From positions 1 through 64,000 of the forward strand of contig NZ_JH376597.1 in assembly GCF_000233955.1 (NCBI RefSeq): a stretch of DNA of 64,000 nt, given 5' to 3'. Position 1 is the stretch's first letter. Each line of letters begins with the position of its first letter. The translations under genes were made by a program, and so were the position numbers. This stretch comes from Paraprevotella clara YIT 11840. Lineage in GTDB: Bacteria; Bacteroidota; Bacteroidia; Bacteroidales; Bacteroidaceae. Shown piece by piece: positions 1 through 64,000 of the stretch. The notes beneath the pieces are model-generated. The model was not told where the DNA came from. It made no database searches and saw only the letters and a list, made by a program, of their open reading frames with translations.

Positions 1-487
1 GCACCACGTCGAGCAAGGGCGCATCGTATTCGTCAATGAGCACCACTACTTGACGGCCTGTCTGTTCGTAAGCCCTTTGAATCAGTCCCTCCAAACGTTG
101 GTTGACTTTGACGTCCCCTTTACCGCGCCCGTAAAGGGCTTCATATCTCAGCAGTTTCTTCTCCAGTTCCAAAATCAGGTCTTCCTTATCCACGTGCTTC
201 GCCGTGCTCATGTCGAAATGCAGGACGGGATATTCCGTCCATTCCGTTTCCAACCTCTCCAAAGCCAAACCCTTAAACAGTTCTCTACGCCCTTCAAAAT
301 AGGCTTCCAAAGTACTTGTCAACAGCGACTTTCCGAAACGGCGCGGACGGCTCAGGAATATGTAATTTGAGTCGGAATGCGCCATACGGTAGACGTATTC
401 CGTCTTGTCTATATACAAGTAATTACCGTTCCTTATTTTTTCAAACGTCTGTATGCCAATAGGATAAAGCCTTCTCAAAAAAAACAT
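1..487 (-). CDS. AAA-ATPase-like / PD-(D/E)XK-type protein, partial (C-terminus beyond window)
   Basis: The minus-strand frame is open from an ATG at 487 to the window edge, about 162 residues. It begins MFFLRRLYPIGIQTFEKIR, continues with YLYIDKTEYVYRM, a FLSRPRRFGKSLL stretch and, near the edge, VVVLIDEYDAPLLDV. The Arg-rich FGKS loop is a Walker A-like motif and LIDEYD is Walker B-like. This combination is characteristic of the Bacteroidetes AAA-ATPase-like family (PF09820), whose full members usually end in a PD-(D/E)XK nuclease-like domain (DUF1703). That C-terminal part lies outside the window. A purine-rich GGGAGGA lies a few bases before the ATG and supports the start. The role of the family is unknown; many copies occur per genome. 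No neighbour gives a functional clue. Confidence 0.8.
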   Translation of the reverse strand, partial: MFFLRRLYPIGIQTFEKIRNGNYLYIDKTEYVYRMAHSDSNYIFLSRPRRFGKSLLTSTLEAYFEGRRELFKGLALERLETEWTEYPVLHFDMSTAKHVDKEDLILELEKKLLRYEALYGRGKGDVKVNQRLEGLIQRAYEQTGRQVVVLIDEYDAPLLDVV

Positions 488-667
488 TCCAAGTCCTCCC
501 TTTTATTTCATTTCCGTTCCATCACGTACCTTCAACATCCCGGGAAATCCATAACATCTTCTCAGAATCCGTACACCAACCGGATACTTCATCCAAGCCT
601 TTTCCATAACACCCACGTAAAGGTAGAAAAATCAAACAGACATTCCAAACTTTCCGGCTATAAATAT

Positions 668-1735
668 TTATCCCCGATGCCCCAGCCATTCGTCATAATC
701 ATCCAGCCACTGCAAAAGTTGCCGCTTGCTTTTCTTCATATCAGGCTCCCTGCGCCATGGGACGATTAAAGCATGAGCCTCATGGTAATACATGTTATTA
801 TCCGTACAACCATACAACGTAGCCAATAACAAGGCACGGGATTGCTCCGATTTCAGCAAAGGCAGGATGGTGCGGGAAAAAGCTTCCAACTCGCCCCTCT
901 CTTCCCGATTCCCCAACACCGTATGAGCCATCAATAAGATTGAAGCCAACTTGCAACGCATCACATCGCTATCCATCTGTAACTTACCGTAAGCACGCAA
1001 GGCCTCTTCCGCCAAAGCCCGGTCGGCGTCCGTCACACCGCCACGGGAGTGATAATTCCGTAGTGCCTTATGAAGCCCCTGGAAAATACGTTCATTGGAC
1101 AACTTCGTATACACATGTTTGCCGTTTTCGTTCAGGCCGATGATTTCATACTGTCCGGCAGACACACGCATTAAAGGCACCCACAAACATCCTTCTATGC
1201 AAACCACGACATCCTTATGCCCGGCCCCGGGCTGGACTGCCACCATGGCTTCTACTCCTTTAAACTCCCCTTCCGTAATCCGGACACGGTCGCCTTTCAC
1301 CAGGCGTCCTGCCTCCGGCACATACACCGGAAGCTCGCCACGGTATGCTTCCGCCACCCAACGAAGATTTCTCATTTCAGCATCTGAAAGATAGGGATAA
1401 TGACTTTCGCCACCGCTATGCACGCGCGGCAAAAAACTATAGGCATGCAGGGTACTTCGCTGCCTTCGGTAAATTTCGGCCTCCGTAGAACGAATGAATA
1501 CATAATTGTAAAGCAAGGGTCGCTCCGTACGCACGAATTCCCCACCCTTTCTTTTTACCTCTATATATTTAGGTGCAAAATATTCCAACATCGCTTCATC
1601 CCTCTTCACACTCCGGTCAACCTCCATACGCAATGCACGGGCCGGATCTCCTCTGTGCCCTACGGGAAGTACCAGAATATACCAACGTACAGCATGGCTT
1701 CCCATCCCCCTACGAGATGAAACTATCTCACTCAT
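668..1735 (-). CDS. UpxY/NusG-like transcription antiterminator with long C-terminal extension
   Basis: 355 residues. Residues about 15-125 look like a NusG N-terminal (NGN) domain (RWYILVLPVG; NYVFIRSTEAE), and about 150-175 carry a KOW motif (KGDRVRITEGEFKGVEAMV). UpxY proteins are specialised NusG paralogues that let RNA polymerase read through long capsule operons in Bacteroides, and they are normally the first gene of such an operon. Here no capsule gene follows: the downstream gene is the AAA-ATPase-like one. The protein is about twice as long as a usual UpxY, with roughly 150 extra residues that look helical and match nothing I recognise. A second in-frame Met at 1705 could be the true start. 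The NusG-family call is firm; its target operon is unknown. Confidence 0.8.
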   Translation of the reverse strand: MSEIVSSRRGMGSHAVRWYILVLPVGHRGDPARALRMEVDRSVKRDEAMLEYFAPKYIEVKRKGGEFVRTERPLLYNYVFIRSTEAEIYRRQRSTLHAYSFLPRVHSGGESHYPYLSDAEMRNLRWVAEAYRGELPVYVPEAGRLVKGDRVRITEGEFKGVEAMVAVQPGAGHKDVVVCIEGCLWVPLMRVSAGQYEIIGLNENGKHVYTKLSNERIFQGLHKALRNYHSRGGVTDADRALAEEALRAYGKLQMDSDVMRCKLASILLMAHTVLGNREERGELEAFSRTILPLLKSEQSRALLLATLYGCTDNNMYYHEAHALIVPWRREPDMKKSKRQLLQWLDDYDEWLGHRG

Positions 1736-2192
1736 AAATACTTGATGACCATACCGGTAAAATTACATATTTTACTGGCTTTTAGATATTTACATTAGAC
1801 AAACAGGCATTCCTGAAAATTTAAGTTCCTCGGTTTGCCTATTGCTTCCCTCCGATGCGGCATTGCTTTTGTACATAAAGTGAAAGTACATTCAAAAATG
1901 GCCACCTCTATAAGAAAGAATAATCATTCGGCAAAAATATAAAAAATAATTCATTTGGCATTTCTATTTTAAAAGTTTTTTCATTCTCATGTAAAATTGC
2001 GGAAAAGCAATCCCCCCAATATCCGCCCAAGCACCCGATACCTCATATAAGTGATAAAAATCATAAACCATCCCCAAAAAGTTGGTATCGACTTTTAATG
2101 AAATACTAAAAATTGATTATCTTTGCAGCGCAAAAAGATGAAGGTTTTTAATAAGAATCTCATTATATTACCTATAATAAATTAGTATAATT
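1736..2192. other. AT-rich intergenic region holding the promoter of the NifU-like/GGGtGRT unit
   Basis: 457 bp between a gene leaving to the left and one leaving to the right, so it must hold two promoters. A convincing -7 box is seen only for the rightward unit (2118-2125). Around 1930-1965 two short AATCATTCGGCA / AATTCATTTGGCA stretches resemble half-units of the dispersed CTCAGCCGAA repeat seen elsewhere, but they are too degenerate to call. No coding frame or RNA gene is apparent. Confidence 0.5.
2118..2125 (+). promoter_or_regulatory. Bacteroides-type -7 box (TATCTTTG) for the NifU-like/GGGtGRT unit
   Basis: TATCTTTG matches the Bacteroidetes -7 consensus TAnnTTTG and lies 68 bp before the ATG at 2193. 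A T-rich stretch around 2093-2096 could act as the -33 element. The leader of about 60 nt is AT-rich, as is common for strongly expressed Bacteroides genes. Confidence 0.7.
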
Positions 2193-2894
2193 ATGGTTTA
2201 TTCACACGAAGTAGAAAACATGTGTTGTGTTGCCAAAGGCCCGAACCACGGACCAGCCCCCATTCCTGAAGAAGGCAAATGGGTACAGGCAAAGGAGATC
2301 AAAGACATCTCAGGTTTGACTCACGGTATCGGATGGTGTGCCCCCCAGCAGGGTGCCTGCAAACTGACGCTGAACGTAAAAGAAGGTGTCATCCAGGAAT
2401 GTCTGGTGGAAACTATCGGTTGTTCCGGTATGACCCACTCAGCAGCTATGGCTTCTGAAATTCTTCCGGGCAAGACGATTCTGGAAGCATTGAACACTGA
2501 CTTGGTTTGCGATGCCATCAACACAGCCATGCGCGAATTGTTCCTCCAGATTGTTTACGGCCGTACACAGTCTGCTTTCTCTGAAGGCGGTTTGATGATC
2601 GGTGCCGGATTGGAAGATTTGGGTAAGGGACTGCGTAGCCAGACCGGTACCCTTTATGGTACTTTGGCCAAAGGTACACGTTACTTGGAGTTGACTGAAG
2701 GTTACATCACCAAAATGTTCCTCGACAAGGACGATCAGGTATGTGGTTACGAATTCGTACACATGGGTAAATTCATGGAGGCCATCAAGAAAGGTGTACC
2801 CGCAGACGAAGCTTTGAAGTCTGTAACAGGTACATACGGCCGCACAAAACCGGAACAGGGAATTGTTAAATCTATTGACCCACGTAAAGAATAA
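2193..2894 (+). CDS. NifU/IscU N-terminal-like iron-sulfur scaffold family protein
   Basis: 233 residues. The central part (about residues 45-100) resembles the NifU/IscU scaffold fold: GWCAPQQGACKLTLNV, then ETIGCSGMTHSAAMASEIL and GKTILEAL. Candidate cluster-ligand cysteines are C49, C56 and C77, with an extra CC pair at residues 11-12. In NifU/IscU proteins such cysteines assemble a transient Fe-S cluster; whether this protein does so is not shown by sequence. The C-terminal 100 residues have no recognisable domain. The gene is followed after 17 bp by the GGGtGRT gene, and the two are often neighbours in anaerobes. Codon use is strongly biased to GGT, AAC and CGT, as in highly expressed genes. 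No isc or suf genes are nearby. Confidence 0.7.
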   Translation: MVYSHEVENMCCVAKGPNHGPAPIPEEGKWVQAKEIKDISGLTHGIGWCAPQQGACKLTLNVKEGVIQECLVETIGCSGMTHSAAMASEILPGKTILEALNTDLVCDAINTAMRELFLQIVYGRTQSAFSEGGLMIGAGLEDLGKGLRSQTGTLYGTLAKGTRYLELTEGYITKMFLDKDDQVCGYEFVHMGKFMEAIKKGVPADEALKSVTGTYGRTKPEQGIVKSIDPRKE

Positions 2895-2895
2895 T

Positions 2896-2903
2896 AAGGA
2901 GGA
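2896..2903 (+). promoter_or_regulatory. Strong Shine-Dalgarno (AAGGAGGA) before the GGGtGRT gene
   Basis: AAGGAGGA sits 8 nt before the ATG at 2912. Such a full-length SD is uncommon in Bacteroidales, where initiation usually relies on unstructured AT-rich leaders. It fixes the start codon and, with the codon bias, points to high expression. Confidence 0.7.
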
Positions 2904-2911
2904 ACCAGATT

Positions 2912-3922
2912 ATGATTAGAGAAGTGAAATTTGAAAGTCAGGACCGTCGTATCAAGCAGATTTTGGCTGCATTGAACGAAAACGGTATCAAAGATATTGA
3001 AGAGGCTAACAAAATCTGTGAAGAAGCTGGTTTGGATCCTTACAAGACTTGCGAAGAAACCCAAATGATTTGCTTCGAAAATGCAAAGTGGGCTTACGTG
3101 GTAGGTTCTGCCATTGCATTGAAGAAGGGATGCAAGAATGCAGCCGACGCTGCCGAAGCTATCGGTATCGGTTTGCAGGCTTTCTGTATTCCGGGTTCTG
3201 TGGCCGACGACCGTAAAGTAGGTATCGGACACGGAAACTTGGCAGCCCGTCTGCTCCGCGAAGAGACGCAGTGTTTCGCCTTCTTGGCCGGCCACGAATC
3301 TTTCGCTGCTGCCGAAGGTGCCATCAAGATTGCCGAAATGGCCAACAAAGTTCGTAAGAACCCGTTGCGTTGCATCTTGAACGGTTTGGGCAAGGATGCC
3401 GCCATGATTATCTCACGTATCAACGGCTTTACTTACGTACAAACGAAATTCGACTACTACACGGGCGAACTGAACGTAGTGAAAGAAACCGCTTACTCAG
3501 ACGGCCCTCGTGCTAAGGTAAAATGCTACGGTGCAGACGATGTGCGCGAAGGTGTGGCTATCCTGTGGAAGGAAAACGTAGACGTATCTATCACGGGTAA
3601 CTCTACCAACCCGACCCGCTTCCAGCACCCTGTAGCCGGTACGTACAAGAAAGAGCGTGTATTGGCAGGCAAGCCTTACTTCTCAGTGGCTTCAGGTGGC
3701 GGTACAGGCCGTACCTTGCACCCGGACAACATGGCTGCCGGCCCGGCTTCTTACGGTATGACGGATACGCTCGGCCGTATGCACTCAGACGCTCAGTTTG
3801 CAGGTTCTTCATCCGTTCCCGCTCACGTAGAAATGATGGGCTTCCTGGGTATCGGTAACAATCCGATGGTAGGTTGTACGGTAGCTTGTGCTGTAAACGT
3901 GTCTTTGGCTCTGAGCAAGTAA
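2912..3922 (+). CDS. GGGtGRT family protein (function unknown)
   Basis: 336 residues, cytosolic, without signal peptide or membrane segment. The C-terminal part carries SGGGTGRTLHPDNMAAG, the motif after which the GGGtGRT family (PF14057) is named. The family occurs in strict and facultative anaerobes and has no established reaction. Seven or so cysteines are present, including a C-x7-C pattern in the N-terminal third (NKICEEAGLDPYKTCEETQM). It shares an mRNA with the NifU-like gene upstream: same strand, 17-bp gap, one promoter before and one terminator after. A joint role in metal or redox chemistry is an inference from this pairing only. Codon bias indicates high expression. Confidence 0.85.
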   Translation: MIREVKFESQDRRIKQILAALNENGIKDIEEANKICEEAGLDPYKTCEETQMICFENAKWAYVVGSAIALKKGCKNAADAAEAIGIGLQAFCIPGSVADDRKVGIGHGNLAARLLREETQCFAFLAGHESFAAAEGAIKIAEMANKVRKNPLRCILNGLGKDAAMIISRINGFTYVQTKFDYYTGELNVVKETAYSDGPRAKVKCYGADDVREGVAILWKENVDVSITGNSTNPTRFQHPVAGTYKKERVLAGKPYFSVASGGGTGRTLHPDNMAAGPASYGMTDTLGRMHSDAQFAGSSSVPAHVEMMGFLGIGNNPMVGCTVACAVNVSLALSK

Positions 3923-3950
3923 TCACTGAACATAGACTGCATAAAACCAA

Positions 3951-3984
3951 TAAAGGGGACGTTTTCTAGCGTCCCCTTTATTAT
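3951..3984 (+). terminator. Rho-independent terminator of the NifU-like/GGGtGRT unit
   Basis: A perfect 11-bp stem, TAAAGGGGACG with CGTCCCCTTTA, closes an 8-nt loop, 28 bp after the stop codon, and is followed by TTATTG. Because the stem is flanked by A on one side and T on the other it could also stop transcripts from the opposite strand. Confidence 0.85.
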
Positions 3985-4004
3985 TGCCTATCGACTAAAA
4001 CTTA

Positions 4005-4214
4005 TTAATAAACCAACATATAATACACATTGTCTCCTTCACGTTCTTGCTTAATCTTATGCTCCTGCATCAGACGGGCAATGCTCAGGCACAATTCCGT
4101 AGTTCCTAACTTACATTGGTTTTGTAACTCGTCGAACGTACACCGCAATAAATTCGACAACGTCTTGTAAACGCTCATACTGCGTGATTTGATGGTTTTT
4201 TCGTCTGGTATCAT
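4005..4214 (-). CDS. Small winged-helix-like protein
   Basis: 69 residues. The sequence reads as a mini winged helix-turn-helix: a first helix (SVYKTLSNLLRCTF), the DELQNQCKLGTTELCLSIARLM helix-turn-helix core and a short wing ending in DNVYYMLVY. It resembles the small Bacteroidetes wHTH proteins of the DUF2582 type, which have no known target. There is no cofactor or dimer domain. It ends 21 bp after the terminator of the upstream convergent unit. The family assignment is from pattern only. Confidence 0.5.
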   Translation of the reverse strand: MIPDEKTIKSRSMSVYKTLSNLLRCTFDELQNQCKLGTTELCLSIARLMQEHKIKQEREGDNVYYMLVY

Positions 4215-4405
4215 AATGTATCTTTGTTGTTGATTGCAAAGAAACGAATTAAAATCTCCTCCTCAGCAAACCACCTTATAATAGATGTTCCTTTTACCCA
4301 TTTTTCAGAAGAACAAAAGTCTCTTTGCATTATAAGAGCAATAACCCCCTTCGAGAAACTTAAAAATAACCCTAAATAGCAAGGTGTGTTAAAATCCTCT
4401 TTCAT

Positions 4406-4451
4406 AAAAAATCCGGTTCTTCCCTGAACCCATTTATCAGGAAAGAACCGG
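4406..4451 (-). terminator. Terminator downstream of rubrerythrin
   Basis: Read on the minus strand, CCGGTTCTTTCCTGA pairs with TCAGGGAAGAACCGG (15 bp with one mismatch) around a 9-nt loop and runs into ATTTTTTATG. It lies 39 bp after the rubrerythrin stop codon. Confidence 0.85.
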
Positions 4452-4489
4452 AAAGCCTCGTTCGTTTTCCGTAAAAATACGGCAAACGA

Positions 4490-5068
4490 TTAATAGTTCT
4501 CTTTCTTCACTTCGAAGTAAGCCTGCGGATGCAAGCAAGCCGGGCACATCTGCGGAGCTTCTTTACCCACATGGATATAACCGCAGTTGCGGCACTGCCA
4601 TACCGTCTCACCGTCCTTCTCGAACACTTTGAATTCCTCCAAGTTCTTCAACAAAGCCAGATAACGCTCTTCGTGACCCTTTTCCGCCACAGAAATCATA
4701 CGATACATCGCAGCAATGGCAGGAAAACCTTCTTCGTCCGCAATATCTGCAAACTTAGGATAATCCAACGACCACTCTTCGTGTTCTCCGGCAGCCGCAG
4801 CCTTCAGGTTCTCCATGGTAGTACCGATTACACCGGCCGGATAGCTGGCCGTAATCTCTACCATACCGCCTTCCAGCCACTTGAACATACGTTTTGCATG
4901 TTCTTTTTCCTGGTCGGCCGTTTCCGTAAATATAGCCGCAATCTGTTCATAACCCTCTTTCTTTGCCGCACTGGCAAAGTAAGTGTATCTCATTCTGGCC
5001 TGAGACTCACCGGCAAAAGAAATCATCAGATTCTTTTCCGTACGCGTACCTTTAATACTCTTCCCCAT
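4490..5068 (-). CDS. rbr: Rubrerythrin
   Basis: 192 residues, the usual length. Residues 1-145 form the ferritin-like diiron domain with the expected ligands in AGESQAR (E21), ADQEKEHAKR (E54, H57) and the later EHEEW and EKGHEER segments. The C-terminal 40 residues are a rubredoxin-like Fe(SCys)4 site with two Cys pairs (CRNCGY and MCPAC). Rubrerythrin reduces hydrogen peroxide in the cytosol of anaerobes, using electrons passed through its rubredoxin domain. It is monocistronic, with its own -7 box (5120-5127) and terminator. The spacing within both metal sites looks intact. Confidence 0.97.
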   Translation of the reverse strand: MGKSIKGTRTEKNLMISFAGESQARMRYTYFASAAKKEGYEQIAAIFTETADQEKEHAKRMFKWLEGGMVEITASYPAGVIGTTMENLKAAAAGEHEEWSLDYPKFADIADEEGFPAIAAMYRMISVAEKGHEERYLALLKNLEEFKVFEKDGETVWQCRNCGYIHVGKEAPQMCPACLHPQAYFEVKKENY

Positions 5069-5119
5069 AACTTTTCTTTTTAAAATTTTGAATTTAAATC
5101 TATAACTTTTCTAACGTTT

Positions 5120-5127
5120 CAAAGATA
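5120..5127 (-). promoter_or_regulatory. rbr: -7 box (TATCTTTG) for rubrerythrin
   Basis: TATCTTTG on the minus strand matches TAnnTTTG, 52 bp before the rubrerythrin ATG. The leader between them is AT-rich. No convincing -33 TTTG is seen. Confidence 0.7.
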
Positions 5128-5229
5128 CGGATAAAAACGTTCATATTTGTAATCATTACAGTGTATTTTCCTTAATTCTATGTTAAAGAATGCTACGCCG
5201 CACAATTTCCAACTGTGCGGCATGCCCCG

Positions 5230-8200
5230 TCAGTCCACAGTTACTTTACGGCTCACCGTCCGCTGACCTTGGGTCATCTTAACCATGTACATACCAGACT
5301 TAAATCCATTCTCTTCCATATACACCCTGACTTCCGACGGCATGCAGGTAAAATATCCCGCACGTGCTCCATCCAACGTATAAACCACGCAATCTACCGG
5401 TTCACCGGAAACCACCCCCGTAATACCCGTCGCAGTTTTCACTTTCAGGACACCGTCTTCCAACGCAGAAGTATCCCATTCCAATCCTTCTCCGGGGCTA
5501 TCCAAATCCAGCGTACAGGCGGAAGAGAGCACCGTCCGGTTTGCAGTCCACAGTTGAAACTCATCCCCGGCTTCCAGTTCGAGCCCTTCACGTACCGACA
5601 CTTTCAGCGTACCACGCAGGGAGAACGAGCTTATTCCTTCCAAGGTCGTACAGCGTACTTTGGAGGCCACATTGAACATTACCTCCCCACCGGCACTGAC
5701 CGTAAGCCTCTTGCCAGAGAAATCCAACGCTCCGGAAGAAGCACCCTCACGTGTTCCGGAATACAAGCGTCCGCCACGTTCCACCGTGACCGAAGCATTA
5801 CCCAATTTACCCAAGCCACACAACACCGCACCGTCCTCAACCGAGAGTTCTCCGCTTCCCAGCATAGCATTTTCTGCCGAGCGGTCATTCAGGCAAAGCG
5901 TACCTTCCTTCACGGCCACTTCGCCCGTATTGTCCCATACTCCACTAACCGTCATCTTGCCGCTGCCCACTTTCTCAAATTTAGAATTGGCTGTTACGGT
6001 TCCGGCCCAAGTGAAATCATCGTCGCATCCCACCTGCCACGTGTTGACACCCGTGGCCCCGTCATTGGCAAAAGAAGCATAACCGCCCAACGCACCTTTT
6101 CCGGCCAGTTTCCCAATACGGAAAGTCCGCCCGGTGTTTTGCACTGTTACTCCTCCGGCGATATTAAGCGTTCCGTCCGGCATACCCGAAGACGTATTGA
6201 GCGTAAAACGCGGATAAGTGTCGGCCATGTCTGCCGTGGCATTGATTGTCCCTGTAAACTGGGCCAAATTGACAGCCACCGGCGTGCGGGTGGCAAACCA
6301 ACCATTACCGTGTTCCACTGCACAGTATATCGTAAGCGTACCTTCGCCCGTTATCTTATTGGTATAAGTCGAACGGTTGGCCAACGACCACGTACCGCTA
6401 CCGCCTTCCGGCACATGAATGGCATAACTTGAACCTGTATTTTCATACAACGTGCCGGAACGGAACTCCACCGTCCGCGCAGGCTTGTCGCAAGCCACAC
6501 ACTGCACGGTACCGCCATCGAGGGCAAGGCGTTCCAACGAAGGACAGGCCGTGTTCAGTTTCATCCATCCGTCTCCTTTCTTGGTGAGTAGCGTACCCTC
6601 CACCGGGGTTTCGATGATGAAATCCTTGAGATTCTCAACGCAGCCGCCATCTTCGCCTTCCATCTTCATGGGAGAGCCTTGGGTAACAGTCTCCGTCGTC
6701 CGCAACGTGGCGCCGTTCTCTATGACGAAGAGGTCGGCCGATTCCACCACTCCGCCCAGACCTCCGTAAGCCCGTGTGGAGTTGCTCAACATATTCACCG
6801 ATACCGTACCGCCACTGATACGCGTACCGCCCGTATACGTATTGTCGTTACTGATGGTCAGCATACCGCTGCCGCGTTTCACTAATGCCGTATGGCCCGC
6901 AAGGGCACCCGTCCCGCTGAAAGCATAATTCAAAGTATTGTCCACAGTGACACTTTCGGCCTCGATACTGCCGGAAAGGCTCACGCTCCTGCGTTCGGCC
7001 GTATCGTCGAACAAAACCCTGTCGCCCGTCACGAAAAATACGGGTCCGGCCTCTTCTGCCAAGGTGAAATTCTCGCTTTGGCCAAAGTCCCAGATATTGC
7101 TGTTCAAACCGTTCCAAACCACATCGGATACAGCACGCACGTCACTTAGGGAAAGATACAGCGTACCGTCTTCCAACACCAACCGGGCACTCATTTGCGA
7201 ACTGATACCCTCGATGAGGATACTGGAAAGTTCACCCTTGACCATAGCCGCCGTGCCTATCGGATAACGTCCGGGCTGCACATCCTCGCCCCGGAACTCA
7301 AATACAGGCGCCAAATACTTCGGCCCGTATTTCCATGACTTCGTTTCGACGGTAAGCACCTTAGCATCGAGACGGTCGGAAGTAAAGTCATTCTTCAAAT
7401 CAAAGACCACGCGCGAACCGAAACCCAGCGTCGCGGAGTCCGTCGTAATGGTGCCAACCTGTCCGTCACCGCCCGGATAGACTGTAGCATTATAGTCCGC
7501 CTTGATGCTATGGAAAGTACCGGCGGAACGGAGCGACGTATGACGGTTAAGCCAAAGGGAGGACTGTTTCATCGTCCCGTTGAAAACGAGTGTCCCGTTC
7601 CACACATCCGTATTGCCGCGATGGGTCATCTCCACGTCCGGCAGCACCAACGTACCTTCGCCCTGCTTGACCAAGCGTGTGGCCCCACTGAACCCGCTAC
7701 CCGTCACCGTACAAGTATAATAGTCATAATCGATAGGCACGTCTTTCGTGGTACAATCGCTCAGTGCCGTTCCTTTCACCCACGAAGGCACGTTGAACAC
7801 AGCCACCCATGGTTCGGCACCGGACTCCACTGCCACTTGCGTGTCCGCATTGTCGAACACAAGCACCTGACTACCGTTGTGTGCCGTAGTAATATTGCCC
7901 CCATTCGCAATCTGCGTACGCCCCTCCGTGGTGAGCGGCGGCGGAGCCACGGTGATGTCCTCCAGTTCGCCCAAGAAATAACTCAGGTGGGGAGGCTGGT
8001 TGTAACCGATGGTTTCCCACACCATGCCCTGCCGGTATTGATGATCGTGCCAGAGAGTGGGGATACGGAAATCCGTCGGATAGTTGGTCGTATAAATCAG
8101 CAAATCTTTCCCGTCGCGTACGAGCAGTTCCTCTCGCCAGTCACCGAAGAGGTCACCCGTGACGCATGGGTTGTTTTTAGTCCCATTGTTCATGGCACCG

Positions 8201-9831
8201 TTCCCCAAGAAGATACGTCCCACGCCGGGTTTGTCGATTTTGGGCTGGCGCGCCGTTCCGGGACTGTTGAGCACCTCCTCGCAAAGGTCGCCGTCCCAAT
8301 AGATACGGAAATTCAAGTCCCATCCCGCGACATCGGGCAACGGCTTGTCTGCCGTGAGGCTGATGACGCCCGACTGGCTGCTTGCCCCTTGGCAACCCGG
8401 ATAATTCTTATAGAACTTGCCGGCCAACGCACGCCCGTCGTCACTGGTACTTTGCAAACGGTAATATAGTTCCGACGTGGTGGCATTCCGGTAATTCATG
8501 GCCGGGGAAGTTTCATTACAGGCAAACATCTCCTGCCCGAAACGGTAAGGATCCAAATCGGCGCAATGTTGTGCGTCGCCATGCCCGAGGCCGGTGGTAC
8601 TCAATCCCTTTCCATTATCGTCTATTATCATCGAGCCGAATACGATTTCATCCCGTCCGTCCATATCCACATCGGCCACGCCGAAGTTGTGGTAACCCTG
8701 CCCGAACCACGGACCTCCCACGCTGCATACCCAATTCCAACGTTCCGTCAGCTTATGCGTAGCAGGGTCTACGTCGAAAGTATAAAACTTGTGACGCGTG
8801 TAGCAACCGCGTCCGACGAAAATGGAAGGATGCCGACCGTCCAGATAAGGCGCACCGAAATAGTGTTTGGTGGCACGATGCCCCGTGCCGTCGCCCCAAG
8901 CGGCCGTCCAGTCCGTCTCGCCCGGTTCCAACCGTTTGCAAGGGTAAGGCATCCATTTCTCGCCGTTTTCCCCGATTTCGTACAATTTGCCCGTGGCACC
9001 CTCCATATAGAGCAAATACTCGTTATCGGGCATGGAATATTCGGTATTGTTAATCTTACGGATATCATGGGACATATTGCCCACTTCCGTGACCGTGCCG
9101 TCCGGATGATGGACAATCATATTGTCCGCCCCACGCATCAGCACTTCGGCTCTGCCGTCTTCATCCCAATCGAAAGCTACGGCATCGAACTGTTCATCGG
9201 GTCCCGACTGCATGTTCGGACCGATATCAATGTACCATAGCCGCTCTCCCTTGACGTTGTACACCTCGATGCGGTTGTAAGCCGAAGTATTGGCCACGTC
9301 TGTCACCCCGGGAGTACCCGTATAAAGACGTTTGGCGATAATCTCCGGCATCCCGTCTCCATCGACATCAGCCAGCACAGCATCATTGAACATATAGTTT
9401 TCTGTCAGATCCTCGCCATTACGTCCTTTCATCTCTGCCCCCGGAACTCTGAGGAATCCTGTATTTTGTCCTGTAAGGGAATAGAAACTGAATTCCGTGA
9501 AACGTGTGATGGGGTCGCACTGTTCCCCCTCCTTGCCTTTCACCACAGGAGCCACCGTATATCGGGTTTCGGCCGTCCCTCCCGTATGGACGTAGTTACT
9601 TGCAGACAGTCCTTTGGCTACCAACACACCGTCGGCATAAAGGTTATAAGTCACGTCGTAGTACTCTTCGCCCAGCACACGCCAGCTCACGAAGTTTCCA
9701 CTTCCGCTTTGAGTAACGGTTGCCACGAGTCCGCGTCCCAACTTGTCCATCGTCCGTTGGGCATACAAATCCGTTGTGCCGCCTCCTAAAGCCAAGCAGC
9801 AAGCAAAAAACAAAATCCGGTTCTTTTTCAT
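5230..9831 (-). CDS. Exported PL11-type rhamnogalacturonan lyase fused to autotransporter-like beta-strand repeats
   Basis: 1533 residues. A signal peptide (residues 1-24, ending DLYAQ) precedes a complete family-11 polysaccharide lyase module (about 25-620). It shows the FG-GAP-like Ca-binding loops LADVDGDGMPEI and VADVDMDGRDEIV, the FDWDEDGRAEV loop, GDWREELLVRDG and the closing YNQPPHLSYFLG typical of YesW/YesX-like enzymes. These cleave the rhamnogalacturonan-I backbone by beta-elimination. Residues about 640-1470 are repetitive, Gly/Thr/Ser-rich and carry autotransporter-associated (PATR) beta-strand repeats such as NTYTGGTRISGGTVSV, so a long right-handed beta-helix is expected. The tail (VYTLDGARAGYF ... 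SGMYMVKM) resembles a secretion-sorting C-domain. Known PL11 enzymes are about 600-700 residues, so the tail more than doubles the length. The gene stands alone, not in a SusCD locus, with its own -7 box at 9868-9875. Confidence 0.88.
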   Translation of the reverse strand: MKKNRILFFACCLALGGGTTDLYAQRTMDKLGRGLVATVTQSGSGNFVSWRVLGEEYYDVTYNLYADGVLVAKGLSASNYVHTGGTAETRYTVAPVVKGKEGEQCDPITRFTEFSFYSLTGQNTGFLRVPGAEMKGRNGEDLTENYMFNDAVLADVDGDGMPEIIAKRLYTGTPGVTDVANTSAYNRIEVYNVKGERLWYIDIGPNMQSGPDEQFDAVAFDWDEDGRAEVLMRGADNMIVHHPDGTVTEVGNMSHDIRKINNTEYSMPDNEYLLYMEGATGKLYEIGENGEKWMPYPCKRLEPGETDWTAAWGDGTGHRATKHYFGAPYLDGRHPSIFVGRGCYTRHKFYTFDVDPATHKLTERWNWVCSVGGPWFGQGYHNFGVADVDMDGRDEIVFGSMIIDDNGKGLSTTGLGHGDAQHCADLDPYRFGQEMFACNETSPAMNYRNATTSELYYRLQSTSDDGRALAGKFYKNYPGCQGASSQSGVISLTADKPLPDVAGWDLNFRIYWDGDLCEEVLNSPGTARQPKIDKPGVGRIFLGNGAMNNGTKNNPCVTGDLFGDWREELLVRDGKDLLIYTTNYPTDFRIPTLWHDHQYRQGMVWETIGYNQPPHLSYFLGELEDITVAPPPLTTEGRTQIANGGNITTAHNGSQVLVFDNADTQVAVESGAEPWVAVFNVPSWVKGTALSDCTTKDVPIDYDYYTCTVTGSGFSGATRLVKQGEGTLVLPDVEMTHRGNTDVWNGTLVFNGTMKQSSLWLNRHTSLRSAGTFHSIKADYNATVYPGGDGQVGTITTDSATLGFGSRVVFDLKNDFTSDRLDAKVLTVETKSWKYGPKYLAPVFEFRGEDVQPGRYPIGTAAMVKGELSSILIEGISSQMSARLVLEDGTLYLSLSDVRAVSDVVWNGLNSNIWDFGQSENFTLAEEAGPVFFVTGDRVLFDDTAERRSVSLSGSIEAESVTVDNTLNYAFSGTGALAGHTALVKRGSGMLTISNDNTYTGGTRISGGTVSVNMLSNSTRAYGGLGGVVESADLFVIENGATLRTTETVTQGSPMKMEGEDGGCVENLKDFIIETPVEGTLLTKKGDGWMKLNTACPSLERLALDGGTVQCVACDKPARTVEFRSGTLYENTGSSYAIHVPEGGSGTWSLANRSTYTNKITGEGTLTIYCAVEHGNGWFATRTPVAVNLAQFTGTINATADMADTYPRFTLNTSSGMPDGTLNIAGGVTVQNTGRTFRIGKLAGKGALGGYASFANDGATGVNTWQVGCDDDFTWAGTVTANSKFEKVGSGKMTVSGVWDNTGEVAVKEGTLCLNDRSAENAMLGSGELSVEDGAVLCGLGKLGNASVTVERGGRLYSGTREGASSGALDFSGKRLTVSAGGEVMFNVASKVRCTTLEGISSFSLRGTLKVSVREGLELEAGDEFQLWTANRTVLSSACTLDLDSPGEGLEWDTSALEDGVLKVKTATGITGVVSGEPVDCVVYTLDGARAGYFTCMPSEVRVYMEENGFKSGMYMVKMTQGQRTVSRKVTVD

Positions 9832-9867
9832 GGGTTCTATTTTATTAGGTTAATCCATAAGATGATA

Positions 9868-9875
9868 CAAAAATA
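9868..9875 (-). promoter_or_regulatory. -7 box (TATTTTTG) for the PL11 gene
   Basis: TATTTTTG on the minus strand fits TAnnTTTG and lies 37 bp before the ATG at 9831. It lacks the direct-repeat operator found at the downstream PUL promoters, so it is probably controlled differently. Confidence 0.6.
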
Positions 9876-10032
9876 CATAAATAACTCAACAGACTGCCAT
9901 GTTTGGAGACTTTTCACCTAAACTTTTTAATTCTGTCAATAAAATCAAAAAGCCCCAGTTTCCTCCTCGAAAAGAAGTTAACGTCCAATAACACATTCAT
10001 ACTCAGCGCTATACAATACCCCAAAAACAACC

Positions 10033-10100
10033 GCAGAACGGTAAATCAATCTCAGCCGATTGATTTACCGTTCTGCGCCAAACGATTTTCCGTTCTCAGC
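10033..10100 (-). repeat. Dispersed CTCAGCCGAA repeat, copy A, forming the likely his operon terminator
   Basis: GCAGAACGGTAAATCAAT (10033-10050) and ATTGATTTACCGTTCTGC (10059-10076) are an 18-bp perfect inverted repeat with loop CTCAGCCG. On the minus strand it follows the hisB stop by 82 bp, and GGTTGTTTTTGG follows the stem, so it can act as a terminator. The sequence continues with TTCTGCGCCAAACGATTTTC, the shared core of three other intergenic copies in this window. Confidence 0.75.
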
Positions 10101-10158
10101 AGGACGGCATCACGCCTTCCGCAGCCCCGTCTTTTCTGTAAAAGATATGAACTTCACG

Positions 10159-11271
10159 TCAGAGGACACCCTTACTCGAAGGCAGCTCGTAATGATAGAT
10201 GTCGCGCCTTACCGCCATCTTCAGGCTACGGGCCAGAGCCTTGAAAATTCCCTCTATCTTATGGTGCTCGTTCACGCCTTCGGCCTTGATGTTCAAGTTC
10301 ATCCGCGCCGCGTCGCTCAGGCTCTTGAAAAAATGGAGGAACATCTCGGTAGGCATCTCACCCACTTTCTCGCGACGGAACTCGGCATCCCACACCAACC
10401 AAGGCCGTCCGCCGAAATCGAGAGCCACGCTGCACAGGCAGTCGTCCATGGGCAGGCAATAGCCGTAACGCTCGATGCCGCGCTTGTCGCCCAAAGCACG
10501 CAACAGGCACTCTCCCAAAGCCAGGGCCGTATCCTCTATCGTGTGGTGTTCGTCCACCTGCAAGTCGCCTTCCGTCCGGATATACAAATCCATTCCGCCA
10601 TGCTTGCCAATCTGCTCTAACATGTGGTCGAAGAATCCCAATCCCGTACGGATATCACACCGGCCGCTACCGTCCAAATCCAAGCGTACCTCAATGTCGG
10701 TTTCCTTGGTCGTGCGACGCACACGGGCTTTGCGTTCTCCGGCAAAAAGGATTTCGGCAATGCGATCCCAACTGTCCACGTAGCGGATGCGCTCGTCCGA
10801 AAAAGAATCCTCGTCCTTCTCCTTCAGAATCAGGGCACGACAACCGAGGTTCAGGGCCAACTGCGCGTCCGTCTCACGGTCGCCGATGACCCAACAGGCC
10901 GCCATGTCGTAATCGCCCGAAGTGTAACGTCCCAACATGGCCGTACCCGGCTTGCGCGTGGGCAAATTCTCTTCCGGGAAACTGCGGTCTATCAACACGT
11001 CGTCGAACGTTACGCCCTCTCCCTCCAAGGTGCGCATCATCAGATTGTGCACCGGCCAAAAGGTGTCTTCAGGGAAGGCTTCCGTGCCCAACCCGTCTTG
11101 GTTGGACACCATGACAAACTCGTAATCCAGTTTCTGGCGGATAAATGCCAGATTGCGCATCACGCCCGGCACGAACGCCAGTTTCTCGAACGCGTCTATC
11201 TGCTCGTCCGCCGGCTCTTTTATCAAAGTGCCGTCGCGGTCTATAAACAAGGCTTTTTTCATGATGTTCAT
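10159..11271 (-). CDS. hisB: Bifunctional histidinol-phosphatase / imidazoleglycerol-phosphate dehydratase
   Basis: 370 residues. The N-terminal HAD phosphatase half begins [17 protein letters not shown] (catalytic DxD) and also shows the [10 protein letters not shown] and [11 protein letters not shown] segments. The C-terminal dehydratase half has the metal-binding motifs [14 protein letters not shown] and [18 protein letters not shown]. Together they catalyse steps 7 and 9 of histidine synthesis. The frame is open far upstream to 11550, but the start is set at 11271, where ATGA overlaps the hisC stop by 4 bp, implying translational coupling. ATG 11262 is an alternative. It is the last gene of hisGDCB; hisH, hisA, hisF and hisI are not in the window. 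Confidence 0.95.
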
Positions 11272-12326
11272 TTTATCGTCTCCGGTTTGTAAGAACGCAA
11301 CGCGCCCAACAGGCTGTTGTCCTCCTGCGGCGTACCGATGGTCACACGCAGGCAGTCGCCGCAAAGTTCCACTCTCGAACGGTTGCGCACGATAATGCCG
11401 TTCTTCACCAAATAGGCGTATATCGCATCGGCTCCTTTGACTTTCGCCAGAAAGAAATTGGCATTCGTCGGATAAATCTTCTCGCAGATATCCAGTTCGG
11501 CAAAGGCCGCCATGACCTGCCCGCGTTCGCGCAGCAACGTCTTCACCCACTTGTCCACATCGAAACGCTTCTTCAATATCTCCACGGCCTGACGCTGGGT
11601 CAGTTGGTTCACGTTGTAAGGGTACTTCACCTTATTAAATAAAGAGATGACCTCTTCGGAGGCAAAGGCCATGCCCAAGCGGATGGCCGCGCTCCCCCAT
11701 GCCTTGGAAAACGTGTTGAGCACGATAAGGTTCGGATATGTCTCCAGTTCTTCGCGGAACGGTTTCTGTTCGGAAAAGTCGGCGTAGGCCTCGTCGATGA
11801 CCACCATCCCCGGAAAACGCTCAAGCACCTTGACGATTTCCTCCCGTTCCAAGTCGTTTCCCGAAGGATTGTTCGGCGAACAAAGGAATATCAGTTTCGT
11901 ATGTTCGTCCGCAGCAGCCAGCAATTTGCCGGCATCCAACCGGAAACCGTCATCCAACAATACGGGGCGATAGGCCACGTCATTGATATCCGCACACACT
12001 TTATACATACCGTAAGTAGGAGCTATCGCCACCACGTTGTCCGTCTTCGGTTCGCAGAAAATCCGGAATGCCAAGTCGATGGCTTCGTCACTGCCGTTAC
12101 CGAGAAAGATTTGTCCGGGCTTCACGCCTTTGACGGGAGCCAACATCTCTTTCACCTCCAGTTGCAAAGGGTCGGGATAGCGGTTGTACGGGGCATTGTA
12201 AGGATTCTCGTTCGCATCGAGAAAGACGGAAGCCGCCGCACCCTTGTATTCGTCACGGGCCGAGCTGTACGGCTTCAACGCCCAGATGTTCGGGCGCACC
12301 AGTTTTTGCAAAGGTTTCATGCTCAT
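11268..12326 (-). CDS. hisC: Histidinol-phosphate aminotransferase
   Basis: 352 residues, a fold-type I PLP enzyme of normal length. Recognisable motifs are DANENP (substrate loop), [28 protein letters not shown] (the PLP-pyridine Asp) and [13 protein letters not shown] with the Schiff-base Lys. It converts imidazole-acetol phosphate to histidinol phosphate with glutamate as amino donor. Both ends overlap neighbours by 4 bp (ATGA), so it is translated in step with hisD and hisB. Transcription is controlled by the attenuator in front of hisG. Confidence 0.97.
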
Positions 12327-13618
12327 TTCATTTCGGTTTTAATGGATTCCAATCTTACGGTCATGGCGTTGCGGTGTGCGTCGAGATGCTCGCCCGCCGC
12401 CATGAGTTCCACGGCCGGACCGATGGCACGGACCCCCTGCGGCGTAAGTTCCTGAAACGTAATCTTACGGTGGTAGCTGTCCAAGTTGACACCGCTATAA
12501 GCCGTAGCATAACCGTTGGTGGGCAACGTATGGTTCGTGCCTGAAGCATAATCCCCCGCACTCTCCGGCGTATAAGAACCGAGGAACACGCTGCCTGCAT
12601 TGACCACCCGTTCGGCGGCCTGCATGTAATCGGCCGTTTCGATAATCAGATGTTCGGGCGCGTAGCGGTTGGTCAGTTCCAACGCCTCGTCCATGTCGCG
12701 CACCACGACGAGTTTGCTGTGGGCCAATGCCTGCTCCGCGATTTCCTTGCGCGGAAGGGCAGCCAACTGGCGTTCCACTTCGTCCTGTACCTTGCCGACC
12801 AAAGCTTCGTCGGTCGTCACCAACAAGACCTGGCTGTCCACGCCATGCTCGGCCTGCGAAAGCAAGTCGGCCGCCACGAATACCGGATTGGAACCGGCGT
12901 CGGCCAATACCTCCACCTCCGAAGGTCCGGCGGGCATGTCGATGGCCACATCATGAAGCGACACTTGCTGCTTGGCCGCCATGACGTACTGGTTGCCGGG
13001 ACCGAATATCTTATACACCTTGGGCACGCTTTCCGTACCGTAGGCCATGGCACCGATGGCCTGCACACCGCCCGCCTTGAAAATACGGTTCACTCCGGCC
13101 ACACGGGCTGCGCAAAGGATGGCGGGATGCACCTTGCCGTCACGTCCCGGCGGCGTGCAAAGCACGATTTCACGGCATCCGGCAATCTTGGCCGGTGTGG
13201 CCAGCATCAGCACCGTGGAGAAAAGCGGCGCCGTCCCTCCGGGTATGTAAAGCCCCACCCGTTCTATGGGAACGGCTTTCTGCCAACAGGTCACCCCGGG
13301 ACGGACTTCCACCTTCGTCGTTTCAAAGCGTTGGGAAGCGTGGAACTTCCCGATATTGTCGTGCGCCAAGCGCAAGGCATCCTTCAGTTCGGGCGACACC
13401 AGACGTTCGGCCTCGTCCATTTCTTCTTCCGTGACGGCCAGACGCTCCAGTTCCACATGGTCGAACTGCTTTTCGTAGGCCATGACGGCGCGGTCGCCGC
13501 CCGTCTTCACGTCGTCCAACACCCTGCATACGGTTTCACGCAACGTGTCCACGTTCATTACGGGACGTTTCAACAGTTCGTCCCATTCTTCTTTTTGCGG
13601 ATATTTTATCACATTCAT
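12323..13618 (-). CDS. hisD: Histidinol dehydrogenase
   Basis: 431 residues from the preferred start [12 protein letters not shown]. It oxidises histidinol to histidine in two NAD-dependent steps with a Zn ion. Motifs include [43 protein letters not shown] and [14 protein letters not shown], with Zn/catalytic His and Glu in the expected places, and the C-terminal [19 protein letters not shown]. The frame is open to an earlier ATG at 13642, but an AGGAGGA at 13625-13631 lies 7 nt before ATG 13618, which fits the family N-terminus. It overlaps hisC by 4 bp. Confidence 0.96.
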
Positions 13619-13624
13619 TTGCTG

Positions 13625-13631
13625 TCCTCCT
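13625..13631 (-). promoter_or_regulatory. hisD: Shine-Dalgarno (AGGAGGA) fixing the hisD start
   Basis: AGGAGGA on the minus strand, 7 nt before ATG 13618. It argues for the shorter HisD rather than the ATG at 13642, which lies upstream of the site. Confidence 0.65.
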
Positions 13632-13663
13632 CTTTTTGACATGAAAATACCGGCCTGTCCGGC

Positions 13664-14515
13664 TCAAAGAATCATCTTCTCCACGGGAACGACCAGAATG
13701 CCCTGCGCTCCCAACTCCTTCAGTTTGGAAATAATCTCCCAAAAGCGGGACTCATCGATGACGGTGTGCACACTGCTCCACCCTTCCTGCGCCAAAGGCA
13801 TCACCGTGGGACTTTTGGCTCCGGGCAATACGGACACGACATCTTTCACCTTGTCCGACGGCACGTTCATCAGTACGTATTTCTTGTCTTCCGCACTCTT
13901 TACCGCCTCGATGCGGAACAGCAACTCGTCCAAAATCGCCTTCTTGGCATCGTCCATATTCCGGTTGGCGATGAGCAACGCTTCGCTCTTCATGACGACG
14001 GCCACCTCCTGCAAGTTATTGCTTACCAAGGTGGAACCGGAGCTTACAATATCGAAAATACCGTCGGCCAACCCGATACCGGGCGCGATTTCCACAGAAC
14101 CGGTAATGACGTGGATGTCCGCCTCCACTCCGTTTTCCTTCATGAATTTTCTCAAGATATTGGGATAGGAAGTGGCTATCTTCTTACCTTCGAACCAAGA
14201 AAGGCCGGAATAATCCACAGCCTTGGGTATGGCCAACGAAAGGCGGCACTTACTGAAGCCCAGACGGCGTACCACCACGGCATCCTCCTCTCTTTCCACA
14301 AATTCATTTTCGCCCACGATACCCAAGTCGGCCACTCCTCCCGCCACGGACTGCGGAATATCGTCGTCGCGCAGGTAAAGCACCTCGACGGGGAAATTGG
14401 AGGACTGCACCAACAAGGTGCGCTTGGATGAACTCACTTTGATGTCGGCCTCCGCCAGGAGCGCCATGGTGTCTTCGTAAAGACGTCCTTTCGACTGTAC
14501 TGCAATTCTAAGCAT
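13664..14515 (-). CDS. hisG: ATP phosphoribosyltransferase, long form
   Basis: 283 residues. It catalyses the first committed step of histidine synthesis, PRPP plus ATP to phosphoribosyl-ATP. The N-terminal catalytic lobes show RIAVQSKGRLYEDT, GGVADLGIVGENE and the PRPP loop region ITGSVEIAPGIGLADGIFDIVSSGSTL. The last 75 residues are the regulatory domain of the long form (HisG-L), which gives feedback inhibition by histidine and does not need HisZ. It is the first structural gene of the operon; its ATG lies 35 bp after the attenuator stem. Confidence 0.97.
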   Translation of the reverse strand: MLRIAVQSKGRLYEDTMALLAEADIKVSSSKRTLLVQSSNFPVEVLYLRDDDIPQSVAGGVADLGIVGENEFVEREEDAVVVRRLGFSKCRLSLAIPKAVDYSGLSWFEGKKIATSYPNILRKFMKENGVEADIHVITGSVEIAPGIGLADGIFDIVSSGSTLVSNNLQEVAVVMKSEALLIANRNMDDAKKAILDELLFRIEAVKSAEDKKYVLMNVPSDKVKDVVSVLPGAKSPTVMPLAQEGWSSVHTVIDESRFWEIISKLKELGAQGILVVPVEKMIL

Positions 14516-14549
14516 ATCTGTTTTTTTAATGAAGTATTCTTAAACTATC

Positions 14550-14581
14550 AAAAAAGGCTCACCGTTCATATCGGCAAGCCT
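14550..14581 (-). terminator. his attenuator terminator
   Basis: On the minus strand, AGGCTTGCCG (14581-14572) pairs with CGGTGAGCCT (14564-14555) around a 7-nt loop, followed by TTTTTTG. The 5' arm is also the 3' partner of the antiterminator, so the two structures exclude each other. It lies between the His-rich leader peptide and hisG. Confidence 0.85.
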
Positions 14582-14625
14582 TCATTTCTATCCTTCCATT
14601 GGCACACGCGGGACAGCCTACCGAT
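14570..14625 (-). promoter_or_regulatory. his attenuator antiterminator
   Basis: On the minus strand ATCGGTAGGCT (14625-14615), just after the leader-peptide stop codon, can pair over 11 bp (with G-T wobbles) with GGCTTGCCGAT (14580-14570). This blocks the terminator stem. A ribosome stalled at the His codons upstream would leave this region free to pair, switching the operon on when histidyl-tRNA is short. Confidence 0.7.
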
Positions 14626-14627
14626 TT

Positions 14628-14672
14628 CTAACCGTTAGGATGATGATGGTGGCGTGTTGCAATATTCTTCAT
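14628..14672 (-). CDS. hisL: his operon leader peptide
   Basis: The 15-codon frame reads MKNIATRHHHHPNG and stops at TAG. Four consecutive His codons (CAC CAT CAT CAT) sit just before the antiterminator/terminator region, the hallmark of histidine attenuation. The peptide itself has no function beyond its translation rate. It was found by reading the hisG upstream region and is too short for ordinary gene finding. Confidence 0.88.
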   Translation of the reverse strand: MKNIATRHHHHPNG

Positions 14673-14690
14673 TTTCTCTTTTATTTGTGG

Positions 14691-14698
14691 CAAAGTTA
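14691..14698 (-). promoter_or_regulatory. -7 box (TAACTTTG) of the his operon
   Basis: TAACTTTG on the minus strand matches TAnnTTTG and lies 19 bp before the leader-peptide ATG, so the leader begins close to the transcript 5' end, as expected for an attenuator. No clear -33 element is seen at the usual distance. Confidence 0.65.
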
Positions 14699-14801
14699 AA
14701 TTATTATCTGCAAATAAACAACAAATTCGCAAGAAAATTACGAAGAAGTTATCATTGGACAACGAAATCGGCAGTTCTTTTTCTTATGAAAAGCAGTTGT
14801 T

Positions 14802-15363
14802 TCAGTAGTTGATGAGTGGTAAATTCCGCCGGGTGAGCACACAGCAGTCTTTCCTTTTTAAAACGACGTGCAGCCTGGCCGTCATATACCTTTCTACGGT
14901 ATAGCCTTCGTTTTCAAAGTGAGGGATAATGTCTTCATCTGTCATGTCCCTATGGGGGAAAGCGGCCACGGCGTCCGGTACGTTCCAACTTAACAGGATG
15001 AAATGCGACGATAGGCGTGCGAGGTTACGTATGGCTGTGGATGCCGATTTTTCAGGGATATAGGGAAGCACGTCCTTGCATACCACGATATCAAAGGGAG
15101 TGGAAATATCCAGTTCTTCCGTGAGGTCTGCCACTTCGCAGACAGCATCCCCCTCGGGCAGGAGCATACCGGACAAATCCGGCGTACGGGGATTCGCGTC
15201 ATATCCGGCAAACGCAAGTCCGCGGCTCCTCCATTGCGAGACATAGTAACCGGCACCGCATCCTATGTCTATCCCCGTCCGTGCCCCCTATGTCCCACCA
15301 CATTTGCGTGACGAAATCGCAAAATGTTTTGTCGTATCCGTACTTCAGGAAACCGTCATACGT
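14802..15363 (-). pseudogene. Class I SAM-dependent methyltransferase, frameshifted and without clear start
   Basis: The downstream frame encodes the second half of a small methyltransferase (from GIDIGCGAGYY, SAM motif I, through FDIVVCKDVLPYIPEKS to the end). The N-terminal part (YDGFLKYGYDKTFCDFVTQMWWDIG) is in another frame. Dropping one base from the CCCCC run at 15284-15288 (GGGGG on the coding strand) joins them as WWDIGARTGIDIGCGAGYY, so a one-base insertion or a sequencing error breaks the gene. The N-terminal frame has no ATG before MWWDIG: it directly continues the frame of the upstream glycosyltransferase after its TAG. Function, if any, would be methylation of a sugar or lipid in partnership with the GT14 enzyme; this is inference. 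Confidence 0.7.
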
Positions 15364-16272
15364 CTAACTGCCGGTCTTTGTCAGGCCAATCTCCCTGTCT
15401 TGTAGCAGATACCGGTCTATCCTGTCCAATAGCACCGTACTGCATGGCTGTTCGATTTTTCGTGCGAAAAGATATTCGTCTTCCAAAAGGTAACGGAAAT
15501 GTTCGCATCCCAAATTGGCGGGACGGTTGCCGTTTTCATGTTTCCAACGGATAAAACGGTGGTTCCAAGGCACGATGTCTTCCTTATCCATTAAATTGAC
15601 CAATACGGTGGCCACATAACATTCCTCCGGTGCGAAAGTCATCCACATCCGGCCATAAAGCGAGGGGAAGCGGTCAGTATAGTCCAACAAGGTGATGGCA
15701 GCCTTTCGGGTTATGGACCACCATTGCGAACTGCCGTACAGATGGTCGAACTCATCGGGAATGGGGCGTTTTGCCCTTTTGGCCTGTTGTTGCCTTACCT
15801 GTTCCCTGACCCACCCACGCGGATTCCTTTTGCCTGCGGCATAGTCGTATGGATAATAATATTGCAGTCGGCGGAAAGTATTGTCTTCCCAGTTAGGATG
15901 CGGCAAATGCAGGTATCCGATGTATTCTTTTCCCGCATTCCGGTCAAAGAACTCCAGGAAATAATCTAACGGACGAGTCGGGTAATCTTGCCCGCTGATA
16001 AGATGAAAGTAATCGGCATCACTGCGTTGCACAGCCATGCGCAACAGGTGCATTTCGCTTTCCAATACACTTGTGCCGCCCCAGTTCACGTCATATTCAC
16101 GCGAAACGGCTTTCACTTGTTTGTAACTACGCAACTTTTCTTCCTCTTCGCGTGTGACGGGTTGCTTTTTGTCTATATGGATGAATACGTCGCAATCCTT
16201 TTCGAAATATCCGGCCAACCTGCATAGCTGGCCGATGTTTTTGTGGGCTAAGATTAGAATGGCATGTTTCAT
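15364..16272 (-). CDS. GT14-type glycosyltransferase (core-2/I-branching beta-1,6-GlcNAc-transferase family)
   Basis: 302 residues, no signal peptide. Motifs of the branching-enzyme family (PF02485) are clear: HAILILAHKN at the N-terminus, FIHIDKK, HLISGQDYPTRP, YGSSQWWSITRKAA and FAPEECYVATVL. Bacterial members are cytosolic or peripheral enzymes that add sugars to surface polysaccharides or glycoproteins; donor and acceptor cannot be told from sequence. It is followed immediately by a broken methyltransferase and preceded, 4 bp away, by an unknown exported protein. It is not in a visible polysaccharide biosynthesis cluster. Confidence 0.88.
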   Translation of the reverse strand: MKHAILILAHKNIGQLCRLAGYFEKDCDVFIHIDKKQPVTREEEEKLRSYKQVKAVSREYDVNWGGTSVLESEMHLLRMAVQRSDADYFHLISGQDYPTRPLDYFLEFFDRNAGKEYIGYLHLPHPNWEDNTFRRLQYYYPYDYAAGKRNPRGWVREQVRQQQAKRAKRPIPDEFDHLYGSSQWWSITRKAAITLLDYTDRFPSLYGRMWMTFAPEECYVATVLVNLMDKEDIVPWNHRFIRWKHENGNRPANLGCEHFRYLLEDEYLFARKIEQPCSTVLLDRIDRYLLQDREIGLTKTGS

Positions 16273-16276
16273 GGCT

Positions 16277-17416
16277 TTAATGTCGTTGTGTGATTGAATC
16301 GGGAAAAGTCCTTAGTATCTCAGGCTTGAACAAATCCTCCTTTTTATAGATGAGTTTCCTGTAAATCTCTTCAATGATAACTGAATCAAGGGAACTTTTT
16401 AGCCGCAAAGTCAATGCTGACGATAAATCCTTAATATCCATGTCATCTGTTATATGAAAGACATTCGAGGCTTCCCTAAACGTACCATCTTTACAGAACT
16501 CCAACACCATGTAATCCGCATATGGAGACGGGGCGCGATGAGGAGTCATGCAACTTTTGACGACGAAAAAGAAATAGCCTTCCTTGCTTTCGATGTATCG
16601 ACAAGGTGTCCATTGGAGGTCGCGTGGCCAACACCCACAATCGAGGGTGTCCGGAATTAGGGAGAAACATTCCGGAAAAGGTAAGTCGGCATATGGAGGA
16701 GATGGTATAAACAAGGAATCGTTTACGTAAGGATTATCCCATTTCTTAAAATAGGACATAAATTCTTCAAACCGGATAGGGGTGCGGTCGTTCTCCGGAT
16801 TTTTAATGGTTTCTTTTTGGGCTGTTCCGGTTGTTCTCTCTTTGATTTTCCCGTCCGGGCTTACGTTGTATTCGTACGTTCTTACCGTGTAGGTCAAGTC
16901 TTGGTATCGGAGGATTGAAGTACAATCATCCAAAGAGCCTTGCTCCACAAGGAAGTTTGGTGCCTGTCCACTGGGGACTATACGTGTGAAGTACGCTCTC
17001 CCATCGTGTCCGACCGTTTTAAAATCCAGGATTTTACCATCGCGTGAATATGTGACGAGCATATAATCGGTAACATCGTTCTCTATGAAATATTGGCTGT
17101 TTCCGTCCTTGTAGTCTTGGCAGTGCCTTTTCAGCATGATGGTGATAAACCCTCCACGCTCCATGTAACTTCCTTTTTGCCAAAAGACATCGTCCTGTCC
17201 ACAAAGGCAGCCGTCTTGTATGGGAGGAAGAAAACGGGCATACATGTCGCTATCTATCAAAACTGAATCGGATATGATTCTCTCCCCAAATGATGTCATA
17301 TTAATTTGGGTGCACTTCTTAAACCCTGACAAGAAAGTGCGGAATGCTGCCGGTTGGGCGGTTGCATGTGCAAAATGTGATAAAAAGAAGAATATGAATA
17401 TGTTTCGTAGGAGCAT
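16277..17416 (-). CDS. Exported protein of unknown function with an internal duplication
   Basis: 379 residues. A signal peptide (MLLRNIFIFFFLSHFAHATA) is followed by two related halves. Each opens with a FLSGFKKC / FMSYFKKW helix, goes on with a segment of SDSVLI / NDSLFI type and a cysteine pair (DGCLCGQDD / LDCGCWPRD), then a strand block (GGFITIMLKRHC / GYFFFVVKSC) and ends YMLVTYSRDGKI / YMVLEFCKDGTF. The repeated Cys positions suggest disulfides outside the cytosol. I recognise no family. It lies 4 bp before the GT14 gene on the same strand, in a run of three unknown exported proteins (16277-19272). Confidence 0.75.
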   Translation of the reverse strand: MLLRNIFIFFFLSHFAHATAQPAAFRTFLSGFKKCTQINMTSFGERIISDSVLIDSDMYARFLPPIQDGCLCGQDDVFWQKGSYMERGGFITIMLKRHCQDYKDGNSQYFIENDVTDYMLVTYSRDGKILDFKTVGHDGRAYFTRIVPSGQAPNFLVEQGSLDDCTSILRYQDLTYTVRTYEYNVSPDGKIKERTTGTAQKETIKNPENDRTPIRFEEFMSYFKKWDNPYVNDSLFIPSPPYADLPFPECFSLIPDTLDCGCWPRDLQWTPCRYIESKEGYFFFVVKSCMTPHRAPSPYADYMVLEFCKDGTFREASNVFHITDDMDIKDLSSALTLRLKSSLDSVIIEEIYRKLIYKKEDLFKPEILRTFPDSITQRH

Positions 17417-17498
17417 GAATGATTGTATTTTTAGAAATGTTCAAAAGAGACAGCCATAGTTTTTTACGAGCCAAAATAGAATGACGCGTCCCATAGTT

Positions 17499-18563
17499 TT
17501 ATGAGTCTATTGCTTTTGTCATAAGCAATATGGGACTTAAATCATATTCCACGATGGTATAAGTCATTTTTATATTGTCGTATCCTATTGTGTACAGATG
17601 CTTGTTGACAATAACCGTTGTATTATCAGAACTTAGTGCGCCACCTGGAAACCAACCGGTTGTCGCATCCAATCGTGGTAAGCCGGAAATGGGATATTTT
17701 GTTATGGTATGGTGTATTGTGTCTATTATTGCAATCGAGCCGATGTCATAGTCGATAGAACCATATATAAGAAAAGTGTCTATTTTTCCATAAAAAACCA
17801 TATAAGGGGGATTGTTTTCCAAATCAATAAATACCGGCGTGCCGTTAAGGTGCAACTTAGCGATGTCGTTTTCTCCGCTGATTTTATTTTGCAATTTATT
17901 AGGGTATGTGAAGAGATAGGCTACGTCGTGGCTTCTGTCATAGCCCGGAACGCTATCAGGTACATTTTTGGGTCTTGCTACTACATAAAAACCGTTGTTT
18001 CGTAAATTTCCCTCAAGATATTCTCCATCTATGTATAGGGGGAAACGTTCAACATCTCCTTTACCGCTTTTGTGGATGCGAAAGATAGAGTTGGCTTCAT
18101 CCATGTAAAGATTGGATTTAGCTTCATCTTTGAAATACATAGAGTTAGCCTCATTAAAAGAATAGATGTATTTGACTTCATTTATAAAATAAATGGAATC
18201 GTTTACCATCTTGAATAAAGCATTTTGGCAGTGTCTCATAGACAAACCGAGGCCTCGGCTCCATTCCATATTCTCTCCTATGAAACAAGCTAATCGGACG
18301 GGTTCTCCCCCTAAAATGTAAAAACGCCCCTTACCGTCTGTATCGAAACCTTTAATCGTACCATCATACGCTCCATGGTCACATGGGAATTTTTCATCGT
18401 CATACCTGAATGTCCATTTCCGGGTAGGTCTCAGGCTGTCGTTCTCCATACGGATGGTTTGATATTCCTTTTCAAGTACATTGTCTCCTATTTCTGCTTG
18501 CAAACAGGAATAGGAGGATAATGGAATAAGGACCAATAGGTATCCGATAAAAGTTTTCTTCAT
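17499..18563 (-). CDS. Putative lipoprotein of unknown function with four 9-residue repeats
   Basis: 354 residues. The N-terminus (MKKTFIGYLLVLIPLSSYSC) ends in a Cys at 20 and looks like a lipoprotein signal, although the lipobox is loose. Residues 124-159 consist of four tandem 9-mers (IYFINEVKY, IYSFNEANS, MYFKDEAKS, NLYMDEANS), encoded by a 27-bp tandem repeat at 18087-18194. The rest resembles a WD/6-bladed beta-propeller-like protein (short FYILGG, YMVFYGK and IAIIDT strands), as in the Bacteroidetes DUF4221-like lipoproteins; this is tentative. It sits between two other unknown exported proteins on the same strand. Confidence 0.7.
   Translation of the reverse strand: MKKTFIGYLLVLIPLSSYSCLQAEIGDNVLEKEYQTIRMENDSLRPTRKWTFRYDDEKFPCDHGAYDGTIKGFDTDGKGRFYILGGEPVRLACFIGENMEWSRGLGLSMRHCQNALFKMVNDSIYFINEVKYIYSFNEANSMYFKDEAKSNLYMDEANSIFRIHKSGKGDVERFPLYIDGEYLEGNLRNNGFYVVARPKNVPDSVPGYDRSHDVAYLFTYPNKLQNKISGENDIAKLHLNGTPVFIDLENNPPYMVFYGKIDTFLIYGSIDYDIGSIAIIDTIHHTITKYPISGLPRLDATTGWFPGGALSSDNTTVIVNKHLYTIGYDNIKMTYTIVEYDLSPILLMTKAIDS
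18087..18194 (-). repeat. 27-bp tandem repeat (4 units) inside a lipoprotein gene
   Basis: Four diverged 27-bp units encode the pattern [IMN][LY][FSY]x[ND]EAxS. As each unit is nine codons, gain or loss of units would keep the frame and change only the length of the exposed loop. Confidence 0.7.
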
Positions 18564-18621
18564 GACTATTTCCTATAAATATAAGATTAAAATGGCAGTC
18601 TCATGGTTGCAATGCGTTTCT

Positions 18622-19272
18622 TTACAGTCCCGTCCTGTCTTTGAGCAAGACGAAAGCCTTGCCCTCCCTATCAATGTAAGGGCAAGTCAGGTTCTTGACC
18701 CTTACGGTGTCTTTCCTCACAGACATGTTGTAGCGCACGGTGTCGTTTTCCAACCACCGGGCAAAGGAGATACTCATTTGTATCTCATCCTCCATCCGGT
18801 CGGTAAAGGGTTCCCACGTCTGATAGCGAGACATGGCTTCCTGCCAAGAACGGATATGGCGGTCAATGGGGGCTTTGACGAAAGTGTTGACTTTTTCACC
18901 GCTTGAGGTCGTGACAATGTCCAAACGGAATGAAATGGAGTCTTTGTCTTGTTTTATATCCGTCATGGGCATGACGAAATAGCCGCACTCGTAGCCTTCA
19001 CGAGCTTGTTCAAACTCGTCAGTCGTTCCCCAAAAGTACCCTTTCTTCAATATGCCGTTTTCCAAGTACAATTCCATATAACAGTCTTCGGGAAGCAAGT
19101 CCGGATAATAATCCTGCTCTGGATTATGGTAACGATACCATAGGGTGTCAATATCCACACGTTCTTGTGCGGAAAGAGGTATGATACTGATGAAATACCA
19201 GGCAACCGATAGTGTCATGACGGCTGTAAATAAAGACTTGCTTTCAGGTCGGTTTGATTTGTACGATTCCAT
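18622..19272 (-). CDS. Exported or membrane-anchored protein of unknown function
   Basis: 216 residues. An N-terminal hydrophobic segment (SLFTAVMTLSVAWYFISIIPLSAQ) is preceded by 13 polar residues; AQ at its end fits signal-peptidase I cleavage. The mature part is acidic and rich in Tyr and Trp (LWYRYHNPEQDYYPD, MELYLENGILKKGYFWG) with no family I recognise. It is the promoter-proximal gene of the three unknown exported genes, 59 bp before the lipoprotein gene. Upstream lies the nested inverted-repeat block at 19341-19656. Confidence 0.65.
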   Translation of the reverse strand: MESYKSNRPESKSLFTAVMTLSVAWYFISIIPLSAQERVDIDTLWYRYHNPEQDYYPDLLPEDCYMELYLENGILKKGYFWGTTDEFEQAREGYECGYFVMPMTDIKQDKDSISFRLDIVTTSSGEKVNTFVKAPIDRHIRSWQEAMSRYQTWEPFTDRMEDEIQMSISFARWLENDTVRYNMSVRKDTVRVKNLTCPYIDREGKAFVLLKDRTGL

Positions 19273-19340
19273 GGCGTATTTTGTTATTGATGGTGTGTTA
19301 AGGGATAAGTTCCACTACAGACGTTCTGCAAAAATCCGCC

Positions 19341-19656
19341 ATCCCCCCAAGAGTTTTTTAAAAAGACCTTTCATCTTTCAGGCAGCACGATAAGCAGCTA
19401 TTACATAACACGTTACAGAATGAAAGATGTTTCAGGAATCCTTCAGTTTCCGTTCATTGCGGAAAGCGATAAAAAGTTCTCAGCCAAATGATTTTTCAAT
19501 CTCAGCCGAACGATTTTTCGTTCTGCGCCAAACGGAATGAAGCATAGCTGAAAGATGCCTGAAACATCCTTCAGCCTGTAACATCAATATTATGAACGGA
19601 TTACCATATATCCTGAAGGATGAAGGCTCTTTTTGCAAAACTCCTATGTAGGGGAA
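19341..19656. repeat. Nested inverted-repeat block, MITE-like
   Basis: Three nested layers are visible. Outer arms: 19351-19382 and 19611-19642, sharing GAGTTTT, AAAAAGA, TTCATC and TTCAGG when one arm is reversed. Inner arms: 19412-19436 and 19558-19582, GTTACAG..TGAA.GATGTTTCAGG with three differences over 25 bp. Core: one and a half copies of the dispersed CTCAGCCGAA repeat (19479-19535), itself containing the hairpin GAACGATTTTTCGTTC. No transposase or target duplication is identified. Confidence 0.65.
19479..19535 (+). repeat. Dispersed CTCAGCCGAA repeat, copy B
   Basis: A half unit (CTCAGCCAAATGATTTTTC) is followed by a full unit CTCAGCCGAACGATTTTTCG, then TTCTGCGCCAAACGG. It lies downstream of the Dabb gene (minus strand) at the centre of the larger inverted-repeat block. 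Confidence 0.75.
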
Positions 19657-19686
19657 GGGTGCGTCCAGCATGCAAGGACTCCTTGG

Positions 19687-19992
19687 TCAGGCTTTGCATT
19701 CATAATCCACACACGAACGGCTTTTTTTGCAATCCTTCAGCAAAGCCGCTACGGCCAAATGAGCCGGATGGGCCGCATAAGCCCTTACATCGTCCATCGT
19801 GTCGAACTCACTGTAGAGCGCGATGTCGAATTGTTCTTCCGGATTGGCATTCAACCCGACCTCAATCTTCCGAATAAACGGGATTTTGGCAGGCAGGGCC
19901 TCTATCCCCTTCTTGAAAGCATCCATCACGTTTTTCTTACGCTCGGCTTCCATTTCAGAAGCCAACTGAAATAATACGATATGTTTCACCAT
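19687..19992 (-). CDS. Dabb-domain (stress-responsive A/B barrel) protein
   Basis: 101 residues, one complete ferredoxin-like alpha-beta barrel of the Dabb family (PF07876): MVKHIVLFQL as first strand, a helix with MDAFKKGIEALP, IRKIEVGLN as second strand, FDIALYSEFDTMDDVRAYAAHPAHL and a final helix. Members are small dimeric cytosolic proteins; some are enzymes, most are uncharacterised. It is divergent from the cytochrome bd operon, and the -7 box at 20077 faces the other way. No cofactor residues can be named. Confidence 0.9.
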   Translation of the reverse strand: MVKHIVLFQLASEMEAERKKNVMDAFKKGIEALPAKIPFIRKIEVGLNANPEEQFDIALYSEFDTMDDVRAYAAHPAHLAVAALLKDCKKSRSCVDYECKA

Positions 19993-20076
19993 AATAATAC
20001 AACGTCTTTTATATTATTTTCATCCAAAGTTAGCAAAAAATCCGTTCACGGCACCCGCTTCCAACTGTTTTTTGCT

Positions 20077-20084
20077 TACCTTTG
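20077..20084 (+). promoter_or_regulatory. -7 box (TACCTTTG) of the cytochrome bd operon
   Basis: TACCTTTG matches TAnnTTTG and lies 24 bp before the DUF4492 ATG at 20109. It would drive DUF4492-cydAB and probably the genes after it, since all gaps downstream are short. Confidence 0.65.
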
Positions 20085-20108
20085 CCTTATCACACTTATA
20101 CATTCACT

Positions 20109-20330
20109 ATGATAAGACAAGGAATCATCGGAATTTGGAGATTTTACCGCGACGGTTTCCGCAGCATGACGCTGGGACGTACGTTGTGGGCCGTGATTCT
20201 AATCAAACTTTTCATTATGTTCTTTATCCTGAAACTTTTTTTCTTCCCGCCTTTCCTCAAAGGCAAATCGACCGAAGAAAAGGAAGACTACGTAGGAAAT
20301 GAACTGATAGAAAGAGCTATTCATCCTTAA
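20109..20330 (+). CDS. DUF4492 small membrane protein, likely cytochrome bd accessory
   Basis: 73 residues starting MIRQGIIGIWRFYRDGF. The frame is open a few codons further, to 20082, but that ATG overlaps the -7 box, so 20109 is preferred. One hydrophobic helix (LWAVILIKLFIMFFILKLFFFP) is followed by a charged tail. DUF4492 proteins are found beside cydA in Bacteroidetes. In other phyla small one-helix subunits (CydX, CydH/CydS) stabilise the oxidase, so a similar role here is a reasonable inference, not shown by homology. It ends 22 bp before cydA on the same strand. Confidence 0.8.
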   Translation: MIRQGIIGIWRFYRDGFRSMTLGRTLWAVILIKLFIMFFILKLFFFPPFLKGKSTEEKEDYVGNELIERAIHP

Positions 20331-20352
20331 TCTTGAAATAAAAACAAGGCTT

Positions 20353-21843
20353 ATGTTAGACAATATGGAGACAATGATAGACTGGTCAAGAGCACAATTC
20401 GCCCTGACGGCAATGTACCACTGGCTGTTTGTTCCGCTCACGCTGGGACTGGCTGTCATCATGGGAGTTATGGAGACACGGTACGTCATTTCCGGTCATG
20501 ATTTCTGGAAAAGAACAGCCCGTTTCTGGATGAAACTGTTCGGAATCAATTTTGCCATCGGAGTAGCGACCGGACTGATTCTCGAATTCCAATTCGGTAC
20601 GAACTGGAGCAACTATTCTTGGTTCGTAGGTGATATCTTCGGAGCCCCTCTTGCCATTGAAGGCATCGTAGCCTTCTTTATGGAAGCTACTTTTGTGGCC
20701 GTAATGTTTTTCGGATGGGACAAAGTAGGCAAGAAATTCCATTTGGCTTCTACATGGCTCACCGGTCTGGGAGCTACCTTGTCTGCCTGGTGGATTCTGG
20801 TGGCCAATTCATGGATGCAATATCCCGTAGGAATGGTATTCAACCCCGAAACGGTACGCAATGAAATGGTTGATTTCCTCGCCGTAGCCTTTTCGCCTGT
20901 AGCCGTAATGAAGTTCTTGCATACAGTACTCAGCAGTTGGATTGTAGGGGCCGTGTTCGTCATTGGGGTTAGTGGTTGGTTCCTATTGAAACGGCGTGAG
21001 AAGGAATTCGCTTTGGCCAGTATGAAAATTGCAGCATGTACAGGTATGGTCGCCTCGCTGTTGACACTATACAGCGGAGATAAATCCGCCTATCAAGTCG
21101 CACAATACCAGCCGATGAAACTGGCTGCAATGGAAGCACTTTACGAAGGTGGAACAAGACAGCCGTTAACGGTGGTCGGCGAATGGAAAATCCCGACTAT
21201 GCTGTCTTTTCTGGCCACACGGAATCCCGACGGTTACGTACCGGGAATCCACAATATCCTGGCTGGAGGACATACGACAAACGACGGTTCCAAGGCTCTG
21301 TCCGCCACAGAAAAGATCGCGAGAGGCAAAATGGCAATCGCGGCCTTATCGGATTTCCGGCAGGCTCAAAAGGACGGCGACCAAGATAAGATGGACGCGT
21401 CCCGCCGCACATTGGAAGAAAACATGCCATACTTCGGTTACGGTTATATTCAAAACCCTGACGATCTTGTGCCGAATGTAGGACTTTCGTTCTGGACATT
21501 CCGGATTATGGTAGGTTTCGGGATGTACTTCATTGCTTTTTTCGCCTTGGTCCTTTTCCTGTCATGGAAAAATAAACTGTACGGACAAAGATGGCTGCAC
21601 CGAATCGCCCTATGGAGCATTCCTTTCGCCTTCGTAGCCAGCCAGGCCGGTTGGGTCGTATCAGAGGTCGGGCGACAACCTTGGGCCATCCAGGATTTGT
21701 TACCGGTCAATGCCGCCATATCCAACCTGTCTGCAGGAGCGGTACAAACGACGTTCTTCATCTTTCTGGCCATTTTCACTATTTTATTCATTGCCGAGAT
21801 AGGTATCATGGTAAAAGCCATCCAAAAAGGACCTGAATCATGA
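20353..21843 (+). CDS. cydA: Cytochrome bd quinol oxidase subunit I
   Basis: 496 residues with about nine hydrophobic helices. The start of helix I (RAQFALTAMYHWLFVPLTLG) holds the His ligand of one heme b. The long soluble segment between residues about 250 and 365 is the quinol-binding Q loop (VVGEWKIPTMLSFLATRNPDG), and EVGRQPW is the conserved motif after it. Subunit I carries hemes b558, b595 and d in the inner membrane and reduces oxygen to water with electrons from quinol. In Bacteroides this enzyme permits growth at nanomolar oxygen. The operon is DUF4492-cydA-cydB; the gap to cydB is 44 bp. Confidence 0.97.
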   Translation: MLDNMETMIDWSRAQFALTAMYHWLFVPLTLGLAVIMGVMETRYVISGHDFWKRTARFWMKLFGINFAIGVATGLILEFQFGTNWSNYSWFVGDIFGAPLAIEGIVAFFMEATFVAVMFFGWDKVGKKFHLASTWLTGLGATLSAWWILVANSWMQYPVGMVFNPETVRNEMVDFLAVAFSPVAVMKFLHTVLSSWIVGAVFVIGVSGWFLLKRREKEFALASMKIAACTGMVASLLTLYSGDKSAYQVAQYQPMKLAAMEALYEGGTRQPLTVVGEWKIPTMLSFLATRNPDGYVPGIHNILAGGHTTNDGSKALSATEKIARGKMAIAALSDFRQAQKDGDQDKMDASRRTLEENMPYFGYGYIQNPDDLVPNVGLSFWTFRIMVGFGMYFIAFFALVLFLSWKNKLYGQRWLHRIALWSIPFAFVASQAGWVVSEVGRQPWAIQDLLPVNAAISNLSAGAVQTTFFIFLAIFTILFIAEIGIMVKAIQKGPES

Positions 21844-21887
21844 ACGAAACCGATAAAAAAGATTAGTCACTGTCAAATATCAAAACT

Positions 21888-23039
21888 ATGGAATCGACCT
21901 ATATTTTTCTACAGCATTATTGGTGGTTCATCATATCCCTGTTAGGGGCACTATTGGTCTTCTTATTATTCGTACAAGGGGGCAACTCATTGTTATTCCA
22001 CTTGGGAAAGAATGAAACGGAACGTGCTTTATTGGTGAACGCGACAGGCAGTAAATGGGAGTTTACATTTACCACGCTCGTCACTTTCGGAGGTGCTTTT
22101 TTTGCCTCTTTCCCTTTGTTTTACAGCACAAGCTTCGGCGGAGCATATTGGCTGTGGATGCTCATACTTTTCAGTTTCGTACTACAAGCTATTTCTTATG
22201 AATTCCAATCGAAATTAGGAAATCTGTTAGGCAAACGTACTTACCAATCTTTTTTGGTATTCAACGGAGTCATGGGTCCGGTTCTGCTCGGAGCGGCCGT
22301 GGCCACATTCTTCAACGGGTCTGATTTTCTTGTCAGCAAATCCAATCTGACAGAGGCCGCCATCCCCGTCATCAGTCATTGGGGTAACGAATGGCACGGC
22401 TTGGATGCTTTGGCAAATCCTTGGAATCTCATGTTGGGACTGGCTGTCTGTTTTCTGGCTCGTATTTTAGGTTGCCTTTATTTCATCCGCAGCATTCGCG
22501 ACACAGAGCTGATTCCCCGTTGCCGCCGCCAATTGCTGGGAGACAGCGTCCCATTCCTGCTGTTTTTCTTGGCTTTCGTGATCCATACGTTATTGAAAGA
22601 CGGTTTTGCCGTCCATCCGGAAACCGGCATCGTTTTCATGGAACCCTACAAGTATTTCCACAACTTGACAGACATGCCGATATTGCTTGTCTTGTTCCTT
22701 TTAGGTGTGACAGGTGTGCTTTTCGGACTTATTCGTGGTATCTTCTGCCACACCAGTCGCAACGGTTTCTGGTTTACAGGTACAGGAACCATACTGACCG
22801 TATTATCCTTGCTCCTGTGTGTCGGCTATAACCATACTGCTTACTATCCCTCCACCGCAGATTTACAAAGCTCTTTGACCTTGGCAAACAGCAGCTCCAG
22901 CCTGTTCACCCTGAAAACCATGGCCTACGTGTCTCTTCTCCTTCCCGTAGTCGTGGCCTACATCGCATACGTGTGGAAGGTTATGGATCGCAAACCGCTC
23001 ACATCGGAAGAAATTACCGGAAACGAAGATGTTTACTAA
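21888..23039 (+). CDS. cydB: Cytochrome bd quinol oxidase subunit II
   Basis: 383 residues, hydrophobic, with eight or so membrane helices (first: WWFIISLLGALLVFLLFVQGG). It is the structural partner of CydA, with no heme ligand of its own in most species. The N-terminal GGNSLLFHLGKNETERALLVNATGS... region is the family's hallmark loop. It follows cydA directly and ends 12 bp before udk. No cydDC ABC exporter genes are in the window. Confidence 0.96.
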   Translation: MESTYIFLQHYWWFIISLLGALLVFLLFVQGGNSLLFHLGKNETERALLVNATGSKWEFTFTTLVTFGGAFFASFPLFYSTSFGGAYWLWMLILFSFVLQAISYEFQSKLGNLLGKRTYQSFLVFNGVMGPVLLGAAVATFFNGSDFLVSKSNLTEAAIPVISHWGNEWHGLDALANPWNLMLGLAVCFLARILGCLYFIRSIRDTELIPRCRRQLLGDSVPFLLFFLAFVIHTLLKDGFAVHPETGIVFMEPYKYFHNLTDMPILLVLFLLGVTGVLFGLIRGIFCHTSRNGFWFTGTGTILTVLSLLLCVGYNHTAYYPSTADLQSSLTLANSSSSLFTLKTMAYVSLLLPVVVAYIAYVWKVMDRKPLTSEEITGNEDVY

Positions 23040-23051
23040 AACAAAAACAGA

Positions 23052-23696
23052 ATGCCCATGTATATTATCGGAATAGCCGGAGGCACGGGATCCGGAAAGA
23101 CCACGGTCGCACGAAAAATCATTGAGAGTCTCCCGAAAGGTGAAGTGGCCCTCATCCCGCAGGACTCATATTATATCGATGCCACGGACATGACCATGGA
23201 AGAACGCCGCAAAATCAACTATGACCATCCTTGCGCTTTCGACTGGAAGCTCTTGATCCGTCAGGTGAAAGAACTGAAAGCCGGACGGGCTATCGAACAA
23301 CCGACTTATTCATATTTGGAATGTAACAGGTTGAAAGAGACCATACACGTAGAACCCCGAAAGGTTATCCTGATAGAAGGCATACTCGCTTTGTCCAATA
23401 AAGAACTCCGGGACCTGATGGACATCAAAATCTTTGTAGATGCAGACTCCGACGAACGCCTCATCCGTGTCATCGAACGGGATATCATCGAACGGGGAAG
23501 AACCGTACAAATGGTAGTGGACCGCTATCGGGCCGTACTCAAACCCATGCATCTGGAATTCATCGAACCGACCAAACGCTATGCCGACCTTATCATTCCC
23601 CAAGGAGGAGAAAACGAGAAAGCCATCGAAATCATGCGTACTTACATCCTACACCATCTCAATCTCCATTTGGAACAAACGGGGCAAGCTCTATGA
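23052..23696 (+). CDS. udk: Uridine kinase
   Basis: 214 residues. Walker A is GIAGGTGSGKTTVARKI at the N-terminus, followed by QDSYYID, the NYDHPCAFDWKLL substrate motif, EQPTYSYLE, VILIEGILAL (Walker B-like) and the lid RDIIERGRT. It phosphorylates uridine and cytidine with GTP or ATP for pyrimidine salvage. ATG 23058 is a possible alternative start. The stop codon overlaps the next gene's ATG (ATGA, 23693-23696). Confidence 0.95.
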   Translation: MPMYIIGIAGGTGSGKTTVARKIIESLPKGEVALIPQDSYYIDATDMTMEERRKINYDHPCAFDWKLLIRQVKELKAGRAIEQPTYSYLECNRLKETIHVEPRKVILIEGILALSNKELRDLMDIKIFVDADSDERLIRVIERDIIERGRTVQMVVDRYRAVLKPMHLEFIEPTKRYADLIIPQGGENEKAIEIMRTYILHHLNLHLEQTGQAL

Positions 23697-23848
23697 AAGT
23701 CCGTATAAGCGAATTCGGATGGAAGGCCGGCTTCCGGCTATGCCGAAAACGACCGGATTTATGGAAAATCACGAGTAAGCGAGGGCAGAGCGGGGCGAAA
23801 ACGAAGTTTTTAGGCTCCGTTCTGCCGAACGGGAGCGATTTATGGAAA
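23693..23848 (+). repeat. Coding palindromic repeats, copies 1 and 2 (start of mltF-like gene)
   Basis: Copy 1 (from 23696, 69-bp period) and copy 2 (from 23765, 81-bp period) lie head to tail. Copy 2 is bounded by the direct repeat GATTTATGGAAA at 23756-23767 and 23837-23848 and contains a hairpin GGCAGA-G-CGG ... CCG-T-TCTGCC with AAAAC-GAA-GTTTT at its tip. Shared with the helicase copies: AAAATC..GAGTAAGC.AG.GCAGA at the left, TCTGCCGAACG..AGCGATTTAT at the right. Confidence 0.8.
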
Positions 23849-25090
23849 CACAATCTGCTGGCCTGCCTCTTGACCGTCCTTGCCGTCAATCTCGTATCCT
23901 GCGGAGAAAAAGAGGAGAAAAAAATATCCCCTTTGGGTATCACGGAAGAAGAATATGCGGAAACAGCTTACGACTTAGACCAGATACAGGAAGCCGGCGA
24001 ACTGATAGCCGTCACGCTGTCCGGTCCCGACACTTATTATGAATATAAGGGAAAAGGATTCGGACTGCAATTTGAATTGGCCGAACACTTTGCCGTGTCC
24101 ATCGGTGCCAAGCTCCGTATGGAAGCAGTACGCGATACGGCGGAGCTTTTCCAACGACTGAAAAAAGGAGAGGCAGACCTCATCGCATTGGAAATTCCGG
24201 AGAACCACATGACAGACACGGAACTGCAATTCTCCGGCGTCCGGTCGTGTCCGTCAGACAGTACGGCCGCAGTCAAAACCGGATGGGTCGTACGAAAGGA
24301 TGCCCCCTTCCTGGCCGAAGCCTTGGACGGATGGTATAAACCCGAGACACGGTCTTTCTTGCAAAAAAGGGAACAGTTGCGTCTGTCTCCCGGCGGAAGT
24401 GTAAAACGCCGTGTCCGTGCCCCCTTCCAGAATCGCGCCAAGGGCATTATCTCGCCGTACGACACTCATTTTATCCGTCATAGCCAAGCCATCGGGTGGG
24501 ACTGGCGGCTCATGGCCGCACAATGTTACCAAGAGTCCGGTTTCGACCCGGAGGCCGTATCGTGGGCCGGAGCACGCGGACTGATGCAGATTATGCCTGA
24601 AACAGCCGTACATCTCGGTTTGCCCGCCGACCAAATGCACCAGCCCGAAAAGAACATCAGTGCGGCAGCCCGGTACCTCCGTGAACTCGAACGTAAATTC
24701 AGCGATATCCCCGGCAGGTCGGAACGTATAAACTTTATCCTGGCGGCCTATAATGGAGGAACGGGACACGTTCGCGACGCCATGGCCTTGGCACGTAAAC
24801 ACGGCAAAAACCCGCAGTTGTGGAACGATGTGGCTCCTTTCATCCTCCGCCTGAGCCAACCGCAATATTACAACGACCCCGTAGTGCGTTACGGCTATCT
24901 GCGCGGAGAAGAGACCTACGGCTACGTGACTTCCATCCGTGAACGTTGGCTACGTTACCGTGCTGCCGTCCATGGTGGCACGACCGGTGCCGCGCCTGCC
25001 CCGTCACGCAAGAATTCGCGCGGAGGATTCAAAAGCAAAGTACTGAGTGCCGAAGAAGTGGAAGCCAAGTCCAAACAGAATACGCCATAA
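23693..25090 (+). CDS. MltF-like lytic transglycosylase lipoprotein with repeat-derived N-terminus
   Basis: 465 residues. After an unusual 52-residue leader comes a lipoprotein signal (LLACLLTVLAVNLVSC, Cys 70), a solute-binding (SBP_bac_3-like) domain at about 85-240 and a C-terminal SLT domain with the catalytic Glu in CYQESGFDPEA (about residue 280), then GARGLMQIMPETA and AAYNGGTGHV. MltF-type enzymes cut peptidoglycan glycan strands at the outer membrane, forming 1,6-anhydro-MurNAc ends. The first 52 codons consist of two tandem copies of an in-frame palindromic repeat (periods 69 and 81 bp) that also occurs in the next gene. They place a positively charged stretch ahead of the signal peptide; no later in-frame ATG, GTG or TTG start is visible before the signal. 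The ATG overlaps the udk stop by 4 bp. Confidence 0.88.
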   Translation: MKVRISEFGWKAGFRLCRKRPDLWKITSKRGQSGAKTKFLGSVLPNGSDLWKHNLLACLLTVLAVNLVSCGEKEEKKISPLGITEEEYAETAYDLDQIQEAGELIAVTLSGPDTYYEYKGKGFGLQFELAEHFAVSIGAKLRMEAVRDTAELFQRLKKGEADLIALEIPENHMTDTELQFSGVRSCPSDSTAAVKTGWVVRKDAPFLAEALDGWYKPETRSFLQKREQLRLSPGGSVKRRVRAPFQNRAKGIISPYDTHFIRHSQAIGWDWRLMAAQCYQESGFDPEAVSWAGARGLMQIMPETAVHLGLPADQMHQPEKNISAAARYLRELERKFSDIPGRSERINFILAAYNGGTGHVRDAMALARKHGKNPQLWNDVAPFILRLSQPQYYNDPVVRYGYLRGEETYGYVTSIRERWLRYRAAVHGGTTGAAPAPSRKNSRGGFKSKVLSAEEVEAKSKQNTP

Positions 25091-25093
25091 CCC

Positions 25094-28000
25094 ATGACGG
25101 AAGAGATTCAGGACATATTCGATGAAATCAGAAACATCATGCAGCCGGACATGGACTGTACCGCACGTTACCATGCCCTCGACGCGCTGTTGCTCCGTGC
25201 GCTGAAAGACCGGACCCGCCACAGTCCGGTGGATTTCACCCACACAGCCGCACGCCTATATTGGCTCTGCAAACAAACCGGCCATCCGTCCCACCCGTTG
25301 GAAGTGTTCCGTGCGCGGGCCGGACGAATACAAAAAGGGCTTTTCCTGCCCGACGGAGAGGATGAAGCCTACGACTTAAAAGCGGTCTGCGAAGGATTGG
25401 CCGCTTTTTACCAAACCCATGTTCCGGAAGACGTGCAAAAACGCCTGCCCCGCCATTGGCGACCCGCTCCCGCACCTGCCGAAAAAGTACCGCAGGCCAA
25501 ACGTATCCGGATAACGGTGCACCGGTGGGACGAGCATTTCATTTATGGAAAAGACCACACGCATCCCACGGAACAACTGTTGAAAGTGGAATATGCCGAC
25601 GAAACCGACCGCACGTTCGCCGACTTGAAAGAACAACTGTACGAAGGGGCGCAGCTCAATCTCTTATCGGTCAAAGCCATAAAGGCGGAAGGCGCATATC
25701 CTTATGTCCTAAAACCCGAGATGTTGGTTCTCGACCCGGATTTCCTGATTGACATCACAGCCTTGTGCGCCTGCATCAGACCGTACGGGTATTCGGCTTA
25801 CACCCACTTGTTGAACAAATTCGCTCCTCCGGCACGCTCTGCGGCCATACAGTTGGGAAATGCGGCCAACCAGTTTCTGGACGACTGCGTGAATGAAAAT
25901 CGCGATTTAGAGAGAGAAGAAACAAGCGAAAACGAAGTTTTCAGGCTTGGCTCTGCCGAACGTGAGCGATTTATCCAAAATCGCGATTTAAAGAGAGCAG
26001 ACCGGGCTTGCCCGGAGTCTGCCGGGCGTGAGCGATTTACCCAAAATGCAGACGGGACGGCAGAAGCGGAACTCTACCTGCGTTCCATGCAGAATTCCTT
26101 CCGGATCTCCCCTCTTGCCTGGTCCACCTTGCCGGACATCGACCGCGATTTCTTCAACCGCTGCGAAATGCAATTCCACCACATCCGGCAAACCGTACGC
26201 AACAGTTTCAGTGCCGCAGGCATCGACATCCGGAAAACGGAAGTGGAACTGGAGCCGTCTTTCCTTTGCGAAGCCCTCGGGTTGCAAGGACGTATGGACC
26301 TGCTCACCCGAAACGCCGACAAGTTAGTGGAACTGAAAAGCGGAAAAGCGGACGAATATCCCTACCGTAGCCCGAAGGACGAACACCGCCTGCAAATGGC
26401 CCTGTACAAAGAAATCCTGTATTATAACCTGGACCGCAGGCATGAACAGGTACAGTCTTACCTCTTCTATTCACGCTATCCCGGGCTTTATGCCGTCGAC
26501 GTGCCGCGCAGCCATATCCGCCGCGCCATGGCCCTGCGGAATGCCATCCTGCACATAGAGCACCGCCTGAGAAGGGGGGAATCCCGTGCGTTGATAGACG
26601 AGCTGACGGAAGAACGGCTCAACGTGAACGGACGGGGCGATCGGCTCTACACTCGTTACCTGCGCCCCCGCATGATGGAAATACTGACACCACTTCATGG
26701 CATGAGGGGCGCGGAAGCCGATTATTTCCATCGCTTCCTGACGTTTACCGCCCGCGAACAATTCCGCGCCAAAGTCGGGGACGACCGGGCGGACTCGCCG
26801 GGCGGGTTCTCCGAAACATGGTGCTGCGACACACTGACCAAACAACAGAACGGAAACATCCTGACCGGACTGAAACTGCATCCCGTCCCCGACGAGGAAG
26901 GTGCCATCGTGCGGCTGGATTTGAAACTTCCGGAATACGGCGAAGACTTCCTCCCGAACTTCCGGCAGGGCGACATGGTAATGCTCTACGAACGGAACCA
27001 CGAAGGGGACAACGTGACGAACAAACAGTTCTTCCGTTGTACCATAGAGGAAATCCATCCTGAACACATGCTGCTGAAACTATCTTACAAGCAGCGGAAT
27101 GCCGGAGTATTCCACCCCGACAGCCTTTATGCCATAGAGCCGGGTTACATGGACGCCACATTCAACCAAGCCTACTCGGGACTGTTCAGCCTGCTCACCG
27201 CCCCACGGGAACGGAAAGAGCTGCTGTTGGGCATACGGCCACCGGCCACCGATCCGTCCGTAAGGCTCCACCGGCATTACCTGAATGAAGAAATAGACCG
27301 TATCGTCCTGAAAGCCAAACAGGCCCGGGATTACTTCCTGCTTGTCGGACCGCCGGGGACAGGAAAGACGTCGGTAGCCTTGAAATCCATGGTGGAAGAG
27401 TTCTTGTCGGATTCTCCACAAAAGACCCTCCTGCTCATGGCTTATACCAACCGGGCTGTGGATGAAATCTGCCATACGCTGTCTGCCATCAACCCTGCTC
27501 CGGAATATATCCGCATCGGTCAGGAACTGAACTGCGCCCCGGACTTCCGGCCACGGCTCATGAAGCACGTCATCGGGGATGCCACCTCCCGAAAAGAAAT
27601 CTACGAGAAGTTGGCGCCCGTCAGGGTGTTTGCCGGCACCATCAGCAGCCTATGCAGCCAGACAGAGCTATTCAGCCTGAAAGTCATCGACGTGGCTATC
27701 ATCGACGAAGCCTCACAAGTGCTCGAGCCCCAACTGCTCCCCCTGCTATGCGCCACTACTGCGGTGAACCGGGGAGACTATAACCTGAACCGTCTGGCCA
27801 TCGGGAAGTTCATCCTCATCGGCGACCACAAGCAACTGCCCGCCGTCGTGAGCCAACCCCGGGAAATGTCACGGGTGACCGAGGATAGCCTGCAAGCCAT
27901 CGGGCTGACCGACTGCCGTAACTCCCTGTTTGAACGCCTGCACCGGCTGAGCAGCCTGCAAGGCACGAAAAACATCGTGGAAATGCTTCATCGCCAAGGA

Positions 28001-28711
28001 CGCATGCATCCGTCCATCTGCGAATTTGTCAACCGTAATTATTATAACGGCGGACTGGATGCCGTTCCCCTCCCCCATCAACAGGAACCACTGGCATTCG
28101 GCACCCGTCCGGACGATGACCGATGGACCGCCTTCGTGGCCGGTACACGTATGGCATTTATTTCCGTACAAGCCGACGAAGCAGAATATTACACGAAAAT
28201 CGAGAGTAAGCAAGAGCAGACCAAGCTTGCCCAAGGTCTGCCGAACGTGGGCGATTCATCCAAAAGCAACAAGCGGGAAGCCGAGACTGTGGCACGTCTG
28301 ATACATACCCTTTGCCAACTGTACAGCCGCTCGGGCATACCCTTCAGTCCCTGTAAGCAAATCGGAATTATCGTCCCCTTCCGCGCACAAATCGCCATGA
28401 TACGCAAAGCCTTGGCTGAACGGCACATTCCCGACACGGCCGACATCACCATCGACACGGTGGAACGTTATCAGGGCAGCCAACGCGACATCATCATATT
28501 CAGCACCACCGTCAGCCGTCCGTACCAGCTCTCCATCTTGTCCGAACCGGTCATGACAGACGGTCGGGAAATAGACCGCAAGCTCAACGTGGCCCTCACC
28601 CGGGCACGCAAGCAATTTTTCATGACCGGAAACGAAACGCTGCTCCGGAATTGCACGGCCTACCGGAAGTTTCTGGATTTCTTAAGCAAAGAGCAAATCC
28701 TACGTCTGTAA
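25094..28711 (+). CDS. Dna2-like SF1 helicase with Cas4/RecB-type nuclease domain, carrying in-frame repeat insertions
   Basis: 1205 residues. A PD-(D/E)XK nuclease core lies at about 395-420 (GLQGRMDLLT, then LVELKSGK), upstream of an SF1B helicase: Walker A LVGPPGTGKTSVAL (about 750), IIDEASQVLEPQ (about 870), LIGDHKQLPAVV (about 910), QGRMHPSICEFVNRNYYNG, VERYQGSQRDIIIFS and LNVALTRARKQFFMTGN (1120-1172). This order is that of Dna2-type enzymes, which process 5' flaps and DNA ends. Three stretches interrupt it: residues 268-294, 295-316 and 1035-1056 are encoded by the palindromic coding repeat. The third falls between helicase motifs IV and V; none hits a catalytic motif. It starts 3 bp after the mltF-like gene, probably in the same operon. 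Confidence 0.9.
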   Translation: MTEEIQDIFDEIRNIMQPDMDCTARYHALDALLLRALKDRTRHSPVDFTHTAARLYWLCKQTGHPSHPLEVFRARAGRIQKGLFLPDGEDEAYDLKAVCEGLAAFYQTHVPEDVQKRLPRHWRPAPAPAEKVPQAKRIRITVHRWDEHFIYGKDHTHPTEQLLKVEYADETDRTFADLKEQLYEGAQLNLLSVKAIKAEGAYPYVLKPEMLVLDPDFLIDITALCACIRPYGYSAYTHLLNKFAPPARSAAIQLGNAANQFLDDCVNENRDLEREETSENEVFRLGSAERERFIQNRDLKRADRACPESAGRERFTQNADGTAEAELYLRSMQNSFRISPLAWSTLPDIDRDFFNRCEMQFHHIRQTVRNSFSAAGIDIRKTEVELEPSFLCEALGLQGRMDLLTRNADKLVELKSGKADEYPYRSPKDEHRLQMALYKEILYYNLDRRHEQVQSYLFYSRYPGLYAVDVPRSHIRRAMALRNAILHIEHRLRRGESRALIDELTEERLNVNGRGDRLYTRYLRPRMMEILTPLHGMRGAEADYFHRFLTFTAREQFRAKVGDDRADSPGGFSETWCCDTLTKQQNGNILTGLKLHPVPDEEGAIVRLDLKLPEYGEDFLPNFRQGDMVMLYERNHEGDNVTNKQFFRCTIEEIHPEHMLLKLSYKQRNAGVFHPDSLYAIEPGYMDATFNQAYSGLFSLLTAPRERKELLLGIRPPATDPSVRLHRHYLNEEIDRIVLKAKQARDYFLLVGPPGTGKTSVALKSMVEEFLSDSPQKTLLLMAYTNRAVDEICHTLSAINPAPEYIRIGQELNCAPDFRPRLMKHVIGDATSRKEIYEKLAPVRVFAGTISSLCSQTELFSLKVIDVAIIDEASQVLEPQLLPLLCATTAVNRGDYNLNRLAIGKFILIGDHKQLPAVVSQPREMSRVTEDSLQAIGLTDCRNSLFERLHRLSSLQGTKNIVEMLHRQGRMHPSICEFVNRNYYNGGLDAVPLPHQQEPLAFGTRPDDDRWTAFVAGTRMAFISVQADEAEYYTKIESKQEQTKLAQGLPNVGDSSKSNKREAETVARLIHTLCQLYSRSGIPFSPCKQIGIIVPFRAQIAMIRKALAERHIPDTADITIDTVERYQGSQRDIIIFSTTVSRPYQLSILSEPVMTDGREIDRKLNVALTRARKQFFMTGNETLLRNCTAYRKFLDFLSKEQILRL
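25896..26042 (+). repeat. Coding palindromic repeats, copies 3 and 4 (tandem, in helicase gene)
   Basis: Two head-to-tail copies start AAAATCGCGATTTA at 25896 and 25977; the next AAAAT is at 26043, giving periods of 81 and 66 bp. Both end GAGCGATTTA.CCAAAAT. Copy 3 keeps the AAAACGAAGTTTT tip of copy 2; copy 4 has the shorter hairpin GCAGACCGGGC-TTG-CCCGGAGTCTGC. Here the repeat is read as NRDLxRxx ... GRERFxQ, a frame different from that used in copies 2 and 5. Confidence 0.85.
28196..28261 (+). repeat. Coding palindromic repeat, copy 5 (in helicase gene)
   Basis: AAAATCGAGAGTAAGCAAGAG, then GCAGACC, a 12-nt loop and GGTCTGC, then CGAACGTGGGCGATTCATCC, with AAAA again on the right: a 66-bp period (22 codons). 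It is read in the same frame as copy 2 (KIESKQEQTK ...). Confidence 0.8.
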
Positions 28712-29308
28712 AAACCTCCAATTACAAAATGGCAAAAAGTCAATTCCGATGGTGCGTGACTCGTTTATTCGTCCCCCACTTGGATGTCCGCCGTAAATAC
28801 GCGATTCTCGCACCGTCGGGAAAAGGCAAGATGAAAGCCGGAAATGTATTCCGTTATCATAATGAAAACCATAAGGCGCGTTCTGCGCAGCCCCCAAAGA
28901 ATGGCGTAACCAGTAAGGCGTTCCAGCTTACCAAAAGACACTCCGAACCCACAGGCTTTTCCTTTCCAAATAGAGAAAATAATGGCATCCGCAGCAGGTT
29001 GAGCCACGGTTTTAAGGCACTTGTTCCACCGATAAGCGCATGACTTCCGACCGTCACGAGGAGAAAAAAAATGTTTTCTCAGCCGAACGATTTTTCATTC
29101 TGCTCCAAACGATTCATGTCTTTGGTGAATAAACATAAAAAAATGCCTTGAAACCTTAAAAAAGTATTCCTAAAAAGCCTCTTCCATACCTGTTTCAGGC
29201 TTTTGACACAACTCCGGCCAATGGGAAGAAAGCCTTTTCCCTTTCCATTTGCATGCCGGAAAGCGGAAAGAGTGCACATATTGTCAAGAATGGGACTTCC
29301 GGTTCCAT
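28712..29308. other. Convergent intergenic region with CTCAGCCGAA repeat copy C
   Basis: 597 bp between the 3' ends of the helicase and sigma genes. It holds the dispersed repeat at 29078-29112, followed by short inverted GCCTTGAAAC ... GTTTCAGGC segments that resemble the arms of the 19341-19656 block. Open frames on both strands between 28712 and 29057 overlap one another, match nothing known and have no promoter, so I do not call genes there. No obvious terminator follows the helicase stop. Confidence 0.5.
29078..29112 (+). repeat. Dispersed CTCAGCCGAA repeat, copy C
   Basis: CTCAGCCGAACGATTTTTCA then TTCTGCTCCAAACGA, two or three differences from copy B over 35 bp. It lies between two convergent genes. 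Confidence 0.75.
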
Positions 29309-29830
29309 TCACCCCGCCTTATACCGGTATATCCCGTCCACCCCCAGACGCACCGCCCTGAACGCCCTTTGCAAATGACTGCCCACAGAACGTTCGGACA
29401 CACTGAGCCTGTCGGCAATGGAAGCATACGACATACCCCTGTAAAAATACAAAATATATGCCTGACGGCGTTTCTCGGACAACTGTTTCACCATCTTCCT
29501 ATGCGCCACGCGAAGCTCCTTGTAATAATAATCTTCTTCTACCGTACTGCGGCCCTCCTCCTCACAGCAGGTGTATATGTCCATCTTGTCTTTTTTCATA
29601 TAACGGCGGCGCAGATAGTCTATCACGGTGTTCCGCATAACCGTATAGACTAAATTGTGAAGCGTTTCCTTGCGTACCCCTTCCCTGCATCTCCATATAT
29701 TTTCAAATACGTCCTGAGTCAGATCCTCCGCCTCTTCACGGTCGGAAACCCGAGACAAGATATAACCTCTCACCCGCCTCCGGTAATGTATATAACATGC
29801 TGAGAATTGACTTTCCGTGAATATTTCCAT
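29309..29830 (-). CDS. ECF-type RNA polymerase sigma factor (Bacteroidetes sigma-70 family)
   Basis: 173 residues with sigma region 2 (FENIWRCREG, VYTVMRNTVIDYLRRRY; EEAEDLTQDVF) and region 4 (MSYASIADRLSVSERSVGSHLQRAFRAVR). Bacteroidetes ECF sigma factors of this type usually answer to a FecR-like anti-sigma factor encoded next to a TonB receptor and SusD. Here no anti-sigma gene is adjacent: the neighbour upstream is the distal SusD of the PUL, separated by a terminator and 179 bp. It has its own -7 box at 29859-29866. Its link to the PUL is therefore uncertain. Confidence 0.92.
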   Translation of the reverse strand: MEIFTESQFSACYIHYRRRVRGYILSRVSDREEAEDLTQDVFENIWRCREGVRKETLHNLVYTVMRNTVIDYLRRRYMKKDKMDIYTCCEEEGRSTVEEDYYYKELRVAHRKMVKQLSEKRRQAYILYFYRGMSYASIADRLSVSERSVGSHLQRAFRAVRLGVDGIYRYKAG

Positions 29831-29858
29831 GATATTGGGTTCTTTAGTTTTCTAATCG

Positions 29859-29866
29859 CAAAATTA
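29859..29866 (-). promoter_or_regulatory. -7 box (TAATTTTG) for the ECF sigma gene
   Basis: TAATTTTG on the minus strand fits TAnnTTTG, 29 bp before the sigma ATG and downstream of the PUL terminator, so the sigma gene is probably a separate unit. Confidence 0.55.
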
Positions 29867-29942
29867 AGCCACCTTACCCAAAGAGGATAGGGCAATTTTC
29901 GACAAAACGTATGTCATTTTTTCCCATTTCATATTTTTTGCA

Positions 29943-29988
29943 GAAAAAACAGGCATGGAAAAGAGCCTATGCCTGCGTTCCATGCCTG
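29943..29988 (-). terminator. Terminator at the end of the SusCD operon
   Basis: On the minus strand CAGGCATGGAA and TTCCATGCCTG form an 11-bp perfect stem with a 17-nt loop, followed directly by TTTTTTC. It lies 21 bp after the stop of the distal SusD gene. Confidence 0.85.
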
Positions 29989-30009
29989 CCATTCCTCAAT
30001 ATACCATTC

Positions 30010-31764
30010 TCAATTCTCCACCATCGGCAAATACCAGTTTTTGCGGTCTTTCAATTTGTTGTAGAGCGTCTGGTCCGGCATATCCGGATTATTACGCCGT
30101 GCCACACGGGAAGCCAGAAAATCTTCTCCGCGACGGAACGCAAAGCGCATCAAGTCATAGAAACGGTTGCCTTCGTAGGCCGTCTCCAAAGCCATTTCGT
30201 CGCAAATCATATCCTCCACTTTCTGAATGCTGTCCTGAAGCGAAGCCATGGTGGGTAACGAGTAATGCAACGTGTCCATCTCCGCGTTACCACAACCGCG
30301 TGCATGCAAACCAATATTATCCTTGTTGTCATACATGTCGTAAAACGTATAACCGGACTGCATCAGACGGCGATATTCCCCATTGGCATCATATTGTATC
30401 AAATTGCCACGGCTCAAACCATACTTCAACGCATGGAAAGCCGTCAACGGATAACCCGCACGGTTGATGGCCTCGGCCAGACGAAGGTATACCGCTCCCG
30501 TACGATAGGTGGTCACATGCGGCCAAGAAGAGGAATACTTATTGATGCTCAACCCGTATCCCTCCTGATAATCCCGGTTGAAACGCAAATCGCCCATGAA
30601 ATATTGCGGTGTGCCCGGTACTGTGATATATGAATAATACTGAGGATTTTCCTTTGTCCCGTAATATAAGGTATCCTTTGCCAAACCCGTAAAACGAGAC
30701 ATATACTCACTTTCACCCGATTCTGATTCTTCTGTATACATCACGTAACAATAATAAGACTCATCCACTAATTTCTGAAGAGCATCAGACCCCATGAAAG
30801 ACCTAAACGATTGCCGCAAACTTCCCAATTTTCCATATTGAGAATTGCCTGCAAATGGAACGAGGCTAATACTTTCATTATAATTGTTTCCGAGAAAAAC
30901 GGAACTCCAACGATCCACAATTTGGGCACCATCCATATCCACAGTCCGATAAGCCACCTTTACATCAGGACTTACAAATCGTTTTTCAGACAATAAATAA
31001 TCACGATATTCTTGTGCAGCCTTAGCAAAATCAGATTTATTACCATCCAATGAACCACGCCATAAATAAAGGTCACCTCTCAGTAAACGAATTGGAAGAA
31101 AAAAATCACTACTATTTACTGAACTACTCTGATCATAAGTGAAGTTCCCATAATTGGGAAACGGCACATCAACGTAAGGAAGCAAATCATCAATGAAATA
31201 AGAACAAATCTCACCCAATCCCTTCCGCTTGGAAGGATCATTCATCACTTGCTCTATTTCAGAATAAGACAGCAAAGGCTGAGTATAGAACGGGACTTCG
31301 CCATAAAGCAAGGCCAATTGCAAGTAAGCCCACGCCCGGTAGGCACTCACGGCTGCATATTCCTTCAGGAACACTTTCTGCCCGCGACGCTCCATCTCGG
31401 CATCCGCACGTTCCAAATAGAAATTGCAATTATTCACAATGGCATAGTAATCCCGATAACGGTTGAAAGTCGCATTTTCCAAATTCTCAAAACGAGTCAA
31501 ATCCACCCAAGCACTACTTGTACCGACAAAAGGATCAGGCTTTACCAAATCTCCTCTCAATTCCCCTAAAAGCACTCCTTTTTCGACCACGTCTTGAACC
31601 TTGTCCAATATACCCAACATAGAGAACACGGTATCGCCCGGTTGAGAAAAGTCATGGTCTTCTTCAAACATCACCGTAGTAGTATCCACTTCACAAGCCG
31701 TGAAAGATACCGTAGCCGCCATCCAAATGGCGGTCAACTTTAATATGTTTTTTAACATCTTCAT
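30010..31764 (-). CDS. SusD/RagB-like outer-membrane lipoprotein (second pair)
   Basis: 584 residues. Lipoprotein signal MKMLKNILKLTAIWMAATVSFTAC (Cys 24) and the SusD fold: an N-terminal TPR-like part (GELRGDLVKPDPF, RDYYAIVNNCNFYLERAD, EYAAVSAYRAWAYLQLALLYGEVPF) and a C-terminal part with a helix MALETAYEGNRFYDLMRFAFRRG near the end. SusD proteins sit on the cell surface as the lid over the SusC channel and bind the glycan. It pairs with the SusC gene 7 bp upstream. It is the last gene of the operon. Binding aromatic residues cannot be assigned without a model. Confidence 0.95.
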   Translation of the reverse strand: MKMLKNILKLTAIWMAATVSFTACEVDTTTVMFEEDHDFSQPGDTVFSMLGILDKVQDVVEKGVLLGELRGDLVKPDPFVGTSSAWVDLTRFENLENATFNRYRDYYAIVNNCNFYLERADAEMERRGQKVFLKEYAAVSAYRAWAYLQLALLYGEVPFYTQPLLSYSEIEQVMNDPSKRKGLGEICSYFIDDLLPYVDVPFPNYGNFTYDQSSSVNSSDFFLPIRLLRGDLYLWRGSLDGNKSDFAKAAQEYRDYLLSEKRFVSPDVKVAYRTVDMDGAQIVDRWSSVFLGNNYNESISLVPFAGNSQYGKLGSLRQSFRSFMGSDALQKLVDESYYCYVMYTEESESGESEYMSRFTGLAKDTLYYGTKENPQYYSYITVPGTPQYFMGDLRFNRDYQEGYGLSINKYSSSWPHVTTYRTGAVYLRLAEAINRAGYPLTAFHALKYGLSRGNLIQYDANGEYRRLMQSGYTFYDMYDNKDNIGLHARGCGNAEMDTLHYSLPTMASLQDSIQKVEDMICDEMALETAYEGNRFYDLMRFAFRRGEDFLASRVARRNNPDMPDQTLYNKLKDRKNWYLPMVEN

Positions 31765-31771
31765 ATCCTTG

Positions 31772-34700
31772 TTAAAGATTTATTTTAACACCTAAAACGA
31801 AACTGCGCCCGTGCCCTAACAAACCACGGTCAATCCCCTGATAAATCGGATTGCCTGAAATGGAAAGTTCTGGATCGCTACCCAAATATTTTGTACACGT
31901 AAATAGATTATTTGCAGCTCCCCAAACTGTAATCCCTTGTAGAAACGTCAAGTTGAAAGGGAAACGATAACTCAAACTTAAAGTCTTGAGTTTCAAGTAA
32001 GAGCCATCCTCAATCCAACGATCAGAAAAACGTGCGTTTCCCATCCTATCACCGTATTCCACACGGGGGATTGAAGTCAGCTGCCCCTCTGAAGTCCAAC
32101 GATTCAACATAGCTGTGGTCTGATTATAATAAGAATTTCCGCTTTCCAATACGGCACGTTGATAATTGTAAATGTCATTCCCCAATGAATAACTGAAAAA
32201 GGCATCCAATGTCCAATTTTTGTAATGCAGGCTAGTCCCGAAATTACCGAAAACATCCGGATTGGGGTTGCCGATTACATCTTTGTCCTTATTATCAATC
32301 ACCCCATCAGCTACCAAATCGGAGAAATGCACATCACCTGCACGGAAAGCACTTCCATTTTCACTTCCATTACGTAAATCTGTTTTAGCAGCTTCTTCTG
32401 AAGTGGCAAACACCCCTTGTGTCTTGTAACCATAGAACAAATCGATTGGGTTTCCGACTTTAGTCATGACCTCACCACCATAAACCGAAGTATAAATCGT
32501 CTTATCGTTATCTGGCAACGCAGTCACCTCATTCTTGTAATGGCCGACACTTGCAGAAATTTCCCATGAGAAATCCTTTAATGCCATGACTTTAGCCACT
32601 GCCGCAACATCAAAGCCCTGGTTTTCCATCTTACCCTCATTACTCCAATAATTACGCAATCCGCTCACCCCTCCCAATGTCTTATAAGCTAACATATTGT
32701 TCACATAAGACTTATAATAATTGAATCCAAGCGACAAACGGTCATGCCAAACGGACATATCCAAACCTACAGAAATCCGCGTGACAGTCTCCCATTTTAG
32801 TTTATCATTACCGATATTGGCCAAGGCCAAACCCGACGTATGATTCAAGAATGCACTTGGAGCAAAATAAGACCGGGAGGCAAAGCAATCAATATTATCA
32901 TTGCCCGATTGGTCGATGCCGACATTCAGTTTCAAATAGTCAATACCTTTCACGTTTTGAAAGAAAGGTTCGGCGGAAACCACCCAAGCCGCCTGTAAGG
33001 ACGGGAATACCCCCCAGACATAATCGCCCAGTTTCATTCCCCCTGTGGCATTCTTACCGAAACGCGTAGATGTCTCCGCAGTCAACGTTCCCTGCAAAAA
33101 ATACTTATCCGCATAATTCCAATCCGCATTCACATACACAGCTGTGGATTTCCATTCTTCAATAATACCGTCTACCTTACGGTTTTTCATTTCATTGGAA
33201 ATATTCGGCAATTTATCGCCCGCACTGTTATCTGCACGAATAGCATCTGAATTAAATGAATCGCTTAAATAACGGAAACCTCCAAAAAGATGAATCACAT
33301 GTCCACCATAACGGCACGACCAATCAATTCTGGTGTCGCTCGCCACGGACAATTGCTTACTAGAATAAGCCCTTGCCCTGTTAACAGTCATATCGTCACC
33401 ACTCTCTGTAAAAGTTGGTACCCCTTCATCCGGGATAAACGAACGTTCCGTAACATTATTCAACACATAACTTACCTTTTCAGACAGTGTCAAGTTTCGA
33501 TTGATTTTCCATTTCGGCATGGCACTCAATGAAAACAAAGTATACTCCAACCGGTTTTTATTACTTGCGTCGCCATTTTCCAATATGGACAAGGGATTGG
33601 ACAAGTTAAAACAATCGTAGTCTGCCATGGATGCCGTAAATCTGCCATATTGGTCAGGATTGTATGCAGCCAATACAGGTGATTTAATAAGGCTCAACAT
33701 TCCCGGAGACAACATCTGCCCATTGCCCATTCCATCATCCCGTAAATTCCGGGTCGTATTGGAATAAGCCACATCTAAACTGCAATCCAAATTCTTCATA
33801 AACTTCACATCTGTATTGAAACGCATATTCAACCGTGAGAAATCATTGTATTTCAATGTACTTTGCGCATTAGCATAGCCTATGGAGAGATTGTAATTAG
33901 CCACATCGTCACCACCTTGCACGTTTACACCGTAATTTTGTGTGAAAGCTTCATGATAAACATAATCCTTCCAGTCCGTATCGTTATGGTACATGGCGTA
34001 CTTTTGCTTGTCCGTTGTAAAATCATCCAAAAAATCCGGAGTTTCCGTCACGTTCCCCATCACATCCGTTGCATACAAACGATATTGCCCGGCATTCATC
34101 ATTGAAGGCAATTTCGGTAACAATTCAACCGCTCCATAGATATCTACATCAATCCGTGTAGCCATACTCTTTGCACGTTTTGTCTCAATCATCACAACAC
34201 CATTGGCACCTTTCGCCCCATATAATGCAGTGGCGTTTTTCAACACTGTAACTTTCTCAATGTCATTAACACTAATGGCTGAAAGCACGTTATTGACATA
34301 ACCTTCGTGCATTAACGAACGCCCGTTTTGAGTATCAAGAATCACACCGTCCACTACAAACAAAGGTTGCCCGCCTCCATTCAACGAATTATATCCTCCA
34401 ATAAACATGTTCGCTCCTTGAGCCGGATTACCCGAACGAAGCAATACACGTAAATCAGCACCAAGCTTTTTAGCCATTTCGTCTTCAATGGTCAATGACG
34501 AATTTGGAGAAAAATCTCCGACACTGCTCTTATTCGTCACCCTCACTTCATTGGCATAACCATCGGAAAAATATTCTGAATACATCCTCACTACTAATTC
34601 TTTTCCTTTTCCAACCAAATGTACCCTAGCCAAGGCATAAGTAGGTGTACGCACCAACAATTGATTGGCATACAACGGCACTTTTATTTCAAAAGCACCC

Positions 34701-34987
34701 TGTTCGTCGGAAATGGAACTGAACCGTTCGTCTCCGGCTACTTGTATGATGCCGCCCTGCACTGGCCCACCTGTGGCAGCATCGACCAATGTCCCCTTAC
34801 AAACCACCGTGGGAAGCTTATTCATTTCTCTCTGCACTACAATCTGAAGTGAATCGGTTTCTCTTCCTGCGGCCGATAACGTGGAATCTATCATCCCTTC
34901 CGCATCCACCTGCCCATAGACCGTTTGCAGACTGCCTGCCAAGGCCATACAAAAACATATACTATATAGATTCTTATTCTTCATCAC
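31772..34987 (-). CDS. SusC/RagA-like TonB-dependent transporter (second pair)
   Basis: 1071 residues. Signal peptide (to about residue 25, TVYGQ), a carboxypeptidase-D-like regulatory domain at about 62-135 (GTLVDAATGGPVQGGIIQV, DEQGAFEI), a plug domain (PLFVVDGVILD, VLKNATALYGAKGANGVVMIET) and a 22-strand barrel ending in FVLGVKINL. It imports oligosaccharides across the outer membrane with TonB energy. Its ATG overlaps the stop region of the FAS1 gene upstream by 14 bp; ATG 34984 is an alternative. The N-terminus is about 35 residues longer than in most SusC proteins, with an acidic stretch of unknown use. Confidence 0.95.
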   Translation of the reverse strand: MMKNKNLYSICFCMALAGSLQTVYGQVDAEGMIDSTLSAAGRETDSLQIVVQREMNKLPTVVCKGTLVDAATGGPVQGGIIQVAGDERFSSISDEQGAFEIKVPLYANQLLVRTPTYALARVHLVGKGKELVVRMYSEYFSDGYANEVRVTNKSSVGDFSPNSSLTIEDEMAKKLGADLRVLLRSGNPAQGANMFIGGYNSLNGGGQPLFVVDGVILDTQNGRSLMHEGYVNNVLSAISVNDIEKVTVLKNATALYGAKGANGVVMIETKRAKSMATRIDVDIYGAVELLPKLPSMMNAGQYRLYATDVMGNVTETPDFLDDFTTDKQKYAMYHNDTDWKDYVYHEAFTQNYGVNVQGGDDVANYNLSIGYANAQSTLKYNDFSRLNMRFNTDVKFMKNLDCSLDVAYSNTTRNLRDDGMGNGQMLSPGMLSLIKSPVLAAYNPDQYGRFTASMADYDCFNLSNPLSILENGDASNKNRLEYTLFSLSAMPKWKINRNLTLSEKVSYVLNNVTERSFIPDEGVPTFTESGDDMTVNRARAYSSKQLSVASDTRIDWSCRYGGHVIHLFGGFRYLSDSFNSDAIRADNSAGDKLPNISNEMKNRKVDGIIEEWKSTAVYVNADWNYADKYFLQGTLTAETSTRFGKNATGGMKLGDYVWGVFPSLQAAWVVSAEPFFQNVKGIDYLKLNVGIDQSGNDNIDCFASRSYFAPSAFLNHTSGLALANIGNDKLKWETVTRISVGLDMSVWHDRLSLGFNYYKSYVNNMLAYKTLGGVSGLRNYWSNEGKMENQGFDVAAVAKVMALKDFSWEISASVGHYKNEVTALPDNDKTIYTSVYGGEVMTKVGNPIDLFYGYKTQGVFATSEEAAKTDLRNGSENGSAFRAGDVHFSDLVADGVIDNKDKDVIGNPNPDVFGNFGTSLHYKNWTLDAFFSYSLGNDIYNYQRAVLESGNSYYNQTTAMLNRWTSEGQLTSIPRVEYGDRMGNARFSDRWIEDGSYLKLKTLSLSYRFPFNLTFLQGITVWGAANNLFTCTKYLGSDPELSISGNPIYQGIDRGLLGHGRSFVLGVKINL

Positions 34988-36566
34988 TTAAATCTCCATC
35001 AATTGAGGGTTTCAACAATATGCAATCAATGTATAAATCACGTGTATAATCCGACTCACTACGTTTAGGCGTACTAACGATTTTTAAAGAGATTTTAGCA
35101 TCTTCCATAGAAACACGATCGGGGAAATAATCACAATAAGCAAAATGATACCCTTGTGCCACCCATATCGTATCAACCTTGTCACCTGGTATTTCAATCC
35201 CTCCCACTGCCAGCTTTTCATTCGTGTATTTATCATTCAATTCGACATCCACACGCCCTTTTTTTGTATCAATGGAAGAAGACCAACCATTACGCGTCAA
35301 ATTCATCGGAACAAATACAATCCCTATATCATAGGCGCAAGACAATACGTTTGGGATAGCATAAGTGACGGTGGCGCCCCGTAACATGTTCGTAGAAGTA
35401 AACTTCATGTAATAACTAGATGACACACCGGTATTTGCTGCGGCAACAAACACAGGACGATCCTTATTTTCATCGTAATAATTAGCTGCAAGCAGATAAT
35501 CACCGATATTTTCGGCTTCAACAACAATGTCACTGTTTAAGACCTGATAGGGGCTCAAATTCACATCGGCCGCTTTCAATATTTGTCCATTGCTACAACC
35601 AATGGCTTCGGTCCCTTCAAACAAGCCCCCGGCATCTTGGGGACGATAGAACAATTTTCCGGACGTACTTTCCCAATAATCGGATGTCGAAGACTGACTA
35701 CGGGTTTCAAAAACCAAAGCATCCAATATGCTGCGACACGCATACTTGTCTGCCAATTCCGGTTCTTCGTCTTCCGAATAATGATAAAAGCCCTTAAACT
35801 TATCCACCAACCGGTCCCAACAATCATTCACGGGAACCAACATCGTATAATTCCGCTGCTCGTCATTCAAGTAGCCAATCTGCCCCCACAATTCATTTGT
35901 TAAGACAAACACGGAATCCGTATACACCTGTTCCCCATTCACCACACCGCCCGGTGTACTCAATTCAGGCACAAACTCCAATTTATTAAAGCTATACAAA
36001 TAATTGGTAATATTAGAAAAATCAGCATCTTGTCTCAAATAAGACCAAACATTGTTATTATAAACCGCCTGGTGATCTAATATATGCAAATCTCCATTAC
36101 TGCATTCAATATTAAAAGATTTGGCCGGCGAGCCATTGAAATGAGGCACACCCCCTTCTGACACAAAAGGCATGGGCTTCCCATTCAACACTTTTATAGT
36201 ATCGTTCACAACAGACGACGCCGCAATAACTCCACGGGCGATATGGTTTTTAACTACTTGTTCCATCACTTCATCCGAAGTCATGTTCTCACCGGTCACC
36301 AATGTCGTGTCTATAGTACCGGTAGGCGCCCAAACCGTATAACGTTGACCCGAATCCAAGAACTTGTCATAACCATGGCTTTTAAGCAATTTTGCAAAAT
36401 CCGCCAACTCCGGACGGGCAGTAATTTCCTGCCACAAAGTCCTTGTAGGACGGGGCAGACCATCATAATGTGCATCCCAATCGTCCGAACAAGACAAGAC
36501 CAATCCGGTAGCCAATACCGCCACGCAACAAATAGCTACCCTGGTATATTTTTTAGTATCTTTCAT
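34974..36566 (-). CDS. FAS1 (fasciclin)-domain lipoprotein
   Basis: 530 residues. Lipoprotein signal ending LVLSC (Cys 26), then a FAS1-like domain (FAKLLKSHGYDKFLDSGQ, YTVWAPTGTIDTTL, VVKNHIARGVI, LHILDHQAVYNNNVWSYL) and a second, more diverged FAS1-like unit (NYTMLVPVNDCWDRLVDKF). The last 170 residues are beta-rich (DIVVEAENIGDYLLAAN; YYMKFTSTNMLRGATVTYAI) and look like a galactose-binding-type sandwich. FAS1 domains mediate adhesion; in SusCD loci they probably form accessory glycan-binding surface proteins in the SGBP position, which is inference. It lies 17 bp after the other FAS1 gene and overlaps the following SusC. Confidence 0.82.
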   Translation of the reverse strand: MKDTKKYTRVAICCVAVLATGLVLSCSDDWDAHYDGLPRPTRTLWQEITARPELADFAKLLKSHGYDKFLDSGQRYTVWAPTGTIDTTLVTGENMTSDEVMEQVVKNHIARGVIAASSVVNDTIKVLNGKPMPFVSEGGVPHFNGSPAKSFNIECSNGDLHILDHQAVYNNNVWSYLRQDADFSNITNYLYSFNKLEFVPELSTPGGVVNGEQVYTDSVFVLTNELWGQIGYLNDEQRNYTMLVPVNDCWDRLVDKFKGFYHYSEDEEPELADKYACRSILDALVFETRSQSSTSDYWESTSGKLFYRPQDAGGLFEGTEAIGCSNGQILKAADVNLSPYQVLNSDIVVEAENIGDYLLAANYYDENKDRPVFVAAANTGVSSSYYMKFTSTNMLRGATVTYAIPNVLSCAYDIGIVFVPMNLTRNGWSSSIDTKKGRVDVELNDKYTNEKLAVGGIEIPGDKVDTIWVAQGYHFAYCDYFPDRVSMEDAKISLKIVSTPKRSESDYTRDLYIDCILLKPSIDGDLSDEE

Positions 36567-36583
36567 AATCTTCTGCTTTTAAT

Positions 36584-38644
36584 TTAATTTCTATCTTCTG
36601 GTATAGCACCATTATACACACTTTTCGGCACAATTTCGATAAAATCGATATTCAACATGCGCCCGGTTCTTTCATCCACTTTACGCAGGCGTAAATAAGA
36701 AGGTTTTTCTTCCAAAGTCTGAGTGGTGACGATATTACGTATATACCACCAATCGTTAACCAACTTCGCACGTAATGAAACCCTGTCATTGTCTACTCTA
36801 TACACGCAGGCAGGCCCTTTCATATACCCCAAATTACGCATAGCCTTATCATTTTCGGTGATGGTTGTCTTTCCTTCGAAATTATTCGACACGTCATTAT
36901 GAATATCATCAAACAAAGCATCGTCTGCTATCATTCCCACTTTGGGCATTCCCCCTCCCCATCCCAAATTCAAAGGGATTCCGGTGGGTTGCATGTATTC
37001 ACTATTTTGTCCAAAATAAATTTGCGCAATCCCCATAAGGCCATTAGCCACGTACCCTAATCTAATCTCATACTGACCGGCAGGCACGGCAGGCAAACGC
37101 AACATCACATCATATTCCCCCGCAAAATTCATATTATCCGTACGGAATGCTGCCAAATCATAGTGCGACCCCATTCCGGTTCCCTGAGGATTAGGCCAAC
37201 GGTTATATTTGCAATCGCATTGGCTGTCATAACGCACATCATCAAAATATCCTTCCGGGAAATGCCACCATAACATATCTCCATCCGGATCCAAACGGAC
37301 ATCATTGTTCACCAATTCAGGAAACAAAACCCCCGTATCAATACGGATTCGTTCACTACGAAGCATTTTCACGACATTTTCATTATAAGAAAGGATACTG
37401 CTCAGAAATTGGAAATTGCCATTTACTGTTGAAGAACCTCCGGAAGGAAGGACTTCCGCACCATCCATCCTGTTGTCAGCCCTATTCACATCATCACAGC
37501 GATTTAAGTATATCCCGTCTCCCAAAAGAGATACTTTTTGGGCACGCAACAAATTACCGGCCATGGTTTCGTAGTACTCCACAAAATCCCCACCTTCCTG
37601 CACAGACCAATCCGGAGTAGAACGTACCAAATCCCCATAGCTTGCATTACGGTCCAAGATATGATAAGCAACAAAACGGTTTAAAGGATTCTTGGGATGA
37701 GTATAGTCATCATCATACAATCCCTTATCATCCGGATATACCTTGTCATATATATCCTTTGCATAATTAAACAAGGATGCCAAATCCGCCTGAAGATCCC
37801 CTGTATAGACAGGCTTACCCATATTTTGCGGATCATAGACCGTTTTATACAATTCATCTTTCTCTACCAGTACCGTATAACCGAACTTACGGGCCGGAGG
37901 AACTTTATGCCCAGCCGTAGTGTACTCCGAATTCGAAGCATATTGGGCCAATCGGGACAACATTTCCGGGCTTTCATCTTTTTCCCTTAACATGGAATCC
38001 GTCAAATGAGTCTGTTTCAAAGCCTCCATAAACAGGGTAAAACCCAACATCTCACATTTGGACTGCATGTAATCCGGTAACACATAACTGGACTGCTCCA
38101 ACACTCGATCTATTGTATGAACAACCCCATTGCTCACAGTATCGTTAGCTTGGATAATCCGTGAATAATCGTTCAAGACATACACTGTCATACTATCGCT
38201 TATTTCAGCATCGAACTCTTTTTCAATGGTCACTTGTACCTTACGGTCGTACATGTTAGACTCCTGAAGATAGCCTGTTGAAAAATCTGAAGTCAAGTAG
38301 CGAATGTCTATCAAATGACTTTTGGCCAAAGCCACCACAGCTGAATCCGGCAAAGTTTCCAACGTACAGCCCGGATAATTACTATCCACATAACGGTCTA
38401 TGGCCTCGTTGGTCGGTGCAAAGCAAGTGTAATCCCCATAAGCATACATCAAACCTTTCATGCCGGCACGTTCCAAAATAGTGGAAAACTCACCATATTT
38501 CCCGTCTGCATCCAAATAATCACCAATCGTCTGTCCCTGAAACACATAATAACTGTCACCTTCCACACCGTCGTCATAACAACCCAATAATGTTGTTGCC
38601 AAAACCACACATCCTATTACCTTATTATATATGTTACGTTTCAT
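36584..38644 (-). CDS. FAS1 (fasciclin)-domain lipoprotein
   Basis: 686 residues. Lipoprotein signal with TTLLGC (Cys 22). The N-terminal FAS1 domain is clear (FSTILERAGMKGLMYAYGD, YTCFAPTNEAIDRYV, LAKSHLIDIRYL, GVVHTIDRVLEQ); a second one begins around FTLFMEALKQTHLTDSM and YTVLVEKDELYKTV. The C-terminal 200 residues form another beta sandwich (YDVMLRLPAVPAGQYEIRLG) resembling that of the neighbouring FAS1 protein. It is set between SusD (21 bp) and the next FAS1 gene (17 bp). Likely a surface glycan-binding or scaffold protein; no ligand can be named. Confidence 0.82.
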   Translation of the reverse strand: MKRNIYNKVIGCVVLATTLLGCYDDGVEGDSYYVFQGQTIGDYLDADGKYGEFSTILERAGMKGLMYAYGDYTCFAPTNEAIDRYVDSNYPGCTLETLPDSAVVALAKSHLIDIRYLTSDFSTGYLQESNMYDRKVQVTIEKEFDAEISDSMTVYVLNDYSRIIQANDTVSNGVVHTIDRVLEQSSYVLPDYMQSKCEMLGFTLFMEALKQTHLTDSMLREKDESPEMLSRLAQYASNSEYTTAGHKVPPARKFGYTVLVEKDELYKTVYDPQNMGKPVYTGDLQADLASLFNYAKDIYDKVYPDDKGLYDDDYTHPKNPLNRFVAYHILDRNASYGDLVRSTPDWSVQEGGDFVEYYETMAGNLLRAQKVSLLGDGIYLNRCDDVNRADNRMDGAEVLPSGGSSTVNGNFQFLSSILSYNENVVKMLRSERIRIDTGVLFPELVNNDVRLDPDGDMLWWHFPEGYFDDVRYDSQCDCKYNRWPNPQGTGMGSHYDLAAFRTDNMNFAGEYDVMLRLPAVPAGQYEIRLGYVANGLMGIAQIYFGQNSEYMQPTGIPLNLGWGGGMPKVGMIADDALFDDIHNDVSNNFEGKTTITENDKAMRNLGYMKGPACVYRVDNDRVSLRAKLVNDWWYIRNIVTTQTLEEKPSYLRLRKVDERTGRMLNIDFIEIVPKSVYNGAIPEDRN

Positions 38645-38665
38645 ATTACTTCTATTTACTCTTGA

Positions 38666-40306
38666 TTAATAAATGATGTAAGCCGGATTCTGATCCGGTA
38701 CTAACAACGGATTCACATCTAACTCTTTCTGATAAAAAGGCAGATACAAATTATCCAATGATCCCATTCGAGCCACGGCATCGCGTCCTCCTGTTCCATA
38801 TTTACGTTGCAAATATGTACTACGCAAAGTGGACATCGCATTCACCGGATTGTCGGAGTGACGTACCATTCGCATCAAGTCATACCAACGCTTCCCCTCA
38901 AACATCAGTTCACGTTGCCGTTCATCCAAAACGATATTCTTTATTTTATCGGCATCAAACACCAACAAACTACGCCCTTTGCACGACCGCATGTTCACAG
39001 ATTTCACAATCTCAAAAGCTTCCTGACTGTTTTCATCCCCTCCCATATAAGCCAAAGCTTCAGCACGCATCAACATCACATCCGTCAAACGGTAAACAAT
39101 CCAATTCTCTGCCGTGGAACGAAACCCTCTTTCATCATTTCCGAAATACAAGAAACGAAACTTATAGATAGGATAACTGTTTGAGGGTTCACCCATATAT
39201 CCGGTATTCTCTTCCAACCGCAAATCCGATGCGTCTGCAAACAAGGCACCAGCCGTCTGATTGGTCAAATAAGCCGCTGCATTGACCTTTCCTGAGAGAT
39301 CTTTATGATTCCCATAGAAATAAGAAACACCTTCATTGCCATCCTTACGGTTATCATAATCGTATTGGAGCTCAAAAACACTTTCAAATGAATTTCCCCG
39401 CTCATACAACATGGTATAAGGATAATGAGATGAATAAGATTCATCCAAAAGCGGATAGCCATTGTACAAGGTCAGAGAACCTTCTGTAGAAGAAGATATA
39501 AAATTCCCCTCCAATTCTGCTGCTTTGATGGCATTGTACTCTGCCATTTTCTCATCCATGATTTCCTTACAATACTGCGCACACCTGGCATAATCCCCTT
39601 TCCACAAGTAAATATCTGCCAAAAGGGCTTTCACAGATAATTTATTGAAACGTCCTTTCCTTTCGCGTACATCACCAAAAAACTTTTTATTCCATATATA
39701 ATCTTTCGACCATTCCAAATCTGCAATAATCTGTTCCAATACTTCCTGCTCAGAGGATGCACGTACTTTGAAATCCACATCATCACCGATAGTAGCCTGG
39801 AGCACCAACGGCACTTTTTTAAAGGTACGGATTAAATAGAAATAACACAAAGCACGAATCGACTTAGCTTCGGCTTCATGCGTATGTAATTCGTCTACTG
39901 AATAATTTCCATCCTTGGCTTGAGCTTCAGGTGCATAATGCAAGATAGTATTACATAAATTGATCACATTATAGAAATCCGCCCACGAAGTCCAACTGTT
40001 ATCCGGAACAATGTTATTCGTATAAAAATCATAAAGTTCCTTTTCTTTTGCAGCCATAGTGGAAGTTTCCGTCAAATTGTCCCCCCGTAACTCCCCCCAG
40101 GCTATCACGCGTTGAGAAAAGCCCTTATCCTGCATGTGAAAATAGCAAGAAGTTATCACACTCTCCACTTCGCTTTTCTTCTCCCAATAGTTTTCTACCA
40201 CCACAGCATTCAAGGGCGTTATATCCAAGAAATCGCCACAGGAAGTCGTAAAAGCGGCAAGGGAAACGGCCATGGCCAATGTTCCGGTTTTCAATATCTT
40301 TTTCAT
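38666..40306 (-). CDS. SusD/RagB-like outer-membrane lipoprotein (first pair)
   Basis: 546 residues. Signal MKKILKTGTLAMAVSLAAFTTSC (Cys 23) followed by GDFLDITPLNAVVVENYWEKK, the canonical SusD opening. Further hallmarks are WGELRGDNLTE, NLCNTILHYAPEAQAKDG, KSIRALCYFYLIRTFKKVPLV, LSVKALLADIYLWKGDYARC and a C-terminal RQRELMFEGKRWYDLMRM. It is the glycan-binding lid of the SusC encoded 24 bp upstream. It is much closer to textbook SusD than the distal paralogue, so the two pairs are not a recent duplication. Confidence 0.97.
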   Translation of the reverse strand: MKKILKTGTLAMAVSLAAFTTSCGDFLDITPLNAVVVENYWEKKSEVESVITSCYFHMQDKGFSQRVIAWGELRGDNLTETSTMAAKEKELYDFYTNNIVPDNSWTSWADFYNVINLCNTILHYAPEAQAKDGNYSVDELHTHEAEAKSIRALCYFYLIRTFKKVPLVLQATIGDDVDFKVRASSEQEVLEQIIADLEWSKDYIWNKKFFGDVRERKGRFNKLSVKALLADIYLWKGDYARCAQYCKEIMDEKMAEYNAIKAAELEGNFISSSTEGSLTLYNGYPLLDESYSSHYPYTMLYERGNSFESVFELQYDYDNRKDGNEGVSYFYGNHKDLSGKVNAAAYLTNQTAGALFADASDLRLEENTGYMGEPSNSYPIYKFRFLYFGNDERGFRSTAENWIVYRLTDVMLMRAEALAYMGGDENSQEAFEIVKSVNMRSCKGRSLLVFDADKIKNIVLDERQRELMFEGKRWYDLMRMVRHSDNPVNAMSTLRSTYLQRKYGTGGRDAVARMGSLDNLYLPFYQKELDVNPLLVPDQNPAYIIY

Positions 40307-40330
40307 ATTTCCTTCTGTTTATTCATGTCA

Positions 40331-43300
40331 TTAGAACGTTGCTGTCAACCCGAATGTAAAAGACTTTGCACGAGGAGTTATCGCCTCATCTATAGTCACT
40401 CCCATACTACCATAATCTACTTCGGGATCCACGCCTGAGTATTTCGTTAGGCAGAACAGATTCTCTCCGCTCACGTAAAGGTTCAGACGAGAAAGCCCGA
40501 TGCGCTTGACAAGCTTGGAGTCAAACCCATAAGAAAGTTGCAAATAGTTCAGGCGCAAGAATGAACCGTCTTCCACAAAACGGTCACTGCCCATCCAGTT
40601 ATACCCCTGACCATACAAAGCCCGAGGCAACACATGCCCTCCATTTGCACCGTCACCTTCCTTACGCCAACGATAGTTCACCGCCGTACTCTGATTGTCT
40701 GCACCATGCATGTTTTCCGCCATCATTCGCGCCACATTCGCAATCTTGTTACCATAACGATAGTTGAACTGCGTATTCAAACTCCATCCTTTATAGAACA
40801 ACCTAAACCCAAAACCACCGGTCAATTTGGGCAATGAACTGCCTAAATAGACCACATCATATTGATCAATACTCCCGTCGTGATTCACGTCTTCATAAAT
40901 AGCGTCACCACCGGTAAAAGCATATTTCGTACCGTTATAATCATAATACATGGGCATCGGATCTCCATTGGCACCATAAATGACGCCTCCGGCTTTATCT
41001 CGCGCCACCGGGCAAGTCGCGCCGGACGCCTGTGCCTTGTCAAACTGGTCGTAACTGTAAGCGTACACACCTTTATAACGCAAGCCGTAAATCGCACCAA
41101 ACGGGTTGTCTATCTGCACACGGGACATATACTCCCCGTTTTTAGGTAACTTGACCCCTGTTCCATTAATGGCATTCAGACGCGTAGGTGTCATGGCCGT
41201 AATAGTATTCCGGTTATTAGCGAATGTAAAATTGAAAGTAGCCGCCAAATCCCCCGTCAATTTTACACGGTTCAGGTTCAAATTGATTTCATAACCTTTA
41301 TTCAACATGTCTCCGCCATTCTCCACAATCAACTCTGAAAAACCGGTCGTTGTGGGAATAGAAGCATGTTCGGTCATCAAGTCTGTTTTCTTCTGGGAAT
41401 ACAAATTGATATCCGCCGTTACCAAATCATCAAACAAACCGATGTTCCACCCTAGGTTCCACGCAGTCTGTTTTTCCCAACGCAAATCCGTCAAGCGGAT
41501 ATTGTTCGGCCGCATCCCGATGGAATTAATATACCCCCCATCTACACCATACACACTGAAATGGGTATCCTCCTTAGGAGGTTGCGTACCCGTCACACCC
41601 CATCCGAAACGGACCGCAAACATGCTCAACCATTTTTTGGTCGGTTCCATCCATTTTTCATCCGAAATATTCCAACGACCGGATGCGGAATAAAAATACC
41701 CCCAACGATACTTTTGGCCAAAACGAGTGTTTCCTTCTCCGCGCAAGGCCAAATCCAAGGAATATTTGGACTGGTAGGCATAATGCCCCTGAAGGACCCA
41801 ATCGGCCTTCCGCCAATGACCGGCTCCTGTTTTCGTCTCATTCAAAAAGCCACCGGCAGTTCCAGAAGTGATGGTTCCACTGGGCAACAAGTATGAACTT
41901 AAGAACTGGGAACTAGACGTACCGGAAACCATTTCCCCTTTAAAGAACAAGCGTACCGAGTGGTCTTGGTTCATGATATAAGGGATATATGTCAACTGAT
42001 GACGTGTGTTAAAACCGAAACTCTTTTCAAAAGCCGAAGAAGCGGAATTTATCCCTTTCTCATTCTCCTTGAAATCCACATTCTTCAACTCCCAAGGATA
42101 GTAAGAATCATTGTATTTGTTATAAATGCTCAATACCACAGTCCCCTTATAAGTCAATTGGTGAGAAGTCTCGTCAAGTCCTAACAAACGGTATTGGAAA
42201 TCGAATTGGGGTTGGATGTTATAACTACGTTCCTCCTTCTTTGCCAAATATGCCGAAGCCACCGGATTCACTTTACCGCGTTGTGACGAAAGTTCATCCT
42301 TGTCCCCTTGGTACCGTTCCACAAACCTCGGTTGCATGTAATACGTACCCAAAGAATTACCGTACGCATCCTCGTCATAAATAGCCAGATTGGGCATCTT
42401 CGTATAAGCTACCTTCAACAAATCATCACTATTCATGTGGTTATCCGTATAAGTCAATGCAAAGTCGCTCGAAATCTTGATACGGTCGTTTACAAAATAA
42501 TCCAATGCCATACGGGTGGTAAAACGATCCAGTTTCTGAGCGATAATAGAACCTATCTGATGGTCATAACCGGCTGAAATACGATAATTTGCTTTCTCTC
42601 CACCTCCCGACAAAGAAACATAATGCGTTTGGAACAGCCCGAACTGCTTCACAGCATCCCTCCAGTCAGTATTGTTATTGAATTGTTCGTATTCAGAAAA
42701 GGTTGGGTCATAATTCAATTCCGGCTGACTTTCGGGGTTTTGGTTCACATTGAATAGCTCCTCTTTCATCAGCATGGTATACTCATCTCCGTTCAATAAT
42801 TTGTAACCCTCAGGCTGATAAGTACCCTTCAATCTCAAAGAATAAGTAAATTGGGGTTTGCCACGCCTGCCACGCTTGGTTACGATATTGATGACCCCGT
42901 TAGAACCTTGTGAGCCCCAAATAGCCGTAGCCGCCGCATCTTTCAGCACCGTAATGCTCTCTATGTCTTCCGGGTTGATAGACAATAATTCGGCAAACCT
43001 TTCATCCGTCATACTCGTATAATCGATATCATCATTAGCATTGGTCTCAAAGATATTGTCATCCACAACAATCAACGGTTCTGCATTTCCCATAATGGTT
43101 GACACACCGCGTAAACGCATCGTCGTACCGGAACCCAAGTTTCCGGATGAAGCGATAATGTCCAACCCGGCAATACGTCCTTGCAAAGCCTCATCGGCAG
43201 AAGTGAAAGATAAACCTTCGAATTCTGTCATTTTGATCGTCTGCTGAGCAAAAGACTGTTCACGCTCCGGTATTTCCAATCCTCCGGTGGCAATCTTCGG

Positions 43301-43639
43301 ACGGGCTTCCACCACGACTTCTTTCATAACCTTACTGTTTTCCTCCATCATGATATCGAAAACCGCCCGCTTTCCTATTTCCTGCAAAACCGTCTTGTAC
43401 CCCATATAAGTAAAACGCAACTTATTCTTAGGGTTTTGTACTTTTAGAGTGAAATGCCCGTTCATATCGGTCACAGCAGCAGACACAATACGGTTGGCTG
43501 CATCTATCTCCCCCACGTACACTCCCATCAGAGGACCCAAGTCGTCCGACACGGTACCGCTTGCCACTTGGTTCTGCCCGACGGCCCACAGCGGACATAA
43601 GCAGAATAGAAATACTATCAAATATTTTATTTTATTCAT
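40331..43639 (-). CDS. SusC/RagA-like TonB-dependent transporter (first pair)
   Basis: 1102 residues. Signal peptide ending WAVGQ, carboxypeptidase-D-like domain (ASGTVSDDLGPLMGVYVGE ... TDMNGHFTLKV), a linker with VMKEVVVEARPK, plug (ADEALQGRIAGLDIIASSG, LRGVSTIMGNAEPLIVVDD, ITVLKDAAATAIWGSQGSNG) and barrel ending FTFGLTATF. It imports glycan fragments together with the SusD that follows. It lies 29 bp after the large FAS1 gene, so both probably share one transcript. Confidence 0.97.
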   Translation of the reverse strand: MNKIKYLIVFLFCLCPLWAVGQNQVASGTVSDDLGPLMGVYVGEIDAANRIVSAAVTDMNGHFTLKVQNPKNKLRFTYMGYKTVLQEIGKRAVFDIMMEENSKVMKEVVVEARPKIATGGLEIPEREQSFAQQTIKMTEFEGLSFTSADEALQGRIAGLDIIASSGNLGSGTTMRLRGVSTIMGNAEPLIVVDDNIFETNANDDIDYTSMTDERFAELLSINPEDIESITVLKDAAATAIWGSQGSNGVINIVTKRGRRGKPQFTYSLRLKGTYQPEGYKLLNGDEYTMLMKEELFNVNQNPESQPELNYDPTFSEYEQFNNNTDWRDAVKQFGLFQTHYVSLSGGGEKANYRISAGYDHQIGSIIAQKLDRFTTRMALDYFVNDRIKISSDFALTYTDNHMNSDDLLKVAYTKMPNLAIYDEDAYGNSLGTYYMQPRFVERYQGDKDELSSQRGKVNPVASAYLAKKEERSYNIQPQFDFQYRLLGLDETSHQLTYKGTVVLSIYNKYNDSYYPWELKNVDFKENEKGINSASSAFEKSFGFNTRHQLTYIPYIMNQDHSVRLFFKGEMVSGTSSSQFLSSYLLPSGTITSGTAGGFLNETKTGAGHWRKADWVLQGHYAYQSKYSLDLALRGEGNTRFGQKYRWGYFYSASGRWNISDEKWMEPTKKWLSMFAVRFGWGVTGTQPPKEDTHFSVYGVDGGYINSIGMRPNNIRLTDLRWEKQTAWNLGWNIGLFDDLVTADINLYSQKKTDLMTEHASIPTTTGFSELIVENGGDMLNKGYEINLNLNRVKLTGDLAATFNFTFANNRNTITAMTPTRLNAINGTGVKLPKNGEYMSRVQIDNPFGAIYGLRYKGVYAYSYDQFDKAQASGATCPVARDKAGGVIYGANGDPMPMYYDYNGTKYAFTGGDAIYEDVNHDGSIDQYDVVYLGSSLPKLTGGFGFRLFYKGWSLNTQFNYRYGNKIANVARMMAENMHGADNQSTAVNYRWRKEGDGANGGHVLPRALYGQGYNWMGSDRFVEDGSFLRLNYLQLSYGFDSKLVKRIGLSRLNLYVSGENLFCLTKYSGVDPEVDYGSMGVTIDEAITPRAKSFTFGLTATF

Positions 43640-43668
43640 AACCTCTTTTTTTATGATTCATGGTATTG

Positions 43669-46389
43669 TTAATCCTCCGGAACGCGTTCATTATCTTTCA
43701 GGCAGAAGCATTCGTCATCGTATATCAAAGGTTCATTCACGCGATGAACTACCACATATGAAGAAGCGTTGATATTACCATTTTCCGTTTTTTCCGAGAA
43801 TGTATATTCACGCGTCATCCGGTTATAGAACTCTGGATTTTCAGGTTTTATATGAACCACATCGGTCTTCTCCGAATTATCTGTCACCATAATACCCGCG
43901 GCGTCAGAATTCACCCGCAAGGTATAGCTCAACCCCTTGTCCGCACCGTCCAAATGAGTTGCCGCAGTTTCGAAAGACATATTACGGGCATCCCCACCGA
44001 TATAAACCGCATTGTCTTGGAAATGATACTTCAAAAAGTTCATCACACGTCGGGTATAAGCCTGTTTCAAAGAATCCACGTTGACATCCGTCCCGGCATA
44101 CACATTGGCCAGATTGTTGATGTCTTTCCAACGCGGTAACCCGAGACTGTAAGCTTTTTCCATGGCTGTATTGTCCGGTACATATACCGTATAATGATAA
44201 GAACTGAAAGTCTGTATGGCAGCATTGTCCTCATTCATATTCAAAGATTTCGTAGAAATCAAAGAATATAGGTTCGACTCGTTGGTAGTCCATTCCTCAT
44301 TTCCCAAAAGCAATTCGTAGAACTCAGAATATTCTGAATGTTCCACCAACTCCTGCATTAAACTATGGAATGTAGGCTGTACCATTTGGTCAAGCACATA
44401 ATACACCCCATTATCCATCGTTACAAAATCCTGCGTTGTTACTTCTGCTCCGGAAAACTGATCGGCCACAGTCACTTGCCCGCCCACTTTTTCAATCTTC
44501 ATGGGACCGTCATCCTTTGTCTGATAATATACAGAACCATTGCCCACATAATTGCCCCCGTTCACATCCCGAGGAACGATACAGAAATTCAGCAAATCGG
44601 TCAGACGATTTTCGACCACAGGATTGATTTGATAATAGGAATTACCCTCACTATCTTGTTGCAACGTGCTACCCAATATGCGCATGTCATCTTCTGTGCA
44701 GCCGTCCCATCCACCCAATTTCTTATCATAGCGGTAAGAATATGCTTCCACCTGGTTCTTCTCCGCATTATAATAAAACTTGAACCAACGCGGATCCGTT
44801 CCGTTATACGACACGGGGTCAATGTAACGTGAAAGGGCCTCATCCGTCAATATCATGAAATCATAATGACTCACCATAGACAACAAATAAGGTCTGAACT
44901 CCAAACTTCTAATAGCCCAATTCATGATTTTCATATTCTCATTGACCAACGTCGGAGCCAACACGGAACGGAACGATGCCGGTGCATAGGCTTTTTTCAT
45001 CACATACACAGCACCATTGTTACACACAGCCGTGCTTCCTTTTATAATATCAGCCTCGTCAAGTCCGACAGGGTCTTTGGCATCATCCAATACCAAATTG
45101 AATTTGCTGGGCAAAGAAGACAAGAACGAATACTGCATGTGGTTGTTCAAGAACTCCGCCAACACATTGTTAGGAACGTTTTCGAAAGGCTCTTCGCTCG
45201 GATAACGTTCACGTAAGAAAGAGCCGTTTTCACTATTCCAATACGAGTTCAACGCCTCATCTGTAGGAGCAAAGATGGCACCCATGTCCAAGTTGACATT
45301 ATTCGTTTGTACCCCATTTATAGTATAGATATTCCCTTCCGCATAATCGTTTCGCGAAGGATCGAATTTCAGCACACCGTCCACTTCCGATCCGTTGTAC
45401 GAAGTCAGTGAATTCCCATCGGCCGAAGAGAAAAAATAACGCCGTCCATATATGGAGTCCCCTCCGGCCAATACCGGATAAAGATTCTGGTTAGCATAGA
45501 GGTCGTGCAAATCCTTGTAAGAATTGGTAAGGAGGACTGATACAAAAGGGGCTGAATAACGATCCATCAACTTACTGAACAAAGAGGTATTCCCGTTCGT
45601 GCGCAAATAACCGGCCATATTAGGCAAAGGTTCCGGCACACCTTCCATAATATGGATATATCCGTTCTGGCACGTCACATTCCCCTCGCGCACCTTCACA
45701 TTATTTATATATACATCCTCTTCTTGGAATTCCGTTCCATTAAAAAGGTAAGAAAAATCTTTTTTAGTAATGCCCTTGGACATCATTTGGCGCCATATAA
45801 AATGCACCATCGGCACAGTCCCCTCTTCAATCAGGTTATACACGGACTGATGCCTTCCACGCAATCCCCCCCAGTAATCTGCACTCACCGAAGCCTCGGG
45901 CAGTTCTGCCACGGACACAGCCGGAATAGAATCATACACCGACCATTGCGTATTGGTACGGCGCATCACCTGCCCTTTCAATATATTGTCTCCTGACGGT
46001 TGGTTGGTCAACAAATCAAGCACGTAGGCATTCTCCAACATGGAAGTGTTCACCAAAAACCTCTTCATCGGGGTGGAGATATGATTCTCATCCACTCCCT
46101 GCGCCTTAAAATAAGCGCGATAAGTATCGTCATCGGCCACAAACACCGTCACACTACCGGTCTTGCTTAAGAATTCGGTACGCCCCAAGTCGTCCACCAT
46201 CTTTAAATAAATACCGAAATTGCCACGGCGTGCCAACTCGTCATAAATGCTTTGCCCCAACCACGAGGGTTTCTCCTGTGCCCATTCATAATCATCCGAA
46301 CAGGAGGGCATCATGCAAAATGCACCAACCCAAATACCGGTGGAGATCAGTACCCTATACGGCCTTGCACGTAATACCTTTTTTAGCAT
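43669..46389 (-). CDS. Large multi-FAS1-domain lipoprotein
   Basis: 906 residues. Lipoprotein signal with MMPSC (Cys 30). Four FAS1-like units can be seen by their YTVFVPxxxA-type strands: SVTVFVADDDTYRAYF, MGAIFAPTDEALNSYW, YDFMILTDEALSRYI and YTVYVPDNTAMEKAYSLG, spread over the whole length. It is the first gene of the close-packed group FAS1-SusC-SusD-FAS1-FAS1-SusC-SusD. No sugar-cleaving motif is present. A surface-exposed, perhaps multivalent, binding or scaffold role is inferred from FAS1 adhesion biology and operon position. A strong hairpin (46437-46472) lies between it and the upstream gene. Confidence 0.85.
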   Translation of the reverse strand: MLKKVLRARPYRVLISTGIWVGAFCMMPSCSDDYEWAQEKPSWLGQSIYDELARRGNFGIYLKMVDDLGRTEFLSKTGSVTVFVADDDTYRAYFKAQGVDENHISTPMKRFLVNTSMLENAYVLDLLTNQPSGDNILKGQVMRRTNTQWSVYDSIPAVSVAELPEASVSADYWGGLRGRHQSVYNLIEEGTVPMVHFIWRQMMSKGITKKDFSYLFNGTEFQEEDVYINNVKVREGNVTCQNGYIHIMEGVPEPLPNMAGYLRTNGNTSLFSKLMDRYSAPFVSVLLTNSYKDLHDLYANQNLYPVLAGGDSIYGRRYFFSSADGNSLTSYNGSEVDGVLKFDPSRNDYAEGNIYTINGVQTNNVNLDMGAIFAPTDEALNSYWNSENGSFLRERYPSEEPFENVPNNVLAEFLNNHMQYSFLSSLPSKFNLVLDDAKDPVGLDEADIIKGSTAVCNNGAVYVMKKAYAPASFRSVLAPTLVNENMKIMNWAIRSLEFRPYLLSMVSHYDFMILTDEALSRYIDPVSYNGTDPRWFKFYYNAEKNQVEAYSYRYDKKLGGWDGCTEDDMRILGSTLQQDSEGNSYYQINPVVENRLTDLLNFCIVPRDVNGGNYVGNGSVYYQTKDDGPMKIEKVGGQVTVADQFSGAEVTTQDFVTMDNGVYYVLDQMVQPTFHSLMQELVEHSEYSEFYELLLGNEEWTTNESNLYSLISTKSLNMNEDNAAIQTFSSYHYTVYVPDNTAMEKAYSLGLPRWKDINNLANVYAGTDVNVDSLKQAYTRRVMNFLKYHFQDNAVYIGGDARNMSFETAATHLDGADKGLSYTLRVNSDAAGIMVTDNSEKTDVVHIKPENPEFYNRMTREYTFSEKTENGNINASSYVVVHRVNEPLIYDDECFCLKDNERVPED

Positions 46390-46436
46390 AAAACCTTGTT
46401 TTAAAATTATGTTTTTCTTTCAACCCTAAATGGGAG

Positions 46437-46472
46437 AAACGGGACGGCACACGACGGTGCCCCGTCCCGTTT
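46437..46472 (-). terminator. Strong hairpin between the 1225-residue protein gene and the FAS1-SusCD group
   Basis: AAACGGGACGG and CCGTCCCGTTT form an 11-bp perfect stem extended by an inner CAC/GTG pairing. On the minus (coding) strand it is followed by CTCCC rather than a U run, so it may be a partial terminator or an mRNA-processing hairpin that sets expression levels within the locus. Confidence 0.55.
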
Positions 46473-46481
46473 TGTTTTAGA

Positions 46482-49400
46482 TTAATTGCCTGTCACTACA
46501 TATTTCTTGCCGCCTGCAATATAGATTCCTTTCTTCAAGCCCTTCACCGCATCGGCACGTTTCGCTTGTTTGCGCACAAGCTTGCCGGTAATATCATATA
46601 CATCTACAAGTTCCGACAAATTATCGTTGCGGCCAACCATGGTACCACCGATATTGCTACCTCTTTCCGTACCGACATAATAGAGACGGAAATTGTCAGC
46701 CAGGAACCAAGAATCATTTCCTCCAACTCGTCCATTACCACGTATTCCAATAGTCACGGCCCCATTCTCCACATAGATTTCAGGAACCACTGTGGTCGTT
46801 CCCAAAGTCGCCTGTGCTGCATCCCATACATCCTGCTTTCCGTTGAAGGCACTGTCTGCATATTCAATTTCAGTATAGGCATACACGGTACTGTCTTGCC
46901 CGGCACTTCCGGTCACCGTACTTACCTCCACACTGTTCGTCTGCGCATAAAGCCTCATCTTGTCCCATTCATGGTTCAAGAACGTAGCGGCCTCCACACG
47001 ATAGGCGCCGGTTGGTAATCCATACTTGCCCTCAGCAGACACTTCGGGTTGCGTACCGATAACCTGACGATAATCCGTAGCCGAAGAAATATTATGAGCA
47101 TCATTACTGGAATGACTGGTCGTGTACATCCAAGTATCACCAGACGTGGCCCCTGTACGCGGTGCACGATCTGCATTCGTTTCCAAAGTCCATCCATTGA
47201 TTCTTATATCAGTCGGATTGCCTTCATCATCCGTGGCATCCTGATAGATATTAGGATTGACAACAAATGTCGTCATATCAAACGGTTCGTCAACTGTTGC
47301 CCGTGCCAACACTTCTGGAGTCATGGCATTGATACACTCACCTTGCAAGGCCTGTACCGCCAAATCAACATCCAAAGGATCCAACTCATCCGAAGCAAGA
47401 TAAGTCATTACGTTAAGGTAGGCCTCTGTTTGTGCCAACCCTCCTATCTGGTCTGCCAAAACTTTGGCTGTCCCCATCGGGAAGCAAAGTGCCACGGAAT
47501 TCATGAACTCCGTAGTGGCCACTTTTAGAGCCTCTGCCTGTTCAACCACTGCGTCTGACAAATAATTGTCCCAAGTCATATCCTCAGCCACTTCCGCCGC
47601 CGTTTCCAAAGCCGCAATAAATGTTTTTTTTGCTGTAGGTTGAGCAAACAGAACCCCTTCATTCAATTGATTATTGAAATTATTTCCATTCTGCACCAAT
47701 GGAGTCAAAAGTAAATAATTCGCAATCAATTTCTCGGCATCCGCGTTCATCTTATCCAAGTCATTTATGGCATAAGAAACGTCGTCCAAAGTCCCTTCCG
47801 TCAAGAAAAGATAATAACCCTCTTCCGGATCCAAGGCAAAACCGTAGGACTCACTGTCGTCTATACCGTAGACCGTCAAGGAGTCGTGCAATACCACAGC
47901 CTTATCCAACCGGTCTTGTAAACGTCCCCGGTAAGCCCCAAGCACATCCTTTCCTGCAAAATAAAGACGGAAGTTATCGGCATACCAATTCTTACCATTA
48001 CCACCTTGATGGTTATTCTCCGGATCGGATCCCCTTACACCTATATACAATTGGCCACCAACTACCACGACATCTTCCACCGTACTGGTCACATCTGTCT
48101 TAGAAAGAGCTTCATCATAAAGCATCCTATCACGGTTAAAATACACTGTATCGAAGTTTACACTGTCAGATGTCGCATACAGTACAATCTTATTCGGGTC
48201 ACCGTCAGAATAAGTAGCAGCCGCCAACTGATACAAACCATCCGGCAATTTGACAGAGCCATCTCCAATTCCTATTTTCTGATAATAATGTACTCCTGTC
48301 ACATCATTACCTTTATTACCAGACCAATTACCCGCATGCAATTCACCATCACCGTCTGTCACCGTACACCACTCTGTGTTGTCACGCGCATCATTACGAC
48401 CAAGAATCCATCCCCCAGGCATTTGGTTCTTTACACCAGTATTGTTGAAAATATTCGGGTTAGTAATAAAGCTCGTCAAATCCAATTTGTTCTCTTCTGT
48501 AACCGTAGCCAAGAATTCCGGTGTCAGTTTTTCTTGGATTTTCGCATTCAAAGCAGCCACATCCAAGATTGCATCGTCAAATGTCAATTCCACAGCATCC
48601 AAATCAGCCAACACTTTTTTATACTCATCCGTGTTCTCCAATCCGCCCAACCGGTCGGCCAAAGCCTTTGCTTTTCCTAAAGCGTATGACAATCCGGCCC
48701 AATTCCGAGCCGAAACCACCATTGCATTCAATTTTGTGGTACTTTCTTCTGCCCCAACAACCATATCAGCCATATTGGTCTCCGCAAGTTGTTTCTTAGC
48801 TTCCGAAATCTGTTGCTGCAAAGAAGTCTTTAAAGCAGTATTCAATGTGACTTCCCCATTCTCGACTTTTGCCCAATATGCTTCGGCCCCCTTCACGGCA
48901 TTGTTCAAAGCCATGGTCAATGCACGTGCGGCATTAGCCGATTTCACAGTCTCTGATACAACTTGCAACGCCTCCGTGACATCGCCTGTGGTTCCAACAT
49001 ACTTGTCATATACGACCTGAAGCTCTGACTTTATAGCTTCAGCTCCAAGGTCATTAAAATCATTAATCAGATTCTGGAATGACCCCATCAACTCAGTAAA
49101 GGCTTCTTCTGCCGTTGCCTCTCCCAAATATGTTAAACGGAAATTGTCAAAAACGACCCAATCATTTTTGATATGTGCATTTTTCTTCACACCGAGACGC
49201 AAAGTACCGTCCTGCACAATCACTTCCACCGTATTGCCGCCATAACGGCCATCCCCAAAGGCAATCGCAGCCTTATTGGCATCCGTGGGAACATCCTCCT
49301 CGCTCTCGGCTAAAAGAAGAGGGGATTCAATCAAACCTGCATACAACATGGCGTTCCGAACCGAACCGTCACCGCGATAAAAACCTTGGCAGGTCAAACG

Positions 49401-50159
49401 GTAACGCCCGTTACGGATACCGGTAAGTTCCTGGTAAATATCGAAATTGTCATTATTGGACGCTTCTGCACAATAAAAATGATTTCCAGAAGCTCCACTC
49501 GGAGAACTTAAACTAACCGTTCCGCCATTATGCACCTCTTTCCAATTGTGAGGTTCTGTGCGAACAAAACTGGCTCCCATGATATAGAACGTAGCATCCA
49601 CCCCATTGTCTTTGGTAGCCTGATTGAGTCTTTGCTCACGTTGTGCTTTCGAAACGAACAACCATTGCGCATCGGTGGCACTTCCGTTACCGTCCAAATT
49701 TAACACCGTGCCTTCCCCGCCATAATAAAACCATTTGTTGGCATCCAAGTTCATCACATACTCATTAAGGCCATCATCCGGTGTGGGATCAGTGAAGGTA
49801 TATTCAGCCGGGGTACCATTATCAATATATCCATCGCTGCCCAAGCCCCTGTTGTCACCGTTGCAACGGGTCACAATCTTGTATTTGCCATTCGACACGA
49901 CTACCGTGCACAATAATCCCGGTTGTCCCAAGGAACCTTGTGTACCCCAGGTATTGGCTCCCAAAAGAAAACCGTCACCACTTTTGTTATAAAGGTAAAA
50001 CTCACCACCTTCTGCTGGCAGAGCCTCACCCACCCAAGGATTTTCCTCCTGGGCAAAAGCCATGTTGGCTGCCGCCAATGCCATGGTCATCAAAGCCACC
50101 GGCAAGCGTTTGCCCAACCGGACAGAAAAAATTTTCGTCGCTCTTCTTTTCATGTTCAT
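46482..50159 (-). CDS. Exported multi-module protein, probable glycan-binding protein of the PUL
   Basis: 1225 residues. Signal peptide (VALMTMALAAANMAFAQ) after a basic n-region. Three beta-sandwich modules, each ending in the same pattern, NDWVVFDNFRLTYLG (about 330), KNWYADNFRLYFAG (about 725) and SWFLADNFRLYYVG (about 1155), look like carbohydrate-binding (galactose-binding-fold) domains. They are joined by helical segments (EELMGSFQNLINDFN type, LSYALGKAKALADRLGG and its repeat MGTAKVLADQIGG). The C-terminus VYDITGKLVRKQAK ... LKKGIYIAGGKK is the short C-terminal domain common in secreted Bacteroides glycan enzymes. No catalytic motif is seen. It has its own promoter with the shared PUL operator (50272-50295). 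Confidence 0.8.
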   Translation of the reverse strand: MNMKRRATKIFSVRLGKRLPVALMTMALAAANMAFAQEENPWVGEALPAEGGEFYLYNKSGDGFLLGANTWGTQGSLGQPGLLCTVVVSNGKYKIVTRCNGDNRGLGSDGYIDNGTPAEYTFTDPTPDDGLNEYVMNLDANKWFYYGGEGTVLNLDGNGSATDAQWLFVSKAQREQRLNQATKDNGVDATFYIMGASFVRTEPHNWKEVHNGGTVSLSSPSGASGNHFYCAEASNNDNFDIYQELTGIRNGRYRLTCQGFYRGDGSVRNAMLYAGLIESPLLLAESEEDVPTDANKAAIAFGDGRYGGNTVEVIVQDGTLRLGVKKNAHIKNDWVVFDNFRLTYLGEATAEEAFTELMGSFQNLINDFNDLGAEAIKSELQVVYDKYVGTTGDVTEALQVVSETVKSANAARALTMALNNAVKGAEAYWAKVENGEVTLNTALKTSLQQQISEAKKQLAETNMADMVVGAEESTTKLNAMVVSARNWAGLSYALGKAKALADRLGGLENTDEYKKVLADLDAVELTFDDAILDVAALNAKIQEKLTPEFLATVTEENKLDLTSFITNPNIFNNTGVKNQMPGGWILGRNDARDNTEWCTVTDGDGELHAGNWSGNKGNDVTGVHYYQKIGIGDGSVKLPDGLYQLAAATYSDGDPNKIVLYATSDSVNFDTVYFNRDRMLYDEALSKTDVTSTVEDVVVVGGQLYIGVRGSDPENNHQGGNGKNWYADNFRLYFAGKDVLGAYRGRLQDRLDKAVVLHDSLTVYGIDDSESYGFALDPEEGYYLFLTEGTLDDVSYAINDLDKMNADAEKLIANYLLLTPLVQNGNNFNNQLNEGVLFAQPTAKKTFIAALETAAEVAEDMTWDNYLSDAVVEQAEALKVATTEFMNSVALCFPMGTAKVLADQIGGLAQTEAYLNVMTYLASDELDPLDVDLAVQALQGECINAMTPEVLARATVDEPFDMTTFVVNPNIYQDATDDEGNPTDIRINGWTLETNADRAPRTGATSGDTWMYTTSHSSNDAHNISSATDYRQVIGTQPEVSAEGKYGLPTGAYRVEAATFLNHEWDKMRLYAQTNSVEVSTVTGSAGQDSTVYAYTEIEYADSAFNGKQDVWDAAQATLGTTTVVPEIYVENGAVTIGIRGNGRVGGNDSWFLADNFRLYYVGTERGSNIGGTMVGRNDNLSELVDVYDITGKLVRKQAKRADAVKGLKKGIYIAGGKKYVVTGN

Positions 50160-50240
50160 AAGTTTTAAGGTTCATTATTCTTATCGCATATCACAGCCGA
50201 ACCTATTGACTGCAAAAGCGTTTTTTTATCCAACTGCTTT

Positions 50241-50248
50241 CAAAGGTA
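50241..50248 (-). promoter_or_regulatory. -7 box (TACCTTTG), promoter of the 1225-residue protein gene
   Basis: TACCTTTG on the minus strand, 81 bp before the ATG at 50159, with the shared direct-repeat operator exactly 23 nt upstream. Confidence 0.75.
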
Positions 50249-50271
50249 GACACTATATATTTAAAGGTATA

Positions 50272-50295
50272 GGACAAAAAATAACAAATGATTAG
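50272..50295 (-). promoter_or_regulatory. Candidate HTCS operator, site 1
   Basis: On the minus strand the site reads ...CATTTGTTATTTTTTGTCC, a direct repeat TTTGTT-N4-TTTGTCC with 10-bp phasing. All 24 bp are identical to site 2. It ends 23 nt before the -7 box, where an AraC-type activator could contact RNA polymerase. Confidence 0.75.
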
Positions 50296-50396
50296 ACATT
50301 TTATAACATAGCACAAAAACCATTGATTTTCAATACATACAAAACGTAAAAAAGCACCATCATTCTATCGTCCCATACTTATTCCGACACATAGAC

Positions 50397-53219
50397 CTAC
50401 ATCATCTTCAGGCTCTTGCAACGACCTGAAGTCGTCACATAACGCAAAATCATCATGCCCTTCCGCGCCGGCAGATCCACACGGTTTGTACCCGGTACAC
50501 AACGGACACTGCGCAACAAGCTGCCTTCAAGCATATAAATATTCAACAAGCCCTCTTCGTCCACACATACTTCCAGAGCACTTTTGCCACAACGGCCAAC
50601 CTCCAACAACGGGATGCTTTCCTCATCTTCCAAAACGACATCCCTTACAGAAGAGCCGTCTTCCTTCTTCACTAAACGGAACGGGAATGAAGTACAAAGC
50701 CCTTGGTTCACCGATATAACAGACGATTCCGGAACAATTTCCCACAAACCACCAGACACAGACGAAGAACGTTCTATGGCATACAAGTCGTCCGAGCCGC
50801 ATTTATGCCACAAATTAAAGGAATGCCGAGAATAATCGCTCGCCGAACTCAAACGCCCATCTTCTGATAAATGCTGTCCGCTGTTGGTACGGCTGATGAA
50901 CATGTAACGCGAACCATAAGTAGAAGGAAGACGACGGATACGCCACAAATACTCTTCATCTGTATCCTCAGAATAGGTCATGAACTGCCCGTCCGTATTC
51001 CGCAGATAACGATTACCCGAAGCCTCTTGAATATAGTAGTTGTCTTCATCAGAAGGAGACAAAGCATTGGTCTCATATACAGGCACATCGAAATGGTACA
51101 CCGTGCGAGCCTCTTTCCCTGTAGATGAAAAACGTTGGAACACCAAAGTAACACTAAAACTAGTGTCCATGGCTGATACATGCAGGGTATCATTCAGATC
51201 GGCCACCTGTACGCCCAAATCATCCAAATGGTAAGTCAACGTGTCGGCCTGGATGGTATCGTTGGCCACGGCCCATTTGTAAATGCGCGTTGAATTCACC
51301 GACTGGCTCAATATGGACGTAGGCTTAGCATAAAGGCTGAAAGAAGCCCCTTGCGGCAACACCAAGGATGTACCGGGATATTCTTCACCATTATAAATAA
51401 TGAAAGGATCTATTTCGGAAACCTCCACGCGGAACACCTGCGACTTGAACACTCCCGACTTGTGTTCCATCGTCACACGGTAATAGGCACTGGAAGCCAC
51501 ACTGGCCAATTCAAAACGGTTGGTTGTCGCGTTGTTCAACTTCGACCAATTCTCCCCGTTCGTACTCTTTTCCCAACGCCATGACCTGACATGCCATCCA
51601 CCGTAATCCATACCTAAAATCACGCTCTCGTTCTTCTTCACGTAAATCAAAGTGTCCTGGCTTTCCCGGTAAGCATATTTGCAATAAGGCGTGCAGTCAC
51701 GCACGTATGCCTCGCCCGCCACCTGTATGGAAAACATCTGCGTACTTACCACTCCTGCCGAATTCGTATAACGTACACGGTACACGAAAGAGGTATCCAT
51801 TTCCACCTCACGCTCGGCTGAAATACAAGAGGCATCATCATCCCACGCCCACTTACCGGTATCAGTCTCACCTTCCGGTAAAGCCACCTTCAGTGTCACT
51901 TTCGCCCCTCTCGGAACGGCATTCAACAAGGTACGGTCCAAAGCCTCACCGCCATACTCAATACTTCCTTTCAGAACGGTCGGTACAAGGGTTTCGTCTT
52001 CCAACGGATCCAAGGAACACATCAATGTTGTGAATCCCAAATGGTCGTATCCGCCACTGTTTCCGCCGTAAAATCCCCCACCGCCATCAATTCCATTCTC
52101 ATGCATCATCATGATTTTATGCGAATAAGGCATATCCACGCCACGGATGTTCTCATAATAATTCACGATGCGTGGCCAACCACAACGATTTGTCCCGCGC
52201 CCACCGTATCCCATCTCCGGAAAAGTGCCATCGGAATTAGTGTAGGGAGAATTGGGCAAACCTTCCTCACCTGTATTATACGCCGCTACATATTCAAAAC
52301 CGGTTGCGATACGGTCGTCCATATAGGCATAAAGATCATCACCTTGGTTCAAACCCGCCCCACACACATCTGCCGCCAAAACCACAGCCATGGAAGCGTG
52401 CCCTTGGTCACGGTTGGATTCCTGCATTTGGCCAAAATAACCGAAGGGGCCACGGTCGTCCTTATGGAGTTTCCATACCAGATTGCGAAGAGTCTCCGCA
52501 TAACGGTGCTCCTCCATATACTTATAATACTCCATACCGGCATTATACACATAAATGTCGTCGCACAAAATACCCACACTGATTTCGCACAACACATTAC
52601 ACAACCCCCAATTCGACCAGTAATGGTCATCTGCACAGCCATGACGCTCCTGTAGGAAACCGAAACTCTGATCGCTGAACACCCTCAACATCCACTGCTG
52701 GTAACGTTTGAAATCCTCACGGTTCCACCCTTCATAGTCGCGCATTAATTCTCCAGCGTTGGCAAACTCGTATCCATAAAGCCCAGAGGCAAGACTGCCG
52801 TTGGAATTACCGGACACTTTCTTGCAGGTCCTGGCCCACGCATTCATGATTTCAACAGACTTTTCCGCATAGCGCTCATCTCCGGTAATCCTCCAAACCA
52901 ATGCACACTGGTAAGCCGTAGCCGCATCATTCATGGCGGCTCCATAATTGTCACCTTCCGGTTCCCAGACATTCCATCCTCCACGGATAATCTTGACTGT
53001 GGGATTGGGTTTCCAATTCAAATCCACATGCTTGCTGGTCATCAACTTGTTGTAGGCCGCCGTCCAAGGTTCCTGCCCTGTGGCCAACTTTTCCTTCACC
53101 CTGTCGAAATCCGCCTGCGTGTGCAATATGCCGGGATGTATGAATCCCTGCGCCATCCCAGACAAAGACATACAGACAAACAGCAACGACAATACGCTCT
53201 TTTTGTTCATAGCATTCAT
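50397..53219 (-). CDS. Alginate-lyase-like (PL38-type) polysaccharide lyase with Ig-like modules
   Basis: About 940 residues. The frame is open to 53264, but the -7 box at 53238-53245 lies inside that stretch, so the start is 53219 (MNAMNKK) or 53210 (MNKKSVLS). Signal peptide SLLFVCMSLSGMAQ; the mature protein opens GFIHPGILHTQADFDRVKEKL, typical of the alginate-lyase alpha/alpha barrel (PF05426). The barrel (about 25-420) includes DDHYWSNWGLCN and the motif QMQESNRDQGHASM (about 265), seen twice in the other lyase of this locus. PL38 enzymes with this look cleave glucuronan or alginate by beta-elimination. Ig-like domains and a short C-terminal domain follow. The Tyr/His catalytic pair cannot be fixed without a structure. 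Confidence 0.82.
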   Translation of the reverse strand: MNAMNKKSVLSLLFVCMSLSGMAQGFIHPGILHTQADFDRVKEKLATGQEPWTAAYNKLMTSKHVDLNWKPNPTVKIIRGGWNVWEPEGDNYGAAMNDAATAYQCALVWRITGDERYAEKSVEIMNAWARTCKKVSGNSNGSLASGLYGYEFANAGELMRDYEGWNREDFKRYQQWMLRVFSDQSFGFLQERHGCADDHYWSNWGLCNVLCEISVGILCDDIYVYNAGMEYYKYMEEHRYAETLRNLVWKLHKDDRGPFGYFGQMQESNRDQGHASMAVVLAADVCGAGLNQGDDLYAYMDDRIATGFEYVAAYNTGEEGLPNSPYTNSDGTFPEMGYGGRGTNRCGWPRIVNYYENIRGVDMPYSHKIMMMHENGIDGGGGFYGGNSGGYDHLGFTTLMCSLDPLEDETLVPTVLKGSIEYGGEALDRTLLNAVPRGAKVTLKVALPEGETDTGKWAWDDDASCISAEREVEMDTSFVYRVRYTNSAGVVSTQMFSIQVAGEAYVRDCTPYCKYAYRESQDTLIYVKKNESVILGMDYGGWHVRSWRWEKSTNGENWSKLNNATTNRFELASVASSAYYRVTMEHKSGVFKSQVFRVEVSEIDPFIIYNGEEYPGTSLVLPQGASFSLYAKPTSILSQSVNSTRIYKWAVANDTIQADTLTYHLDDLGVQVADLNDTLHVSAMDTSFSVTLVFQRFSSTGKEARTVYHFDVPVYETNALSPSDEDNYYIQEASGNRYLRNTDGQFMTYSEDTDEEYLWRIRRLPSTYGSRYMFISRTNSGQHLSEDGRLSSASDYSRHSFNLWHKCGSDDLYAIERSSSVSGGLWEIVPESSVISVNQGLCTSFPFRLVKKEDGSSVRDVVLEDEESIPLLEVGRCGKSALEVCVDEEGLLNIYMLEGSLLRSVRCVPGTNRVDLPARKGMMILRYVTTSGRCKSLKMM

Positions 53220-53237
53220 TTTTTTAATACAACGATT

Positions 53238-53245
53238 CAAAATTA
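53238..53245 (-). promoter_or_regulatory. -7 box (TAATTTTG) of the alginate-lyase-like gene
   Basis: TAATTTTG on the minus strand, 18 bp before ATG 53219. It decides the start: an ATG at 53264 would lie upstream of the promoter. The operator at 53269-53292 is exactly 23 nt away. Confidence 0.75.
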
Positions 53246-53268
53246 TATGATTCATTCCATACAATATG

Positions 53269-53292
53269 GGACAAAAAATAACAAATGATTAG
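53269..53292 (-). promoter_or_regulatory. Candidate HTCS operator, site 2
   Basis: Identical over 24 bp to site 1 (50272-50295), with the same 23-nt distance to its -7 box. It is the intergenic region next to the HTCS gene itself. Confidence 0.75.
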
Positions 53293-53367
53293 GCAATTTG
53301 TAACACCACATGTAAAACACTCATATCCATATATATAAGGATAAAAAAAGAAGTCATGTATCCCTTG

Positions 53368-53447
53368 AATCAATCTCAGCCGAATGAAAAATCATTTGGC
53401 TGAGATTGATTTTCCATTCGGCTGAGATTAAAATTCCGCTTGGCTCA
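53368..53447 (+). repeat. Dispersed CTCAGCCGAA repeat, copy D (four units)
   Basis: AATCAATCTCAGCCGAATGA (53368-53387) and TCATTTGGCTGAGATTGATT (53392-53411) form a 20-bp hairpin with one mismatch and loop AAAA. Two further reversed units follow, CCATTCGGCTGAG and CCGCTTGGCTCAG. It lies directly after the HTCS gene on the minus strand. Confidence 0.8.
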
Positions 53448-53504
53448 GACTGAAAATCCACTCCATTCACAAAGGCGCTCATACGACAATAAAACAAGAC
53501 ATTT

Positions 53505-56500
53505 TCAAGTCTTAGGGCTTTTATTTACCTTTTTGTTCGCTTCACGATACTGCGTAGGTGTCATGCCGAACTCTTCCTTAAAATAACGGTTGAAGTATTT
53601 GATGGTGTTAAACCCGACTTTATCCGCAATCTCCACCACATTGTACTGGCTGCCCACCAACAATTGGGCGGCACGTTTCAAACGGATGGACCGGATAAAT
53701 TGGAGGGGTTTCATATTCAGAATGACAGTCAACTTCCGGTTCAGATGCGTCTTGCTCAAACCGAGGTCACTACTTAAATCTTCCAATGAATATTCCGAAT
53801 CATCCATATTTTTTTCTACGAAAGCTACTGCTTTCTTTACGAATTCCTCATCCAAGGAAGTCGTAGTAATCTCACTCGGGGTTATTTCGATGTTCTTCTT
53901 AAACGTTTCCTTCCTTGTTTCTCGTTGTTCGATAAGTTTTTGCACGCGAACCTGCAACATCTCAAAATTAAAAGGTTTTGAGATATACGAATCGGCACCG
54001 GCTTTGTAACTCTCTATGCGTGCGTCATCCGACATTTTGGCCGTCAACAAAATGAAAGGAATATGCGATGTATGTATGTCGTTCTTCATCCGTTGACAAA
54101 AAGCTATGCCGTCCCGCTTGGGCATCATCAGGTCTGAAATGACGAGGTCGGGCCATTCCTCACGCACCATTTCCTCTCCTTCGGCACCGTCCCCCGCCTC
54201 TACCACATCGAAATCCGAGCTGAACTCATGGACCAAATAAGCCCTGAAATCCGCATTATCTTCTACTATCAACAGCTTTTTCCTCTCTCCGGATGGTTCA
54301 CTGCCATCTTCTGCTGCCGATGGAACGGAAACACCAACTGTTTCCTTGTCCTCTCCATGCGCTATAGTTACTTTTTCGTCATGCTGTAAGTCTATCGGCA
54401 AAAAAAACGTAAACACGCTGCCCTCTCCGGGCCGACTGTCCACAGTGATTTCTCCCCCATGCAAATCCACATACCCCTTGACCAAGTGTAAACCTATTCC
54501 GCTGCCCGACTGGCTCTTATGGCTACTCTCCACCTGATAGAAACGGGTAAATATACGCTCTTTGTCCTTCTCTTCCATGCCGCATCCTGTATCCCGGACT
54601 GACACTGCTACGTACTCACGACCGTTGCGAACCGAATTTTCCACCCGTACGGCAATTCGACCACCTGAGGGGGTAAATTTCACTGCGTTGGACAACAAAT
54701 TGTTCACCACCTTATATACTTTATCATGGTCATAATTCATATACAGATGCCCAATCTTACTTTCAAAAGCCAACGTAACACCTTTTTCCTTCACCAATTC
54801 GCAGAACGCCTCAACCGCATCCCGAACAAACACGACAATATCCCCCATACTGACCGACAATCTTTCGCCTTGCATCTCCAATTTCCTGAAATCCAACAAC
54901 TGGTTCACTAATTGGAGTAACTTTTCCGCATTACGGTAAATCACGACCAGCCTCTGTTTCAAATCCACGTCGCTCTGCTGTTTGATAAGCGATCCGAGCG
55001 GAGTCAGAATCAACGTGAGAGGCGTACGGAACTCATGGCTTATATTGGTGAAAAAACGCAATTTCATTTCTTCCAGATGTTCCTGTTGCCTCCTCGCATT
55101 TGCCCTACGTTCCTCCATCATCTTTTCCTTTTCCCGATGTACATACATCCTGGAAATCCAGTAAACCATCCCGACTACCATGAGAACATATACCGCCATG
55201 GCATAATACGTAGCCCAAAAAGGAGGATGCACAACAATAGAAAGTCGGGCCGGCTCCTTGCTCCAAACTTTGTCCCCATTGGCCGCATACACCTCAAATT
55301 CATACTCACCGGGACGTAAACCTGTATACACCGCACGCCCCTGAGCAGTAGCATGAGACTCCACCCATCCCTCTTCATAATTTTTCAACCTATATTTATA
55401 ATAGGTATGGTCTGGATTGGCGTAATTCAAACCTGAAAATTCTATGGAAATGAAATTCTCATCATAGCGCAGTTCAATCTTGTCCGTACGGTTCATGGGC
55501 GCCGACAAAATAACATGCCCCTCATACTCTTTCCCCACCCTAACGGGCGTGTTAAAAATACTAAGTCCCGTTAGAATAGGCTGGCTGGCAGCTTCTTCAT
55601 ATACCATGTGCCCGGGATTGAAATAATTAAACCCGTGCGCACCTCCGAAATAAAGCGTCCCGTTTTTTGCTTTCAGTGCCGCATGGTCATAAAACATTCC
55701 GCTTTGCAATCCATCCGCCACACCAAATGCCACCAAGGAAAAACAATAACCGCCTTTTTCTTCCTCACGAGGAATAATCTTACATATACCATTCAAAGTT
55801 GAAGCCCACACAACTCCGTCGCGGTCCTCCAAAATGGAGGAAACGGCATTGTTCGGCAATCCTTCAGCCGTTGTAAGTAAATAAAGACGTCCCGACTTTT
55901 TATCCCAAATACGGATACCATCCTCTGTAGCAAACCACTGCAAGCCACGCACATCAGTCAGCAAACCAAAATATTTGATGCCGGGCTTATAATATTTATC
56001 TTTACATACATCAGGAATCTGCACTTCATCTTTTCCGGCATCATAATAAAATAACCCGTTATCTCCCATTGCAGCAAAACAATCTTTTCCTATAGGACAA
56101 AGCGAATGAATCAGCTTAAAGTTCTTCAGCTCGGGATGTCGCTCATGCAACATAAATTCTATTGTTCCATCGTTTGGATTCAGCAAGCCGACCCCACCGT
56201 TCACACTGGTCCAATAATTCCCACGGGAATCTTCATACAATGCCCGCGACACATTCTGCGCCACCTCCTGCTCGGAATCGCCTCGGTTTCTTAAAAAATG
56301 CTTACATCCCCCCCCCCCGCAAATTTGGTAAAAACCTTTTAAAAAAGTTCCCACCCATATATTTCCATGACGGTCACGGGAAAGCGACAAAACCAATTCG
56401 TTAATCTCATCTTTGAAAATCTGCTCCACCTTATGGGTTTCCGGATGAAAACGGAACAATCCCTTTCCGCTTCCCACCAAAATAGTCCCATCCTTATCCT

Positions 56501-57605
56501 CTAAAAAACATCGCACGGATTCGTTGGTAATATAAGAACTTCCCGGAGAAGTCTGTGCCAATTGGAATTTCTGCATGCTGGGATGATAGTAGCAAAGCCC
56601 CTGAAACAACGTACCAACCCAAAGCCCACCGCGCGAATCCGACATCACGGTATAAATATCATTATGGAGCATCCCTCCGTTTGTCAAAGGCAAATCCGGC
56701 ATCTCGGACACCGCAAACGTTCTCCCGTCCACATGCCGCAAGCCGCTCCGGGAAGTCCCCGCCCAAATATCCCCGTTACGATCCATATCCATACAAGTAA
56801 AGAAGTTAGATATACCAAAGATACTGGTCACATCTCTCCATTCCCGAAGTGTCCGGTTATAAAAACAAATACCATTGTTGTACATCAACCATAGATTACC
56901 CACCGAATCAGGATGCAGATAAAGCCGGTCAGTATATTCATTAATAATACCCTCAAAACGGGAATCCTGAAAAAGAAAATCGGAAGAAGTATAATCCCAA
57001 CACCGAATCAAGCCGCTACTATACACAATCCAGCAGAAATTCTTATATTGAGCTAGTTCCAAAGGAACGCCGTATCTCTGCGTAAATTCACTGTCCCCGC
57101 GGTCTATCACTTGTTTTTTATGTTTGCCGACATCGTAAAAAGAAAAAGTATTATCCTCTGTCAGGAACCAATAATTCTTGGCATCATCGATAAAAAGGTT
57201 TTTCAACCTTTTATCAATCCCCATAGTCTCCAACTCCCCTTGAATATCATAATTGAAAGCATTTGTCTTTAAATCTAAAAGCAACAAATAACGTAGTTCC
57301 TTCATCCACACTCGGTCTTTTCCGTCATAATACTCTTTCGGCGGACGGGAGTATGTCCACACATATTTCCGGTCTTTGTCATAAGGAAAATACTCAAAAG
57401 ATGCGCCATCGTAAATGTTCAATATAGAGGCAGTCCTTATTCCGACACGCCCATCCGGAACCATACTCAGTCCACGAATCTGATTATCGGACAATCCGTC
57501 TGGCACATCAATCAAACGAAATTTATACTGTTCTACAGACTTGCACGGAAATACAAGACAAACAAAAGAAATTAATGCCCAAAACATTTTCGCCATGTTC
57601 TTCAT
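53505..57605 (-). CDS. Hybrid two-component system regulator (HTCS) of the PUL
   Basis: 1366 residues. Signal peptide; periplasmic beta-propeller (two seven-bladed, Reg_prop repeats such as NIWVGTFLKGFYQI, GGLWVGTLFQGLCYY, VVWASTLNGICKI) and a Y_Y_Y domain (LRPGEYEFEVYAANGDKVW); one membrane helix (about 797-816); HisKA with the phospho-His in ISHEFRTPLTLILTPLG (about 853); HATPase (NLLSNAVKFTPSGG, GSGIGLHLVKGY); receiver (LLIVEDNADFRAYL about 1110, VISDLMMPKRDGI); AraC helix-turn-helix (about 1255-1360, VGFNTIKYFNRYFKEEFGMTPTQYR). It senses a glycan fragment in the periplasm and activates PUL promoters. An 11-base G tract (56308-56318) codes for GGGG at about 430, within a propeller blade. 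Its own -7 box is at 57658-57665. Confidence 0.97.
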   Translation of the reverse strand: MKNMAKMFWALISFVCLVFPCKSVEQYKFRLIDVPDGLSDNQIRGLSMVPDGRVGIRTASILNIYDGASFEYFPYDKDRKYVWTYSRPPKEYYDGKDRVWMKELRYLLLLDLKTNAFNYDIQGELETMGIDKRLKNLFIDDAKNYWFLTEDNTFSFYDVGKHKKQVIDRGDSEFTQRYGVPLELAQYKNFCWIVYSSGLIRCWDYTSSDFLFQDSRFEGIINEYTDRLYLHPDSVGNLWLMYNNGICFYNRTLREWRDVTSIFGISNFFTCMDMDRNGDIWAGTSRSGLRHVDGRTFAVSEMPDLPLTNGGMLHNDIYTVMSDSRGGLWVGTLFQGLCYYHPSMQKFQLAQTSPGSSYITNESVRCFLEDKDGTILVGSGKGLFRFHPETHKVEQIFKDEINELVLSLSRDRHGNIWVGTFLKGFYQICGGGGCKHFLRNRGDSEQEVAQNVSRALYEDSRGNYWTSVNGGVGLLNPNDGTIEFMLHERHPELKNFKLIHSLCPIGKDCFAAMGDNGLFYYDAGKDEVQIPDVCKDKYYKPGIKYFGLLTDVRGLQWFATEDGIRIWDKKSGRLYLLTTAEGLPNNAVSSILEDRDGVVWASTLNGICKIIPREEEKGGYCFSLVAFGVADGLQSGMFYDHAALKAKNGTLYFGGAHGFNYFNPGHMVYEEAASQPILTGLSIFNTPVRVGKEYEGHVILSAPMNRTDKIELRYDENFISIEFSGLNYANPDHTYYKYRLKNYEEGWVESHATAQGRAVYTGLRPGEYEFEVYAANGDKVWSKEPARLSIVVHPPFWATYYAMAVYVLMVVGMVYWISRMYVHREKEKMMEERRANARRQQEHLEEMKLRFFTNISHEFRTPLTLILTPLGSLIKQQSDVDLKQRLVVIYRNAEKLLQLVNQLLDFRKLEMQGERLSVSMGDIVVFVRDAVEAFCELVKEKGVTLAFESKIGHLYMNYDHDKVYKVVNNLLSNAVKFTPSGGRIAVRVENSVRNGREYVAVSVRDTGCGMEEKDKERIFTRFYQVESSHKSQSGSGIGLHLVKGYVDLHGGEITVDSRPGEGSVFTFFLPIDLQHDEKVTIAHGEDKETVGVSVPSAAEDGSEPSGERKKLLIVEDNADFRAYLVHEFSSDFDVVEAGDGAEGEEMVREEWPDLVISDLMMPKRDGIAFCQRMKNDIHTSHIPFILLTAKMSDDARIESYKAGADSYISKPFNFEMLQVRVQKLIEQRETRKETFKKNIEITPSEITTTSLDEEFVKKAVAFVEKNMDDSEYSLEDLSSDLGLSKTHLNRKLTVILNMKPLQFIRSIRLKRAAQLLVGSQYNVVEIADKVGFNTIKYFNRYFKEEFGMTPTQYREANKKVNKSPKT
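56308..56318 (-). repeat. G11 homopolymer tract inside the HTCS gene
   Basis: Eleven C on the plus strand, G on the coding strand, giving the peptide QICGGGGCKHF. Tracts this long are prone to slipped-strand errors; a change of one base would truncate the regulator in its sensor domain. Confidence 0.85.
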
Positions 57606-57657
57606 AATCTTTCCACGTTCTTTATGCGACGTTATTTTTCGTTAGTATTAATACATG

Positions 57658-57665
57658 CAAATATA
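57658..57665 (-). promoter_or_regulatory. -7 box (TATATTTG) of the HTCS gene
   Basis: TATATTTG on the minus strand matches TAnnTTTG, 53 bp before the HTCS ATG. No copy of the TTTGTT-N4-TTTGTCC site is nearby, in keeping with constitutive low-level expression of the sensor. Confidence 0.6.
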
Positions 57666-57690
57666 CTTCAAAAGAAAGGCTTAGTATATC

Positions 57691-57734
57691 AAAAAAAAAG
57701 AAAAAAGAATCCCCATTAGAAAAAATGAGGATTC
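57691..57734 (-). terminator. Terminator after the tandem lyase gene
   Basis: On the minus strand GAATCCTCATT and AATGGGGATTC form an 11-bp stem with one mismatch and a 6-nt loop, followed by TTTTTTC and a further T9. It lies 25 bp after the stop codon of the 57760-60837 gene. Confidence 0.85.
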
Positions 57735-57759
57735 AAGACTTCTAAAAACATTCCTACCT

Positions 57760-60700
57760 TTAATCTATCGAGATGTGATCTAAAACCACGTAATTCCCCC
57801 CTTTACCTTCACGGAAACTTCCGATCATCCCTACATAAATTTCCACAGGCATATCCATTCGGGTAGAATGCACATAAAACCAATTCACTCCATCAGTCGA
57901 CTCATAAGCATAAAACACTCTTCCCACACGAACCAATTTAAACCAGGCAGGTACCCAAGTATATGTGTTCCCAATAGCAAAATGTCTTTTCTTCTCGCCT
58001 TTTACAGACCATCCCATTCGCGCAAACCGTCGACCAAAGTGGCCAAGCGTCATCGTCACAGCATTTCCTCCACCGGCCAACGTTTCCTTCGCCATCAACC
58101 CACATTCACTCACATAGCCCTTTATCGCGTTGACACGGCAAGAAAAAGAAAAATCACCTTTGATTTTCCGATATATAAACGGAGTATTTTCCACCCCGTT
58201 TCCCATAAAGCCCTCACGACACTCCAAACGAAAAGTCCCTTCCTGCACATCGGCATAGGCAACCTTTCCGCCCACAACATCCCCGATTTCACCGTAAGCC
58301 CATTCTTGCGGCCATTCCCCCTCCGAAATGGCAGTAGCCCTCACGCACTCCGAAAAACGGCTCGTTCCGGTCTTATTCACCGCCGCCACCCGATACTCAT
58401 ACGTTTTACCTGCTTCTATATGGGTATCGATAAACCAATTGGTCACCTTTTCTTTGTATACAGCTATATCTTTGAATTCACTCCGTCCTGCCTCCGAACG
58501 TTGAACGATATAACCATTAGCAAAATATCCGGCTGACGGTTCCCAATCCACTCTGATCTGCCCGATAGAAATTTCGGTTCTCAGTCCGACAGGTACTTCC
58601 GGAGTAGGCAAAAGAGGATAATTGGAAGGACGCAATGAAAAGGTCAATGACCCATAGCCGAAATGATCCTTACTACCATGTTCCGGACGCAACAGCTCGG
58701 CCATCCGTTTAGAATAAGGAGCTGGTATACCTTTCAACACTTCGTAATGGTTGTATATCATCTCCCAGACCGGACGGTCTTCCAATCGCCCAAGCCCGTT
58801 TATGGAAGGCCAACGGTTATTCAAACCTTGGCTATTATTATAATAAGTAAAAGGAACACCACGCATCTGATTATGACGGGCCACGTATTCTGCTCCCGCT
58901 AATAAACGGTTATGGTCGTAAGCAAACAGACCATCCCCCTGATTCCAAGCTATCTGACAAAATGTACCCAAAAAACCTACCCCTAACATTGCATGTTCCT
59001 GGTCGCGGCCGCTTTCCTGCCATTGACCGAGTACTGTACCATCTTCCATTCGGTGCAGGTAAGGCACCGCGTTTCCTATACTTCCATTACCCAAACCATG
59101 CTTGAAATATTCAATCCCTTCACGATAAATATCCGGACGGTCACATAACACACCGATAGCGACCAAGGCCACCATATTACATGCATCCCAGTTTGTCCAA
59201 CAATAATCCACATTACCACCTCCATGAGTTTGAAGAAACTCATGGCTCACGGGGTACAAATACTCCACCATCATGTCCTTGAAGCGTTCAAAATCGTCCT
59301 TTTTCCACAAAGGACAAACCCTCAACACCTCGGCAGCCATGGCAAACTCGCTGATGGGTATGCCTAATAAACCCTGGTCTTGCCTTGCTTTCGGAATCTG
59401 GTTCACAGTTTCCGACCAGGCATTACAAATATTAACGGCACAACGCGCGTATGCCTCATCACCGGATACATACCAACGGATAGCATTCAAATAGGCGGCA
59501 TGGGCATCTGCCGAAGCCTTTTGACGGCTGTTGCCCATATTCATCATAGGCCGAGGCTCAAACGTAGATTGTGCCCATGGGTCTTTTTGCAATTCAACCC
59601 AACTTTCTGCCCAAGGATGCTGTCCTTGAGCTACCATCATTTTCATCCGTTCTAAGTCGGCAAGGGTATGCAACCCACCCGGATGGACAAATTTGCGTCC
59701 TACCGCCCCTTCGTTAAACAAAAGGGTTCCAAAACCGGGTTGGTCCCGATCGTACCCTTCCGGCCTGAGTTGCTCCAACACCTGCTTCGTGAACGGCATG
59801 GGCAACCCCATCCGGTTCACATAATGATTGTAAGCGATTTCGAACACATACATATATCTTCCACGGGCCTTATCCGACACTTCATTCCAATCGCAATACT
59901 TTCCTGTAATGTCCGTCCACTTCACAAAAGGAACATCATAACCCAAATTATAACGCGCCACATACTCGTAACCTTTCAACAAACGGTTGTTTTTAGCGGA
60001 ATATAAATCATCTCCTTGTTGCCAAGCCAATTCACAAACAGTAGCCATAGCCCCGATTCCCAACATACAATGGCTTTGGTCACGACCACTTTCTTGTATC
60101 TGTCCGGTCTCCCCGTCAATATAATGAGCCAATGTCCCGTTGTCACGTCCGTCAAGGTAGAAAGCGCGTGCCTTTTCATACATATTCCGGTCATCCAAAT
60201 GGATAGCGGCAGCCATATAAGTCTTGGTCACGATAGTCCCCCAATTTCCGTTCGTATAAGGATTACGATCATAAAAAGTATCCAGCACGGGAAGAAATAT
60301 CTTCGTAAACATGCGCAAAGCATCCTTATAATCATCCTCCGGCATCTTACGCCAGGTATGTTTCAACAGTTCCAAGGCATATACGATTTTAAAGCCTTCC
60401 AACCCAGCCAACAGCGGTGCGTCATTCGTGTTGGGAATACGTTTTAGCACACGGGCATAGGCAGCCAACACTTCGGCCGACTTACGGGCATGAGCCTCAT
60501 TCCCCGTAATACCCCACATCAGAGCATTCAAATAAACCGCACTGAAATCCCGTTCCATCTTCGATTTCGTATAAGCAAACTTCCCGTCACGCGAAATGGT
60601 GTCGAACGGTCCTTCCATCTTATAATCAGCTTGTGCACAAGGATGTTTCTCCAATAAAAGATAAGAAGCATAAGCATCCTCATTTTTTTCCTTCACCAAC

Positions 60701-60837
60701 GCCCGAATTTGCTTCATCCGCTCTTTCGTATGCAATACGCCCGGATGGATAAAATTACGGGAAAGTACCGGACACATCACCAACAGGCATCCCAACCAGA
60801 CACACAACCGTTTCACCGCAGAAGTTCTACATTTCAT
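57760..60837 (-). CDS. Exported protein with two tandem alginate-lyase-like (PL38-type) modules
   Basis: 1025 residues. Signal peptide ends around CPVLS. Module 1 (about 28-380) opens RNFIHPGVLHTKERMKQIRAL and module 2 (about 382-735) opens RKFVHPGGLHTLADLERMKMM. Each has its own active-site-region motif, QIQESGRDQSHCM (about 247) and QWQESGRDQEHAM (about 604), and the YEYVARYN / AEYVARHN and HYVNRMGLPMPFTKQ / HYEVLKGIPAPYSKR closing segments. So both look functional by these motifs. An FnIII domain (about 745-840) and a concanavalin-like C-terminal domain (FSFSCRVNAIKGYVSECGLM ... YAYESTDGVNWFYVHS) follow. Activity as a uronan lyase is inferred from family. Its promoter lacks the operator found at the neighbouring genes. 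Confidence 0.83.
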   Translation of the reverse strand: MKCRTSAVKRLCVWLGCLLVMCPVLSRNFIHPGVLHTKERMKQIRALVKEKNEDAYASYLLLEKHPCAQADYKMEGPFDTISRDGKFAYTKSKMERDFSAVYLNALMWGITGNEAHARKSAEVLAAYARVLKRIPNTNDAPLLAGLEGFKIVYALELLKHTWRKMPEDDYKDALRMFTKIFLPVLDTFYDRNPYTNGNWGTIVTKTYMAAAIHLDDRNMYEKARAFYLDGRDNGTLAHYIDGETGQIQESGRDQSHCMLGIGAMATVCELAWQQGDDLYSAKNNRLLKGYEYVARYNLGYDVPFVKWTDITGKYCDWNEVSDKARGRYMYVFEIAYNHYVNRMGLPMPFTKQVLEQLRPEGYDRDQPGFGTLLFNEGAVGRKFVHPGGLHTLADLERMKMMVAQGQHPWAESWVELQKDPWAQSTFEPRPMMNMGNSRQKASADAHAAYLNAIRWYVSGDEAYARCAVNICNAWSETVNQIPKARQDQGLLGIPISEFAMAAEVLRVCPLWKKDDFERFKDMMVEYLYPVSHEFLQTHGGGNVDYCWTNWDACNMVALVAIGVLCDRPDIYREGIEYFKHGLGNGSIGNAVPYLHRMEDGTVLGQWQESGRDQEHAMLGVGFLGTFCQIAWNQGDGLFAYDHNRLLAGAEYVARHNQMRGVPFTYYNNSQGLNNRWPSINGLGRLEDRPVWEMIYNHYEVLKGIPAPYSKRMAELLRPEHGSKDHFGYGSLTFSLRPSNYPLLPTPEVPVGLRTEISIGQIRVDWEPSAGYFANGYIVQRSEAGRSEFKDIAVYKEKVTNWFIDTHIEAGKTYEYRVAAVNKTGTSRFSECVRATAISEGEWPQEWAYGEIGDVVGGKVAYADVQEGTFRLECREGFMGNGVENTPFIYRKIKGDFSFSCRVNAIKGYVSECGLMAKETLAGGGNAVTMTLGHFGRRFARMGWSVKGEKKRHFAIGNTYTWVPAWFKLVRVGRVFYAYESTDGVNWFYVHSTRMDMPVEIYVGMIGSFREGKGGNYVVLDHISID

Positions 60838-60872
60838 GGCATTTTATTTTGTGTTAAATTTATCACTAAATG

Positions 60873-60880
60873 CAAAGATA
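60873..60880 (-). promoter_or_regulatory. -7 box (TATCTTTG) of the tandem lyase gene
   Basis: TATCTTTG on the minus strand, 36 bp before the ATG. The region 23 nt upstream does not contain the TTTGTT-N4-TTTGTCC site, and there is no visible terminator between the GH28/49-like gene and this one, so it may be partly cotranscribed. Confidence 0.65.
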
Positions 60881-60932
60881 GGCATTTTATATATATCCTT
60901 TACACTATTCAGGTATCCCGATATAGAACATC

Positions 60933-62369
60933 CTACTCTTTCGTTTCCACAAACTGCACGTTTTCTACATGTGGACCCACATAAATCCGGCACATGTCTC
61001 CGGTGTTATACCATCCGGGCTTACCGGACATGTCGTCCGTTATCAACTGCCCGTTGACGCGGAGGTTCTCGAAACGGATGTCTTTTATCTTCCGTTCCTC
61101 GTTATATCCCTCAATCACCGAGACCTCCGCACGGTCTCCGGTATAGGAAATATCCTTGAATAGCACATTCTCTATACCGCGTCCCGGTGCCGTACAATAC
61201 TTCTTATTATAGAAGATACGCAGGTTGACCAACTGCCCCTGCCGGAAATCCTCCACACGGATATTTTCGAAACGGACGTTACGAATCAAGTTGTTATCTC
61301 CTGCATTGATAGCCATACATCCCTGATAATTCAACTGTTTTTCTTTATGGTCCAGGATGTCTATATTGACATAGTTCAAGTCTTCCAGTATCTCCTGTTC
61401 TTTCGAGTTACCGTGAATACCGATAAATATCGGATGAGCCACATCCGCCCACAAGGTAGAATTCTGCATCGTGATGTTCCTGCAACCGCCTTCGAATCCC
61501 AGACGTGTGCCATACACCGTCGTACAATCGTCCGAATTACGGCAGAACACGCCATCGAACAACACATTATTGCTGGCAAAGACATTCATCCCGTCTCCCC
61601 ATCCGTAATAGCTGATGCTCTTTACGTTGCGGATCGTCACACCATCCGATCCCCCCGTAGCGCACTGGGTCGTGACAACGCCTTCGACCAGTACGTTACG
61701 GGAGTTGGCTATACGGATGCCTCCTTTTACCTTATAATCAATAATACCTCTTCCTCTCAAATTCACATCGTGTACGCCTTCCATAATGACACGCCCGGCC
61801 AATACAGCTCCACCGGCCAGATAGACGGTCTTTCCCGAAGGAACTTTCAGTTCCCCGTTCTCCGGCGTATGCAAGCCCGGGCCATAATATAATACATCCG
61901 GGTCATTTTTATCCGGTACATCCGTCTCCAACGGATTGGCAAACAAATGTAAGTTGTGGAAAATATCTCCATTCACTTCGACCGAAACATTGCAGGGACG
62001 CGTCAATTCGAAACAAACGGCATTCCCCTCCACCCTGCACGGTATGTCGTAAGAAAGCGGACGGACACGAGCCGTGTTCACCTTACCTTTATTATATACG
62101 GCTTTCACGTCAACCTTTCCGGAAAAGTCGAAAATGGCCATCGAAGCGTCCTCCACGCAGTGTTTGGTATCCCTCACCTCATCCACCTTCACCAAGTAGG
62201 ACGGCAAGGTTTTCCATTCTCCCCCGTCTTGACGTACCTGTACCGTAAAATCATCATTCAAATCCACACCCTCAGGAGCCGGATAAGTCACCAAAGAAGA
62301 CGAGGCCATACAAACCGCGTGTCCCGTCCCAACCAATAGCATAAGCAAAAGCCAGTGTTTTATTTTCAT
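60933..62369 (-). CDS. GH28/GH49-like right-handed beta-helix glycosidase
   Basis: 478 residues from MKIKHWLLLMLLVGTGHAVCM, a good signal peptide; the frame is open to 62465, but that region contains the -7 box at 62397-62404. An N-terminal beta sandwich (about 25-145, with FHNLHLFANPLE) precedes a parallel beta-helix (GAVLAGRVIMEGVHDVNLRG, NVLVEGVVT, ITMQNSTLW). The putative acid residues are in WGDGMNVFASNNV and NSDDCTTVYG (about 278), with IHGN where GH28 pectinases have GHG. The sandwich-plus-helix layout and the W-x-D ... DD arrangement also recall GH49. Annotation pipelines would probably say GH28; the substrate (galacturonan, dextran-like or other) is open. Confidence 0.75.
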   Translation of the reverse strand: MKIKHWLLLMLLVGTGHAVCMASSSLVTYPAPEGVDLNDDFTVQVRQDGGEWKTLPSYLVKVDEVRDTKHCVEDASMAIFDFSGKVDVKAVYNKGKVNTARVRPLSYDIPCRVEGNAVCFELTRPCNVSVEVNGDIFHNLHLFANPLETDVPDKNDPDVLYYGPGLHTPENGELKVPSGKTVYLAGGAVLAGRVIMEGVHDVNLRGRGIIDYKVKGGIRIANSRNVLVEGVVTTQCATGGSDGVTIRNVKSISYYGWGDGMNVFASNNVLFDGVFCRNSDDCTTVYGTRLGFEGGCRNITMQNSTLWADVAHPIFIGIHGNSKEQEILEDLNYVNIDILDHKEKQLNYQGCMAINAGDNNLIRNVRFENIRVEDFRQGQLVNLRIFYNKKYCTAPGRGIENVLFKDISYTGDRAEVSVIEGYNEERKIKDIRFENLRVNGQLITDDMSGKPGWYNTGDMCRIYVGPHVENVQFVETKE

Positions 62370-62396
62370 CTTGATTTCATTATTGAATTCCGAATG

Positions 62397-62404
62397 CAAA
62401 AATA
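62397..62404 (-). promoter_or_regulatory. -7 box (TATTTTTG) of the GH28/49-like gene
   Basis: TATTTTTG on the minus strand, 28 bp before ATG 62369, with operator site 3 exactly 23 nt upstream. Confidence 0.7.
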
Positions 62405-62427
62405 ATGCAACCGAAAAGAATAGAATG

Positions 62428-62449
62428 GGACAAATTGAAACAAAAATAG
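62428..62449 (-). promoter_or_regulatory. Candidate HTCS operator, site 3
   Basis: On the minus strand TTTGTTTCAATTTGTCC, that is TTTGTT-N4-TTTGTCC as in sites 1 and 2 but with different spacer and flanks, at the same 23-nt distance from the -7 box. Conservation of the half-sites only, with a diverged spacer, argues for selection rather than recent duplication. Confidence 0.7.
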
Positions 62450-62481
62450 GGCTTAAAATCCCCAAATGGAGATTTAAGCCC
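62442..62481 (-). terminator. Terminator after the GH97 gene
   Basis: On the minus strand GGGCTTAAATCTCC and GGGGATTTTAAGCCC pair (about 12 bp, small mismatches, 4-nt loop), followed by TATTTTTG. It lies 38 bp after the GH97 stop and overlaps the distal edge of operator site 3. Confidence 0.75.
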
Positions 62482-62518
62482 TTAGATTGTCATAAAAAAC
62501 GTCCCTTACGACATTTTA

Positions 62519-64000
62519 TCAATGAAACCATCCCACGAAACCTCCCCCGGCACGCAAGTGGACTTTCAATGTTTCTTTTTTAGACACTTTCCTATCTTCA
62601 CGCGCAACGGAAGCCAAAATCTTATCATCATCATGCAGTAAGACTGCATCCATACTCTTTTTCAAGAAATCCAAAGGTATCTCAATTTCCCGTTCCTTAT
62701 CTCCATTCATCACTCCTACCCACCAATCATTCCCTTTACGGCGGGCATAAGCCACGACTTCGCCCATCTCTGTACAGGATAACACTCGGGTCTCGTCCCA
62801 AACCGTCGGCACTGCTTTAAGCAAATCCAAGAAAGGACTTTCCAAATAATAAGAATAATGATCGGAAAAATGAGTAATGGGCGAAAGAAAAACAATAGAC
62901 TGGGCAAACTCATGTGTCCAAGTATAACCTCCAGTCTCTATTTCACGCGGGTTCAACGTCACGGGAGTCACATCCGCAGCTCCGGCCATCAAACGTGTGA
63001 ACGGCAAAGCCACATAGTGAGATTGAGGCAATACACGCCCGTATCGTAAAATATGCCACTCGTTTCCTCGAACGGCTTCCCGCGTAACATCGTTCGGATA
63101 AGTACGGGAAAGCCCTGTAGGTTTTACGCTTCCATGAAAATTCAACAACAGTCCCAATTCCGCACAATCCTGCATGGCTCCCATATACCATTGCATGATT
63201 TCTGCCGTGGCCGCCGGAATGAAGTCAATTTTAATGCCTGAAGCTCCCACTGCTTTTATTTTCTCCAAATAAGCCCTGCGCGGACCCGCCGTACGCATTT
63301 CATTAGAGTTGACCCAAACAATGGATTTTACTCCCACACTACGCCCGTATGCTATGACTTCCTCCAACAGTTCCCATTGGTCTTTCCCGTCTTTACGCCA
63401 ATTTCGCCAACCGTCATCTATCAGATAATATTCCCATGTAAGTTTGGCGGCGGCATCGAACCATTCCTTTTGTTCCTCATATCTCGGTGCTCCCACACTC
63501 CACCATTGCCACAGACATCTTCCGGGTTGCACCCATGAGAAATCACGCCCTTCTTCCGGAGAAGGGCACAAGTTCGTCAACATATCCGAGTTGACCAAAG
63601 CTGTCAAATCCCCGGCTATTATCACACACCTCCAAGGAGAAACATCCTTTCCCTTATACCTTCCGGCCAGAATCTTTTCCGACTCATCGGGCAAGCGCCG
63701 GATATCCCATCCTTTTTCCGAAGCGGGGAAACCAGCCTGAAACGTATTCCCCGAACGGGTAAAGGCCATGTCTGGAAAAGATTCGCAATCAGCCTCGGTA
63801 AGTGTCACGTAACAGTTGCCCAGATCGACTGTAAGCGGACCTCCCACATATCCTTTATCCGGCATGGCCTCCAACGCCGTGACATGCACATATCCTTCAT
63901 AACCTGGCTCATATTCAGCCCACGCCACCTTCTTTACCCTCTGTGGCAGGGCCCAAGCTGTCCTTTCATTTCCTATATGTTTCGCGCCTTCTGGCAAAAT
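62519..64000 (-). CDS. GH97 glycosidase, partial (N-terminus beyond window)
   Basis: About 493 residues visible; the frame runs off the window edge, so the Met near 63997 is internal and roughly 150-200 N-terminal residues are missing. GH97 features are the end of the N-terminal beta-sandwich (KGYVGGPLTVDLGN), the (beta/alpha)8 barrel (WQWWSVGAPRYEEQKEWFDAA, YYLIDDGW, GASGIKIDFIPAATAEIMQWY, LLLNFHGSVKPTGLSRTYPND, TREAVRGNEW, FTRLMAGAADVTPV) and a C-terminal sandwich. The Asp in IKIDF matches the nucleophile of retaining GH97 members (alpha-galactosidase type); inverting SusB-like members lack it. So a retaining alpha-galactosidase or related enzyme is likely, probably periplasmic. Confidence 0.92.
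   Translation of the reverse strand: MLPEGAKHIGNERTAWALPQRVKKVAWAEYEPGYEGYVHVTALEAMPDKGYVGGPLTVDLGNCYVTLTEADCESFPDMAFTRSGNTFQAGFPASEKGWDIRRLPDESEKILAGRYKGKDVSPWRCVIIAGDLTALVNSDMLTNLCPSPEEGRDFSWVQPGRCLWQWWSVGAPRYEEQKEWFDAAAKLTWEYYLIDDGWRNWRKDGKDQWELLEEVIAYGRSVGVKSIVWVNSNEMRTAGPRRAYLEKIKAVGASGIKIDFIPAATAEIMQWYMGAMQDCAELGLLLNFHGSVKPTGLSRTYPNDVTREAVRGNEWHILRYGRVLPQSHYVALPFTRLMAGAADVTPVTLNPREIETGGYTWTHEFAQSIVFLSPITHFSDHYSYYLESPFLDLLKAVPTVWDETRVLSCTEMGEVVAYARRKGNDWWVGVMNGDKEREIEIPLDFLKKSMDAVLLHDDDKILASVAREDRKVSKKETLKVHLRAGGGFVGWFH

Follow-up and report, generated by a model that had tools for sequence, protein, structure and literature searches.

A probably mobile palindrome read in frame within genes of Paraprevotella clara, from a wider Bacteroidales superfamily

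Host genes and palindromic segments in the window

The window (64,000 nucleotides of Paraprevotella clara YIT 11840, contig NZ_JH376597.1) includes a lytic transglycosylase gene and a helicase gene that both carry palindromic segments (Table 1). The 23765 element lies in the N-terminal part of the lytic transglycosylase, whose orthologues in five congeners are 69-79% identical, starting from aa 48-54. The initial annotation labelled this protein MltF-like. The product of the second gene, which we take to be a DNA2-like helicase, has three elements, two of them in tandem and the third in the C-terminal helicase part. The peptide of this third element coincides with a low-pLDDT segment of an AlphaFold model, a run with seven sequences that has illustrative value only (mean pLDDT 60.8, pTM 0.51).

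Table 1. Host genes, element copies and the discarded segment of the window
Feature	Position	Strand	Description
Host gene 1, lytic transglycosylase, 465 aa	23693..25090	+	SLT domain PF01464, Pfam E 2.3e-25
Proposed copy 1	23696..23764	+	unsupported as a copy: no covariance match up to E 10
Element copy	23765..23845	+	81-bp insert, longer central hairpin, phase 0, peptide KITSKRGQSGAKTKFLGSVLPNGSDLW; R1 60.4 bits, E 2.6e-13
Host gene 2, helicase, 1205 aa	25094..28711	+	Pfam PDDEXK_1 and AAA_11/AAA_12
Element copy	25896..25976	+	81-bp insert, phase 1, usual TAA changed to TTA; R1 45.6 bits, E 2.5e-9; missing from five congeners
Element copy	25977..26042	+	66-bp insert, phase 1, TAA changed to TTA, in tandem with the 25896 copy; R1 80 bits, E 1.5e-18
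Element copy	28196..28261	+	66-bp insert equal to 22 aa, KIESKQEQTKLAQGLPNVGDSS, phase 0; R1 75.6 bits, E 2.2e-17

Four related segments were found with two covariance models. R1 represents 24 copies from the genome of the window's species (G000), including the window copies 25977 and 28196, and was scored over the whole window unfiltered; after the four copies, its next match has an E-value of only 6.1. R2 represents 76 sequences, three from G000 and none from the window, and was scored over positions 23600-28400, where it finds the same four segments in order (E 1.1e-13, 5.2e-8, 4.2e-16, and 4.6e-12), any further match having an E-value of at least 2.2. With three mismatches at most, the right-end pattern has four matches in the window and none in 100 shuffles. 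The two 81-bp copies, 2.1 kb apart, have an extra hairpin in common.

The initial annotation counted five copies, of which these four stand and the one at 23696 does not. With filters off, neither R1 (whole window) nor R2 (23600-28400) matches this segment at any E-value up to 10, and it was dropped as an element copy. The sister genome G014 does have the orthologous stretch, which is not element-like, and in the five congeners the protein lacks a comparable N-terminal extension. The segment can still form an outer stem, AAGTCCG/CGGATTT. Possibly it is an old decayed relic at most, or plain host sequence.

The observation that insert lengths are multiples of three without in-frame stops holds for the remaining 81, 81, 66 and 66 bp, as does the assignment of the 23765 and 28196 copies to one phase and of the 25896 and 25977 copies to another.

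Copies in the genome and the insertion site

Covariance search found 32 matches in the 4.23 Mb genome of the window's species, 28 of them additional to the window copies; a lack of further copies in this genome had been named in advance as grounds for refutation. The usual unit of 66 bp (22 codons) consists of an outer stem AAATCGC/GCGATTT, two conserved strands that look unpaired, GAKTAAGCGAG and CCGAGCGNGAG, and an inner hairpin whose sequence varies. The two strands could form a tandem G.A motif.

Junctions were tabulated for 31 copies, excluding C21:334840 (38 bits) and the 23696 segment. The element is inserted at G|AA: G occupies position -1 in 25 copies and AA follows the insert in all 31. 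AA on both sides may reflect either an AA target or a 2-bp duplication, and both fit the aligned sequences. For counts of independent sites, the tandem 25896/25977 and the paralogues L044 and L047 were each merged into one. Copies are clustered, with six neighbouring site pairs closer than 5 kb against 1.08 expected (P 0.0006). No match was found by blastn with one copy in plasmid and phage collections. Other host genes include those of a topoisomerase, UvrD/PcrA and a class II tRNA synthetase.

Empty sites in related genomes

All 11 congeners covered by the empty-site search had matches. At the 28196 copy exactly 22 aa are missing in five out of five congeners, and at the 25896/25977 pair the five lack 49 aa (two congeners) or 47 aa (three). 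G014 is continuous across 14 of the 30 joined-flank segments, one of them with a 12-bp remnant, and 11 of these 14 sites differ from G000 by exactly 66 bp. Within the window, G014 has a gap at the 23765 copy, is exactly 66 bp shorter at the 28196 copy and, at 25896-26042, retains no more than 12 bp (4 aa), in frame. Overall, the two sister species differ at 14 of the 25 decidable sites. From such presence and absence between species we infer that the element is mobile.

The same comparison bears on the explanation that the segments are ancestral protein repeats, i.e., old parts of their hosts that are alike through a shared peptide function. The 23765 and 28196 copies do share a frame and have similar peptides. 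However, the helicase inserts are missing in five congeners, G014 lacks the 23765 and 28196 segments and has four residues at 25896-26042, and the copies occur in two reading frames, in unrelated host proteins and outside genes. The empty sites refute this explanation, and we give it practically no credence. The other anticipated refutation was that distant orthologues would share the segments at the same sites; the orthologues compared, in the congeners and G014, lack them. The proposal of a mobile palindrome inserted in frame, behaving like Rickettsia palindromic elements (RPEs), gains support from these orthologues and from the additional genomic matches; the claim that the DNA and not one peptide is conserved is likewise supported.

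The base at position -1 differs between G000 and G014 at six of ten ungapped sites, while the average elsewhere in the flanks is 8.6%. Alteration of junction bases upon insertion was considered and not adopted, as outgroups at L042 and L037 indicate a change in G014 and all six are third codon positions.

Reading frame and orientation within genes

Copies were also counted by frame and location, as initially suggested: 19 span an open reading frame, all 19 with lengths divisible by three, and further copies lie outside genes or at gene ends. Two copies are 65 bp long, one upstream of a gene (L036) and one at a gene end (L049). L036 was counted as intergenic; if the next ORF used a possible earlier start, the two would overlap by 18 bp. 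The codon-usage cut excluded L047, L053 and the copies in the helicase gene, which were counted as genic from Pfam or, for L047, from the likeness of its translation to L044. Judged by conceptual translation, the inserts in housekeeping-type genes are read in frame.

The frame containing TAA is used by 2 out of 17 independent spanning sites, against 755 of 1551 GAA sites in that phase of the window ORFs (P 0.0017). Where interior copies do use this frame, the usual TAA codon is not a stop (3 of 3, against 2 of 28 other copies; P 0.0022). This test supersedes a looser Fisher test on TTA (P 2.2e-4) and was chosen as two further copies likewise have no stop there. Near 3' termini, the TAA of the element serves as a new gene end.

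In G000 the element follows the sense direction of its gene at 23 of 24 independent genic sites (P 1.6e-4, GAA strand bias allowed for). The strand preference of GAA, 0.62 as estimated from window ORFs only, accounts for part of this bias, and the rest may be due to selection or target context.

A superfamily in Bacteroidales

The proposed covariance scan of Bacteroidales genomes was carried out and found the superfamily in at least 68 of 393 genomes of the order. Since the phylum and order searches scored 12 candidates per genome (12 of the 32 matches were recovered in G000), their copy counts are minimum values and some carriers may have been missed. A pattern search matched at least 118 stretches; 79 of the 80 titles listed belong to Bacteroidales, and Rickettsia is absent among the matches listed. 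At least one carrier, Xylanibacter ruminicola D31d, is cultured.

In a set of 107 copies, which excludes 26 copies near locus edges, a crude gene call places 54 between genes, and 35 span an ORF of at least 90 aa (22 in sense and 13 in antisense orientation). The superfamily therefore does not invade genes as a general habit. The G000 repeat is its gene-invading branch; elsewhere in the order, other genera carry the superfamily more often between genes.

Stem structure and covariation

In Bacteroidales sequences the stems contain 270 double-change cells, against 68.8 in shuffles, and 92.4% are paired, against 75.6%. Two of five covariation measures are unexceptional: pairs with a double change were as numerous in 28 of 500 shuffles and further pair types in 53 of 500. 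For the left stem, 75 non-redundant sequences out of 128 were used, which have 41 distinct left stems with a paired fraction of 0.886 (shuffled maximum 0.693). Single copies do not always fold better than their shuffles (z from -0.36 to -3.70 across eight stretches). The invariant look of the strands in alignment A4 arises partly by construction, as most members were found with a pattern demanding those strands; this pattern left out the outer stems and the inner hairpin.

The compensating changes suggest, at the level of aligned sequences, that the conserved structure is a DNA hairpin. G.T pairs are about as scarce as A.C (21 and 14 of 1095 cells, P 0.31), which could instead reflect young copies. 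This bears on the explanation that the element is a structured RNA, moved or maintained for an RNA function, e.g., through reverse transcription or as a cis-regulator or mRNA stabiliser. The sense orientation of the genic G000 sites agrees with it, as does RVT_1 in G000, G014, G031, and G034. We nevertheless regard it as unlikely, as there is no significant preference of G.T over A.C, RVT_1 is unmatched at E 1e-5 in the carriers G026, G027, G036, and G037, spanning copies in the named genomes include both orientations in the numbers given above, and Rfam has no gathering match in the window.

Variable stems also matter for the explanation that the element is a MITE of a DDE insertion sequence, whose ends would be the transposase sites of a lost or distant IS. 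It has a terminal inverted repeat, AA on both sides and multiple copies, and a repeat of about 258 bp in G010 and G017 encloses a palindrome from another branch. Transposases of this type, however, require ends that are conserved, and here the outer stems vary and covary. Fifteen isolated left halves were found on both strands of about 1.35 Mb of sequence; three of these have a distant right half, none of them around a recognisable transposase: the ORFs between separated halves code for mannose-6-phosphate isomerase or for products with a sub-threshold AraA match or no Pfam match, and the third gap has no ORF of 100 aa. The MITE explanation, too, has only a small chance of being right.

Relation to known palindromic elements

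Palindromes inserted in frame are known chiefly from the obligate intracellular genus Rickettsia, in which genetic work is difficult and the route of their spread is not established; these elements were reportedly described by Ogata in 2000. RPEs are found in frame in many unrelated genes and also between genes and are about 105-150 bp long, according to the accessible parts of two papers (PMC10969869, PMC2229807). The element described here resembles them in its in-frame insertion into unrelated protein genes, its absence from orthologues and its intergenic copies. It differs in insert length (66-81 bp), host order, the conserved internal strands, the varying and covarying stems and the G|AA junction. 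It looks like an element that acts as RPEs do and forms a separate family, set apart by length, host and the features described.

RPEs, initially called the classical case of this kind, are not the only one: the available part of one paper reports intragenic REPs in Opitutus terrae, Thauera and others (PMC3733652). As described there, REPs are single hairpins of 20-40 bp with a GTAG or CGTC tag, mostly intergenic, while others occur within genes for helicases, repair and tRNA synthetases; repeats of the CGTC type have no known dedicated transposase in that account and are reported in Bacteroidetes (PMC3733652). Short hairpins and some of the host gene types are shared with our element, which instead has two stems parted by conserved strands, is about 66-85 bp long and has no such tag that we could see. 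MITEs and ERIC, as far as the consulted part of PMC10969869 describes them, are likewise non-autonomous, multi-copy and sometimes part of coding fusions; unlike them, our element has outer stems that are not conserved and no partner IS in the sequence examined.

The behaviour of Rickettsia palindromes is found here in an order whose bacteria live in the gut and rumen. With a cultured carrier and a pair of sister species, the movement of such elements and their accommodation by proteins become testable. The family accounts for unusual inserts in predicted proteins and could be used to mark strains.

Possible modes of spread

Very probably, the element is a non-autonomous mobile palindrome whose survivors in genes have been filtered for an open frame. 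It would be copied while folded as a single strand of DNA and then inserted at GAA sites, frequently close to the donor, by a mobilising factor whose gene lies elsewhere in the cell or on a phage. Selection would then filter the insertions, those surviving in genes having an open frame and adding a tolerated loop or tail to the protein. More tentatively, with somewhat lower than even expectation, we speculate that DNA hairpins throughout the order are recognised by their shape and conserved internal strands and not by their ends, that an undescribed enzyme copies them as single-stranded DNA, that phages carry them from host to host and that some lineages have settled on a 22-codon unit which enlarges housekeeping proteins again and again.

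No mobilising enzyme was identified in searches covering Y1_Tnp, RVT_1, neighbour genes and separated half-sites. One candidate is a RAYT-type system, in which an HUH Y1 transposase related to IS200/IS605 would move the hairpins as it does REPs. The hairpin form, the intergenic location in other genera and the intragenic REPs in the part of PMC3733652 cited above agree with it, as do Y1_Tnp matches in the carriers G034, G036, G010, and G054 and the Y1 subclasses of Bacteroidetes, one with atypical flanking structures, described in the available part of PMC6006769. Y1_Tnp (PF01797), however, has no match at E 1e-5 in G000, G014, G026, G027, G031, and G037, which have 32, 17, 9, 41, 35, and 6 model matches, respectively; alignments inspected by eye have no GTAG or CGTC tag at the stem foot, and no Y1 gene is prominent among the neighbour clusters. 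Carriers without Y1_Tnp refute RAYT as a general answer, and we consider this system quite improbable. As both are missing from several high-copy genomes, neither RAYT nor a reverse transcriptase can serve generally.

Integron integrases act on folded single-strand substrates, the attC sites, and tyrosine integrases are common in Bacteroidales mobile DNA. By analogy, a tyrosine integrase might act on the folded hairpin of our element, which we think improbable as well. Neighbour genes were screened at 178 loci (728 ORFs), and the best 25 clusters listed span two to four loci each. One of the two commonest is a tyrosine integrase cluster found at 4 of the 178 loci, which are few and may be background; all four scanned of its five proteins contain Phage_integrase, making the cluster a weak lead.

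Four Repeat Copies in Two Adjacent Genes

The neighbouring transglycosylase and helicase genes together hold four copies of one palindromic repeat, whose usual unit of 66 bp (22 codons) is inserted between G and AA. The repeat model, run unfiltered over the whole window, finds them at E 2.5e-9 to 1.5e-18, with the next match at E 6.1. The same four were recovered by a second covariance model (R2), built from 76 sequences, 73 of them taken from other genomes and none a window copy. The initial annotation had claimed five copies; the remaining one, starting at 23696, gives no match at E 10 with either model, and the orthologous stretch of the sister genome G014 is not element-like. This segment may be an old relic.

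Inserts of 81 bp, with a longer hairpin (GCGAAAACGAAGTTTT followed by TAGGC or CAGGC), are found in only two of 31 copies, those starting at 23765 and 25896. The enlarged hairpin common to these copies, located 2.1 kb apart in neighbouring genes, suggests local copying between them.

In an AlphaFold model of the C-terminal part of the helicase (7 sequences, mean pLDDT 60.8) insert residues 298-319 lie inside a low-confidence segment (293-319) with more confident elements on either side. The model is only suggestive.

Copies of the element and their host genes
Host or context	Copy or locus	Position	Basis
Lytic transglycosylase (SLT domain)	23765-23845		ORF + Pfam
Helicase with PDDEXK_1 and AAA_11/AAA_12	25896-25976, 25977-26042, 28196-28261		ORF + Pfam
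Bacterial DNA topoisomerase	L033		Pfam
DEAD helicase with DbpA domain	L029		Pfam
UvrD/PcrA	L055		Pfam
Class II tRNA synthetase	L037		Pfam
YceG	L046		Pfam
LPG synthase	L042		Pfam
ABC-2 permease	L028		Pfam
ABC ATPase	L053		Pfam
Radical SAM	L051		Pfam
Outer membrane efflux protein	L034		Pfam
Family 28 glycosyltransferase	L040	3' end	Pfam
SusD	L032	3' end	Pfam
DUF6621	L049	3' end	Pfam
Twin ABC ATPase	L052	3' end	Pfam
Putative viral contig	L206	adjoins portal gene	
Putative viral contig	L220	PAPS-reductase gene start	
Putative viral contig	L223	reverse transcriptase ORF, 3' part	
Putative viral contig	L208	two similar ORFs, same insert	

Copies Across the Genome

The check for further copies that the initial annotation had called for finds many: the covariance model gives 32 matches in total at E 0.1 or better, 31 of them scoring at least 58 bits and the last a weak one of 38 bits. 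The right-end pattern, allowing up to three mismatches, occurs at 27 places in the genome versus one for the reversed pattern. The 31 tabulated inserts measure 66 bp in 27 cases, 65 bp in two (loci L036 and L049) and 81 bp in two; the base to the left is G in 25 of them, and AA follows directly in all 31. Among the 31 sites, six neighbouring pairs lie less than 5 kb apart, against 1.08 expected with the genome taken as a single line (P 0.0006), a pattern consistent with copying over short distances. At L038, a truncated copy (AAAATCGCGAGTAAGTATATCTAA) stands directly left of an intact one and has apparently arisen by an internal deletion joining both ends.

Gene context was determined from open frames and codon usage, each translation being checked individually. 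Of the 31 copies, 19 run through an ORF in the sense direction, at 17 independent sites; six overlap a 3' end in sense, one (L056) is antisense at a 5' end, and five were counted as intergenic. Five of 20 host proteins had no Pfam match in the main scan. The YceG host is presumably MltG, and we take the glycosyltransferase to be MurG-like.

Empty Sites in Related Genomes

For 30 sites the joined flanks served as queries against 11 of the 17 congeners and six genomes of other families; each of the 11 gave matches, whereas the six gave none. Comparison with orthologues bore out the insertion reading for the helicase, whose inserts are absent in all five congeners aligned: exactly 22 aa are missing at the 28196 copy, and at the middle pair the deficit is exactly 49 aa in two congeners and 47 in the three others, which have two extra residues. 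Transglycosylase orthologues are alignable only from aa 48-54 onward.

In G014, the closest relative tested, 14 of the 30 segments were matched in one uninterrupted piece (85-97% identity), and at 11 of these the difference is exactly 66 bp. The other three comprise the counterpart of 25896-26042 (L329/L359), with a 12-bp in-frame remnant (4 aa, RFIQ), and two sites, L053 and L032, where small indels occur or the right flank matches poorly. Element decay can thus, to judge by the remnant, leave small in-frame footprints. At eleven more sites G014 carries the element too, nine called from flanks in two pieces with a model match between them, and L031 and L035 from model matches plus flanks. The 25 decided sites leave out L038, L041, L044, L047 and the 23696-23845 block, where G014 lacks the element and retains the stretch starting at 23696. 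The two genomes differ at 14 of the 25, which argues for a recent burst of insertion with decay by in-frame deletion.

Reading Frame and Orientation

The in-frame insertion first noted in the window extends to all 19 spanning copies, whose lengths are divisible by three. Fifteen of the 17 independent spanning sites use an open frame and two a TAA-bearing one, although 755 of the 1551 GAA sites counted in ORFs of the window would give the latter (P 0.0017). All three spanning copies in the TAA frame (L034 and the window's middle pair) have TTA for TAA; the same codon is not a stop in only two of 28 other copies (P 0.0022). Among gene-end copies, four of six are in the TAA frame, the element then supplying the stop codon. 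Such a distribution agrees with selection to keep the protein tolerable, and it implies that what is conserved is the DNA and not one peptide, as the initial annotation held.

Stop-free frames are no rarer in antisense than in sense (44 versus 42 over 31 copies), yet the element is in sense orientation at 23 of 24 independent genic sites (P 1.6e-4 against a GAA strand share of 0.62). Target context, transcription or selection could be the source of this bias.

Hairpin Structure

In the alignment of 24 own-genome copies, all five covariation measures stand above the shuffled controls, of which 0 to 2 in 500 reach the observed value. Across 76 diverse members, stems have 92.4% standard pairs versus 75.6 in shuffles and 270 double-change cells versus 68.8; sliding the stem partners lowers pairing to 28-46%, and two other measures are unexceptional, being equalled or exceeded in 28 and 53 of 500 shuffles. 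The 41 left outer stems among 75 sequences pair at 0.886, against a shuffled maximum of 0.693. Among 1095 cells G.T pairs number 21 and A.C 14, an excess that is not significant (P 0.31), whereas selection on RNA should favour G.U; the comparison thus points to a DNA hairpin. Strands GCGAG and CGAGC could pair, two sheared G.A pairs then lying at the centre. Some branches end in GGCGAAGCC, which we take to contain an unusually stable DNA mini-hairpin.

Known Relatives and Possible Mobilisers

The system closest in behaviour is that of the Rickettsia palindromic elements (PMC10969869, PMC2229807), the likeness drawn by the initial annotation. A second parallel is provided by REPs lying inside genes for helicases, repair proteins and tRNA synthetases in other phyla; the same source reports CGTC repeats in Bacteroidetes, apparently without a dedicated transposase (PMC3733652). 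The known systems differ from the Bacteroidales element in length, architecture and tag, and no description of it was found among the matches listed from open-licence literature, motif letters included. It is probably a separate family of an already known kind of repeat.

Presence and absence between sister genomes, the G/AA target, exact unit length, frame filtering and covarying stems are all directly observed. The mobile form would be a folded DNA strand, pasted by a factor acting in trans. Neither RAYT (the Y1 transposase linked to REP hairpins) nor an RVT_1 reverse transcriptase is a general answer, because several high-copy genomes lack each, and no IS with the element ends was found in the sequence examined. 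Clustering of neighbouring genes at 178 loci gave small clusters only. The sole recognised mobility gene among those examined encodes a tyrosine integrase, located less than 2.5 kb from copies at four loci (L087, L162, L192, L237); these neighbours may be background or a possible lead to the mobiliser. Copies are contained in 37 stretches of putative viral contigs, making carriage by phages plausible.

Distribution in Bacteroidales

The range of related elements reaches well beyond the genus. A pattern scan of named genomes gave at least 118 stretches; 79 of 80 titles among the matches listed are Bacteroidales (including Prevotella, Xylanibacter ruminicola D31d, Alistipes, Tidjanibacter, Rikenellaceae, Muribaculaceae, Coprobacter, Porphyromonadaceae), and the remaining title carries the label Clostridia. 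Within the order, R2 matches at E 1e-6 are present in 68 of the 393 genomes, the own one included, and in 45 of 205 genera. In a phylum sample of 394, matches are confined to the own genome and to G328, which belongs to the class but to another family; this single clear member outside the order (L353, E 3.3e-12) was possibly transferred. At E 1e-3, distribution is patchy: of the own genome and 60 relatives taken together, 15 have matches (57 in G034, 41 in G027, 35 in G031, 24 in G036, 17 in G014), and 10 of 17 congeners have none.

Intergenic positions are the more frequent ones for the element in named genomes (54 of 107 copies, with 35 spanning a crude ORF and 18 overlapping an ORF end). 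Four of 26 copies examined in G027, G031, G034 and G036 span an ORF of at least 90 aa, all four antisense. In-frame cases elsewhere are L145, inside the Topoisom_bac domain of a protein from a Rikenellaceae MAG; L171, where an AAA-ATPase_like domain ends; and L203, following a MutS-I domain on a putative viral contig. At L070 the element appears, from the sequence, to lie within a protein without Pfam match that we take to be Rhs-type.

A palindrome of another sub-branch stands amid a repeat of about 258 bp at L062, L063 and L079 (~1394-1651); this repeat with its central palindrome occupies different loci in congeners G010 and G017. All nine listed copies of G026 lie within 45 kb (C1:2217466-2262524), with identical flanks at L066 and L077, which resembles amplification of a locus more than jumping. 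Copies in G027 and G036 (L065, L074, L370, L371, L374) are preceded by GCAAAGTTACG or GCAAAGGTACG, presumably a reversed Bacteroidales promoter box, and insertion beside promoters may affect expression there.
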